DNA of 64,000 nt from Loxodes magnus (Eukaryota; Ciliophora; Karyorelictea; Loxodida; Loxodidae): positions 558,001 through 622,000 of the forward strand of contig CAMPDV010000006.1 in assembly GCA_946699065.1 (NCBI GenBank), read 5' to 3'. This document shows positions 1 to 64,000 of the stretch, piece after piece. The notes beneath the pieces were generated by a model. That model saw only the letters and a program-made list of their open reading frames with translations. It was not told the origin of the DNA and did not search any database. A program made the translations under genes and the position numbers. The first letter of the stretch is position 1; every line of letters starts with the position of its first letter.

Positions 1-3000
1 TCTTCGTTTCTTTTACTTATAGTATAATGTGATTTAGTTTTCTATGTAAATCCTTGCCCTAGTTCTGTTACTTATGGACATGCATGCAATTAGAATGGCT
101 TTTCTGATGGTTCTGTTCAGCGCCCTTATTATAGTCTAATTGAAGCTTTAAACTTAAGAATCAACTCTTGTTTAAGTGATAAATGTGTCTTTAAACTAGG
201 GAATGGATAGCACTTCTTATATACTGGCTCGCCCATAGATTAAGGATTTAAGACTTAAGGGAGCTACTTAAAATCTCCACTAACTACACTAAGTTAATCT
301 GGAGAGATAAATATAGAAGGCGAGGGAGATGGGACAATAATCTATTATTGAGAGTAATCAATTAGCTTTAGATTTATGGAAGGAACAGTTTCCTTTAGCA
401 ACTTACAACTAAATGGCTACAAAACAATCGAAAGAGCTATTTTTCAAGACATAACGAAAGCTAACTTTAATACTTAATTTTCATGCTAAGATGTTTGGTG
501 CTCTCATTGTAATAATCGAGACTCAATGATATGTTACGATTCTTCAACTCAGACTATAGAAAATGTTAGATCAATAAATCGATGCAAGTATTAAGTTCTA
601 ACTAGCTATGGAGAAAATTTGAATCAGCCAGCAATGAAGTAAAAATAAGCAACTAGACTCTAATGAAGTATTGATATAAATTATTGTGAAGCTACATTTT
701 TTGATTCTGTTATATTTGATGTTGATGGCTAAGCAAACTAAAGACCATAACTAATAATAGGAAATGTTACTTTCTCAGGTTTTAAATTTCGTCCTCCAGC
801 AATCATAAGAATAAACAATGGAAGGCTTACACTTTAAAATGTTACGTTTATTGATTCGGAAATAGGTCATCCACTTGCCGGCACATAATATAGTCAAGAT
901 GAAGCACATGGAATAATCTATTCAAAGAAGAGAGTTACTTCAAATGGCACTTCAATAAAATGGCACTATGGAGGAGTTTAAGAAACAAATAAGCATATGG
1001 CTTATAGCCAAACTTCTAAAACAATGTACTCAGTTCTTTAATTATATTCGCCTCAACTCGTAGACTTTTCGAACCTTGTATTCAAAAATAACTTCTGGCC
1101 TCAACAAAATTGCCCTGAATGCGATCACTAGGTAGGAGCTATAGACTTGATGTGAATTTAAGAAGTTTACATAAGAAAGACCTTATTTCAAAATAACTTG
1201 GCTCCTTATGGAGCTCTTCATGTAGAGAGTAGATATTAGCAAGAGCCTATACTATTAATCTATGAAAGCGACTTTATAGGTAACTCTGGATATAAAACTA
1301 ACACTTTTAATATTTCAAGTGCATTAGCCTAGACTTTCTCTATAACAATAAGCAAATCTACTTTTACAAATAGCTTCGGCTACTCATATACTAACGCGTA
1401 AATAAACATACCTTATAGATCAGATTGCTGTGGCTATCTTTCCATAATCAAGAGTACTTTCTAAAAAAACTAGCCTTGGACTTAGTATGTGCAAAAAGGA
1501 AATGCTGGCCTTTAAATTATACATAATGATATTCTAATTTCAGGAAGTATATTTGAGGAAAATAGCTATGCTAAGAACAAATAAACTTAAAGTTTAGGCG
1601 TTCATACTTCATAAGTATAGCTAGGCTTTATTTAAGTTCCTATCTTAGCAGTTTCTGAAGATTTACTGAAGGTAAACTTTTACCCTTATTACTATATTAA
1701 TTTCAATGAATATGACTTAAGCTAAGTATAAACCAATTTAATAGTTTAGTCATGCTACAGAGCTTTAATAGAAGATACTGAGTTTAATAAGAATGAAGTA
1801 TACCAAGCAGCGGGAATTTAAGTGAGCATTGCATAAGAGTATTTGCAAATTCTTCGCTGCGAATTTACTAATCTGTAAGCTTATAAAAACAACGCAGTAG
1901 TAGCAACCAGTCCATGAATTTAAATCTTGTAATCAAATTTTAAAAACCTAAATACTATAAAGAAAAATGGAGCGTTGTACATACAAAGCCCTAAGAGCAA
2001 CTATAAAAACACATGCATATAGTAAAATTAAGATAAGCGATGTCTAAAATACTACATAGAATAATATTTCTGGTTTGAACTTTCTTCAAGTACATTCGAA
2101 AACATAAACTCAGGAGGATCTTCTACAGTCCTTTACCTTCAAACTTCATATTCTAAAAAAGCAAATAGTTACTAGTATTAAATGATTATGGAAGATGTTA
2201 CTATAAAAGAAAGCTCCATTCAAGTAACTGACGAAAGAGAAGCTGCTCTCTATTTGAAAGTAACGAAGGGAAATTTCTATATTAAAGATTCTAATTTTTA
2301 AGAATCTAAATCAGGTAGAGACTAGAAATCAACGGGAACATGCTTTTTGTTTGCCGATATTGCTAAAGGAAGTGAAATTATAGTTAAAAATACTAATTTT
2401 TTAAATTGTGCAGGTTCATAAATGATTTACAATAGAAACAACAAAGGAACTCTAACAACTTAGGAATGCATGTTTATGAACTAAGATAAGAATTATGCTA
2501 GTGGAGCTATATGAAATGCAGGAGATTATTATGATATTTCTTCAACATTTTAATAACTTAAAAAGGACATAGGGCCTGTATATTATAGCTAAACCTAAGG
2601 AACAGCTTCTTTTTACTAATCAATTTTTACTTAAAACGAAGCTACTTTGTGAGGAGTAGTTTATGTTAGCTAGTAAGGTGTTTAGCTTTTTATGGATAAA
2701 GTAAGTTTCATAAGCAATCAAGCATTTTACTATGGTGGAGGGATATATGGAGATAGAAAAGCTAAAGTATCCGTTTCTCGAAGCGAATTTTCCTATAATA
2801 AAGCTTATGATGGTTTTGCTCTTCTCCTTGCATTTACAAAAGCAGGATAAAACGAACAAACTTCATATAGAACAACTATAGATGATTGCAACTTTTATAG
2901 AAACGGTATGCTAAAGAATGATCAAACCGAAAATTTAGGAAATTAATCAACAATAGGAGCAATAGAAGCAGAAATAATAATAATGAATAGTAAATTTGTT

Positions 3001-6000
3001 GAGAATAAAGCAAAAATCAGTCCAGGAATCAAAGTAATATTTTCCGATATTTCAAGCTAAAATCTATTCTTTTCCGGGAATGAAGGAGGGTAAGGATGTT
3101 GCATTTCACTAATTTATGACTGCTAATGGAAAGATAAAAATTCTATTTATTAGCATAATAACTGCAGTTAAGGAGGAGTGGTATATGCTTAGAACTCCCA
3201 AGTTTAAATATCATAAGCAACGTATGAAAACAATAATGCATTACAAGGGGGCACGTTTTTCCTGGATTAAGATACTGAATTATCTATAGAATATTCTGAT
3301 ATACTTAGTTCGTTTGCTATAGTAAATGGAGCTCTAATGTACTTACAAAAGACGTTAAAAATTTCTATAAAATATTGCAAATTTAAAAACTGAAGGAGTA
3401 ATGGAATTTTTCTACTAAGAGGTTAGGATCAAATTATAATAAATCAAACAACGTTTGAAAATGGAGAAAATAATGGCAAAGGTACTTAGTTTGTAGATGG
3501 CTATGGAGGTGCAATTGCAATACTGAGCTCATATAGAGATTTGATAATTTTTAATTGTACATTTCAAAATATAAAAAGTAAGATAGGAGGATGTATAGCT
3601 GCCTAGAATGAAATTGGATATCTCAAAACCAATTTTAAAGTTTTAATAGCGTAGTCTACATTCTAAGAATGCGTAGCTGAATAAGCAGGAGCTCTTTATT
3701 TAGAAAGGGTTATATTTCTAATAAACGATACAGTTTTCGTTAAGAATCAAGCAATTGCAAAAGAATAAGCAAGTGGAGATGGAATAAATTAAGAATATGG
3801 TAAAGGAGGAGCTATCTTTCCTATTTGTGACATGGATCAAGTAAAGTAACTTGGCTATAAAGCTTGCTACTAGATAAATAAAAGTGTCTTTAAGTAAAAC
3901 TATGCTAGTCATTCAGGAGGTGCAATAGTTTGATACGATAAGTATGATCTCTTTTACATTAGTTACGATACATTGTTCTCTGAAAATAAAGCTCAGTATG
4001 CACCTGATATAACAGGTTTTGCTATTATGCTTGAACTACTTTCAACAGCTCCGAAAGAAATTTCTTTGCAAACAACATGATCTCTAAAAGGAAAGGATCT
4101 TACCTGAGGAGATTACTTAGTATAAAGATTTATCAATAATGCAAAAATAGGAAATTTTAAAGTTAGACGATTATAAACAGCGAGCAATGGTACATCTGGT
4201 TAGCAACAAATATGAAAAAAGAATCTTAAAAACATAGGAAGTGGCCATGTAACTTAAATACCAATAGTGGCTGCTTATAAAGATATGTGAGGGTTTGTAG
4301 TATCAACAGATGATAAATCAATGTGTGAATTAGGTGTTGCAAATACGACAAATTCAATAATTAAAGGCCATACAAATAGATAGGCAAAAAGAGGGATTGT
4401 AATATGGGATAATTATGAAATAACAGCGGAACCAAAAACTTAAGCTCAGTTAAATATTAAAGCAGCGGTATTTGCAGATCCTATCACTCAAATGAGCTAA
4501 GATGACGTATTAATCATGTTTTCAGAAGTGAGTAATCAAATATAGCAAGCTCTTGATGAAAATAGTTAGGAGTTTGAAGAAATTTAGGAAACTTCTAATT
4601 AATAACAAGGCTAGTAAGAAGAGAGTGAGGATAGCAAAGGTTTTGATTTTTCTGAAGAATATTAATAAATCGAAGAAAGTGAAGAAGAATAAAATTAAAA
4701 CTCTGAAAAGCCAGAAGAAAAAAGTGAAGAGAGCTAGATTTAAGAAATTCAAGAATAAGAAGAAAATGATTAAAGTGAAAATAATTAGAACAGCACTAAT
4801 AATTTAGAAGATAACAATTAGGAGTAAGAAAATTAGTAGGAAGATAATAGTTATTAAGAAAATAACCAAGGTATAAATGATTAAGATTAGATAGACAACG
4901 ATGAATAAAATGATTATGATTAGATAGACAACGATGAATAAAATGATTATGATTAAAATGATTATGATTAAAATGATAATAGTGATGATAATTCTGATGT
5001 AGTAGATGTAGAATGTACATCAGGATGCTATTACAATTATTTAGGTGATGGATATTGTGATTATAATTGTAATAATGAAATCTGCCTTTATGATTAAGGA
5101 GATTGTGAAATTTCCGTTGAAGACTGCTCTTTAGGATGCACGTATGATTTACTAGGAAATGGAAATTGCGATGATGTTTGTAATGTTGAAGCCTGCTATT
5201 CAGATTATGGAGATTGCGAACAAAACGTAGAATAATGTAATGCTGATTGCTACAATGAATATCTGGGCGATGGATAATGTGATTAATCTTGCAATGTTTG
5301 GCAATGTAATTTCGACCAAGGAGATTGTAACGATTAAAATTAATTTCTTGAATGCTCTCCGGGTTGTCTATTTGAATATCTTTCAGATGGATATTGCAAT
5401 AGTGAATGCAATGTAATTGAATGTTATTATGATTACGGAGATTGCTAGTGTGCAACTGGTTGCTATTAAGAATACCTTGGAGATGGATATTGTAATCCAG
5501 AATGCAATGTAATAGAATGCTAGTTTGATTATGGTGATTGTGAATCCTTATGCGCTACAGGATGCTATTAAGATTATATTGGGGATGGAATATGTAATAT
5601 TGAGTGTAATGTAGTGGAATGCGAGTATGATTATGGAGATTGCTAGTGTACATTTGATTGCTATGAAGAGTTACTAGGAAACGGAGTCTGCAATGAAGAA
5701 TGTAATGTAGTTGAATGCTTCTATGATAACGGAGATTGTCAATGTGCACCAGGATGCTAAGCAGAATTTCTTGCAAACCAATATTGCAATAATTAATGTA
5801 ACGTAATCGAATGCTGGTATGATTATGGTGATTGTGAATGTTCACCAGGCTGTAACTTTTGGTCACTTGGAAATGGAGTTTGTGATAGTTAATGCAACGA
5901 AATTTAATGCGAATATGATTATTATGATTGTGATCCTCCATGTGCTCCAGGTTGTTCCCTAGACTTATTGTAAAATGGAATATGTGAAATTTAATGTAAT

Positions 6001-9000
6001 GTAGCAGATTGCTATAACGATTATGGTGACTGTGATCCACTTTGTGCAGTAGGTTGTACAAACGATTTGCTAAATAATGATGTTTGTGACCCAGAATGCA
6101 ATGTTACGAATTGTTATTATGACGAAGGAGACTGTGATTGTGCTCTTGATTGCTCTAATGATATGAAAGGAGATGGAAATTGTGACCCAGAATGCAATGT
6201 TACGAATTGTTTTTATGATGAAGGAGACTGTGATTGTGCTCTTGGTTGTTCTAATAATATGTTAGGTGATTTAAACTGCGACACAGAATGCAATGTTACG
6301 AATTGTTATTATGACGAAGGAGACTGTGATTGTGCTCTTGGTTGTTCTAATAATATGTTAGGTGATTTAAACTGCGACACAGAATGCAATGTTACGAATT
6401 GTTATTATGACGAAGGAGACTGTGATTGTGCTCTTGGTTGTTCTAATAATATGTTAGGTGATTTAAACTGCGACACAGAATGCAATGTTACGAATTGTTA
6501 TTATGACGAAGGAGACTGTGATTGTGCTCTTGGTTGTTCTAATAATATGTTAGGTGATTTAAACTGCGACACAGAATGCAATGTTACGAATTGTTATTAT
6601 GACGAAGGAGACTGTGATTGTGCTCTTGGTTGTTCTAATAATATGTTAGGTGATTTAAACTGCGACACAGAATGCAATGTTACGAATTGTTATTATGACG
6701 AAGGAGACTGTGATTGTGCTCTTGGTTGTTCTAATAATATGTTAGGTGATTTAAACTGCGACACAGAATGCAATGTTACGAATTGTTATTATGACGAAGG
6801 AGACTGTGATTGTGCTCTTGATTGCTCTAATGATATGAAAGGAGATGGAAATTGCGACACAGACTGTAATGTAACTGAGTGTGGTTTCGATTCAAATGAC
6901 TGCCTAAGTAGATAACTTTAACTTGAGAATTAGAAAAAAGTTAGTAGAGAGCTGGGAAAATTATTTTCTATTAATAGTTCTAAAAGATAAATACAAATTA
7001 ATGAAGACTATGATATTAATAGCTTTATCAAATCATTTAATTAGAGTAACTGGTATTAATTAACCCATGCTAATAATCATTTTTAGAGACAGCTGGCAGA
7101 ACCAATTCAGCCAAGAATTTAAGGAAACATATTAATATTTTCATAGATGAGAAATTGCTTAAAAGGAGAGTATCTTAAATTTATAAATAGTATTAGTGAA
7201 TGTCCAGTGTGCTCTTCAAATTCTTACTCTTTAACTAATGACACATATTTCTGCAAGGAATGTCCAGAAGAAGCTGATTATTGTAGTGATGGATGAAAGA
7301 TTTGACTTAAAGAAGGGTATTGAAGAAAAACAAACATGACGAGTGAAATTCATAAATGCCCAAGAAAATCTTCATGTCTAGGAGGAAATAACAAAACTAA
7401 TTTAACAGGAGCTTGTGATATTGGCTATACTGGAAATTTATGTGGGTCATGTATTGATTAATACAGTAGAACAGGTGCTTATTTTATTTGTGCTTAATGT
7501 CCAGAGTCTTGGAAAAATTCTCTCTTACTGTTAATTTTGGATATAGCAGTTTTTACTTATACATTAATAATAGTTAAAAATACTATTGCAGATGCTATTA
7601 TCATTGGAAGATCGCTAAAAGCAGCTTATATGAGAATTTTAACCAACTATATTTAGTTAGTATCTTTTATGGCTGCCTTTCAACTTTAGTGGCCTAGCTA
7701 TGTCAAAAAATATTTAGAAGTCTAAGAAAAATCCTCCGAAGCTCCCAAATAAATAGTTTCTTTTGATTGTTTTTTGAAAGAAAATTCTGGAGATTTGAAT
7801 AGCTTTTATGGAAAGATTATTCTATTTTCTTTATTACCTTTTTCCTATATAATAGTGCCTTTTATATTTTGGTATATAATCTCTATCATTAAGAATAATA
7901 TAAAGTACTTGCGCTAATAGTGTGTCGCCTCTATCATAGTTCTGATATATATTGCTCATCCTTAGATTGTCAAAGTAATGCTTGAACCTCTCACCTGTGT
8001 TGAAATTGAAGGAAAGCATTATGTATAAGTTGAACCCGATCTTGAGTGCTGGGTAGGAGATCATTTGGTGGTTACCCTCATTTTTGCAATTCCAGGTTTA
8101 ATAATTTGAGGCCTTTGCATACCAGCCTTGATAATGCTAAATATAAAAAAGTAGAAAGCAAAATGTACAGAATATGAGATAATGGCAACATATGGATTCC
8201 TATTTATAGGATATAGGAAAGAAACTTGGTTCTGAGAATGCATTACAATCTACAAGAAGATACTTATTGTATTTATCTAAGTTTTCCTATCTTCCTCAAA
8301 TTAAATCTCAGGACTAACAGTAATGGTATTGATATTCTTCATCATATACTTATAGTAGAAATATCAACCATACCGTACTGATGAATTGAATAAGCTTGAG
8401 ATAATATCCCTCATTGCAAGTGGAGCTACTATTTATTGTGGACTTTTCTATATGACAGAGGATCTTAGCGAAGGTGCATAGGTAGTCTTCTTTTTAATTA
8501 TCATTCTTTCATCTGTATGGTTCTTATATCAATGGACTCTCAAGACTTTCTTCGTTTATTAGAGACATTTTATCTCTAAATTTCTAAAATCCAAACCTCA
8601 GCTTATTTTCAAAATTTAAGACAAGCTTAGAAAGAATTTCTGTAGATATTGGGCGTTGAATATTGATAAAGCGATAAATTATTAGCTTTATGATAACATT
8701 GATTACCTAATTGAGGATGTAGCTCTGTTTTAGAAACAATTAGGTAATGATTCATAAGAGTCTGAGGATTAAGAAAGAATACCAAAAGGCAAAGCTAAAG
8801 TGAATTAAAATGACCTTACTTAAGAATACTCTTAGCTTAAAGTTCCCTTTAGTAATGACAAATTGCTTTTTGTCTAATAGCCTAATCGAATTTCTTTCTA
8901 GCTACATCAAATTTAAACTACTTAGGATATTAATTTTTAGGACCTGACTACAGATCATTAGAAGCATTCAGATAATTCTAGCTCAACAAAGAAAGAAGAA

Positions 9001-9219
9001 GCAGATTTATCTAGGAAAGATAGTAAGAAGTTTGACAGTTCTATTAAGAAGCCCTAATCAATGGAAATAACCTTTGCAAAAGCTTATGAATAGCAAGAAT
9101 CTTAGAAAGAAAATGCGGGAGAGCTGCTTTAACTTTATATTATTAATTATATTACTAATATTAAAGCTTTAACGTCTAGCTCTAATATGCTATTGAAATA
9201 ATAGCTTTAAATTAATTGA
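1..9219 (+). CDS. Giant LNR / beta-helix membrane receptor, copy 1 (5' end cut by window)
   Basis: Read with TAA/TAG=Gln and TGA=Trp, one frame stays open from base 1 to TGA 9217-9219 (about 3,070 codons). Comparison with copy 2 shows that only the first few codons, holding the start of the signal peptide, lie outside the window. Order of parts: tail of signal peptide; a long Asn/Gly/Ser-rich ectodomain (about residues 10-1450) with recurrent 'GGAI/GGGIY' turns and 'N-x-A' steps, typical of right-handed parallel beta-helix (pectin-lyase-like, Pmp-like) surface proteins; an acidic Glu/Asp/Gln linker (about 4540-5005); 19 Lin-12/Notch (LNR) modules with C-x-x-x-C ... C-D-x-x-C-N-x-x-x-C-x-x-D-x-G-D-C (about 5012-6912); a Cys-rich region near 7200-7500; then several membrane spans (about 7520-8580) containing a YGFLFIGYRKETWFWE motif; and a polar Gln-rich tail. 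Likely a cell-surface receptor or adhesin. TGA codons sit at conserved Trp positions. The exact ligand and role are unknown. The stop at 9217 is inferred, since the frame stays open beyond it. Confidence 0.85.
5012..6912 (+). repeat. Array of 19 Lin-12/Notch (LNR) modules in copy 1
   Basis: Nineteen consecutive modules of about 31-36 residues, each with six Cys and the Asp/Asn pattern that binds calcium in LNR domains (ending YD-x-GDC). The first 12 are diverged from each other. Modules 13-18 are the near-identical DNA array listed separately, and module 19 is diverged again. Copy 2 carries 15 modules. Confidence 0.85.
6244..6819 (+). repeat. Six identical 96-bp tandem repeats inside the LNR array
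   Basis: Units start at 6244, 6340, 6436, 6532, 6628 and 6724. Each is 96 bp (32 codons) and, by eye, identical at the DNA level. Each encodes one LNR module beginning GCSNNMLGDLNC. The lack of even silent differences points to recent expansion by unequal exchange or slippage. The paralogue at 23-24.6 kb lacks this array. Confidence 0.95.
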
Positions 9220-12200
9220 ATCCAAATATCTGAAAATATATTTAACTTTGTAGCTTTTTAACTTCATAAAAGCTATATCTCCACTACTCTTCCCATTTTT
9301 AATTAGAATAAAATGGGCATGATTAAGCATCTTAATATATAAATGTATTAATATCCTCCCATTTAATTAAAAATGGGATAGAGATAGTTAATTTACTCTT
9401 TCCATGATACTTCCTTAGCAATATACTTCTATAGTTCGAATTTTATACGAGCAACTAACAAACTTCAAATGCTTCTTATTTAGCTAAAGGTTCGATGTGA
9501 TGATTCATCAATGTAAATTCCTGAGCTTAGTATAGGAAATGCTTAAGGATTTGGTAGAGCTTTTTAAATAAGCTATTTTTAAGTTATAAATCTAAGAAGA
9601 CTAGTTAGAAGCTTCAGCTTAGTATATTAAATAGCTTTGAAATATAAAAAATAGTTAAGTTATAACAAGAGGATAGAAATAAGGAAAGAAGCTGAATAGT
9701 AAACTTAAATCTACACAATTTGAATAAGTTAATTTCATTAAAATTGCTACTAAGTTAGTCAAGAGACAGGCATATAAAAGCAAACCTTTAAGCACCTTTC
9801 AGTACTTTAATTCTAAAAGCTCCATTCTCATTTAATACTTTATGTCTTAGTCCATTAGATATAATAACTTAATTAATCTGGAAATTGAAATAGAGCATCT
9901 TTAAGTGTATAATTTCATAATAGTTATCTTTATTAATTGTACAAACTGTGGAAGATACTTTCTTAATAAATGGCTTGGAAGAAAGTTAATCATGCGTAAT
10001 TTTTTGGTTTAACTGCTTATTATCAAATCAAAGGAATTTCTTATAGTGCTCTCCATTAATCTGAGTAGATTATAAAATATCAGAGGAATAAAAATCTATG
10101 GGCGGGAAATTGGGGGTCTACTATATTTTAGTGCAACTTAGATCTACAAAAGAAATGCTCTAAAGCAATATTATTCTAGTTTTCCTACTTCTCTAATTAG
10201 TATCCAGGCTAAATTGGTATTACTAGAGTATAAAAGTTATTAAGTAATTCCAAGTAATCAAAGATAGAACTCTTAACGATTGTCATAATAAAATATTATA
10301 AAAAGGCGAATCAATCTTAGGCTAAATATATAGCTTGGCTTATAAATGAAGAATCGCTCAATCATATGAAATTGCATTGAATCCTTAATCATTTAAAGGA
10401 ATACAAAAATATGGAAATCTAAAATTTCAAAAGTTTGCAAAGGCTATCAGAAAATGCTAAAGATAATAAATATAAACAGAAACGGGGAGCAATCTTCTCA
10501 ATTTAAAATTAGTTGCTATAGTAAAATAAAAGGAATATAAAAGAAAAGGTATTTATAGAAATACTTATTAAAATAATTATTAGAAGTCAAAGATTTTCGC
10601 TTATTTATCTTCAAACATATAAGAGATATAAAAGAATATCTGCAAAGGATAAGAAATAGACTGATCTACATCTGTCTAAAGTTATTATTATACCAGAGTT
10701 TCGTATAATTCTAAATCACATAATTAGTAATTTCAGTTCAAGGCCTTAAATCAACTAATTTTGTTCAAGAACTTATATTCTGACTTAGATAGAAATTCTC
10801 TTATAGATTTTGAAGTAGAATATTATCTTGGAAAGAAGTATTTTTAAAGTAAAAGGAATCCCTTCTGGGGAAAGAGAAGATTTATTAATAAAAGTTTGAT
10901 TTTTTTAATCAAAGAACTCTTGATTTTAAGAGTCTGATATTTTAATTAAAACTGAAGCTGCTAATTACTTCTTCAGTCACAATAATAGAATTAGAGATAC
11001 AACGCAAGATTCATTGCCAAGGTATAAAATAAGGATATAAATGCAAGAAAGTTTAAATTATGGGACTAACAAATTTATGAAGATATATTAAGTCTCTTTT
11101 CGCGCTTAATTGGTTTATTTTTTTAACAAATGGGGAAAAAATTAAAAAAATCACTTATTTCAGTTTGCTTGATATGCTTTTTTCGTGAAATGTCTTTTTC
11201 TGATTTCAAGACTAAAAGTTATTCCAATTAGATTTAAGCTTTAACAGCTAAAATATTAGCTTCTTTAAAAGTATTAAATCGATTTTTTCCTGGTTATCTT
11301 TTGCTTTCTTCTCCTATCAGTTCTATCTACAAATTTACTTGTATTAGGTATAACTTCTTCATATTACTTAAGTAAAGATATATTCTAGTTAATGAATTGA
11401 TTCTTTTCAAATTACAACTACTTCAAGCTGTTTGCTCAAACTGTAATTCCCTGTTTAATCACTCTTCTTTTAAAATTTTTGCTCCAAATAGCCTTAATCA
11501 CTCTTTGAATTCAAGCACATGATGTAAGTATAAAGATGAATAAAATAGCTGATCTATCAAAGTCAATAATTCTCTTTAATACTCAAAAGAAGCTATTTAG
11601 CAGTTGCTAAAGTAGCATGCTTAATTAGCTAGGAAAAATTTATCATTTAAGGTAATTTAAAGTTTAAGATAAATCTGAGGTAAAGTTAGTTGCTTTAAGC
11701 TAGGATTTAGCCAGGAATTGCCTAGTTTTAGACATAATTAGCAAATGCTAAGGAAGTACTGATATATTAACTAAAGTAAGCTGAGAGAAGATGCTCATAT
11801 GGTTATAACTTGAAATTAGTAATTGTAGCTAAAGGTTCTTCAACAGAAGTATTTCTAGATCCATATTAATTATCGCTAATTCAAAAGAAAGAAGCAACAA
11901 AGACTTTTCTCAATCTCTTATAAACACACTCTCGAATAATTTTGCAGTCTAAAGGTAAAGATTTAACAAATAGTCATATATAAACTTCCTGAACTGGGAG
12001 TAAAATTTAAGATATATCTCAAAGGAAAAATTCTTAAGAGTATTTCAAGAAATTCCAAGATTTAAGAGGAATATCAACTTTACCTTTAATGATTATCTTA
12101 TGAAGCAATCGATTCTATATAACATGAATATGCTCATTAATCTAATAAATTAAACATTCCATGTTCATTGAAGATTAAAGCATCTATAAATATCATATTG

Positions 12201-12551
12201 AAGTAGCTGATATTAAAAAACAATAAAAGAGAATGATAAAAAGTTATTAAGCAAAAAGAGAAAACTAATTAAAAGGATTAAGTAAATTTTCATAAATCTA
12301 ATTTGATTTATTCAACTAGAAAATTAATAAAATGCGTTTTTTTCTATCCATCAGACTTGAAGTTATCTAAAAGATCTAGTTCAAAGTCTATAATTTACCA
12401 AACATGATATTACATTATTTATACATAAGGTAGAGAAATCAAAAGAAACATCTCAAGAGATGAAAGATTCTAAGGTTGAAGTATTCTAAAATTAACGTAA
12501 ATTAAATTAAATTAAATTTAAAGTTAAATCAACAAATAGTTATAATAATAG
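9220..12551. other. Unresolved stretch; open on both strands
   Basis: No domain is recognised. The + frame in phase with copy 1 stays open from an ATG at 9313 to TGA at 12169-12171, with only about nine internal TGAs in 950 codons and two or three hydrophobic segments near 11.28-11.5 kb. A minus-strand frame across 10.5-12.1 kb looks equally protein-like. GC content is somewhat higher than in clear intergenic DNA, so some coding content is likely, but strand and frame cannot be decided by eye. A short AAATT-type repeat lies at about 12500-12525. Confidence 0.3.
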
Positions 12552-13607
12552 ATGGATAGTTCAAGTGAACATGAAAACTAGGATTAGAAGAGTGAACAGT
12601 TCTAGACTAATCAAAAGGTGAAAATTAAGAGGCCACGCTGCAGCGATGATTTTTTTGAAACGCTTACTTGTAAAATATGCTTCGAATTTTTTGTTCCACC
12701 TATAATTCAGTGTGCAAAAGGACATTCGTTTTGCTAATCCTGTGCGGAAAAAATTCCGAATCAGTAGTCACAAATCAGCTAAAATGAAAATTCTTAAAGC
12801 AAGAGGTAGTGCCCGATATGCAGGGGAAATATTCTTTTTCAGATAAGAAATTTCCTTGCTGAGGAACAACTAGAAAAAACCTTTGTCAGTTGCTAATGGA
12901 AGCAAAAAGGATGTAACAAGAAAATTAACTTAATGGAAAGAAAGTAACATGAAGAAAATTGCCCTTGGAAACCTAGTATAAAATGCCTTTATTCAGAAAT
13001 TCATGGAGAGCACTGCTAGTGAAGAGGATTCGGGTATGATCTTCCTGATCATCTACTAAATTAGCATAAAGTTTCAGAGCTAATTAGAATACAACACTTT
13101 AGGTACCTCTGGAACCCTCCTACTGAGCAATACTGGCGATACAGATTTAGAATATTGAAAGCTACTTTTTAGCATAACGAAGATCCTTTCCAAGCTTCAG
13201 ATAGAAAGCCAGGAGTTTTTACCTTTATTCTTGAGCATTATTACGATCCATAAAATAAAATGTTAGTTTTTATGGTAAGAACAGTTATCAAAGAAGTTCA
13301 AAAAAAATACAAAATTTCAATTATTAACAGATACAACCAAGAAAACCGCATAGTATTCATCGACAACACATCATATCTGGATGAATTTCCTTAGATTTAG
13401 AATTATCTAGATATAGACTCTAAACGAGTAATGTGGGTTCCCTTTTAAGTGATAAACGATTTTTGTTACTTTAGTCAGGAAGATTAAACGAAATATTTTT
13501 CACTGCATGTAGAATTTATGGATGAAAAATCGCCTTCTTTAATGTAACAATCTTCGCTATAGAGTTTAGGTCAGCAGATAAATTTCGAAAATCCGATAAT
13601 TGAATGA
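12552..13607 (+). CDS. SIAH/seven-in-absentia-type RING E3 ubiquitin ligase
   Basis: 351 codons from ATG 12552 to TGA 13605-13607, one uninterrupted frame. Residues about 40-90 form a RING-HC finger: C-x2-C (CKIC), then CAKGHSFCQSC, then CPIC. Residues about 113-170 match the SIAH zinc-finger region (CQWKQKGC ... HEENC ... C ... CQWRG ... HLLNQH). The rest (to 351) is in the position of the TRAF-like substrate-binding domain. The length is close to metazoan and plant SINA proteins (about 280-330). Expected role: a cytosolic or nuclear E3 that ubiquitinates partner proteins for proteasomal turnover. Almost all Gln codons are TAA/TAG. The gene stands alone on the + strand in the spacer between the two giant receptor copies. 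The short Ser/Gln-rich N-terminus before the RING is typical of the family. Substrate unknown. Confidence 0.88.
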
Positions 13608-16600
13608 GAATAAATTATATAATTCTTAATTAGTTTTTAATTTGTGAATATCTGGTCTTTCTTAAACTTACTAATAGAATATTTTAAACCTTTTTTATAT
13701 TTTAATTACTTTGTTTATATCTAGAGTTTTTACTACCAAAAGACCTTTTTGGAATAATAGGGTCGAATGAGAAATTTTGCTTGAAAGGTAAGCAAAATAG
13801 GATTTTTTGTTGTGTGGAATTGGTTTTTCTTAGATAGGAGAAAAGATAAATTGGAAAAGGATAGCAGGCTTTATTCTAATTTTAGAATTTAACAAATTTA
13901 ATGTCTAATTATTAAAAAAACGGAAGAAAATATGATTTTAAACCTGATTTAAATTTTACAATTTTTAAGTAAATTAGAGAGCAAATATCTTTAAGCTTTT
14001 TATGCTCCTGTATAATTCTTATAACTCTTTTATTTAAAAATAGAGAACTTTTATATGAAAATACACTTAAATTTAAAGTTAGATATATTTGTTCTTTTCT
14101 TTAATATCTTTATATTTTCCTTTAAGTTTTTTGCTAATTTCTTTATTAGGTTTTAATTATGCTTTGCAAAGTTTAATATCAACTCATTTTTTCTACAATA
14201 TATTTTTAATTTTTATCCTTCTATTTTTGCTAAATTTTAATCATCTCATATGTAATTTAAGTCTAATTAAGCAAGATATATGAACATTGCTAAGATTCTT
14301 CTACTTCATCATACTAATTTATAACTCTTAACTTCTTAAATTAGTTTGTGAACATTATGGTTTTTCTTAGATCAATCATCATCTTTCCATGACGAATTCC
14401 ATCATTTATATTAAATTCTTTGCAAGATAAATTGAAAATTTGGTGGTAGTTTTATTAAATGGAAGTTTACTTATAGTAATAATATTAAAATAAACTTGAT
14501 CATTCTGCTTAACTTCAAAGGAGTTATTTTCTTCTTTACCTTTTTAAAGATTTAAATAAGTTTTGCTACTAATGCACTAAGCACTTTCCCTTATTTAGAT
14601 AATTTAAGTCATCTCCTTTTTATTCCTTAAGTCACATCACTATGCATCGAATTTTCTCTTACTAGAGCGATAAAAATATTTTATTTTCAAGCTTTAAAGT
14701 TCTTATAATGCTAATTCTTTATACTAATAGCTATCATATAACTACAAGCTCTAATTTGTATATTTCTTTATAGGTGAAAATGAGCGTTTTTATATGACCG
14801 TTTTATAAAAGTAACTAAAAATGATATTCCTCTTTCCTGGCTTTGAATGTCGATCCAATTATTCTAGAAATGAAAACTACAAGAAAGTACGAAAATCCCT
14901 CTTATATACTGTTTCTCACATTTATTTTTATCAGTATATTAGTCTCTTTTCAAGTGGATTCCTTTTTTTGTTTCTTGCCAGTCCAACATAAATTTCTCAG
15001 ATGTCTCTCTTAATTAATTTACTTCGTATTTTAGAAACTAAAGAATCTTTACTCTTTTAAAAGTTTAGCTTATAAAATAAAGCTAGCATTCAACAAGCAC
15101 ATAAAGCTAATAAGCAAATTAATAAATAAAAAAGAGTGGCTCAATAATAGCCAATTAATTAGGAAAGGGGAAGAAAGTAATTAGCCTTTTATTAGGTTCG
15201 AAGATTTGCAAGAAGAGATTGAAAAGCTTAAGTATAAAATACGATAAACAGCTTATTAAATGTAAAAGCTCTATGAGAGATAGTTATCACTTTTATAATG
15301 CTACTTATTTGAGATTGCTTTTAAGTCATATATTAAAACAGTAATTTTGAATAAAGGTAAAAATTAATAAACTCATTGCATAAAGAGTATTATTTATCTC
15401 TACTTAAGGCAAAATAAAATGAATTTCAGGTTAGAAAAATAGAAAATTAATCTAACTAGAGCACTGCAATCTCTTTTGAAAATTAATAGTTAATATATCC
15501 CTTTGCACATTTTAACCCTTTTTTCTTAATTAACTTCCTTGCATTCTCAAAAAAACACCAGTCCTTACATTAGTTCAAAATAATAATTCTTAAATTCCAA
15601 ATATTAAAACATCACAGATAATCAGAAAAAAGAAAACCGATAATCTGCCTACAGTCTAAAATTAATTAAAGTATATATCAAATTTTAAAGAGATTTGTTA
15701 TACAAATTGCATATATAATAGATAGTAATTATTAGGTTAATTATTAAGCCAAATATTAGTTGATATGAGCAAAAGGATTATACTTAATGTGTATAAGTAC
15801 TTATGTAACTTAATGGTAAAAATATTAAAGACTAAAGTTAGTTAAATTTAATAATAGGCATAATAGAAGTATATGCTAATAGTTTTCAATACATTAATAT
15901 AGTAAATCTAATATAAGATACTTTCTATACTTATGGATACTTGGATCTATGTAATTCCTATATATTTTATTTATAATTGAAGACAATAAGTTTATATAAC
16001 TTTTCACTTTATTTTTAAATTTATCTAAGTGGCTAATATGTATAAGATAGGCCAATAGGAATGCAAGACTATTATCATTAACCTTTTTGAATTATAATGA
16101 GTTTACTCTTTATAACTTGATTTTTCTTTTGTGAATTAATCCTTTAGTTTAATACCTTCTTTGCAATTTATTATTAAAGAGTCTATTTCTATATTTGTAG
16201 ATTAACTATGATAGTTTTCCTTAATTTACTATTTATTTTAGCAGAGAGTAATAAGCATCTGATCTAGAGGAGAAATATAGACCATTTCAATGTGAAAGAA
16301 TTTGGACATAAAATCTTATCCTTAACTAAAAATACCTTGCACAATATTTAATTGAATTGGATTTCCTAAAAATAATAAAATATTTCGTCAAAGTAATAAT
16401 CTCAAATCCCGAAATCCAGTGGTTTTGATAAATCTAGTCATGATACATGCTCAAAATGTCTAATTACAGAACCATAAAAATTTATATTAGCTTAAAATAA
16501 TCAAAATTTAAGAGCGATAATTTAATAATTAAAAGAAAGGAGGGAACCAGATTTTGAACTGTTTGACTATACTTTGCTCTAGTGAGATCTCTGATTGGAT

Positions 16601-19600
16601 AAAGATCTTAGATGCAACGCGTCTGAAAGATTATCAAATCTAAGTAGGGATATAAATGAGTAAAAGATCGGGAAGTATAAGGTAATCTTTACAAAGAAAC
16701 AAAATAAACTTATTTGCAATTTTTTAAAATTCTACTAAGATATCTAATTTCTATCTTAGCATCTTTAGTTGGCTTTCAACAAGAAATTTATAAATAAAAT
16801 AATCCTTTAATAAAGCTTATTAGCTTTAAAGATAAGTATAATCCTGCTAGAAAGAAGCTATTATTTTGATTTAGCCAAATAAATTTGATTATTTTGTAAT
16901 AAAATTTGATTTTATTGATGTAATTAAAAGCTATTTTAACAAAGGACTAAGAAGATACTGATTATTATATAGCTAGTTATTAAGATTTTTCCTGTATAAA
17001 CAATAGAGCAAGGAGCTTCTCTTATTTTTGGAATTCGGATATTTTCCATCCTGATATCTCATAAATTTTAGTGAGGTGTTCCAAGCCATACTCTTCCATA
17101 TGTTCCTATCATGAAATTAATATCGACTAAGCAACTAAACTTGCTATTGATATTCAATAAAAATTGTATAGTGCAAAGTTTACTTTCTTAAGGGGCTAGT
17201 TTTACTATTTTTTCTAATACTTAAATACAATTTTTGTCAATTTAATCCAGTTCAATGGGATTCATATTGCAGTAGTAATAGTTTAATTTTTCTTGGTCCG
17301 AAAAATTTTTTCATCTAAATATAGTTTTTCTCATAAATTTTGAATTTCTATAAGATTTAAAATGAATGGGTCTAATTTTTCTAGATCTATGATTACTTCC
17401 TTAGTTAGAGATTTTAAGGCGAGTATATTAAATTTGGAGTGCCTTCAGAGCTACTAATATCTAAAAAATATTTATTCCATAAAATAAATCATCGATAGAT
17501 GCTAAATTTCGCTGCTTAATTATATTGTTAATAAATTCTGACTTCAATTTATAAATTTTTTAGCTTTCTCTCGATTCAAATTGAAGTAAAAACCATCTGA
17601 ATCCAATAAATTCACATTTTTTTTATTTAATATTTAGTAAATACCTCTTCAGTAATTTTCATAAGTCCAGAATCTCGCAACTTTATATATCTTTCTAAAT
17701 TTATAAATTATAAGGCTTAACCAAGTTTCTAGTCATATCCTCAACATTAAAAAATATTTCCTTCAGCATTATCCAGCATGAATTAAGCAAATTGGAGTCT
17801 ATTAGGTATTAACTTCCTAAATCTTATCCTCCATAACTTCTCAACAGATGATAGATTTAATATCCTTATGATATTTTCTTTTATTTAAAAGAAAATATTT
17901 ATTCAATTATGAAAACTAAGTCATTTTAATATATACTTAGCCCAATCTCTAAAAGCTTCGTTTTTATTAATTAAACAAAAATTTGAGAGAAAACTTCAAA
18001 TGAGATATGCATTGCTTGACTTATGATTAACTTATGATATTGAGTTAACAAATGAAGTTCATACCTGGAAATATAAATTCTTTTATTAATTATCTTAATA
18101 TAATGATAAACTCTCTCTTTTTCTATTAGATTATGTAGTATTATACAATTACTTGAGAAATATCTTCAGACTTTTTCTCATTATTCAAGTACTTTATATT
18201 GAAAATACCTTTTTTAGTTTCTGACTAAGCTTATTTAGTTATTATTAAATTTAAAATACTTTTAATTTAACTAAATTTGAAATAAGCTAAAGTTACTGGA
18301 TATTTAATGGTCAGTGCTAGGGTATGTACCATGAGACTTTTATTCTTTAAATATCTTATATTAATTATAATTAACTGCAAGCTTTAGCTTTCCTTTACTG
18401 TAAAAACTGAAAAAAATGTAATGATTTATAGCTTTTTCTAATTAATGGTGGAAGAAAAGATGATATTATGTTTAAATCCTTAAATTATAAAGCTATTAAA
18501 AGCAATAGTTACTTTGCTAGTAAGAAGTATAGTTATGCTTTTGAAATTCTAAGTTCAAAGCTACTTTTTAAACACATTGATTATAATCTTTTATTTCAAT
18601 CATCCTTTATTATTTATTCATACTCTTAATGAAGGATATATAAGATAAACTTTCAAATCATTATTAGATTGCTAAAATTAGCAGTTATTTGTTTGCTGTA
18701 TTTACAGGTCTATCTACAAACTTTTATATTCCATGCATTTAGTTTAGATTCCAACCACAAACAATATCATAAGAAGATCTTTATTATTAAGCTATTAAAG
18801 CTAATGGAATTTCATTTATATTCCTTTAAGAGTATCACTAGATTAAAACTAAGCAATGTTCAATTTCATACTATCAGCGTTAGTATATGAAAATGCTTTT
18901 ACCTTTTTATATAATTGCCATGCTTAGTTAGATATTTATCTATCTGAGTACATTTTTTAAGAATAAACCTTGATTTCTTTCTTTATAAAAGATACCTTAT
19001 ATTTAGTTATTATTTAATTGAAGCAAACTTGCTCAAGACTTCAAAAGAAATCCCCATTAAAATAGACAGAAAGAAAGAATATTCATAGAAAAAGATATTA
19101 CATTGGTAACAGAAAGCGACATCTTTAATGGTAAAATCCAAGATAAAAAGGAATAAGAAGTAACATTTCACGAAATATTAACCTCTAGGAATTGAAAGAA
19201 AGAGCTACTTAATTTTATCTCTCATGGAATGGAAAACTCTGGAGAAAGAAGCAAGATTTGAATGGAGGGTATGGGACAACAAATAATTTGAGATTAAATG
19301 CAAAGCTAGGAGAAATTAGAGGTATGTTTTGAATTTTTTTACTAGCAAATAAACTTTTACTTTTAAGCCGAAAGGTTAACTATATTAATGATTAAAGTTT
19401 ACTAATATTTAGTTACTATGAAATAATTAAGAAGCTATATAATTTACATATATAGTTTAGATTTTTTATCTTCATTATATTATCAATTTCCAACACATAT
19501 AAGAATAGCCAAGCTCGGAAGAGATACACCTAATTTTCATGAGAGTTCTTACTAGCGATACTAAGGTTTGATTAACGGCCAACAATGTTTTCAATTTTTA

Positions 19601-20815
19601 ATTTTAATTTGGATATTTTTTAGAAAAAAGCAATATTTACATCAAGATTCTGTCAAAGTTTGATAATAAGAAGATTTCCCATTTGGATAAGAAGATTTGT
19701 CTCAGTTGATGAATATTTTAAAAACAGCATGAATTTTGAGAACACTTAAATCGGCTTTAATAGTTAATTCGTGACAAATCAATTAACGATGACTTTCATT
19801 ATCTGATTAATTAAGCAACTTAATTATCTACTCAGTCATATTCTATTGTTAATATAGATGTATTTTATTTCAAGCTTACCAATCTAGTGCATATTCCATA
19901 TTTACTATTTCTTTTAAAAGAGATAGTAAAAATTCTAAATCACTTCAATCTTTGATAGATAAATAGATATTAAATATTATAACTAATGTGAGAAGTCATT
20001 TCTTAGTAGATAAAATGCAACTGAATATTCTCTGTCTTCGTATAGAGTTTAGTTGAGTAACACCTGAAATACTTTTAGAGTAAATTAGTTTTGACTGCTT
20101 ATAATACTTACATTATCTCGAAGTTAATAATGCTAAGCTAACTTAAGTGAGACTTTTATTTTTAAAATCCAACATTACTAAATCCTGTCTGCCTTTTTTA
20201 ATAATTAGTGATCTATCTTTGTAACCTCTCCAAATTTGTTTAGCAAATTAGATCTAGCTATTTTATGCCTTTTCTTTAACAATAAGCAGAAGAATTAATT
20301 CCTTTTAACTTGCTACATTAATACTCGCAAGAAGGATCTAGTTATGCGTTATAAACTGCAAGTAAATATCCTTTTTTCTCCAAGCTTCTTTCTTAATAGA
20401 CCATCCAGCAAATTGCTTTGTAACTTTGGAACTTTAAGAACTATAAAGGATGTACTAACTTTAAAATGTATATACCTAATAATATCATTATTCATTTAAG
20501 AAAAAAGCAATATTTAAGCTTAAAAGTAAGAAGAAATACCTTTTAAATATAAAATATATAAGTAGATATGCTGGTAGTATGATATAAGAAACGATTCAGA
20601 TTTAATGCAGTTTCTATAAAATAATAGGTTAAAAAATCATATTTGAATGATACCAAAAAAATTAAAAATACTTATAGATGCTTTAAAGTAGGAAGATTGG
20701 AATATATCTCAATTAAAGAGATAGTAAGGATATAAAATTGGTAATGTAAAACTCTAGTTTGAAATATTCAATTTTTGATATTATTTAATGTTTATTTTCA
20801 TGTTCAATTGTCTTT
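13608..20815. other. 7.2-kb unresolved stretch, probably with diverged or unrecognised genes
   Basis: No domain is recognised. The best minus-strand frame runs through about 17880-16200, with balanced composition including Asp, Gly and Pro (e.g. SKPLDFGIWDYYFDEIF). A + strand frame through 14.77-16.9 kb with hydrophobic segments looks almost as good. A + frame at about 19080-19300 (e.g. LVTESDIFNGKIQD) is also protein-like. Because all frames are open in this code I do not assign genes. The rest is AT-rich DNA without visible repeats. Confidence 0.25.
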
Positions 20816-23800
20816 TCATGTATCTTGTTCCTGCATTAGTTCTTTTTCTTCTTCCACTTCTGATAGAGCCAATTCTTAGTTTTAAATCTACTAATCACTT
20901 CTGCTTCTATTCTATGCTTAGCTTTGGTAAAAGTTTGTGGTTTCCTATTAGATTTGAAATATCGTTTCAGGATAGATCTTAAAACCAGAGCTTTAATTTT
21001 AATAACTAATTTCTATGATAGTTTAAGGCTGATTTGGAAACTATTGAAGAAGAACCTGATAAGATTAATAATTAGGTAGCTGCTAAGATTACACGTTAAT
21101 TAATCTTGGTTATGAAAATTCTTATTTTTACTCATAAGGGTCTTTCTTTTTGCCATCAGGGTTCTAAGAATTATCTTATGGAATATACTATTAGATATTA
21201 AATTACTTTGAAAACATAGCTAAGTCATCAGTAATTTCGTTTATATTATCTAGAAGCAAATTATTCATTGCTTTATCAATATTTACAGCTCAGCATGTGC
21301 AGCAATTCTTTCTAAGCTTTTCCTATAACTTGAAAATAATTTTAGGCTTTGATTTTAGAAACTTTTTTAATAAGTCCTTCTAATAAACGAAGTAAGTTTT
21401 AATTATCCACAATCATAAAAATCAAGCAGATGAAACTAAGATAAATATGAAGAAGACAATCTCAGCACCTTCGGTTAGATCATCTGTCATATAGTACAAT
21501 CCGCAAAAGATTGTAACACCACTTGTAATGAGAGATATCATCTCAAGTTTATTCAAATCATCAGTACGGTATGGTTGGTATTTCTACTATAAGTAAATAA
21601 TGAAGAATATCAGTAACATAACAGTAAGTCCTGATAAATCATTTGAAAATTGTAAGAAGACTTATATAAATACAATAAATATCTTCCTATAGATAGTAAT
21701 GCATTCCCAGTACCAAGTTTTACTTTTATATCCTATAAATAAAAATCCATATGTTGCAAATATCTCATAGTCTGATTTTTTAGCCTTTTAGGATTTTATT
21801 TATAGCATAATTAAAAATGGAATACACAAACCTCAGACTATTAATGCTGGTAGCGCAAATACATATGCTATCACTTTGTGATCTCCGGCCCAGCATTCAA
21901 GATCTGGCTCGACTTACACATAATGCTTTCCTTAAATTTCTATACAAGTAAGAGGCTAAAGCATTATTTTCACTATTTAAGGATGAGCTATATAAACTAA
22001 AATGATGATAGTTGCAATACATTGCTGGTGAAGGTATTTTTTATTGTGCTTTATGATTGAATAAATATACCAACATATAAAAGGAACGATTATATATGAA
22101 ATGGGAAGCACTGAAAATAGAATAATTTTCCTATAAAAGCTGTTTAAATTACCTTCGTGATCTCTCAAAAAGCAATCGAATGATACTATTTACTTAGGTG
22201 CTTCAGATGACTTTTCTTAGACGTTCAAAAATTTACCGACATAACTAGGCCATTGAAGTTGGAAAGTAGCCATGAAAGATACTAGCTAGATGTAGTTAGT
22301 TAAGATTCGCATATAAGCGGCCTTTAGAGACCTACCAATAGTAATAGCATCTTACATAGTATTTTTAACTATAATTAAAGTGTAAACAAATATTGCTAGT
22401 GCTAGAGCGAGAAGTAAAAGAGCATTTTTTCAAGAATCTGGACATTCAGCACAAATGAAATTAGATCCTGTTTTACTATATCCTACTTCACAAGAACCAC
22501 ATAAATTTCCAGTATAACCTATTTTGCAAGCTCCAGTTAAACTTTTCATTTTATTATTTCCTTTGCACGATGATTTCCTAGGACATTCATGAATCTCATT
22601 TGTCATATTTGTTTTTCTTCAATAACCTTCTTTAAGTCAAATTTTTCAACCCTCATTACATTTTTCAGCTTCTTCAGGACATTCTTTACATAATCTTGTG
22701 CCATTTATTAACGAATAAGTATTTGAAGAGCATGTTGGACATTCAGTAATGTTGTTAGATCTAAAAACATACTCACCCAGTTGGCAAGTTCTCATCTAAG
22801 AGAAAATTAAAATATTTGATTAGATAGTTGATTATATTTTTTCTTCCAATTGTCTTGAAAAATGATTATTTTAAAGAATCAATTAATAATAATTCGTTTA
22901 GCTAAAAATAAGCTGTAAATCATTAGGCCTTTTGCTTATTGTAACAGATTCTTAATTTTTAATGAAACTATCATAGAAAACATGTCTTAGTTCTCGATAA
23001 GTATTTTCTCTATCCTCAAGACTAAGTTCTCTAATTATTACACAATCATTAAAATCGAAATTACACTCAGTTACATTACATTCTGTGTCGCAGTTTAAAT
23101 TGCCTAACATATCATTAAAACAACCAAGAGCACATTCGCAATCTCCATTATCATAAAAACAATTCGTAACATTGCATACTGAGTCACAATTTCCATCTCC
23201 TATTATATAATAAGAACAATTAGTTGCACAATCACAATCTCCATAATCATAAAAACAATTCGCATCATTGCATGCATAATCACAATTTCCATTTCCCTTC
23301 ATTTAATTAGAACAGCCAAGAGCACAATCACAATCTCCATAATCATAATAACAATTTGTAACATTGCACTCAGAGTTACAAATTCTATTTCCTAATGTAC
23401 TATATACACAGCCAGGAGCACATGTATAGCATAAGTAATTATCATAATAGCAATTAATGTTGTTGCATTATGAGTCACAAACATCATTATTTAGCAAATC
23501 GTTTGTACAACCTACTGCACAAAGTGGATCACAGTCACCATAATCGTTATAGCAATCTTCTACATTACATTAAATTTCACATATTCCATTTTACAATAAG
23601 TCTAGGGAACAACCCGGAGCACATGGAGGATCACAATCATAATAATCATATTCGCATTAAATTTCGTTGCATTAACTATCACAAACTCCATTTCCAAGTG
23701 ACCAAAAGTTACAGCCTGGTGAACATTCACAATCACCATAATCATACCAGCATTCGATTACGTTACATTCATTATTGCAATATTGATCTGCAAGAAATTC

Positions 23801-26800
23801 TGCTTAGCATCCTGGTGCACATTGACAATCTCCATTATCATAGAAGCATTCAACTACATTACATTCTTCATTGCAGACTCCGTTTCCAAGTAACTCTTCA
23901 TAGCAATTAAATGTACACTAGCAATCTCCATAATCATACTCGCATTCCACTACATTACACTCAGTATTACATATTCCATCCCCAATATAATCTTAATAAC
24001 ATCCTGTAGCGCATAAGGATTCACAATCACCATAATCAAACTAGCATTCTATTACATTGCATTCTGGATTACAATATCCATCTCCAAGGTATTCTTAATA
24101 GCAACCAGTTGCACACTAGCAATCTCCGTAATCATAATAACATTCAATTACATTGCATTCACTATTGCAATATCCATCTGAAAGATATTCGAATAGGCAA
24201 CCCGGAGAGCATTCATATATTTAACTTAAGTCACCACAATCTCCTTGGTCGAAATTACATTGCCAAACATTGCATGATTAATCACAATATCCATCGCCCA
24301 GATATTCACTGTAGCAATCAGCATTACATTATTCTACGTTTTATTCACAATCTCCATAATCTGAATAACAGGCTTCAACATTACAAACATCATCGCAATT
24401 TCCATTTCCTAGTAAATCATATGTACATCCTTCAGAGCAATCTTCACTATATATTTCACAATCTCCAAAATCATAATAGCATACATCATTATTACAATTA
24501 AAATCGCAATATCCATCACCTAAATAATTGAAATAACACCCAGGTGAGCATGTAACGTCTTATGAATCAGAACTATCATAACTTTAGTCACTATAATAAT
24601 TGTAATCACTTTAGTCTTAATCATATTAGCCATCGTAATCTTAATACCCATCATTATCCAATTAGTCTTAATCAACAGTTTCTTAGTTATAATTATCATA
24701 ATCATAGCTATCTTAATCATAATTGTCATTACTATAACCATCATAATCGTAGTAATCTTAATCATTATTGCTTTGATCGTTTGAATCTTAATCATATTAA
24801 TCTTGATCTTAAGTTTCTTCACCAGTTTCTTCTTCTTCTTCTTCTTCTTCTTCCTCTTGTCCTTATTCTTGCTCTTATTCTTATTCTTCTTATTAATTTT
24901 CTTCTTCCCCATTGACTTCATTACTATCATCAGGTAAATAAAAATTTTGAGAAAAATTGAAATTTGTTCTTTCTTCGGTTTCTTATTATTCTTGTTGCTC
25001 ATTTTATTAATTTTAATTCTACTTAATTTCCACAAGTTAATCGCTATTTTCATCTATCGCTTTTTAAATTTCATTATTAACTTCAGAAAACATGAATAAA
25101 ACATCATCATAATTCATTTAAGTGATGGGATCCTCAAATACAGATGCTTGAATATTTAACTGAGCCTCTGTATCAGGATTAGCTGATATTTCATATTCAT
25201 CCCACATAATAATTCCTCTTTTTGCTTATTTAGTTGTATCTCCTTTTATTTAAGAAATATATGGATCTTTTACTTTTAATTCACATATTGATTTATCATC
25301 TGTTGAAACAATGAAGCCTCACATGTCTTTGTAAGCAACTATTATTTATTATTTGGTTTTTTTACCACTCCCAACGTTTTCTAGGTTCTTTTTCCATTAT
25401 TATTGCTCTTTTTATGTGGCATTGCTGACTTCTTATAAACGCCTTAACTTAATATTTCCTATTTTTGCATTGTTAACGAATCTTTCTACCAAATAATCTC
25501 CATATGTTAGATCCTTTCCTTTTAGAGAATAAGTAGTTTGAATACTGGTTGGATCAGGCTCTGATGAAATTAATTCAAGCATAATGGCAAAGCCTGTAAT
25601 ATCTGGTGCATATAGAGCTTTATTTTCTGAGAATATTGTATCACTACTAATGTAATATTAATCTTTTTAATTATACCAAACGATTGCTCCTCCAGAGCGA
25701 TTTGCAAAATTTTACTTAAAGACACTTTTAATTATTTAGTAGCAATTTTTATATCCATATCCCAAAACCTGATCCATGTCGCAAATTGGAAAAATCGCCC
25801 CTCCTCTGCCATAATCTGCATCCACTGAGATCATCTTTTATTTTTTTACTGAATTAGCTTAATTTTATATGAAAACTACTTCATTTACTACAAAAATAAC
25901 TCTGTCGAAGAAAAGAGCTCCAGCTTTCTCAGCTTAGCACTTCTTGAAAGTAGACTATGAAATCAATACTTTGAATTCTGTTTACAGAAATCCTTTTTCG
26001 TTCTAAGCAGCAATACATCCTCCTATCTAGCTGACTATGTTTTCAAAAGAGCAATTGAAAATTATTACATCTTGGTACGAGTTTTATAATGCAATAGCTC
26101 CTCCATATCCATCAGTAAACTAAGAACCCTCACCATAATTAGTCCCATCTTCGAATAATGTTTGATTTATAATCATTTAACCCTTTCCCTATGATAGAAA
26201 TATTCCATTTCTTTATCAATCTTTAAAGCTACAAAAAATGATCGAGATAAGTCCAGTTTTTTGGAAATAAAAAAGAGCTCCCAGATTTGTTGCTTGTGAT
26301 TAGATTATATCTGAGCTAGTTATTGACAACTGTGCATCTTTATCAAGATAGAAAGCGCCCCCTGTTTAGGCGGTATTATTTTCGTATTTCGATGAGGTTA
26401 TCGTAATTTATGAGTCTTATGCATATACAACTCCTCCTTAAACGCAAACGTTATTTTTATAAATTGAATTCTAATCTTTTCATACACTCCCAAAAGCAAG
26501 GAAAAAGCAGCATCCTTAATAACCTTCATTTTTTTCGAAGTATAAGTTATAGCTTGAAATATCGGAAAAAATTGCTTTGACTCCTGGACTGGTTTTTGCT
26601 TTATTCTCAACAAATTTACTATTCACTATTATTATTTCTGCTTCTATTACTCCTAGAGTTGATTAGTTTCCTTGATTTTCGGTTTGATCATTCTTTAGCA
26701 TACCATTTCTATAAAAGTTGCAATCATCTATAGTTGTTCTATACGAAGCTTGTTCATTTTATCCTGCTTTAGTAAATGCAAGGAGAAGAGCAAAACCGTC

Positions 26801-29638
26801 ATTAGCTTTATTATAAGAAAATTCGCTTCGAGAAACGGATACTTTAGCTTTTCTTTCTGCATATATCCCTCCACCATAATAAAATGCTTGATTGCTTATG
26901 AAACTTACTTTATCCATAAAAAGCTAAACACCTTACTAGCTAGCATAAACTACTCCTCACAAAGTAGCTTCGTTTTAAGTAAAAATTGATTAGTAAAAGG
27001 AAGCTGTTCCTGTAGTTTAGCTATAATATACTGGACCTATGTCCTTTTTAAGTTATTAAAATGTTGAAGAAATATCATAATAATCTCCTGCATTTCATAT
27101 AGCTCCACTAGCATAATTCTTATCTTAGTTCATAAACACGCATTCCTAAGTCGTAAGAGTTCCTTTATTGTTTCTATTGTAAATCATTTATGAGCCTGCA
27201 CAATTACTGAAAGCAGAATTTTTTATGAAAATTTGACTTCCTTTATTAATGTCAGAAAACAAAAAGCAAGTTCCTAATGGATCCTAATCTCTACCTGATT
27301 TAGATTCTTAAAAATTACAATCTTTAATATAGAAATTTCCCTTCGTTACTTTCAAATAGAGAGCAGCTTCTCTTTCGTCAGTCACTTGAATGGAGCTTTC
27401 TTTTATAGTAACATCTTCCATAATCATTTAATACTAGTAACTATTTGCTTTTTTAGAATATGAAGTTTGAAGGTAAAGGACTGTAGAAGATCCTCCTGAG
27501 TTTATGTTTTCGAATGAACTTGCAGTAAGTTCAAACCAGAAATATTACTCTATTAGGTATTTGAGACATTTATCATCTTAATTTTACTATATGCATGTGT
27601 TTTTATAGTTGCTCTTAGGGCTTTGTATGTACAACGCTCCATTTTTCTTTATAGTATTTAGGTTTTTAAAATTTGATTACAAGATTTAAATTCATGGACT
27701 GGTTGCTACTACTGCGTTGTTTTTATAAGCTTACAGATTAGTAAATTCGCAGCGAAGAATTTGCAAATACTCTTATGCAATGCTCACTTAAATTCCCGCT
27801 GCTTGGTATACTTCATTCTTATTAAACTCAGTATCTTCTATTAAAGCTCTGTAGCATGACTAAACTATTAAATTGGTTTATACTTAGCTTAAGTCATATT
27901 CATTGAAATTAATATAGTAATAAGGGTAAAAGTTTACCTTCAGTAAATCTTCAGAAACTGCTAAGATAGGAACTTAAATAAAGCCTAGCTATACTTATGA
28001 AGTATGAACGCCTAAACTTTAAGTTTATTCGTTCTTAGCATAGCTATTTTCCTCAAATATACTTCCTGAAATTAGAATATCATTATGTATAATTTAAAGA
28101 CCAGCATTTCCTTTTTGCACATACTAAGTCCAAGGCTAGTTTTTTTAGAAAGTACTCTTGATTATGGAAAGATAGCCACAGCAATCTGATCTATAAGGTA
28201 TGTTTATTTACGCGTTAGTATATGAGTAGCCAAAGCTATTTGTAAAAGTAGATTTGCTTATTGTTATAGAGAAAGTCTAGGCTAATGCACTTGAAATATT
28301 AAAAGTGTTAGTTTTATATCCAGAGTTACCTATAAAGTCGCTTTCATAGATTAATAGTATAGGCTCTTGCTAATATCTACTCTCTACATGAAGAGCTCCA
28401 TAAGGAGCCAAGTTATTTTGAAATAAGGTCTTTCTTATGTAAACTTCTTAAATTCACATCAAGTCTATAGCTCCTACTTAGTGATCGCATTCAGGGCAAT
28501 TTTGTTGAGGCCAGAAGTTATTTTTGAATACAAGGTTCGAAAAGTCTATGAGTTGAGGCGAATATAATTAAAGAACTGAGTACATTGTTTTAGAAGTTTG
28601 GCTATAAGCCATATGCTTATTTGTTTCTTAAACTCCTCCATAGTGCCATTTTATTGAAGTGCCATTTGAAGTAACTCTCTTCTTTGAATAGATTATTCCA
28701 TGTGCTTCATCTTGACTATATTATGTGCCGGCAAGTGGATGACCTATTTCTGAATCAATAAACGTAACATTTTAAAGTGTAAGCCTTCCATTGTTTATTC
28801 TTATGATTGCTGGAGGACGAAATTTAAAACCTGAGAAAGTAACATTTTCTATTATTAGTTATGGTCTTTAGTTTGCTTAGCCATCAACATCAAATATAAC
28901 AGAATCAAAAAATGTAGCTTCACAATAATTTATATCAATACTTCATTAGAGTCTAGTTGCTTATTTTTACTTCATTGCTGGCTGATTCAAATTTTCTCCA
29001 TAGCTAGTTAGAACTTAATACTTGCATCGATTTATTGATCTAACATTTTCTATGGTCTGAGTTGAAGAATCGTAACATATCATTGAGTCTCGATTATTAC
29101 AATGAGAGCACCAAACATCTTAGCATGAAAATTAAGTATTAAAGTTAGCTTTCGTTATGTCTTGAAAAATAACTCTTTCGATTGTTTTGTAGCCATTTAG
29201 TTGTAAGTTGCTAAAGGAAACTGTTCCTTCCATAAATCTAAAGCTAATTGATTACTCTCAATAATAGATTATTGTCCCATCTCCCTCGCCTTCTATATTT
29301 ATCTCTCCAGATTAACTTAGTGTAGTTAGTGGAGATTTTAAGTAGCTCCCTTAAGTCTTAAATCCTTAATCTATGGGCGAGCCAGTATATAAGAAGTGCT
29401 ATCCATTCCCTAGTTTAAAGACACATTTATCACTTAAACAAGAGTTGATTCTTAAGTTTAAAGCTTCAATTAGACTATAATAAGGGAGCTGAACAGAACC
29501 ATCAGAAAAGCCATTCTAATTACATGTATGTCCATAAGTAACAGAACTAGGGCAAGAATTTACATAGAAAACTTAATCGCATTCCACTAATTGGATTAGT
29601 AACGGAAAAATAAAAGCAGATAGAGCTATAAATTTCAT
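20816..29638 (-). CDS. Giant LNR / beta-helix membrane receptor, copy 2 (complete)
   Basis: Start ATG at 29638 (complement) opens a clear signal peptide, MKFIALSAFIFPLLIQLVEC. The stop is TGA at 20816-20818. The length is 8,823 nt (2,940 codons), an exact multiple of three, so no intron is needed. Order: signal peptide; about 1,450-residue parallel beta-helix-like ectodomain; acidic linker with a run of Glu encoded by GAA triplets (about 24530-25060); 15 LNR modules (about 23040-24560); Cys-rich stretch; several membrane spans (about 21370-22450); cytosolic Gln/Ser-rich tail. Relative to copy 1 the 5' part is nearly identical in DNA, the acidic linker and last LNR modules differ, and the C-terminal tail cannot be aligned by eye. 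Further in-frame TGAs follow the proposed stop within about 20 codons, as expected just past a real 3' end. Likely a surface sensor or adhesin; ligand unknown. Confidence 0.88.
23040..24565 (-). repeat. Array of 15 LNR modules in copy 2
   Basis: Fifteen six-Cys LNR modules. The first ten match modules 1-10 of copy 1 almost residue for residue. Modules 11-15 are diverged and one (ending DNYLC) lacks the usual GDC end. The identical 96-bp array of copy 1 is absent. Confidence 0.8.
24819..24855. repeat. (CTT)n trinucleotide run
   Basis: A run of CTT triplets, read on the minus strand as consecutive GAA Glu codons in the acidic linker of the copy 2 receptor. It is a coding microsatellite and likely length-variable. 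Confidence 0.9.
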
Positions 29639-29700
29639 ATTTATTATAACTTTAATAAGTTAAAGGAGTTAAATGGGTTGTATGGTTTTTATTTTATTAC

Positions 29701-31736
29701 TCAATTAATAATAAAGCTTTTAATTAATGCCTATCTTAAATACAGTCCTTGCTAATGGAACAAATACTTATGGTTTTAAATTAGTGTTATAAACATCAGC
29801 TAGCTACTTAATACAAGAGTATATTAGGTTTTATAAAATTTGGGTAAATAACTTCTATTAGATAGATTTAAATTATGCTTCTATTTTATCTTCAAGCTAT
29901 TTCTGCTATTTAACAATTCAAATTTTTTAATTTTATTTATATTATCGAAAGCCTTATGGAAGCTCAAGAAGTCTATAAACTCTAATTATTTAAATTCTTC
30001 AATTAGCTCCAGATACTTAATATTAAAGACGATTTTTCCAGCTGATTATAAATAATCTACCCTTAATTATAAATAAATAGAATTATGGCTCATATAATTA
30101 TCCTCTTTAGAGGCTTTTTAATTTAATGGATATTAAATCTATCCATCTTTAGGATTGATAAAACCCACTCTCTAACATAAGTTAAAAGAACTTCTAAGAG
30201 AAAAGTAGATTTATAAACAAATAATAAAGACTTTATTGTCTAAGAAAGCTAGTCTGATAATTTGTATTTAAGTAGATTTTCAATCTTATGATTTTGCTCT
30301 TTTTGAACTTCTTTATTATTATCTATTTTTAGTAAGAGATATGTTGAAATTATTTATATTCGTTTCTTCTAAGATTCAAGATCTATTATCTTCTATTGTA
30401 GAATATGCGAATTTATGCTTCTTCAAGTTTGTAAGCTAGTAAATTAGACAAGAGCTGTCATTTTTAAACTTGTACCTCTATTTGAATCCAAAGGTTTAAA
30501 GCTAACCGTGGTAGTTAATTTTCTCATTTATCTGGATAACTAGTATGTCTCTGGCTTCATGCTTGTATAATTGATGAATATAAATTTAGCTCAAAGAGTT
30601 TGAATTGACTGATAATATAATAATTATGCTTTCATATGATATATCATAGTCTGCTATCCTTTTAATATATATACTCTATTGATTATTTTAAAAGCCAAGA
30701 CAATTATATCCTACTATCTATAAACCAATTAAAGTACAAAATGATAGTGATAAAGGTAACGAACAGCAGTTTATAATACTCTCTATCTAGTAAGATTAAT
30801 GATAAGATATTTAGATAGTCACAATAATTTGAATCAGAAGTTTAGATTATTCATAAAGCAAAATGCATATAGTAACTAAGATTTTTAGCTAGCATTGCTA
30901 TTTTATCTTTGAATGAGATGTTTGCTAGATTATCTATCCATGGAATTCTAAGTGCTTAATGACAGTCAATTTAGCCTTATACTTCATATTAACTGTCTAT
31001 AGTTCTGAGTTTTAAGTTTTATTTACTTGATTTAGTTATCCTTACATTAAAATTTGCTTACTCTAATTTACTTAACTGGGTTTAAGAGTATATAAACTAA
31101 AGATCGTAAAATATAATAATTCTGCTTATATATTTAGCAAAATAATAAGAAAAGAGCTAAGGATAATAAGATAAGTAGCTAAAGGCATTTAAGGTATATC
31201 ATTAGTTAAAGATTAACCATTATAGCTTTTTAGGGCTTATATAGGCTATTGCTTTAACCTTTATCAAACTAAAATCTTAATAATTAGTTGCTATACAGAA
31301 TCTAATAAAAGCCTGGAAAGAAAATGTAAGCAATTTAAAATAAATAAGATGATTCACTAATGTATTGAATAAGAGTAGTAAAGGAAGCTTTAATTTAAAT
31401 TTATAGATAGAAAGCTATAAATAAAATAAAACTCTCTTAAGTTGCTTGGGTTTTAGTTTACTTGATACACTTGCTAAAGTCAAAATTGTTTGAAAATGTT
31501 TATTAATATAAAGCTATTTGAAGCTTTATCTTCTTTAAATTTCATTAAAGATGTATTTGAAGGTAAATAACCTTAGAATATAAAATTTTGAAATTCAGTT
31601 ACTAAATGAAAATCATTGATGTTAGCGTAAATTTTTCAATATATTAGCTTAATAATGAATATATCATTTTTTATTCTTAGTACCTTTAACTCTATTCAAA
31701 ACTTATTAGCAACTGATTGAGTTTATTTTCAGTCAT
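29701..31736 (-). other. Unresolved stretch, possible gene upstream of receptor copy 2
   Basis: A minus-strand reading ending at TGA 29701-29703, 62 bp before the copy 2 start, is protein-like through about 31.1 kb if a 16-nt GT-AG segment (30659-30674) is removed as an intron. An ATG at 31736 could open it, but the frame then needs another, unlocated, switch. A + strand frame over 30.0-30.65 kb also looks natural. No family is recognised. Confidence 0.28.
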
Positions 31737-31945
31737 AGTTCATTTAGTAAGTTAAATACTTATATTTTCTACTTAGAGTCATTAATAGATACTTTAAAGG
31801 ATTATAGAGTTCTAGCTTTACCTTTGTATAAAATTAGCTTGTTAATGTTTAAATTGCATATATAGCTCTTATAGGTAGGAAGGCTAATTTAGATGTAGAT
31901 ATTTATTATTTTAGTTTGTAAAATAAAAAATTTGATAAAAAAATT

Positions 31946-34285
31946 TCAAACCCTTCTCGCAAAAAACCAGTATCCTGATATGTTAAATGTCACTTGTCTT
32001 GGAAGCTTATAGCCAAGGGATGGTTCTCTTTTTTTTAATGTCTCATAATCACTCAAATTTACGAAAGTTCCATTTCTACTTTAATCCATGTAAAGCCATC
32101 CATATTTTGGATTATATTAGAAATATCCATGCTTGCCGGAAACTCCATTACCTTTTAAAGTTAATATACTTTCAATTCGGCCAACATTAAAGTTTTGCAA
32201 TGTATCTTGACTAGCTCTTAAAATTTATTCTTGATATTTAATCTGCTTTGAAAAATCTAGAGGCCATTTGTAAATATGAAGCACAAGCTAAGGATTAATA
32301 CCTTACTAAATAACCTTTCCTTCCAATAATTAGATATCTTACTTAAATTACTTATTCTGCTGGTCTTCAATTTATTCAAAATGTTTAGACATAGCTAATT
32401 ATTCATACTATTCTTACTAATTAGACGGAATCAACTAAGGGTTTTACTAGACAGTCCCGTTTTACTAACCTTATTTCTACTAAGGATAATAAGTTTATGC
32501 TAAATTATCTTCCTATTAAAATTCTCCAAAAGACTGTGTTTAAGTAATATCCATTTAGATTTAGTTTTGGACTTCAGTTTTTGTAATTTACTATTAATTT
32601 AATTCCTCATTGTTTTAGTTTTACTCTTAAACAGGTTGATTATTTTATTGGATGTTATTGCCTTAGCCATATTATCCTGTTTCTAATATCTTCTACGTAT
32701 TATTAGCAAATTTTTATCCCTTTCTATTAGATTTATACTATTCTCCATGCTGCAATGCTTTCAAACTGAAGTTTTTCTTTTTAACATTGCTGTTCTTTAT
32801 AACATTTTAAGTATTGAATATTTTTATTATTTATTCAGGATTATAGTTCTAATCAGCTATATTTAAGTTCTATTAAACAATACAGCTAGCAATCACTACG
32901 ACAAAGTCTTAAGCAAATTCGAGTACTAACCCTTCTTGCAATAAGCAACTGTGATATTCTATTTTTAAGGTAGTTCCTTGAATACTTCCTAAATCTCTTA
33001 GATATCAAGCTTTCTCTTCTGTAATGAAATATATTTGAGTTTAGGCTTTCGAAATTCCCTTAGCTTTTCCATTAAATTTGATTTAGTTTTTGTCTTCTTA
33101 AGTTTAAAAACTTCTTCCAAAGTTTACTTTTCCATTTTATGAATATTATCCCTTGAGGCCTTTATCAGTTATTATAAAATCTTTATCCTATAACTTTTTT
33201 TCTTATTCATCCATCTCACTTTTTTTCCCATAAATTACTGTATTAACCAATTGTAGCACAGGGTTATTTACATCCTCTCCTAGTTTAATTCTCTGCTCAT
33301 ATTCATTTGCTAAGAAGATTATATTGGCCCTTTAATTATAATCATTCCAGTTTAAAGAGAAGAAGCTATTGACATCATACCAGGTTATTTCAACTCCTTT
33401 TTCAGAAACATCTCTAGTTCTGAGATTCATTTTTTACTTTATTACTTCTTTCAATCCTTTCTAGCAGTTCTGAACTCTATCTATTTACTAGACTATTCTG
33501 ACATACTCTATAAATTTTTCATAAAAAGCATCAAATCTTACTACAAAGTTTACTCTCAAATCTCTATATCTATTGAAGAAGTCATTTGATACTTGATCTG
33601 TTACCCAATCTTAGAAGTGTTCTTGTAATTATTAAAGATCTTGTATCCCTTTAAACTTTTCAATCAATTCTTATTAATGTTTTATAAGCATTTTGTCAAG
33701 TAAATCTTTAAGCAAACTACGAATACTTTCCTCGTTTATTCCCTATATATTCTATAAATTTAGCTGCAAATCGTTTAATTCTACCTGAAATTAATCTTTC
33801 TACTCTTCTAGTTTTGCTTTAACTATCCTTAGGTGTTAATCAAAATTTTGGAAAAATTCTTTAATGTTAACTTTTGAGATTTCAATGTTTTACTTGTTGA
33901 TTTCTTGCTACTTTGTGAAAGCTTCTTACTATTGCTAATTTATAACTTACTTAAGTCATAAGAGAAATTATTAGAATATTTCATCTAGATTCGTCTATAG
34001 AAAAGTCATCTTTTCCTCTACTATTTTAACTCTATCTTCTTATTCCTAAGATAAAGTTTTCTAAAGATCGCGTACAGCTTAAGAAATCCCTTTGAAAATA
34101 TATATAACTCTATCTACTCCTTGCTTATCGACAATATACTTCAGAGGATATTATGCTAACGTCTCAAGCATTTAGGAAAGTGTTTCAATACTGCTTTTGA
34201 TAGAATTGAGATCTAAGAGTTTTTCTTTTTCAAAAAACTCTTTTAGTTCCTGGATACATTCTTTCAAAGGCTCTATAACTTCCAT
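31946..34285 (-). CDS. Coiled-coil protein with two FHA domains
   Basis: 779 codons from ATG 34285 (complement) to TGA 31946-31948, one frame with two internal TGA-Trp codons. Residues 1 to about 340 are Lys/Glu/Gln-rich with heptad spacing, a long coiled coil. Residues about 385-470 resemble an FHA domain (FGRSF ... GISKAQTQIYF ... WYLRDLGSIQGT). Residues about 700-775, at the very C-terminus, are a clear FHA domain: VGR, then VSGKHGYF, then DQSRNGTFVN, the Gly-Arg, Ser-x-x-His and Asn-Gly-Thr-x-x-Asn signature that binds phosphothreonine. A Gln/Asn-rich linker separates them. Expected role: a scaffold recruiting Thr-phosphorylated partners; the location and partner kinase are unknown. The first FHA lacks the classic His (KAQ instead of K/R-H-x), so its phosphopeptide binding is doubtful. 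Confidence 0.78.
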
Positions 34286-36563
34286 TTAATGGTTTTGAGT
34301 AAGTAAATAATTTAAAATAAGTTTATGAAGGATTAATTAAAATTATCTTAGAATTAGCTTTCCTTAATACTTTTCCTTCCTTTATTTCTAACTAGCTTTC
34401 TTTAAATTCTTTATTTTCTGCTCTAGTTCTTAAAAGGCTTATATATCTAGATATTAATGAAATCACTAACTTATTATATAGATGAATGTTTAAAATTCAG
34501 CTATTAGTCCCTAATACTCACTATTATCTACAAATTAAACAGTCTATCTTCCCTTTGTCAGCTATAATGAAGCTATTTATCTTATAATAGAATAATTATC
34601 ATTTCTAAACTAAAAAATAGATTGAGGAATTAATTTTTATAGTAAAGGTTTTAGTAACTCATTAAAATAAATGATATAGCTGATAACTATCTTTAGTGCT
34701 TGGTAATTAAGTTATAAGTACTAAAATAAAAAGCTTTTTCCTAAATCTTATGTTTGAACATTTTTAAAAATAAAGACCTAGAAATTTCATAAGTTGCTTA
34801 TACTTAAGATTATATACAAAGCGTTTATCCTAATTTGTGCTAGCAATGCTATTTTGCTTTTTCATTAGTTGGCATTTCGATTTTTTATTTATTTCAAAAG
34901 TATAATAATTGGACTGAAATTATTTTAAATAGCTTTTGCTAGAATAAAGCTAAATCTATTCAGTTAACTTTGAATAGACTAATTCTTTTGAAATTCTTTT
35001 ATAAGTTTCTTTTATTATTTTCTAAGTAGAATAACTAGAAATAGTTATCTTAACCATAAGATTAATTTATCTATAAACTTAAATTTAAGCCTTCATAAAT
35101 CAATAAATTCTATCAATATGTACAAGAGCTATTATCACCCTTTTTATTTAAAAATAAACCATCTTATCATAATAATTGAATAACAATATAAAAAGTTTCT
35201 AATATAAATGCATAACTTTATTGTATTCTCTTTCCTTCTAAATATTGTCATAATATACTTTTAAGTATCTTTTTTATTTAGACTTTGATCTTTTGATTTA
35301 TCAATACTTAGAAATAGCTTACTAAATAAGCAACCTAAAAAGTTAGTTTATTAACTTTAATATTTATATTTTTTAGTTAGAAATCAGTTTATAGGTTCAG
35401 CTTTTCTTATTATACTATTAGCTTAAAACTCTAGAAATTAAGCATTATTTTTTCATTTAATTAAATAGTAAAGGGTAATAAATTAAAACCTTTTATATCA
35501 ATTGAAATTTATATTAATTTAGTGATTTGAAATAGAATTTATTCTCATAATTCAAGGTACTTTATAACTGTGATTTTAAGTATATTTCTTTCTGTATTTT
35601 TGTCATATAGAGTGCTAATTTCTACTCCAATTAGCATCTCAAGTATCTTAATAAGTTTGCTTTTCAAATTTTTAGTAACTTTTACAAAAATGTAATAATT
35701 CTTTTATTACTTTTAATGAAAGCGCTTATTCTTTATTCTTTTACTCTGCTGCTTTTTCGTATAATAGTAGCAAATAGATTACTTATTAAAATGATTTAAA
35801 TGCATGAAAATAAGGATATAGTTAATATAGCTTATATATCTATATTTATAGCATTCTATAATTATAGTTCTTATATTATTAGTGATTATATAACTTCAAA
35901 TTTATTAGTTATATTTACTAAAGCTTAATAATCCTAATTAAACTTCTCTATAAGTAACTATATTACTCTCTATATGCTATAATTATTTCTCACACATTCG
36001 CTTTATCTTAACTATTTTATACCTTTTATTATAGATTCTTAAAGAGGCTCAGACTTTCATTTAATTAGTTAGCCTTTTATCTTTAGTCTCTGTAAAAATC
36101 ATTTATTAGAAGCTTTCTCATACTTGCTAACCTCTTTTCTCGTCTTCTAAAAATATCTCCTTTCCCATACGGTTTAAGTAATTTATCTCTCAGCAAAATA
36201 ATGTAATTAGCATATCTACACTCAAAGCGAAATTAGATAATAACTGCAACTAATTAAAAACTTAAGGTAAACTAGTTTTTATAAGTATTTATTAGATTTA
36301 GTGAGGGATATAAAACTAGCTTTAAATGTATAATTCACTCTTACTACAAAGCATCCTTGCTATTAAACCTTAATATTTATTAAACTTCTTAGTTAGAAAA
36401 AGCTTACTAAAACATTAGAAATTAATAGTTCAAACTAGCAAATAAGAGAGCTAAGTAGACAGTTAAAAGGTTTAAGTTATTAAATCATGGACTACTTAAT
36501 GGAGCTCTTATATGCTTAATAAATCAGATGAAGTTAGCTTTAAGCTTTTATTGTTAGAATAAA
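34286..36563. other. AT-rich intergenic region between divergent genes
   Basis: Separates the FHA gene (-) from the receptor kinase (+), so it should hold both promoters. It is very AT-rich with A/T-only tracts. I see no RNA gene, repeat or domain. Confidence 0.5.
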
Positions 36564-39080
36564 ATGGAAACTTTTCTAATTTTTTTGACTGTTATTGCAG
36601 GTTTGGAACTAGGCTATGTGGATGCTTATAATATTGAGATATCTTAAGCTATTGAAGAAGGTTAGAATTCGAGCGATTTCAGGATTTAGTTGCACTCAAG
36701 TTCTGAAATTTAACTGTTTGAGTATGATTATCAAGTTGGAGGATAGAAAATTCAATAGCTTAGTGATTAAAATTGGGTAGCGCTAAGCTGAGCTAGAGAT
36801 TAGTTAGAATTCATGATTTATGACAAAGAGGGAATAAAAGTGATATAAGAAAGCTAGAAGTTTAAAGATCCTTGGAGTAATTAATACTCATACATTTCAA
36901 TAGTAAAGTAGAAAGGATATTTTATCTTAATTTGCCAAACTCAAAGACAAGACTAGTAATATAACGATACCTTATATATGGTTAATTTCGATAACAGTGG
37001 TAACAAAATTTGTGATCCATAAATCGTTAAAGATTTGTACGTTGCAAATCTAGAAGTAGGATCTTGGAAGGAATACGATTTGATAACATTTTACACAAAA
37101 ATTGAAGAATCATCTTATAACTACTTCACTTAGTTAATGGATGTAAATGGTAAGTTAAAAGATGATAAAGCATCGATAGACTCTTCTTCTAAAGCAACTG
37201 ATCCTAACTTTAAATTCATAATTGTCAATAACTAAACAGCTCTATTATATAATAAGCTTTCTAATGATAAAGAGTAAATTATGTTCTCAGTTTTAAACTA
37301 AGATTTAGTCTAAGTTGCCTAGACTAACTTAAGTCAATCGGATTAATGACTTTACGCCTCATTAGACAATGGTCTAGAAAAGTTCTATGTCTCTCATGCA
37401 GGTAATCAGTCAAATAACTACTCTATTTATGCATAAATATTTGACTACAATTTCTAGGTTTATAAGCAAAGCTTTAGAATAGAGAGTATGAAAGGCTTGC
37501 TAAACTACAAGTTATCAGGTATTAATGAAGATCTTTTTGCAGTTTTTTGGCTAGTGTAAGCCAGTAAAAATTTGAAGTTGTATGGGAAAATTCTTTCAAA
37601 TGATCAAAAGGTAGTAAAAAATACTTTTCTAGTCAAGGAATTTTAAAATATAGATACGATACAACAAAGGAGTATTGATTGTTTAGTGCTATCTAATGAA
37701 AGCTTCGTAGTATAGTGGCTCTAGGCGTCAAACAAGAAGAGATCAGAACTGAATGATTTAAGTTATAGAGGAGTATCTAAAATTTATTATTTGACGCTTG
37801 ACGATTAAAGCAGTTCAGATGACGGATTTTAACTATGGCTGCTAATTGTTTTTATTTTTATAGTAATAGTCATAATATTACTACTGGCTTTACTATATTG
37901 ATACAGGAGAAAAAATTATAAACGACTTAATAGCAGAGAAAGACTTATTTCTAGCTATCTGGAATATCCTATTTTAGATTAGGTTTCTGTAGAGAAGTTT
38001 TAGAAAAAAGGAATTTGGATTGTACCTTGGGAAGATATACAAAAGTTCTACTATGCAAAGAATGTTATAGGAAAGGGAGCATTTGGAACTGTTTATAAGG
38101 GTAAGATAAGAGGATAGAATGTTGCTATAAAGATAATTAAGTCTAACTATCTTGGCAATTAAAACGAAGTAGTAGCATAAAAGAAGATTAAAAAGTGTAT
38201 CAAAGATATTAAGACTATTTCTAGTTTACATTCAGAGAAGCTACTACAGTTATTAGGAATCTGCGCAGAAAAGAGATTATGTCTAATTACGAATTTGATG
38301 CAATATTCATTAGCTTAGTTACTATATGATAACTTTCAAATGGTTGATATTTCAATTGAAAAGAAGCTGGAAATAGCAATAAATATAGCTTAAGGGATTT
38401 AATTTCTTCACTCAAATAAAAAAGAAATTATTCACAAGGATCTTAAGCCTGAAAACATTTTGCTAGACTAGAATCTAAAAGTTAAGATAAGTGATTTTAG
38501 CATGTCAGACTTTCATATTAATGAGGATATGGATACTATTTTTTCTTTGAGGTCTGGAGGAACTTTGAAATATGCAAGTTATGAAGTGATTAAGAACAAA
38601 AATATAGGAAAACATGTTGATATCTGATCGTTTGGGTGCTTATTGAATGAGATTATTTCAAACTAAAGACCTTGGCATGAAGCAAGCGGAACTATGTATA
38701 TCTTAACTAAGTTAAGAGAGTAGCAGCATCCTTATATAGCCAATTTTATAAAAGGAGCACTAAGAGATCTAATCGAAAGCTGCTTTATTTTTGATAAAAT
38801 TTAAAGACCTACAATCGAGAATGTCTAAGAAAAATTAGAAGTAGTTTACAAGATATACCAAGAAAGGGCTGAGTTAGTAATAGATATGAAGGAACTGTCA
38901 AAACACTACGATCAGCTCAAATAGGAATATTTTGCCCAACAGAAACTGAATATATAGAAGATGAAAGAACTAAAATAAAAAGAGCAAGAAATGGACGAAG
39001 TATTACTAAGGCAAGAAATGCAACGAAAATCGATGGTAGAAGAAAACGCATTTAACATAAATGAAAGTTTCAAGGAGTGA
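36564..39080 (+). CDS. Single-pass receptor protein kinase (TKL / Tyr-kinase-like)
   Basis: 838 codons from ATG 36564 to TGA 39078-39080, one frame. N-terminal signal peptide (METFLIFLTVIAG...); ectodomain about 21-415 without a recognised fold; one membrane span about 421-443 followed by YWYRRKNYKR; kinase domain about 495-760; Lys/Glu/Gln coiled coil to the end. Kinase signatures: Gly loop GKGAFGTVYKG, VAIK lysine, HKDLKPEN catalytic loop, DIWSFG in subdomain IX. The Trp of DIWSFG is encoded by TGA (38625-38627), strong internal evidence for the code. Oddities: the metal-binding motif is DFS rather than DFG, HRD is HKD, and the APE motif is replaced by ASYE. These changes occur in some active kinases, but reduced activity is possible. 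Role: transmembrane signalling to Ser/Thr or Tyr; ligand unknown. Confidence 0.85.
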
Positions 39081-40022
39081 TGGACTAAAAGTTGACTTAA
39101 TAGTTTACATTTTTATAATAATATCTTAAATCAAATATAATATCCCTGTTATGTATATAACACACTTAATTTTTTATTTATACTACTATTAGTTATTTAA
39201 ATCTTAAGAGAAGATAAGAAATTATTGAGTTTCTTTTATCAATATAAATTACTAAAATACATCTGAAACCCATTACCAACTATTTAAATCAATATCTAAT
39301 TACAACAAAAATAAAAATTTGCGTCAATTTTACTAAATGGATATGCTTTATTAAATGAACACTATCTTATTATTTTTAATGATTTGCTTTAATTTAAATC
39401 TTTATACTTTCTTCAAATATATTAATTTATCATAATTAAGAATTTCATATCTAGATTCTCATTTTGATATTACGATTCTTTGTTTCTTAGCACACAATTA
39501 AAATTTTATTACCTAAATAGTTAGGAGCCTTAGATGAAAAAATAATCCTTAGATTATATCTATTAATACTTATTTCCTTAATATAATTAGCTTCCTGTTT
39601 TATACTTAACTTAACCTTTAACTACTTTCATTAAATAGCATGATTTTAATTTCTAAGAAAATTCCATTAAGATATGGATATTTACTACTAGCCTTATTTT
39701 ATTAGAATATTTCTTTATTTGCTGTTCTAATTAAAGCTAAGTCAGCTTCCTTGTTATTTATATAGGATTATTAGTCTCTTGTTCTTCACTATATCTAATA
39801 TAGACTGATTATACTTTATGCTTATTTTGCTTAATTAGAACATTTGCTCTTGTACTATAAGAGTGACTTTTCCATTATATTAATTGATGAATTTTCGAGT
39901 TAATAAACTTTAGTTAAAATGAGTATAATTAAGTATTGAAAGTGGTTAGACTTGAACATTTATCAAGGAATTTAAGATTTTAAGTTTTAGCTTTTAATAA
40001 TTATTTAAATTAAAAATTAAGA
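39081..40022. other. AT-rich intergenic region
   Basis: 3' flank of the kinase gene and of the tRNA. Nothing recognised except the T-run noted with the tRNA. Confidence 0.5.
40014..40019 (-). terminator. Pol III T-run after tRNA-Glu
   Basis: A short run of T on the transcribed minus strand just downstream of the tRNA 3' end, in the usual position of a Pol III terminator. Confidence 0.5.
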
Positions 40023-40094
40023 TTCCCCATCCTTAGCTTGAACACAGATCTTTCGGATGAGAGCCGAATATCCTAACCACTAGACTAATGCGGA
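40023..40094 (-). tRNA. tRNA-Glu (anticodon CTC)
   Basis: 72 nt. D-arm sequence GTCTAGTGGTTAGGAT (A box) is the hallmark of eukaryotic tRNA-Glu. The anticodon stem TTCGG/CCGAA closes a CTCTCAT loop with anticodon CTC, and the T loop is TTCAAGC. The 3' CCA is not encoded. A T5 run, a Pol III terminator, follows within about 10 nt. Oddities: one acceptor mismatch (G:G) and a G:A pair in the T stem, so a slightly degenerate or edited gene cannot be excluded. Confidence 0.8.
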
Positions 40095-40299
40095 CTTACT
40101 TATTGATTTATAAAAAGTATAAAAAGGTTTCAAGCATATTAAGAGTATTAGCTGATTGAATAAATAAAGATATCTTAATAGAAATAAGTTAAAGTTATTT
40201 GATTCTTAAGATAATTTAAAGTAAATAGTTTAAGAGAACCTTTTATATAACTATGATATAGCTACCTCTATTTATAGTTCTAGGATTTCAGAATGTAAA

Positions 40300-42629
40300 T
40301 TTGATTAAAGAGGAATAATCTATACTTACTATTAAAGAATGAAATGCCTTTATGGTCAAATTACATTAGTCTCTTTACAGCTTTTTTCTTCTATTTAATA
40401 TTTATTTTTGGTTCTTTTTTTCTGCGAATTGAAGTACCAGTTTATTGTTTTGGTTCTCTACCTTAAAACTTTACTAAAAGCTTGATGTAATGCTAATAAT
40501 TCAAAATAATTTCATATTTCCTGATTCTTATATTCTCTTTATTTAAATTATTCCTTAAATAATGAGATTTAACCTTCAATACTGATATTCTAGTAGCAGA
40601 AACTTTACTGAGGAGACTTATAAATTGGATGCTTTTATTGCTTAATCTACTATAATTAAATAAATCCTTGCATTTATAGAATCTGCTTCCTACTAAAAAT
40701 TTACTGATAGTTGATTCTTTTATTTTGTATTAATATAACTAAATCAACTTAGTAATCACTTTGATATTTAATTTTAGAAGCGCATTCTATTCTTCTAGTC
40801 CCTAGCTCTAATACTAAGCAGCCTAGTTAATTTACTATTGTTTATATTGATATTTTGGTATTATATTAAAGGTAAAGCTTATCTTTCTAAAACTTAATCA
40901 TAATCATATTACTATTTCAGTGAAGCATAGTGTAAAAGCTAATTAGCCTTTATCTTATTCCTTTAATTTAATCTATTTTAGATTTAATTATTTTACTATT
41001 TAACTATATACAGTCTTATTATAGCTGCGTATCTCTTACTCTATTTAAGTTAACATCTTAGTATCTTATTTAAAAGAAGGATAACTAGGTATATTTAGGT
41101 ATAGCTTTGATAAGTTAGTTAATTTTAGTTAGTAGTTTCAAAAATATACACTAGCTTCTAAATAGAATCTCTATATCACAATAGAGCAAATTAAGAGTTA
41201 TTTAATACTTTAAATAATTAAAGCTAAGTACTTCCATCTCTATAATTAAGTTAAATTAAGCACTCTAAGCAGTTATAAAGCTAAAGTTAATAGCTATATC
41301 TAAGTATAAAAACAATTGATTAGGTATAGATAAATGATAATGCTTATTATATTAAATAGTTAGACTAACTAATATTAGTTATAATCTAAGTCATTGTATA
41401 TCAAAATCCATCTAATTCAATTACTAATATTATGCCTCTTTTTATTAACTTAAAAACAGTAAAAAATACATAAGTAAAAATAAATTAAGTCTTTTTTAAG
41501 AACTATTTGTATATAAAAGAGTATAGAAATATCTAAATAACCTAGAATAATAAAGTAAGCTAAATTAATACCAAGCATTAACAAATAATTATTAGATCAG
41601 TAGTTAAAAGAAATTTAAGTGCCTATCTTTAAAATAGCTTCTAATAGTTTTAATCTTAGAAGCATTAAACACTCTATTTACATTAAATTACATTTTCAAA
41701 TTTTGTGAATTAGCTATATGGATTACTTTATCATTAGCTGCTATTTATTTAAAAACTAGGAATTGGTAAATAGTTATTTTTAAGTAAAAACTAAAGAAAA
41801 ATATTCATAGCAATATGTATTAGATTGGAAATTTAATTTGGTAGCTAAAATGATTGTAATTTAAGCCTTATTCCAAAATTATATTACTAAATGAAGAGTC
41901 TTAATCCTACAATTTATATTACATTTATCCTATATCTTAGGTAGCTTTTATTATTTTATTTGTATTTCATATTTAATTTCTAGCATAGCTTAACTCTTTT
42001 ATTACTTTATCATTTAGTTTATACTTCAATCTGAAATATTTAGACAATAATATCATTCAGCTTTTTTATACTCATATCAAGTATGATTAACTAAGTTCAA
42101 TTTCTTAGGTAAAGCTTTCCATTGTTGATCTTGAACTGATTATGATAGAGAAACAATAGGGCTTCTTTATAAGGAGATATTTTTATAATTAACTCTTAAT
42201 TTTTATCTATTTGATTATCTTTATTTCCCTTCTCATTTCTTTATTTCCCTTAAATTTAATTAAAATACTTTTATCAAAAGCTTTATAATCAAATTAAGCT
42301 CAGATTTGGAAAAAAAAGGAAAAGGTTCAAGAATAAATACTCAAGAGAACTAGAAAAAATAGAAAAAGAGTGTATTAAAGGAAAGATTAGCCGTCTAATA
42401 CTCTAAAAAAGATGAGATAGTAGACAGATAAAGAAAAGTATTAGCAATATATAAAGAATAAAAGAAAATTATATTATAATAAAATTAAAAAGCATTGAAG
42501 CAAGTTCTTAGATAACTAAATATCAGAGGATATTAAAACTTAAGGATAGATTAATAAAGGTATAACTTTATCTTCATATTTAAACTCTTATATTTTAAAT
42601 AAAATGTAGTAAGCTTGTCTTGTTTGTGA
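40300..42629 (+). other. Possible multi-pass membrane protein gene (3' part), unrecognised
   Basis: A + strand frame (phase of 41721) is open at least from about 41.7 kb to TGA 42627-42629. It reads as several hydrophobic segments (about 41.88-42.05 and 42.18-42.26 kb) followed by a Lys/Gln-rich coiled tail (42.3-42.6 kb). It would overlap the start of the RING-kelch gene by about 26 nt in another frame, which is unusual, so its end or the neighbour's start may be wrong. The part before 41.7 kb is not resolved. No family recognised. Confidence 0.3.
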
Positions 42630-44076
42630 CTAAAGTTATGATAGAGCAACACATTTACCCAGGGTACTTCCTTGTAATCACCTATAATGCAGCTAGTGTA
42701 TCTTTTAAAATTGAAATGTAAAATAAACTGTTAAATGTGCAGAGTGCTAGCAATCTTTTAAAATTGATCCACTTAGTATTGAAGTACCTTTTCTACCTGT
42801 ATAAGGCTAGAAGGCTTAATCATAAAGTCAAGATTTATTAAGCGATTTAAGAAATTATAAGTTGAATCTTGAATAAGAAAAGAAAAACCTGCTATAAGAA
42901 ATATAATAAAGGAAAGCCAAACTAAGTCAAAAAATAGGCTCAATAAAAGATTTAATTTAATGAATAGAGCAAAGCCAAATCAAGCATCTTTAATAGATCG
43001 AAGACTAAGCGCAAATGAAATTTGATAATTAATAATAAAAAATTGACTAAATTATAGCAACGATAAGTCAGTAAGCCTCATAAAGCAAATGAAATTCTTT
43101 TAATTAGCAAGAGAATATTTGGGAGCTAGCTTTATAGTAAGATTGATATAATAAAAGTGAAGCAAAAGTATTTTTTAAAGACTTTGAGGATTAGTTATTT
43201 GTTTAAATAGAAGAAATGCTCAAGTAATTACTTCATAATAGACAAGAAGCAGAAGAACCAAACCACACTCATGCTATCGCTATTAACGCCTCTTTTAATT
43301 GTATAAAAACAATATAAAAATAGTCAAAAAATCTAAAAACTTATAATATAGCACTATAAAAAACTTAAAAGTAAGATGTTGAAATTGAAATTACAGAAGG
43401 AAACTTCACATAGATAGAACAGTTCTCTGATGAACACTTAGTAGCATCAGGAGGCTCAAAAAATAATGCTAAAAGATTTAACATCATAGATCAAGTTTAA
43501 GTATAGACTTATGAAATGTTAACTTCTAGATATTGACATAGAACTAGATACAATAAAAAAGGAGACATTTATGTAATTTCTGGGTTAACAATAAATACAA
43601 GTGTTGTAGATACTAATAAATGTGAAATATTTAAATGAGACTAATTTAAATTTCAAAGTATAAAGCCAATCATAATTCCAGGATTTGGTTTTGGTTTTGA
43701 TATATTCCAAGATTAAGCTTATGTATTTGGAGGTTTCGATAGTGATAAAAGAGTATCCTTAGATAGTATTTAGGTGTATGACTCTTATAACAACTAATGG
43801 ACAAAAGTTCCTTAAACATTATCAAAACCTGGCTGTGCTTCTGCTGCTTATGTCTCAGGCTTGAGAGCGTTTTTAATATATAAGAACAATAGTGAGCTAC
43901 CTACTTAAATTTTCGATATGTAAAAAATAACTGTTTAAGCAAGTCTATACAGTGGAGTGTCTTTACAAGAATTTTCTTAGCCTATTTCTAGTAGCAACTG
44001 TGTATATCAATATGATAATGGTAATAATTTACTTATTTATAATGCTAGTAATGAAAAATGGAGTAAAATTAGCTGA
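42604..44076 (+). CDS. RING / coiled-coil / kelch protein, copy A
   Basis: 490 codons from ATG 42604 to TGA 44074-44076, one frame. Residues about 5-55 form a RING-HC finger: CLVC, then LPCNHLQCSQC, then CAEC. Residues about 75-270 are a Gln/Lys/Glu coiled coil (TRIM-like arrangement). Residues about 270-490 hold kelch-like repeats (VASGG ... RFNIID; IYVISG; AYVFGGFDS ... VYDSYNNQWTKVP). Expected role: an E3 ubiquitin ligase using kelch blades to bind substrate. It has a clear paralogue in inverted orientation at 49273-50802. Start: the first Met, a few residues before the RING, as in the paralogue. Confidence 0.8.
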
Positions 44077-47000
44077 TAAAACAATAAACTTATTTTATTG
44101 AAATTAAGCACATAAAGCATTCCAAACTTAATTAAATCTATAATATAAAAACACTTATAAAAGTACTTATAAGCTTATAACTCTAGTTAATACTTACTAA
44201 TAATCTTTTATAGTTATCAGCTATAAAAAAATACTAATATTTCTGAATTTCTTAAATGATATAACTCTTAATTTATGAATGGAAAATGAATATTAAAATG
44301 ATAATTAACTTGCTATTTCTTCTAACTGATATAGCAAGTAAGATATCTGGCTCTATATTAAACTTAATTTCATAAGATAAGGCTATATATATGCAAAATT
44401 TAACTAGCTAGTTATATTATTATATTTCAACTTTAGTTAAAAGACTCCTTTGTTTAATTTAATTTCACTGGTAATTTAAAACTTAGTGATAAAATAACTT
44501 AAATTGTTTAGCATTGATATGTTTTGTAATTTAGCATAAGGTGCTAGTATAATAAAAGTGATTAAAGAGTAAAGAAATAATTGCAAAGCAAAGAGAAAAA
44601 ATATTCCTAGGTAACTTTTTAATAATTTATGTAATATAAGACTTAGAAGCAATGATCAAGCTCTCTATATTGTGAAGCTTTATCTATAGACTTAGTATTT
44701 ATTATAAATCTACTTAAATATAAATCTCTCTATGGGTTACCACTATACAATCATTTGTCTAAAATTAAAAATATTCTAAAATCTTAGTCTAAATCATCTA
44801 AGGAGTTAAAGAAATTCCCTTTTAAAAATAAAGATAATGATGGTAAGTTAAGTTATTTTTAAAATAGAGGATTAGAATGTAAAGCTATATAAAGATAATT
44901 TTAAGGAAAATGACTATACTGTTTAGACACTTGAAGTATAGCTTACTTAAAAGTATATAAAAGTAAATTATACCATTAATACCTAGATATTATTTGTATA
45001 ATGTAAGTTAATGATATATCTTCCCTTATTTAATGCTTAATACTAATTATAAAATCCAACCTATATTTCATTATAACTATACAAAGTACTTTACTTATTA
45101 ATTCCTATTTATCTTAGAATATTAAAAAGCATAAATAATTAGGTTATTATATATACCATTTCAAAGGTGAAATAACTATTATTATAAGCATCTAAAATAC
45201 ATAAATGGAGAATATAATTCTAATTATGCTATTTATGTAGAAAAAATAGACTTTATACCGTTGATATCCAAATTTAGCCTTTGAAGAGGAGTGTAGATAT
45301 GATTAGTATTCATATAAGAAATCTAAGCATTTTAATATACACATATAAATATTAAGCAATATACTTTAGCTTAAGTTAAAGTTGCTATTTCCATACTTTG
45401 CATTCAAAACCAGGAATTAGGTATTCTAAATTTAGAATATATCAATCTAATAATTTACAAATCCAGCGCATACATTTAATCTTATTAGATTATAGTCTTT
45501 ATCTAATTAAAACTTCATTTATTTGCTAGCTCCTTTTTTCTCTTCTAGTATCTTATTAGACCTAATCATTAAGATTAACTAAAGCTAATGAAGCTTATAT
45601 GCTTTATAATACCATACATTTCTTTATCAAAGTTATAATCCTTATTTCAACAATAATTTTAAAATGCTGCTTTGTCCTAATAAATTTAGCAATCTCAGTT
45701 ATTACTACTAAAAATTATAGGAGAAAAGGGTTTACTGAGGAATCGAATAGCAAAATGAAAAATTTAAGAAAGAAAAGCATGGTAAAGTATTATCAACTAA
45801 AATGCACTTAGAATTTTGAATAAACAGAAATAGAGAAAAGTGAAAGAAGTTAAAATTTTAAGTTAACTAGAAAAATAATTTATTCTAAAATAAGTTTAAA
45901 GATAAAAATGTGGATATGAATAGATGCATATTCTTAGAATGGTATTAAAATGCTTTATCTTTATTTTAACTTAAATATTTTAAAACTAAAACTCTAATTA
46001 ATAATAAAAAAGGAACTACAAAAGAAGAAAGTTATAGAATCCTATATCAAGATTGAATTCCTAATCAATGATTTAGATATTTTTCTATAGTAAGTTCTTT
46101 AATAATTTTTAACTGTATGTTTTATTGCTTTGGAGTAGGCTATTAGAATAAAAAATATCTGTCTCTTTCTTTTGACTTGTAAGTAAAGTTTTATTTATCA
46201 AACTATACATATTTATATTAATACTGAGTGCTTTCACAGAAAAGCTATAATAATTTATTGATTTTTATATTTATCGATTATATTAAAAATAATAAACTTA
46301 GCAGTCCTTTCTTACTTTAGAGAAATAATATCAAAATCATAAAATTTACTTATCATATAAATTGGTAGGTTGATATTTATTAAGTTTAAGATAAAATGAC
46401 GGTTAAATTTTAGCTAGTTATTATATAAATTAAATAATAAAACTTTTAAATTATAAGAGAATATTTTAAAACAACATTGAGATAAAGCATTTATTTTAGT
46501 TCTTATACTACCTATTCATTTTAATTTACTCATAAAGCATATCCTTTCTTAGCTGCTCTTAGTCTTGAGTTAAATTCTCAATTTTCTATCTTAAAATATC
46601 CTTTTTACTTGAATCTAAATTAAGTAACTCCTTACATTCTTTTTAAATGAATTCCCAATTTTAAACCACAAGAGCCTTCAGTGATTCACAATAAAATAGA
46701 GTAATATATATTAAGTTATTTCTCGTACGCTTAAACCTAATCATACTCTTATCAAAATTATACACTTAAATCTTTTATATTCATTAATATCGTTCTAAGT
46801 AACTAGTTTACTCACTAGAAAATTATATATAAAGAAAGCATTATTAGATAACTCTATAAGTGATTTATAAACTAGGATATACAAATATTGATAAAATAGA
46901 TTAAGATTAAGAAAGAATATTCTACTTGTAAAAATTATAAACATTTACACTGAATAAATTGCATGTATTTATGGAAATAAAAATAGGTAACAGCAAATTT

Positions 47001-48255
47001 ATTTCCTTTATCCCATTTTCTCAAATACTAAATTATTAAAATTTAATAACACGAATTAGGAAATATCTTCTATTATGTAAAAAAGCATTTTCAAGTGTCA
47101 TTTGATTCTTTAAATAAAATCAAAAATGTATTTTCTATAATCAGTATGAATATTTTTAAAAGAGAGACTTTCAAAAAGAAAAACTAGAAAAATAGATAAT
47201 TATCAAGTTTAAATTAATTTAATAAAGGTTAAAAATAAAATGTCTTATAAATTGCTACTACTTTTAGCTTAAAATTTAAGTATCTATATTGTTTATTAAT
47301 ATTTACTTATAATTAAATATCCAGTCTAAATCATAGCTTTTTTTAGGCTAAATACATCACTTGGATTATTTCACGAGTGACGTACATATTTAATTATTCC
47401 GGTAAAATTAGGCTTCGATAAGTATGATTGGAGCCTAATCTTCCATAATGTTGTGTTGGATTGCAAAATCGATGATGGTTTGATATTGGCTACGGATTTG
47501 ACGTAAAATATCAAATTTCAAGAATAGCTTCTCGTTAGAATATTGTGATTTGCACTTTTTGACTTTTGTAAGTCCAAAATCCTGATCTCTTAAGCAATTC
47601 AAATTTTTTTGTTTTAATAATTATTAAATTGTCTAATATAAACACCTAATTTTTAATTTCTCCCATTAACTCTAATCATATAAAACATATTAAAAGTGAG
47701 CATCTAAATAATAATGATATTCTCAAAAGACTAAATATATTTTTAACCTAATAAATATATCTTTAGAAGTTTAATAATTATTTTAGCTAAAAACTCTCTT
47801 TTTTATACACAATTCAATTACTTTAAATTTCTTTTAAGTTAAATCCTTATATAATTTTTTTAAATCTACTTACTCGAAAATTCTATTTAATAAGCAATAA
47901 GATTTTAAATTAAGCTTTCTTTTAAAAATTTATTATTTTTAATACTATTTTCCATTTAAAAGGATTATCTCTTCACAATGGCAACTTAATTATTAAAATT
48001 AATATTCTAATAAATATTTATTTTTATAATCATTTTATTCTAAATCTATTATGGAAAAATTAAAAATTAAATTAGATTACTTATATATAAATATGCATGT
48101 TAAAAGTTTTTAAAATTTTCTTCGTTTCTTTAATACCATAAAATGTTATATAATAGATATAATTACTATTAATTATAACTTTAATAAATTTTTGCTTTCA
48201 TTGGCATTTCAAACAACTCCAGCTATCCATTTTCAATTGAATCTGGATTTCTTGA
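44077..48255. other. AT-rich region between the two RING-kelch genes
   Basis: Mostly very AT-rich and without recognised features. A + strand ORF near 45599-45811 starts with a hydrophobic segment but has no support beyond that. A GC-richer island at 47340-47610 is listed separately. Confidence 0.4.
47340..47610 (+). other. GC-richer island, possible exon or RNA gene
   Basis: Clearly less AT-rich than its surroundings. A + frame reads LGFDKYDWSLIFHNVVLDC followed by KIDDGLILATDLT, which is protein-like, but no start, end or family is apparent. A small structured RNA is the alternative. Confidence 0.25.
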
Positions 48256-48910
48256 TCATTTTTTTTATGTGTATGGCTACTAATTTCTCTCAATCTCACT
48301 CAAATCTATTCTGTATCCTATCTTTTTTATACTCTGTTGCAATTTATAAAAAAATTGTTAAATCTCTTCAAGTTCTTTAGTTCTCTTTTTTAATTGATGC
48401 ATTCTCCATTAGATGTTGTAAAGAGTTGCAATATCTGCATCTCTCTATCTTCAATTCCAATTTCTAATAGTAATAATAAAGCTCTCAAGTTTTTCCAATC
48501 TTTAGTTAATTTATTTCTTTAGGTTTCTGATTCATCAATTACTTTATTAGTTACAATATCATTTTAATTTCTTCAATGATCATGGAAACTTCCTAAAAGG
48601 CTTTAGGATTAACACCACAATTTTTCTTCTATTAAAATTTTGTTTTAAAAAGTTACTCCCTTAAGTAAATTGTATCTAAGGACAATTGCTCAATTGAGTC
48701 GTCAATTCTCTTACTCTGTCTGAAAGAATGCAAATCACCTCATCCTACTTGATGAGAATTTTCTTCATTTAGCATATTGTCCGAATATGAATTCATTTTC
48801 CTGTTCTATTATTGAACTTATTTCCTAATTTCCTTATTGTCATTTGCCTTAAAAAGATAAGAAATTCTCCGGTGACTTTATTTTTTCTCTTCTAGTCTGG
48901 CGTATCTCAT
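48256..48910 (-). CDS. Small coiled-coil protein, one tiny intron
   Basis: ATG at 48910 (complement) opens a Gln/Glu/Lys-rich frame (MRYARLEEKKQSHRRI...). About 120 codons on, a GT-AG segment must be removed to pass into a second frame with strong heptad pattern (MHQLKKRTKELEEIQQFFYK) ending at TGA 48256-48258. Two intron choices give the same downstream frame: 48527-48542 (16 nt) and 48527-48554 (28 nt). The product would be about 210 residues. A competing uninterrupted frame on the same strand (to about 48204) exists but carries a cluster of five TGAs within about 45 codons. No family recognised; a scaffold or SNARE-like helix protein is possible but has no support beyond the coiled coil. 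Confidence 0.4.
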
Positions 48911-49272
48911 ATCCTTTCATTGTTAATTTTTTGATACTTTGTTAATCTCCATTTTCCCGGATTTTAATTATGCAGAGGATATTAAACTAAGTTAAAAAAC
49001 TAGGTTGGTTTAACTAATTAATAAAAATTCTTTAAAAACATATTCTTCTGCTATTTATTAAATACCTTATATTTATTCATTCTCTTTTAATATATATATC
49101 CTTTTTATTTTTTTATTTTGCAGAGAATTCCTCCAATTACTTAATCTTGCAAGCTATAAGAAGAATCTTATTTTTACAATAGACTTTTCTTAATATATTT
49201 CCCTTAGTTCATTTATCAATTTATATTTTGCAATTTATGTTGATTTTCTCATGAACTGAAAGTAGAAATTAA

Positions 49273-50802
49273 TCAAGATAAATAAAAATTTAATTAAGAG
49301 TTTTACTCAAGTTTTTTTTCCCAAATCCCTTTATTAAAATCGTAGCAAAACAACTTGGATTCATAATTGTATTGGTATACTTTTTGATCTACATTTATAG
49401 GTTGAGCATAAACTGTAAATTTAGTTTAGAATTTTGTTCCATGCTTTACTATACTTTTAAAATCAAAGACTAGAGTGTCTTCGTTATTTTAGCAGTTGTA
49501 GTAAATAATGGATGTATCTGCTTCTCTAAGATAAGCAGCAGTTGTTTTAGCTCCTTCAGGATGTTAAATTTAATGTTTATTCCATTAATTATTTTATACA
49601 TTATACATCTAAATTTCTTTTAAGCAGCTATATCCATAAAAGCCACATATCACATAAATTTCTTCTAGTCTTTTAAAAGCACCAAAATTTCATGCAATTT
49701 ATGGAATGACTGCAACACTTTTGAACTTTTATTAATTCATTCCAAAGACTTCACAATAGCTTTTATCATAGCCTGATATTATATAGATATGGCTTTAAAG
49801 ATCATACACAGTTCTGTGCATATTTCTTTCATTCTGCATTTTGTATTTTTTTATGTTTTCTTCTTAAAATATATTGAAAGCATTACCATCATCATTTAAG
49901 TTAAAATTTCCTCCTGAAGTAACCAATGTCTAAAATCCTATCTATTCTACCTGTGTGTAATTGCAGTCTATCTAAGGCATTTGAGTTTTAGTTTCATTGA
50001 AAAGGTTCTAATATGGATCATAATCTATTTTAAGGCTTGAACTATTTTTGAAATGAGAAATAACATTTTTATTTTCTTTAAATCTTTCTATATATTCTTA
50101 AAATTTCTTAAATCTCTCCACTTCCTATTCCACAAATTTAATGTCAACCTTTTCCAGTAAATCTATAGAAGGTCCTGCATCTTTATTAGTTAAAAGCTTC
50201 TTAAATCAAATATGCTATTTTTCCCATTCCTCTTAAATTGTTTAAACTTCTTTTTATGCTTTCTATAGTAAAACATCCAGAAATTCTACTGAAAATTATT
50301 TCTCTGTTACATAGAGTTTGATTCTAAACTAGTTATCCTTTGATTACTTTAATATGTTTTCAAATTAAAAAATAAGATCACTTAGTTTCTTTTAGTTCCC
50401 TTACAGATCGTCATGAATTTCATTTATTTTAGGTAGTAAGATTTCATTAAGGAGATCAACTATTTGCTTCCCTATTGATGATTTAGCTTTAAGAATTTGC
50501 TTTATTTAATTAGTCAATGGAATTTACCAGTTTTTAAGGGTTTCTATTCCCTTTTCATATAGATCTTATAGTCTTTCTTGTATCTCTAGTTCTGTTGTTA
50601 TATCAATATTTTCAGGTAATTTACTTGGCAATATCGTTGATTCTTTACTACACTAAGACAAAGGACAAATATTTTGCTTATTTTCCCAACTGTTGTTTAA
50701 GCAATCTTAGCACACAGTGTGACTGCAAGGAAGTATTTTAGGTACTTTTTTTAACTAATTGTAATAAAGTGAACACTAAGGACATTTAGGCAAATATGAC
50801 AT
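49273..50802 (-). CDS. RING / coiled-coil / kelch protein, copy B
   Basis: 509 codons from ATG 50802 (complement) to TGA 49273-49275, one frame; an in-frame ATG at 50865 would add 21 residues. Residues about 7-50 form a RING finger: CPQC, then LPCSHTVCQDC, then CPLSQC. Residues about 60-270 are coiled coil. Residues about 290-505 are kelch-like (VTSGGNFN; IYIISGYD; IYVICGFYG ... MYNVQNNQWNKH). It has the same plan as copy A and clear similarity in the kelch part, so likely a diverged duplicate with its own substrate range. Expected role: E3 ubiquitin ligase. I prefer the 50802 start because it places Met just before the first RING Cys, as in copy A. Confidence 0.8.
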
Positions 50803-51501
50803 TTGATTATTAAACTAAATACCTTTAAACTTATTCCTTAATCTTATGTCTTTTTTATAAATCATATCATAGCTTCTTTGAGAAAGAAATGCTAGAAATC
50901 AATTATATAAATAAACCCAAAAATTTGAGAAGGAAATTTTGACAAAAAGTGACGGATAAAAGTTTCAATAATTTTAGGTGCTATTTGAATGGTAAGGAAT
51001 AAAAGCTTAGACAGGTTTATAATCCTAAATGTATAAATTAGTTAAAAGTTAATCGAATTACAATATCAGTTTTAATAGCTAAAGATAATTTCTAAGCAGA
51101 AAATATTATATTAGAAAGTATTATTTTATTCTTTAGCCTTGCTTTTATTAGTCCTATATTAAACATCTTCCTAGAATGCTCAAATAAAGGAATTTAAAGA
51201 GTGGAGTTTAGATAAAGATATAACTTAAATTATTATTTTTCTCTTTAAAAAGATAAGCTAGGATTGGATCTTTAGATAGAGATGTCTATTTGGGAAAAAT
51301 TTGCACTAAGACGAAATAAAATAACCAAAGCTCATATATTATTTTCTGTAGTTATGCCTATAATTTTCTATCATACTCTAGTTTTATATTTTTAACTAAA
51401 ATATTAATTGAAGCTTTGCTAATAATAGTAGCACAGATATAAAAAGAAATAAGGGTATATATATTAAGTTTTATACTCAGATAGTTATATTATTTTTTTT
51501 A

Positions 51502-52275
51502 ATGGTTCCTAAGAAATAATCGAATAAAAACTAACAGGACATTGATTAATAAAACTTTCTAATCGATATATACTCCCTAGGAGCTGAGAATACAAAATTG
51601 CAACAATCACTTCTAGACTTAATTTAACGACTAGATTCTCTAACTTTTACTGTGCAACAACTACAAAATGAAAATCAATGACTAAAAATGGAAATCAGCA
51701 CTAAAACATCCAATTCTTAACTTATCTAATAACTGGAAAAAACAGAGTTAAAACTTAAAGATAATAACAAGCAAAATAATTCTGAATAGCTTATTGCTCC
51801 TCATAATGTTCCTATGGTAGTGGAATAGCAGTATTCCAAAAATTTTTCTAATCGGAAAAAATATTAAAATGTCAAAAATTAGGACGTATCTCAAAAAAAT
51901 GCACAATAAGATGCTTCTTTTGTTAAAGAAATGGACATATATTTAAAAACTGCTGGTACTTTTAGAGAAAAAAGAAATAAACAAGTCAAAGGTTATGAAA
52001 TGACATGTCTAAGTTATATTGTTCCCTAGAAGGAATACTTTATAAGAAAAAGGCATATGGCGGAGATTAATTACTATATGATATAGTAAACGCACAAAAA
52101 AGAAGAGAGAGATAAATGTTTGAACCTAATTGAGACTGAAACAAGGTTCCTACTGTCAAGAAGGGATAAATTAGCTTGAGTCGATACGTGATAGAAGAAT
52201 GCGAGTCTAGTAATTCGAGAGAAGAATGGAGCGACCCCATGAGCATTTGAGAAAACTTATAAACTGATTCTGTGA
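51502..52275 (+). CDS. Coiled-coil protein of a dispersed repeat, copy 1
   Basis: From ATG 51502 a frame runs at least to TGA 52177 and at most to TGA 52273-52275 (225-257 residues; which in-phase TGA stops is unclear). The N-terminal half has leucine heptads (LLDLIQRLDSLTFTVQQLQ); the C-terminal half is Lys/Arg-rich with aromatic residues. A diverged copy lies 3.2 kb downstream in the same orientation, so this is probably the protein of a repeated, perhaps mobile, element. No RT, transposase or other enzyme is seen nearby. Function unknown. Confidence 0.55.
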
Positions 52276-52614
52276 CTAACCTAACAAAGGAAAAGTTATG
52301 TAAATAGATTATTATTATTATTATTTATAATAGAAGATTATTTATTTAATTAGAGAATTCTTTATAAGTACTAAGAGGGAAAATATGAAGTATGAAGAAA
52401 GAGTTTATTTAAATTTAGTCATATGAAGATAAAACTATACAATTCATATTAAGAAGAAGTTTCTTCTAACCTTGAAAAGCTATCTAAAATTACAATTTTA
52501 GTTAATTATCGAATGAGAAAACAATATGGTAACTTATCTGTTTTCAGTTTAAAATATACTAGAATTTTAATATTTAATTTTATACCAAGACTCTTATCGA
52601 AAATTTAAGATAAT

Positions 52615-52931
52615 AATTAATTAATTAATTTCAACTTAAAGAGTTTTGGACTGCAACTTCTTGCAGTTTAACGATCTCAACACTCCCTTCATGGGATAAC
52701 GGGGATATCCTGTTGCTTTCGAAAAGCCGTTGCCAGAGAGCTCCATGCTATGGGCAGCCAGACTTCAAGACCCTGCCAGGAGTGGATAATCAAAAGGAAG
52801 GCGTTCCATTCAGAAAATGACTCTGACCAGGGACTTTCTCAGCGACAGGAAAGGAACTTGTTCCTAGCCATAAAACCAGAAAGTATTATCACGAAGGTCA
52901 TTCTCAGCTCCTACCATCTTTTCAATTATAT
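52615..52931 (+). repeat. Structured dispersed repeat, copy 1 (about 320 bp)
   Basis: Begins after an AATTAATTAATTAATT tract and ends at CAATTATAT, the same borders as copy 2 at 62602-62923. It is GC-richer than its flanks. Hairpins: 52651-52666 (CTGCAA/TTGCAG), 52715-52727 (GCTTT/AAAGC), 52852-52865 (AGGAAC/GTTCCT). The first two have different sequences but the same pairing in copy 2. A short open frame (52750 onward) is probably incidental. Likely a structured RNA or SINE-like element; orientation is arbitrary. Confidence 0.75.
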
Positions 52932-52978
52932 GCCATTTATTTATATAATATATTTAAATATATTATATAAAATATAAA

Positions 52979-54680
52979 TGATCTATCCGCCTGGTTGGAG
53001 TACCAGCAAACTCTCCTGTCTAATGCTGGAATAAACATAAAACGATCAGAGGTAGAAATAGCTAGATGCAATAATAAATGAAAAAATAAATATATCCATC
53101 ATATAATAAAATAAAGGTAAACTACAAAGCAGATATCTTAATAGCACAATTAGATTAATACTTTTTACCTTTCATAATATTTCTAATATTAGTCAATTTT
53201 AAATTAATTTCATAATATCTTCATAAACCTATTAACTTAATTATCTTAACCTGTTTATTTTATATAGCATGATATTTTTTTTAGAATTATCTTTATATTA
53301 TTAAATTAGATTTCATTTAATATAACTTCTCCATTTCAATAAGCGAAGATATATTAAAGATATTAATTTTAAAAATAGAAAAAGGAAACTATAATAGAAT
53401 TATTCTTAGTTTAATCTTATCAAAAATATTACATATCATATAAATAAACTATCGCTTTACTCTCCCAAAACTTTTTACACTATCCATTAAAAGTTAAAAT
53501 AAAATATTAAATATTAAATTTATATAATTCTAAGTATAGTATAAAGAAATAAAATTTGAAGAAAACTGAATATAGCAAAAATAGATTAATGAGGAAAATA
53601 TTATAAGGAGCTACAGGATATATAGAACTAAGAGGGAAATAAGAGGATTGAACTTCAGAAAAAAATGAAAACTGAGTTAAAGAAAAAGAAAAATTAGAAA
53701 TCTATGAACAACTTCAAAGGAAACAAAAAAATTTTATAAAAGCAAAAAAACTAAATTTAAAGTAATTAACCTAATAATGGTAGAAACACTATTTTTAATT
53801 ATTATGAATATTATGTAGAAATTTAAATTAGAAAATGTTATTTTTAAGCTTTTAACTTCATCATCATTTCCTGCATGCAAATTTTCCTGGAAAAAATTAA
53901 AATATAAAATTAATCTGTAAAATCACAAGATTAATTACTCCTAAAACTTCTTACAAGCAAAAATAATGATCGCATTTATTTAATCATGTAAAATAAATGC
54001 TGGCTGCAATAAAATATTTAAATTTATTTTCTAAGTTTTTATTTGAATACAATTTTCTCTATAGTTCTTGAAAGTTCTTGCCTTACCTAAATAAATATTT
54101 TCTGAATTTAAAGTAATATAAATTAATTTTAGGATTATTGTTAACTTTTTATTTTACAGATGCCTTCTTTATTGGATTCTAGAAAAAAAATTATGTAACT
54201 CATTTTTCAATTTTTTCCTTAATTTTTACCCTTTTATTTCTTATTTTAATTTTCCAATTTTTTATATATTCCAGAATAATTGAAGATATCATTTCTAGTT
54301 TCCAAATTCTATTAAAGTTTTCTTTTTATATATTTATAGTTTATATACTCTTTTTTACATTAAGTTTTTCATTTTTAAGATCTGTGATCATTAATTTAGA
54401 TAGATAATAAAAATTTTTACTGAAGTCAATTTTGGTATTTCTATTACTAATGTAATTTCTATTGTTTCCAGGAAATATAACTAGTAACCGACTAACTAAG
54501 CTATTTATTTAAAATTAGGTTTATTAAATTGTTTTTAATAGCATTTCATGAAATTTTCCTGGTTTTAGTCTGTAGATTCTTAGATGGCGCTATTTAATTT
54601 TAATTTGTGATATAGATCGTTTATTTATATTTATTCAGATATGATTTTATTATGATATAATAAAAAATTACTCTTAGGAA
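52979..54680. other. AT-rich stretch
   Basis: A 110-bp GC-richer patch (52979-53090) follows the repeat. After that the DNA is very AT-rich and nothing is recognised. Confidence 0.4.
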
Positions 54681-54689
54681 ATAACCCAA

Positions 54690-55460
54690 GAAGAACTAGC
54701 AGGATATCGACTAATAAAACTCGCTAATTTGAAATTTACTCCTTTGAAGCAGCAAATTTCACAACTTTAACAATAATTCTAAGACTTAAATTAACGAATC
54801 AATTCTTTAACCTATACTATACAACAACTATAAAATGAAAGCCAATTATTAAAAACGGAAATTAACATTAAGGATTCAATGTCGCAAGTTAATTAAGAAA
54901 TGGAAAAAAAGGAGTAAAAAATAGAAGAAATGAATAAGCCGAGCAATTAGGCTTAAATCCTTTCCCATCAAAATTCTAATAACGATGTAAGGTAATTGAA
55001 GAACAGAACGAAAAAACTCTTTCGAATTGGAAAAAAATTTTAAAATTATCTCAAATAGGTTATAACTCAAAGAATTGTAAAACAAGATATTTCTATTGTT
55101 AGAAAATTGTATATATTTTTAGAAGAAACGAGAATTAAATATATAAAAGATATTAAATAATATGACTAAATTATACTGCTCTCCAGAAGGAAAAATATAC
55201 AAAAAAAAGATATGTAATGAAGACTAATTACTATTAGATATAGTAAATGCTCAAAAAAGATGAATAGAATGAATGTATAATCCAAACTGAGATTGGAGCA
55301 AGATTCCTGTGGCCGGGAAGGTTAAATATGCACAAGCCGTAACGCAATAGAATAAATTAGCTCTGAAGAAGATTGTAATGATTCTATGATCCTATGAAAC
55401 AATCAAATCATCTCATAACATGACTTATAAATTTATTAGTGATAAGCCTAATAATGGGAA
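54690..55460 (+). pseudogene. Decayed copy of the 51.5-kb coiled-coil ORF
   Basis: Alignable by eye with 51490-52300 over most of its length, including the leucine-heptad region (LNQRINSLTYTIQQLQNE) and flanking non-coding sequence. It has accumulated many substitutions and looks broken. Its presence shows that the 51.5-kb unit is a dispersed repeat. Confidence 0.6.
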
Positions 55461-56278
55461 TATCATTTTAATTATCTTATAATAAAAATGGAAGTCAATG
55501 TCATGCTATATTTCTCAATTCTAAACAAAAATAAATTTTAAAATCTTAAGCGAACTTCCCAGACTGCAATCTGAGAATTAAAAAACTACTAAAAAATAAA
55601 ATTTTCTAAAATACATAAAATTATTACTAATAAAATTTCTAGTGTAATCACTAACTTGACAAAATTTTATTAGAAAATATTGAATGACAATAATTTCAAA
55701 TAGCTTTAATTATCTTGTGGAGTCTGAATCTTAAATTCCAACTTGCAGTAAGTAATTAAAGGGATAATAGAGTTTCTTATATGGAGAGAAAATCATACAT
55801 TTATTAAAAATCACTAATTTTTCAAGATAAAGCAAAGACTAGAGATAAAAGCGTAGATTAACTTCTATGCAAAATCTATTGGGTTTTTGATGGAAAGTTA
55901 TTGAAGAAAATAAAAATAAAGCATTCAACTTTTATTATGAGGGATTTATAGATGAAAAGCATAAAAAATTTAAATTTGGAACTGATCGGGCTGAAGAATG
56001 ATGATTCTGAAAAGAAAGAAGATCAAGAAGAGAAAAAGTATTTAAGCACCTGATGCAAGAACGAAATCACTTAGGAAAAGGAATGATAAGAATTTTTTAG
56101 ATAAAAATTTAAAAGTGATTAATTTATTGATGTATGAAACCACTATAATCAGATTTTGTTGTTATCTAGATATTATTTTTCTAGAAATGGAAATTAACTT
56201 TATCTCATTCGATATATTCAAATAAATTTTACCTTAAAAAATTATTTCTTCATATTTTTCAATCAAAAAAGTTAAAAA
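55461..56278. other. AT-rich stretch, no assigned gene
   Basis: Frames over 55.86-56.1 kb read as short charged proteins (e.g. FGTDRAEEWWFWKERR), but two frames compete and no family is recognised. Otherwise A/T-rich. Confidence 0.3.
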
Positions 56279-57106
56279 ATGTCGAATTTCATAAAGGGAT
56301 TCTTTCCTGCGGCTTAGAAGTTGTAACTGGGTCCGTAGCAAACCTACGAGAAACAGAAAAGCTACCAAAAACGACAAACTCTTCAACGTCAACGTCGGAG
56401 GAAAAACCACGGAGCTGAAGTCTGCTATACACCAGGAGGTCTCTTAATTTAGCCCTTCTGGCCAGATGATCATGGAGTAGCTCATCAAAGTGGTCCTAAA
56501 CCTCCAGTAAGATTAGGAAAATTCGTAAGAAGAAGGAAAAGCTAGTTGAACAGATTTAGCATGGGCTGCAAGATACTATGGATCTTAGAATAGCAAATTA
56601 AGAGAGTGAATTTACCGCTCTATGAAAATACGAGCAAGATCAATTATACTAGACGAACTCTTAAGTACAGAGAATTCAAGGCCAAAGTCAACAAATAGTG
56701 AATTCTTGCAGAGCTAGAAGAGCAACTAAAGTAAATTAAATCTAATAGATTAAAGCATGTTTAATGAAAAATGGAAATAGAAAGACCCCAAATAGAACTA
56801 TAATAAATACATAATGCAAGAAAAATGCGGTACCTATGAAAAAATTGTGAAAATTTCAGAAAGGTCAAAGAAAAGTCGTGGAAGTAACAAATCTAACAAC
56901 AAATAAGAAAAAAGAAAGATTTTATCTGTTGTAGAGACAATGGAGTAGCTTCTAGTTTGAAATAGAATTATCAACTGGAGGAGTTTGCTAATATATCTAG
57001 AGTAATGTAAGCTGGAAGAAGGAGGGATAGAAGGACTGGATATGCGAATTCGGGAATTCGTTAAAAACTAGATACTCCAAACCTAAAAACTTACTTTTAG
57101 CGGTGA
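56279..57106 (+). CDS. Basic protein in a GC-rich island, possible mobile-element ORF
   Basis: ATG 56279 to TGA 57104-57106, 275 codons with three internal TGAs. The ATG coincides with the point where GC content rises sharply and the stop with where it falls. The product is very rich in Arg, Lys and Gln (e.g. QRQRRRKNH), as in nucleic-acid-binding proteins. A second + frame over the same DNA (about 56370-57110, e.g. LFNVNVGGKTTELK) looks equally natural and cannot be excluded. No family recognised. The island's base composition is unlike neighbouring DNA, suggesting a transferred or mobile origin. Confidence 0.45.
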
Positions 57107-57184
57107 TCACCAGACATTGCAAACAATATTAATATAAATAATATTTTTACAATAATTATATTTTGTTAGATGAAATCTAAATTT

Positions 57185-57213
57185 TAAATAAATAAATAAA
57201 TAAATAAATAAAT
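57185..57213. repeat. (TAAA)n microsatellite
   Basis: About seven TAAA units directly beside the hairpin tail at 57214-57256. Read on the minus strand it is a TTTA-type 3' tail, as carried by some LINE and SINE copies. Confidence 0.9.
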
Positions 57214-57271
57214 TTGATTATAGAGCGCGTAGCACTCTCGTTGGTGCGCAGCTCTTTAAAAAAAAATGTTT

Positions 57272-57380
57272 CATACTGACAAGAATGTTTGTTACTGATA
57301 AAATTATCAGATACTGATAAACCTTGTTCAATACTGGAATAATTATTCAGTATTGATAAAAACGTTCAATACTGATATAA
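57272..57380. repeat. Six short ACTGATA-type repeats
   Basis: Variants of TACTGATAAA recur about every 18-22 bp (near 57273, 57293, 57312, 57331, 57350 and 57369). Alternating copies could pair with TATCAG-type inversions. Function unknown. Confidence 0.7.
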
Positions 57381-57452
57381 TTTTAGAATACTTGTAATCT
57401 TTAATACTTGCTGGAGGTCCAAGGACATGGCAGGATTGTGTCTCATTGCATC

Positions 57453-57662
57453 ACCAAAGCAAAGGACGACATGTGTCAATTATGGGTACTTAAATTCCCC
57501 ACCTCAGATGAATCTCGCAATATTATTTCTTTTTAGTTCCAGAATTAAAAATAAACGAAGCCAGTGCCGAAGGTCTAGGAATCTTATGTCTCGAGGCCAA
57601 ACCAAAGCAGAGGAAGACATAAAGTCGATTATGGGTACTTAACTTCCCCAACCTCTGGTGAA
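57453..57662. repeat. Tandem pair of structured 60-bp cores
   Basis: Cores at 57453-57511 and 57602-57662 are about 80% identical by eye and about 150 bp apart. Both contain ATGGGTACTTAA followed by TTCCCC, able to form a GGG/CCC hairpin, preceded by a GAC/GTC hairpin whose loop differs between copies. Confidence 0.7.
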
Positions 57663-57700
57663 GACGAACTTGTTGTTCACCTTCGAACAACTATGGCGGT

Positions 57701-60250
57701 TTTAAAATAAAATAATATAATAAATCTGATTTAAATATAAGTATATAGATTATCTTTAAGTTTTACATAGAATAAAGAAGTAAAATAATATTAAGATTAG
57801 AGAAGAATATATAGATTACCTATCTAAATTGATTTGCCATTTATACTATACTTTACTTCAATTAAATATTAACTTTCTTTTATTTTTTAATTAATTTTCT
57901 TTTTTTACTCTAAAACATTTTCTATTTATCATTCTATATATGCTTATTTTAGACTTTTTATGTTCTATTTTTTTAATTATTCAAATAGTTTTATAAAAGC
58001 TTCTTAGAATAGAAGTATCTATTTGAAAGCAACCATTTATACTAGCAAAAATAAAATATAATGTAGGGTTAAATTTTAATTTTAAACTAAAAGAGTTTTT
58101 TGACATTTATAACTGTAAGAATCACTTCCTTCAATTATAGACGTCAGTAAATATTTTTAATATTTTTAAAATTTTCTAAATATAATTTTGATTTCATCAA
58201 TTATTAATTACTCTTTTTATAGTCTCTTCTTTTATTACTTCCTTTTTTTGCTTTTCCATTTATGAAGGTTAGATTTACTTTATCATAATCAAGCGATTTA
58301 AATAGTAATAGATATATTTAAAATGCATTTCTAATATCTCTTTTAAAGCCTATTAATTCTAATATAAAGTAACTATAAATAACTCACATTTTACCTAAGT
58401 GTTATCCCTCACTGTATAAAAGCTTAAAACTTTAATTATTTTTTGCATTATTTATATATTCTTTACAATATAATAAATACTAAAATTCTTTATACAAATC
58501 TTTGATTTTATTTATGATTAAAATAAAATATAAAATTAATTTAAAGATGAAAGCTAAAAATATTAGAAATTAGTTAATGAAGAAAATAGAGTTAAATCAA
58601 ACAAGTATTCGAGATATTTAAGTTAACCAAGCTAGTTTTAAAGGTATCCTGATTTTATATTTTTAGATCGATTTTTATATAAAAAATGAGGAAATAAATT
58701 TAGTCAAAATGTAATTTATTTGATTCAAAATATTTTATTTTCCGCTAAAAAAGCTTTATAATATAAAAAAGTTAATAATACTTAAAATCGAAAGTTTAAA
58801 ATTAATTCTATTCGTTTTAGAACTTTATAAAATAGTAATATTTTAAAATTATTATGACGAAATAAATTTGATATGATTTAATCATAAAAACATAAAGAAA
58901 GACTATTAAAAAATAGTAAAAGGATTGAAATTAATAAAATAATTATAGAAATTGCTTTTTTAAGAAAACAGATAAAACTAGAAAGAAATCTAATATAGAG
59001 TAATACAAGTGTAAAAATTTATTTTAATTAATTATTTTTATGAGATAAGCATTAAACTATCAAAAATACTTTTTAATTTAATTAAAGAAAATATTAAATA
59101 AATAAGATTAAAAAATTTATCTTATAATTAAAAAATTGCTGAATGAAAGTTTTAATTTAAAGTAATGTATTTATTTATCTTAAATATTTAAAAATTTATA
59201 AATTTATATTTAGATAATATTAAAAATTATAAAATTTAAAAAATGTAAAATTATAGAAAAAACTTTCCTTTTACATTTTTTTAATTAAAAAAATAAGCTT
59301 TACCTTTAAATGATACTTATTATTTTTCACTTTTGATTTTTCTTCTTATTTATAATATTTTTATATTGTTATCTTCATTTTTTTTGCTTAAAATTCATAT
59401 TTTAAGATAATTCTTGCACTTTTATTATAAATTTTGCTTTTTAGAGATTTTTAATTTAAGTATTTTTTGTAACTTAAAAATTAGAAATAAATATTCAATG
59501 CAGTTATTTCATAAATAAATTATCTGCTTTGAAGTTTATGTCTATAAATTTCTAATATTTTTTCCTTTTTTGTTCTTTTTGTTCTTGCAAAAGGATATTG
59601 AAGGTCACGGATCTTTATTGTAATAATATTGTTTTCCAAACTGGAAAGATTATAAATATGAATTGTTCATGCTTTTTGTTTGCTTTTATTTTTATTTTAT
59701 GTAATTAATGCGTAAATTTTTTTTCTCCTTTAAAGTCTATAATCAGTCACATCAAACATTTTATATAGTAGATTAATCTGCAAATTTTCTCTTTAAAAAT
59801 TTATAGTTTCTTTTTAAGTGTCCTAATTTATTACATTATCATCATTTTTTAAATTTGTTCGTTCTTTACTGCAAATAAATATCAAAGAATCAATATCTAT
59901 ATAAAAACTTGAAGTAAAACATATAAATATTTTAAAATTTTTATAAAATTGCAGAACATGATATATTAATATGGAGTCTCCTTTATTTGGTTTTTCACGA
60001 ATTAATTTGCTTAAATTTATAATTATTCTTGCACATATGATAGAAACATAATTATAAAAAATAACTTTTATTATTTCTCACTTTTTAGAATAAGAAATTT
60101 GATTACATCCTTATTCTTTAATTTTAAATTTTTTTGTAAGGCTAGAGTGAGAAGGAAATAGAATCTCCAATTATTGCGATAAAAATTTCATTTGAATGAA
60201 ATTCTTCTAAAACATATTATTAATAATTGGTCTCAATCATATCAATTAAT
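57701..60250. other. Very AT-rich intergenic stretch
   Basis: Long A/T tracts, no repeat family, RNA gene or domain recognised. Confidence 0.5.
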
Positions 60251-60258
60251 GTTCGTTC

Positions 60259-60400
60259 AGTTCCTGGCAGATTGGTGACATGTTAAAGCAGAAAAAATCT
60301 AAACTTGAATTTAAACCCCAAAATATTAACGCTTAATCACTACAGTCTTTCGTAACGCTAAAAGAACCCTGGAATAAGTTAGGTATATCTGCCAGAAACT
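60259..60400. repeat. GC-richer island closed by a 14-bp inverted repeat
   Basis: AGTTCCTGGCAGAT at 60259-60272 pairs with ATCTGCCAGAAACT at 60387-60400 (13 of 14 positions). The enclosed about 115 bp is less AT-rich than the flanks. It could be a structured RNA or a small inverted-repeat element. Confidence 0.55.
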
Positions 60401-60914
60401 TGGTCACTCTTATATGTAGTAACATCTACTACGAGACTCTTAATGAACCTTAAGCTGTATCAGATTAATTACTAGGCTATCCCATAATTCATAATACATT
60501 TTTTAATTATATACAATACAAGTAATCAAGCAAGAGATTTACTATTTAATTCTTAGATTTTACGTCTTAAGTGTTAAATATCTTGCTGTATTTTTTATTC
60601 TTAAGATACATTCCATGTAGCTTTTTTAATATATTTATCCGAAGATTGTCTGGTAACATAAATAGCAACTTTATTTAAATTTTACAATTTTTATTATAAA
60701 TATCTATAAATTTGCAAATTTTTATTTTTATTTCAATCGAAATATTTTTTTAACTTATCTTTAAATATTTTAATTATATAGAAATTTTATTAATTTTTGT
60801 AAATGTTTAATATTCTTTTGATTATATTAAATAAAATAATTAATTATTTTTATTTTTATTCTTTTATAGTTTTATTTTAAAGGTATAGTTAAATATTCTA
60901 TATTATTTAATTCT

Positions 60915-62532
60915 ATGAAGATTAAAAGATCTTTCTTGCTTATTTTACTTTCTGTCTTTTTTGTGATTTCGTTCTTTATTTTCATCGAGATTTCTTTAGA
61001 AACTTCTTACTTTTTTTCTTTTTTCTAAAAAAGGAAGAATATTCAAACAATTGAAATAAAATTGGAGTAAGAGAAAAACTAACCCATTATTTTAGAAGCT
61101 ATGTCTAAATACGCTTATTATAAAAACCAAAATTTAACATTAAGAAGAGAGATTCAAAACTAAGTTAATTTTACGAGCTTTGATATTTTGTCTAGGATAG
61201 TTTAATCAGATTGATCATAACAGAAATTAAATTATACTCATTAAATTTAATCAACATCAGAAATATTAGAGCTTTATGACAATTTTACTTAGTGCGTGCA
61301 AATTGAACCTAGTTAAATTTGAAACGGAACATTATTTCCTAAAGAAAGATATTTGGTAATATCTGCTAATCCAGCGTATGGTTCTCTAGCTCCTTTATCA
61401 GGAATAATTTTTAAAATTTGTGGTTATGAACCTACATTTTTTATTTAGGGGTCTGATTAAGAGTGAAAAGAACCTGCTTTTTAGTCAATTTTAGAGTTTT
61501 GAAAAAAATAAAGATTCAAATACTGAAAATACAATATAAACTAAACTCTAGGATTTAATTATAAAAATGGAAAAAAGTGTTGAGCTTAAAATATCAGACT
61601 ATGGATTCCTTTAGTTTTTAAGCCAAGTGATTATTTAATTTAAAATGATATAGATATATTTCCCTTTAACTGCAATTTAATTTACTAGCATGACTTTTCT
61701 AAGTACAAGTTTTCAAGTGTATGACCTAACTTTTATATTAACTCTTCATGATAATTTAGAAATCGAACAATTTCCTAAAGATAGATATTTTATTTAGTTT
61801 CATATTTTGCTTCAGATTTCGTTCAAATTTTTCTTAACGCTACTGATAAATTTAATCTTACCTATTAAGAAAAAAAGAATTGAATTTAGAGATAAGCTGA
61901 AGAAGTTTTTAGAGGATAAGATTGATAAGGTTATGATGAATTATGAATTTCTCAGTATATTTAAAACTGAAGAAAATATCAAAAAAACTAAACTTGATTA
62001 CAATAAACTTATAAAATGTTTAGATTGCAACCTACTTAATAATTACTTTTTTAAGACAATTCAAGAGACCCTATATGAGGTGCGACACATTATTATTTAA
62101 AGAAAAAAATGAAATGTAACAGATTAATTAGATCTAGAAATTGATAGTAATTTAAGTAGTTTCATAAGTAATGTATACTTTTTCACTTAAACTTAAAATT
62201 TAATCTAGAAGACATTCCCTGAATTTTTGCGATTAAATTAGGTTGCCATTTTAGAGATGAACTTTTTCTTATAGCAGAATTTGCTGAAAAAAGTAAACTA
62301 AGCAACTAAGGATGGAAGGATATTTTAAGATATCTAAGTAAGAAGCAAGAATAAAGTAGTTAGTTTAGCAATAAATAATAGGAGAATAGCTACCAATCAG
62401 CTAATAAAACTATTTAAACTTTATTTTAATTTCTAACTAATGATATTACATTACTTATAAATATCTAAAACTAAGTTAAATAAGTATATTAACCATATGA
62501 TAAAAAATTAATTCTTTGATATAAAATCTTGA
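60915..62532 (+). CDS. Type I membrane protein, unrecognised; one 19-nt intron
   Basis: ATG 60915 opens a signal peptide or anchor (MKIKRSFLLILLSVFFVISF). An ectodomain of about 270 residues has several N-glycosylation sequons (NFT, NGT, NQT, NSS, NRT) and a well-formed stretch (ISANPAYGSLAPLSGIIFKI). Removing a GT-AG intron at 61797-61815 (19 nt) joins it to a frame with a membrane span (ISFKFFLTLLINLILPI), a KKKR stop-transfer and a charged cytosolic domain ending at TGA 62530-62532. Spliced length 1,599 nt (532 residues), an exact multiple of three. Role unknown; likely surface. It is the only convincing cellular gene in the repeat-rich right end. Confidence 0.6.
61797..61815 (+). other. 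Proposed 19-nt intron
   Basis: GTTTCATATTTTGCTTCAG. Its removal moves the reading frame from phase 0 to phase 1 and creates a continuous hydrophobic span. Inferred from frames only. Confidence 0.45.
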
Positions 62533-62601
62533 CTATTTAAAATAAAAATTTATTAAATGTTTTATTCTTAATAAAAATGTAACAGAAAACAAGGAAAAAC
62601 A

Positions 62602-62923
62602 AATTAATTAATTAATTTCAACTATAAAAGTTTTTGGACCGGAAACTCCTTTCCGATTGCACGATCCGACACTCTCTTTTTATGGAATAACGGGGATATC
62701 CTGTTGTGCTCCAGGCACAGCTGCTAGGGAGCTCCATCGCTATGAACAGCCAGGCTTCAAGCCCCTACAAAGAGCGGATAATCTCAAAGACAGTGTTCTA
62801 TTCAGAAAATGACTCTGACCAGGGACTTTCTCAGCGACATGAAAGGAACTTGTTCCTAGCCATAAAACCAGAAAGCGTTGTCACGAAGGTCATTCTCAGC
62901 TCCCACCATCTTTTCAATTATAT
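62602..62923 (+). repeat. Structured dispersed repeat, copy 2 (about 320 bp)
   Basis: Same borders as 52615-52931. The right half (from CAGAAAATGACTCTGACC) is nearly identical; the left half differs but keeps hairpins: 62640-62655 (CGGAAA/TTTCCG) and 62705-62719 (TGTGC/GCACA), in place of unrelated stems in copy 1. A short open frame (62706-62951) is not convincing as a gene. Confidence 0.75.
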
Positions 62924-63379
62924 CACTAGAAAAAACAAGTTAATTTCATGAAATTATTTAGCATTAATAATGATGCTGGAGACTTACAAAAAATAAATAA
63001 GTTTTTTTCTCTAGTTTAAAAATCTGCATATTTATATTAAAAAATAAATTGAACCATTAATAAACTTTTTTTAATTAAATTGATTAAAATACGTAAATAA
63101 AATTGCTGTATAATCAAGGTTAAAATTTTCTTTAATTATTTTTAAGTTCATAACTATAGTCATACAAAATATTTATATGGTTGAAGATTCATGAATATGA
63201 ATAAAAAATATTTGCTACTAATGGAACTTTCATCCCATTTCCACCGACCTCCATTGTCTGAAACTTAAATAGTTTAAATATATTTATGCATTATTTTTAA
63301 TCTTGACAATTTTCTTAAAGATTATTTCCTCCCGTTAATAGTTCTTTTTTTTTTCCTTTAGACATTTTCAAGGTTATTA

Positions 63380-63815
63380 TATATAATATAAAATGAATGT
63401 CGGCCAAGTCAGAAAAACTAGTAGGTAATCTGGTGCAGTGTATACTGCATTGCGAGTAATCTCGCACTATTTACCACCACGGAGATGGTGGATAAGCTCA
63501 GTTGAGACATGCCTAACTTACCCCGAGTGTTCTCTCTAGCAGTATGAAAGTTTAACTGTCGAGCCTTCTAATTAATATCTTAATAACTAATTCTTATTTG
63601 GACCTTATTCAAGAAGAATGGAGCATTTAATTCAAGATTCGAGAATAATCTTTAATAAGAAGATTCCCATTAGAGAAGATGAAGTGACTCTTTGGACGAA
63701 AAGAATAAAATTCAAGTTTTTGAGAACACTTTTTTTAATAATAAATATTAATAATGAAAGAGCTGCGCGTCAACGAGATGCTACGCGCTATATAATCATA
63801 TTTATTTATTATTTA
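63380..63815 (+). mobile_element. SINE-like structured element 2
   Basis: Body at about 63390-63570 contains a series of hairpins: 63435-63448 (GCAGT/ACTGC), 63451-63466 (TGCGAG/CTCGCA), 63474-63491 (CCACCA/TGGTGG), then an AAGCTCAGTTGAG segment resembling a Pol III A box. The 3' part (63752-63790) is the hairpin tail shared, inverted, with 57214-57256, followed by TTTATTTATT. No matching B box was found. Class is inferred. Confidence 0.45.
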
Positions 63816-64000
63816 TAGCAGAATTTTCATTTTATCCTCCTTTTACTTCACCAGTACTATCTTTTAAATTTTTTTGCTTCATTACTAAATTTGAAATAAT
63901 AAAGCATCTTTTACATAGTTTTTTGTCGAATTTAATCATAATTTTGTTTCTTCTTCTTTTTAAATTGAGGCCGAATTACTCCTATTTTTATTTTATCAGA
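63816..64000. other. AT-rich end of window
   Basis: Nothing recognised. Confidence 0.5.

Follow-up and report, generated by a model that had tools for sequence, protein, structure and literature searches.

SINEs are short (about 100 to 700 bp), non-coding, dispersed repeats of high copy number, and their defining feature is a head that goes back to a Pol III RNA (tRNA, 7SL, or 5S) with an internal promoter. The trypanosomatid elements RIME, NARTc/NAR, and SIDER are short non-autonomous LINE derivatives without clear Pol III boxes. For zebrafish LINEs, it has been described that the LINE protein binds a 3' stem-loop, the stem being recognized generally and the loop specifically (PMC4176376), and the sharing of 3' ends between LINEs and SINEs is a pattern known elsewhere, including eel UnaL2 (PMC5135761). 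Among ciliates, putative SINEs were annotated in the germline DNA of Paramecium tetraurelia from multi-copy non-coding consensus sequences and were reported to make up 0.04 to 0.53% of the genome compartments (PMC5405496). The genome paper on Loxodes magnus presents a macronuclear assembly of 706 Mbp and reports that the stop/sense code is ambiguous, that LINEs are abundant, and that most repeats are unclassified; the word SINE was not found in its main text, and the repeat described below may be listed in its supplement as an unclassified family (PMC11441545).

Here, we describe a short repeat of L. magnus from a 64,000-nt stretch of DNA that was analyzed as a whole and is referred to as the window. 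In our view, with a probability of roughly 0.8, this repeat is a SINE-like non-autonomous non-LTR retroposon, the RNA of which is copied in trans by the reverse transcriptase (RT) of a host LINE, with a 3' hairpin termed H1 as the likely handle. It resembles the stringent-type LINE/SINE pairs, as described for zebrafish ZfL2 (PMC4176376) and eel UnaL2 (PMC5135761), in being a short non-coding retroposon with target-site duplications and in carrying a 3' hairpin shortly before a short-repeat tail, with a stem that varies while pairing is kept and a loop that is steadier. It differs from these pairs in that neither a LINE sharing H1 nor a tRNA-type head was found, and in its ciliate host. With the putative SINEs of P. 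tetraurelia, it shares the status of a ciliate non-coding repeat that occurs alongside LINEs, which in Paramecium have tri- to pentanucleotide 3' repeats; the likeness is one of description (PMC5405496). The Loxodes repeat differs in that its ends, duplications, subfamilies, and hairpin covariation are documented. To the extent searched, within open-licence PMC main texts, the Loxodes family has no earlier description: neither a description of a SINE in Loxodes nor a joint account of a SINE stem-loop with compensatory change, covariation, and retrotransposition was found there.

An initial annotation had reported a dispersed repeat, two copies of which have exact common borders. Both copies were located (Table 1), and their identity is 83.6% across an alignment of 323 columns. 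In the assembly of 705,730,643 bases and 7,843 contigs, the pattern of the element core had 4,593 matches at no more than three mismatches and its reversed control none, so that neither copy is a chance occurrence. The pattern of the 5' head had 4,692 matches, again with none for the reversed control; these counts refer to pattern matches and not to full copies, and since the two are similar, 5' truncation seems to be uncommon. The common borders are exact because they mark where a mobile element of about 317 to 322 bp begins and ends. Its sense strand is the minus strand in both window copies, the half annotated as left being the 3' end of the element with a TTAA-type tail and the right half being the 5' head. 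The GC content of the element body is 44.5%, compared with 26.7% in the window. In 80 kb sampled at positions fixed beforehand, one partial and diverged copy was present.

Table 1. Positions of the repeat copies and their features within the window
Feature	Positions	Strand	Remarks
Copy A, SINE-like retroposon, mosaic	52615..52931	-	5' part (52811-52931) of beta type, 3' part (52615-52799) of alpha type
Copy B, beta subfamily, full length	62602..62923	-	
3' terminus and TTAA-repeat tail, copy A	52616..52633	-	TGAAATTAATTAATTAAT
3' terminus and TTAA-repeat tail, copy B	62602..62620	-	TGAAATTAATTAATTAATT
Target-site duplication of copy B, left arm	62595..62609	.	AAAAACAAATTAATT; 15 nt, 1 mismatch; merges with the tail
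Target-site duplication of copy B, right arm	62931..62945	.	AAAAACAAGTTAATT; locus L032
H1, 3' hairpin, copy A	52650..52667	-	ACTGCAA-GAAG-TTGCAGT (sense)
H1, copy B	62639..62656	-	TCGGAAA-GGAG-TTTCCGG (sense); compensatory relative to copy A
H2 hairpin, copy A	52714..52728	-	Sense GGCTTTTCGAAAGCA; stem GCTTT/AAAGC
H2 hairpin, copy B	62705..62719	-	Sense TGTGCCTGGAGCACA; stem TGTGC/GCACA
5'-region palindrome, copy A	52852..52865	-	AGGAAC-AA-GTTCCT (sense)
5'-region palindrome, copy B	62844..62857	-	AGGAAC-AA-GTTCCT; identical to copy A
Beta-to-alpha switch point, copy A	52800..52810	.	

The flanks of fetched loci contained three extra copies, namely, a full alpha-type copy and an internally deleted one at L039 and a fragment at L049. 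The version that lacks an internal part of the 5' body, found at L039 (contig C1810) and in five other places, matched the 258-base query over its full length in these 6 places at 95 to 100% identity and may represent either a mobile deletion subfamily or a segmental duplication. In an 18-mer scan of viral contigs, two contigs contained the 18-mer, without longer similarity.

Insertion marks of the retroposition type were observed. The aligned copies have sharp ends. On the 5' side they start with a AATTRAAAAGATGG-type sequence, and on the 3' side they end with a TTGAAATTAA-type sequence, followed by TTAA-type repeats that vary in length among copies. After removal of 15 duplicate insertions from the 60 best-match copies, 45 distinct insertion sites remained. 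Target-site duplications scored at least 12 at 33 of these 45 sites, in contrast to 14 of 540 mismatched flank pairs; they are 13 to 25 nt long among the above-threshold sites, and 12 sites fell under the threshold. Copy B is flanked by such a duplication, and for copy A a recognizable one was not found (score 8). Together with the tail, the high copy number, and the existence of subfamilies, the duplications bear out the suggestion of the initial annotation that this might be an RNA-based mobile element. A MITE or another short DNA transposon would likewise appear as a short, non-coding, high-copy repeat with sharp ends. However, the duplications are not of fixed length, no terminal inverted repeats were seen at the ends of the aligned copies, and the simple-sequence tail varies in length, which makes such an origin highly improbable.

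The copies fall into two subfamilies, alpha comprising the best matches to copy A and beta the best matches to copy B. Mean divergence from the consensus is 1.3% for alpha (28 copies) and 1.9% for beta (30 copies), both values being biased low by the best-match selection. Copy A (L001) is itself a mosaic. Across 54 diagnostic columns it reads bbbbbaabbbbbb and then alpha, with one column fitting neither state; it thus has the beta state at 11 of the 13 leading columns, and the same beta-to-alpha switch is present in another copy, L002, with beta at all 13. The joining of a beta 5' part to an alpha 3' part explains why the right half hardly differs from that of copy B. The near-invariance noted earlier for this half is therefore real as an observation, but it reflects a common beta 5' part and recent shared ancestry rather than constraint or selection.

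The alpha core has 1,370 matches in the genome, compared with 734 for the alpha 3' end. A separate 3' module carried by about half of the alpha copies was considered and rejected, as L096, the one copy of this sort that was retrieved, keeps the H1 hairpin and then continues into a diverged terminal stretch; divergence beyond three mismatches may explain the gap, one copy being thin evidence. Substitutions between alpha and beta are spread over the three codon phases as 17, 15, and 20, without sign of coding constraint. A coding explanation was rejected on this basis, in agreement with the earlier preference for folding over the short ORFs.

H1 lies about 20 nt upstream of the TTAA-type tail, the order being hairpin, short spacer, and tetranucleotide tail. 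Both stem exchanges quoted in the initial annotation are present in copies A and B (Table 1), that of H2 with a one-base offset between the copies; in a common register, four H2 pairs overlap, three of which are changed on both sides. Between alpha and beta, all seven pairs of H1 are kept through six substitutions in the arms and all five pairs of H2 likewise through six, for which random substitution of the arms gives chances of 0.0028 and 0.0075, respectively, for hairpins and registers that were picked by hand and after the fact. The palindrome in the 5' region is without covariation and hence neither supports nor opposes pairing.

Covariation was further assessed in alignments of 3' ends. 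The first, A1, comprised 64 of 78 3' ends, 14 near-duplicates being omitted. The second, A2, comprised 40 of the 64 A1 rows (39 distinct) and represents the beta lineage, including 16 diverged copies hand-picked from 43 genome matches; the 24 alpha-type rows were omitted, as MAFFT sets the alpha hairpin out of register. Over the 39 distinct rows, H1, H2, and a small terminal stem taken jointly had 95.4% of cells paired, compared with a shuffled mean of 93.8, and 13 doubly changed cells, where shuffles gave 5.8 and slid controls no more than 2. Each of these two values was reached in none of 500 shuffles, a statistic that ignores the relatedness of the rows. In the same test, the number of pairs with a double change (2) and that of further pair types (11) were not above shuffles. 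The informative pairs of this set are 79-94 in H1 (C-G in 24 rows, U-A in 7, U-G in 4, unpaired in 4) and 18-24 in H2 (C-G in 25 rows, U-A in 6, U-G in 2, unpaired in 6). For the beta lineage, RNAalifold predicted H1 unprompted and did not predict H2. Of the 40 beta-lineage rows, 36 have GGAG as the H1 loop; in the alpha rows, the loop reads GAAG in 23 of 24.

A structure-free scan of the whole element over at most 2,000 co-optimal alignments recovered H2 as the sole hairpin with at least two double changes and did not recover H1; in a control with a matched substitution spectrum, such a hairpin occurred once or more in 61 of 5,000 simulations. When the 3' region was re-aligned alone, again structure-free, at best 17 of the 18 H1 columns came into register. 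This 17-column register has six pairs with two double changes, corresponding to the 6-bp stem quoted earlier, and was obtained in roughly 29% of the co-optimal alignments; the four gap settings used gave 720 of 2,520, 780 of 2,730, 60 of 210, and 60 of 210. The outermost pair of H1 depends on the register. The earlier statement that covariation argues for selection on RNA folding is supported for H1, given its unprompted prediction by RNAalifold and the excess of doubly changed cells over shuffles and slid controls, and is weaker for H2.

Compensatory changes can also arise without selection. In quasipalindrome correction, one event alters both arms of a hairpin, and template switching of this kind in short imperfect hairpins during copying would fit the finding that more than one pair differs jointly between the two subfamilies; the mosaic copies, too, are compatible with strand transfer. 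The one-sided U-G pairs at 79-94 of H1 (four rows) and 18-24 of H2 (two rows), however, fit stepwise change, and we regard an origin of the paired changes by template switching as unlikely.

H1 alone folds better than shuffled sequences, with z-scores of -2.23 in copy B and -4.53 in copy A, and H2 alone does no better than shuffles in the two window copies (0.54 and -0.30). The whole RNA is not unusually stable relative to shuffles (-0.75 for copy B and -0.97 for the alpha copy L013), and the antisense of copy B gave -0.57. The signal of structure is therefore confined to the 3' hairpin. The minimum-energy fold lacks H1 for the whole copy B but contains it for both subfamily consensus sequences. 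Rfam has no above-threshold family inside the element, the sub-threshold matches having E-values of 0.41 to 5.8. A globally folded functional RNA is accordingly not supported and was set aside, and with it the proposal of an undescribed structured RNA in this sense. A family of host genes for a structured non-coding RNA, not mobile at all, would be in keeping with the covariation of H1. Such a family is at odds with thousands of dispersed copies, the sampled ones with target-site duplications, and with the lack of both a stable overall fold and a known RNA family; the insertion marks contradict it unless one copy was co-opted, and we consider it barely credible.

In its size and copy number, in substitutions that show no codon-phase bias, and in its variable target-site duplications and 3' simple-repeat tail, the element looks like a SINE. 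We nevertheless call it SINE-like, instead of a proven SINE, because a tRNA-type Pol III promoter was not found. The score of the best tRNA-type A/B box pair was matched in 344 of 500 and 370 of 500 shuffles and is thus not above chance, in a test that uses a generic consensus, which a lineage-specific promoter could escape. ARAGORN returned nothing in copies A and B, and a tRNA, 7SL, or 5S match was not found in the element with ARAGORN and Rfam. A less likely, tentative idea is that of a true SINE, the head of which would stem from a karyorelict Pol III structured RNA that has no Rfam family and a promoter not of the tRNA type. A GC-rich body inside an AT-rich genome, clear retroposition marks, and an Rfam result that is empty above threshold, as expected for an unsampled lineage, would all suit this idea. 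It is made doubtful by A/B boxes that do not exceed chance, by a whole RNA that is no more stable than shuffles, and by several TTTT runs on the sense strand, since such runs can terminate Pol III transcription. It is tempting, if rather speculative, to combine a head from a hitherto undescribed karyorelict structured RNA, other than tRNA, 7SL, or 5S, with master lineages in which the H1 stem drifts while a LINE protein reads the shape of the stem and the loop. If this were true, the co-evolution of an RNA and a protein would be naturally recorded in thousands of copies, and the mosaic masters would have arisen from template switching.

As to the preferred reading of a SINE-like retroposon copied by a LINE, LINE-type RT genes are abundant in this genome: there were 3,403 first-look candidates, and all of the 150 that were scored lay over the cut-off. 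The RT domains contain all three stop codons in frame. The abundant LINEs described in the genome paper could supply the reverse transcriptase (PMC11441545). On two contigs (C5131 and C20), RT domains occur in regular tandem arrays with a spacing of about 2.5 kb. The 3' sides of LINEs were sampled at four loci and then at two more. In L072 and L073, the 3' end consists of the hairpin GAGCTGCGC...GCGCTC and a TTTA tail, and in L074, L092, and L093, three copies of one LINE type, of CGTGGT...ACCACG and a TTAA/TTTA-type tail. The features common to the latter type and the repeat are the hairpin-before-tail layout and the TTAA/TTTA-type tail only. A LINE with an H1-like 3' end was not found among the six sampled loci, and when four LINE 3' regions were compared with the 3' end of the element, similarity did not go beyond the AT-rich tail in any of them.

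These observations bear on the possibility of an internally deleted LINE derivative, a short element composed of the two termini (5' and 3') of an autonomous LINE. Pol III boxes were not found, and the genome does contain LINEs with hairpin-plus-tail 3' ends, both in accordance with such an origin. However, the head has about as many matches as the core and is seemingly not common to thousands of LINE copies, and the four LINE 3' regions lack the end of the element, so that we judge this derivation improbable. The trypanosomatid RIME, NARTc, and SIDER elements are likewise short non-autonomous retroposons lacking clear Pol III boxes, but they share ends with their LINEs, whereas for the Loxodes repeat such sharing was seen only in the tail type.

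Two other short high-copy repeats were noticed in the window. One, at 63395-63820 on the plus strand, has an L072/L073-type hairpin and a TTTA-type tail, its 3' end being 89% identical to the L072 type over 64 bases (4,283 first-look candidates; 40 scored, at 86 to 100% identity). The other, at 57190-57660 on the minus strand, ends in an L072-type LINE hairpin and a TTTA tail, with 93.6% identity over 78 bases (1,844 first-look candidates; 40 scored, at 95 to 100% identity). With short repeats bearing the 3' hairpin and tail of a LINE, trans-mobilization via a 3' hairpin probably operates in this genome; the two repeats conform to the sharing of 3' ends by LINEs and SINEs described in other organisms (PMC5135761). 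The LINE-type hairpin itself shows compensatory variation between elements, for instance AGAGC..GCTCT versus AGTGC..GCACT (compared at L072 1396-1469, the L075 3' end, and window positions 57196-57273 and 63754-63816), which suggests the same recognition of stem shape.

Further similarities to LINE surroundings were seen in the window. The stretches 51457-52199 and 54879-55372 show a similarity of about 69 to 78% to sequence located downstream of the RT of the LINE at L075 and are possibly old remnants of another repeat. The region of a tRNA-Glu gene (40006-40098) is 80% similar to positions 3313-3409 of L074, downstream of the LINE, possibly as a result of dispersed tRNA copies. The longest frames of the window have 1,001 amino acids under table 6, with TAA and TAG as sense, compared with 306 under the standard code. 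A large inverted duplication of 89% identity pairs 26-4565 with 25044-29583 and 4931-6491 with 23070-24636. Its genes encode Notch/LNR-like cysteine repeats (96-bp units) and beta-helix-like parts, domains that were named by eye, and its long frames exist only if stop codons are read as sense.

According to the mechanism that we propose, a short minus-sense RNA of about 300 nt plus the TTAA-type tail would be transcribed from a few master copies and bound in trans by a host LINE protein. Reverse transcription into nicked AT-rich target DNA would then produce the duplications, mostly of 13 to 25 bp. The LINE protein would probably take hold of the RNA at H1, the stem of which is free to change as long as it pairs and the loop of which is near-constant as GGAG or GAAG, and compensatory changes would for this reason build up across successive master lineages. 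Copy A would descend from a mosaic master that joined the two subfamilies. Whereas the insertion marks, the subfamilies, the mosaicism, the covariation of H1, and the abundance of LINE-type RT genes are observed, we infer transcription, the choice of one LINE as the partner, and, since a LINE with the same hairpin was not found among those sampled, also the recognition of H1 by the LINE protein.

The repeat would account for part of the mostly unclassified repeats of L. magnus (PMC11441545). It would also illustrate, for a ciliate, how short non-coding elements depend on LINEs for their spread, probably via a 3' hairpin. Loxodes is reportedly without extensive genome editing, and such elements would thus be exposed in the active somatic genome. 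The many copies of differing age would offer a natural test of whether shape or sequence is under constraint in a hairpin recognized by a LINE.
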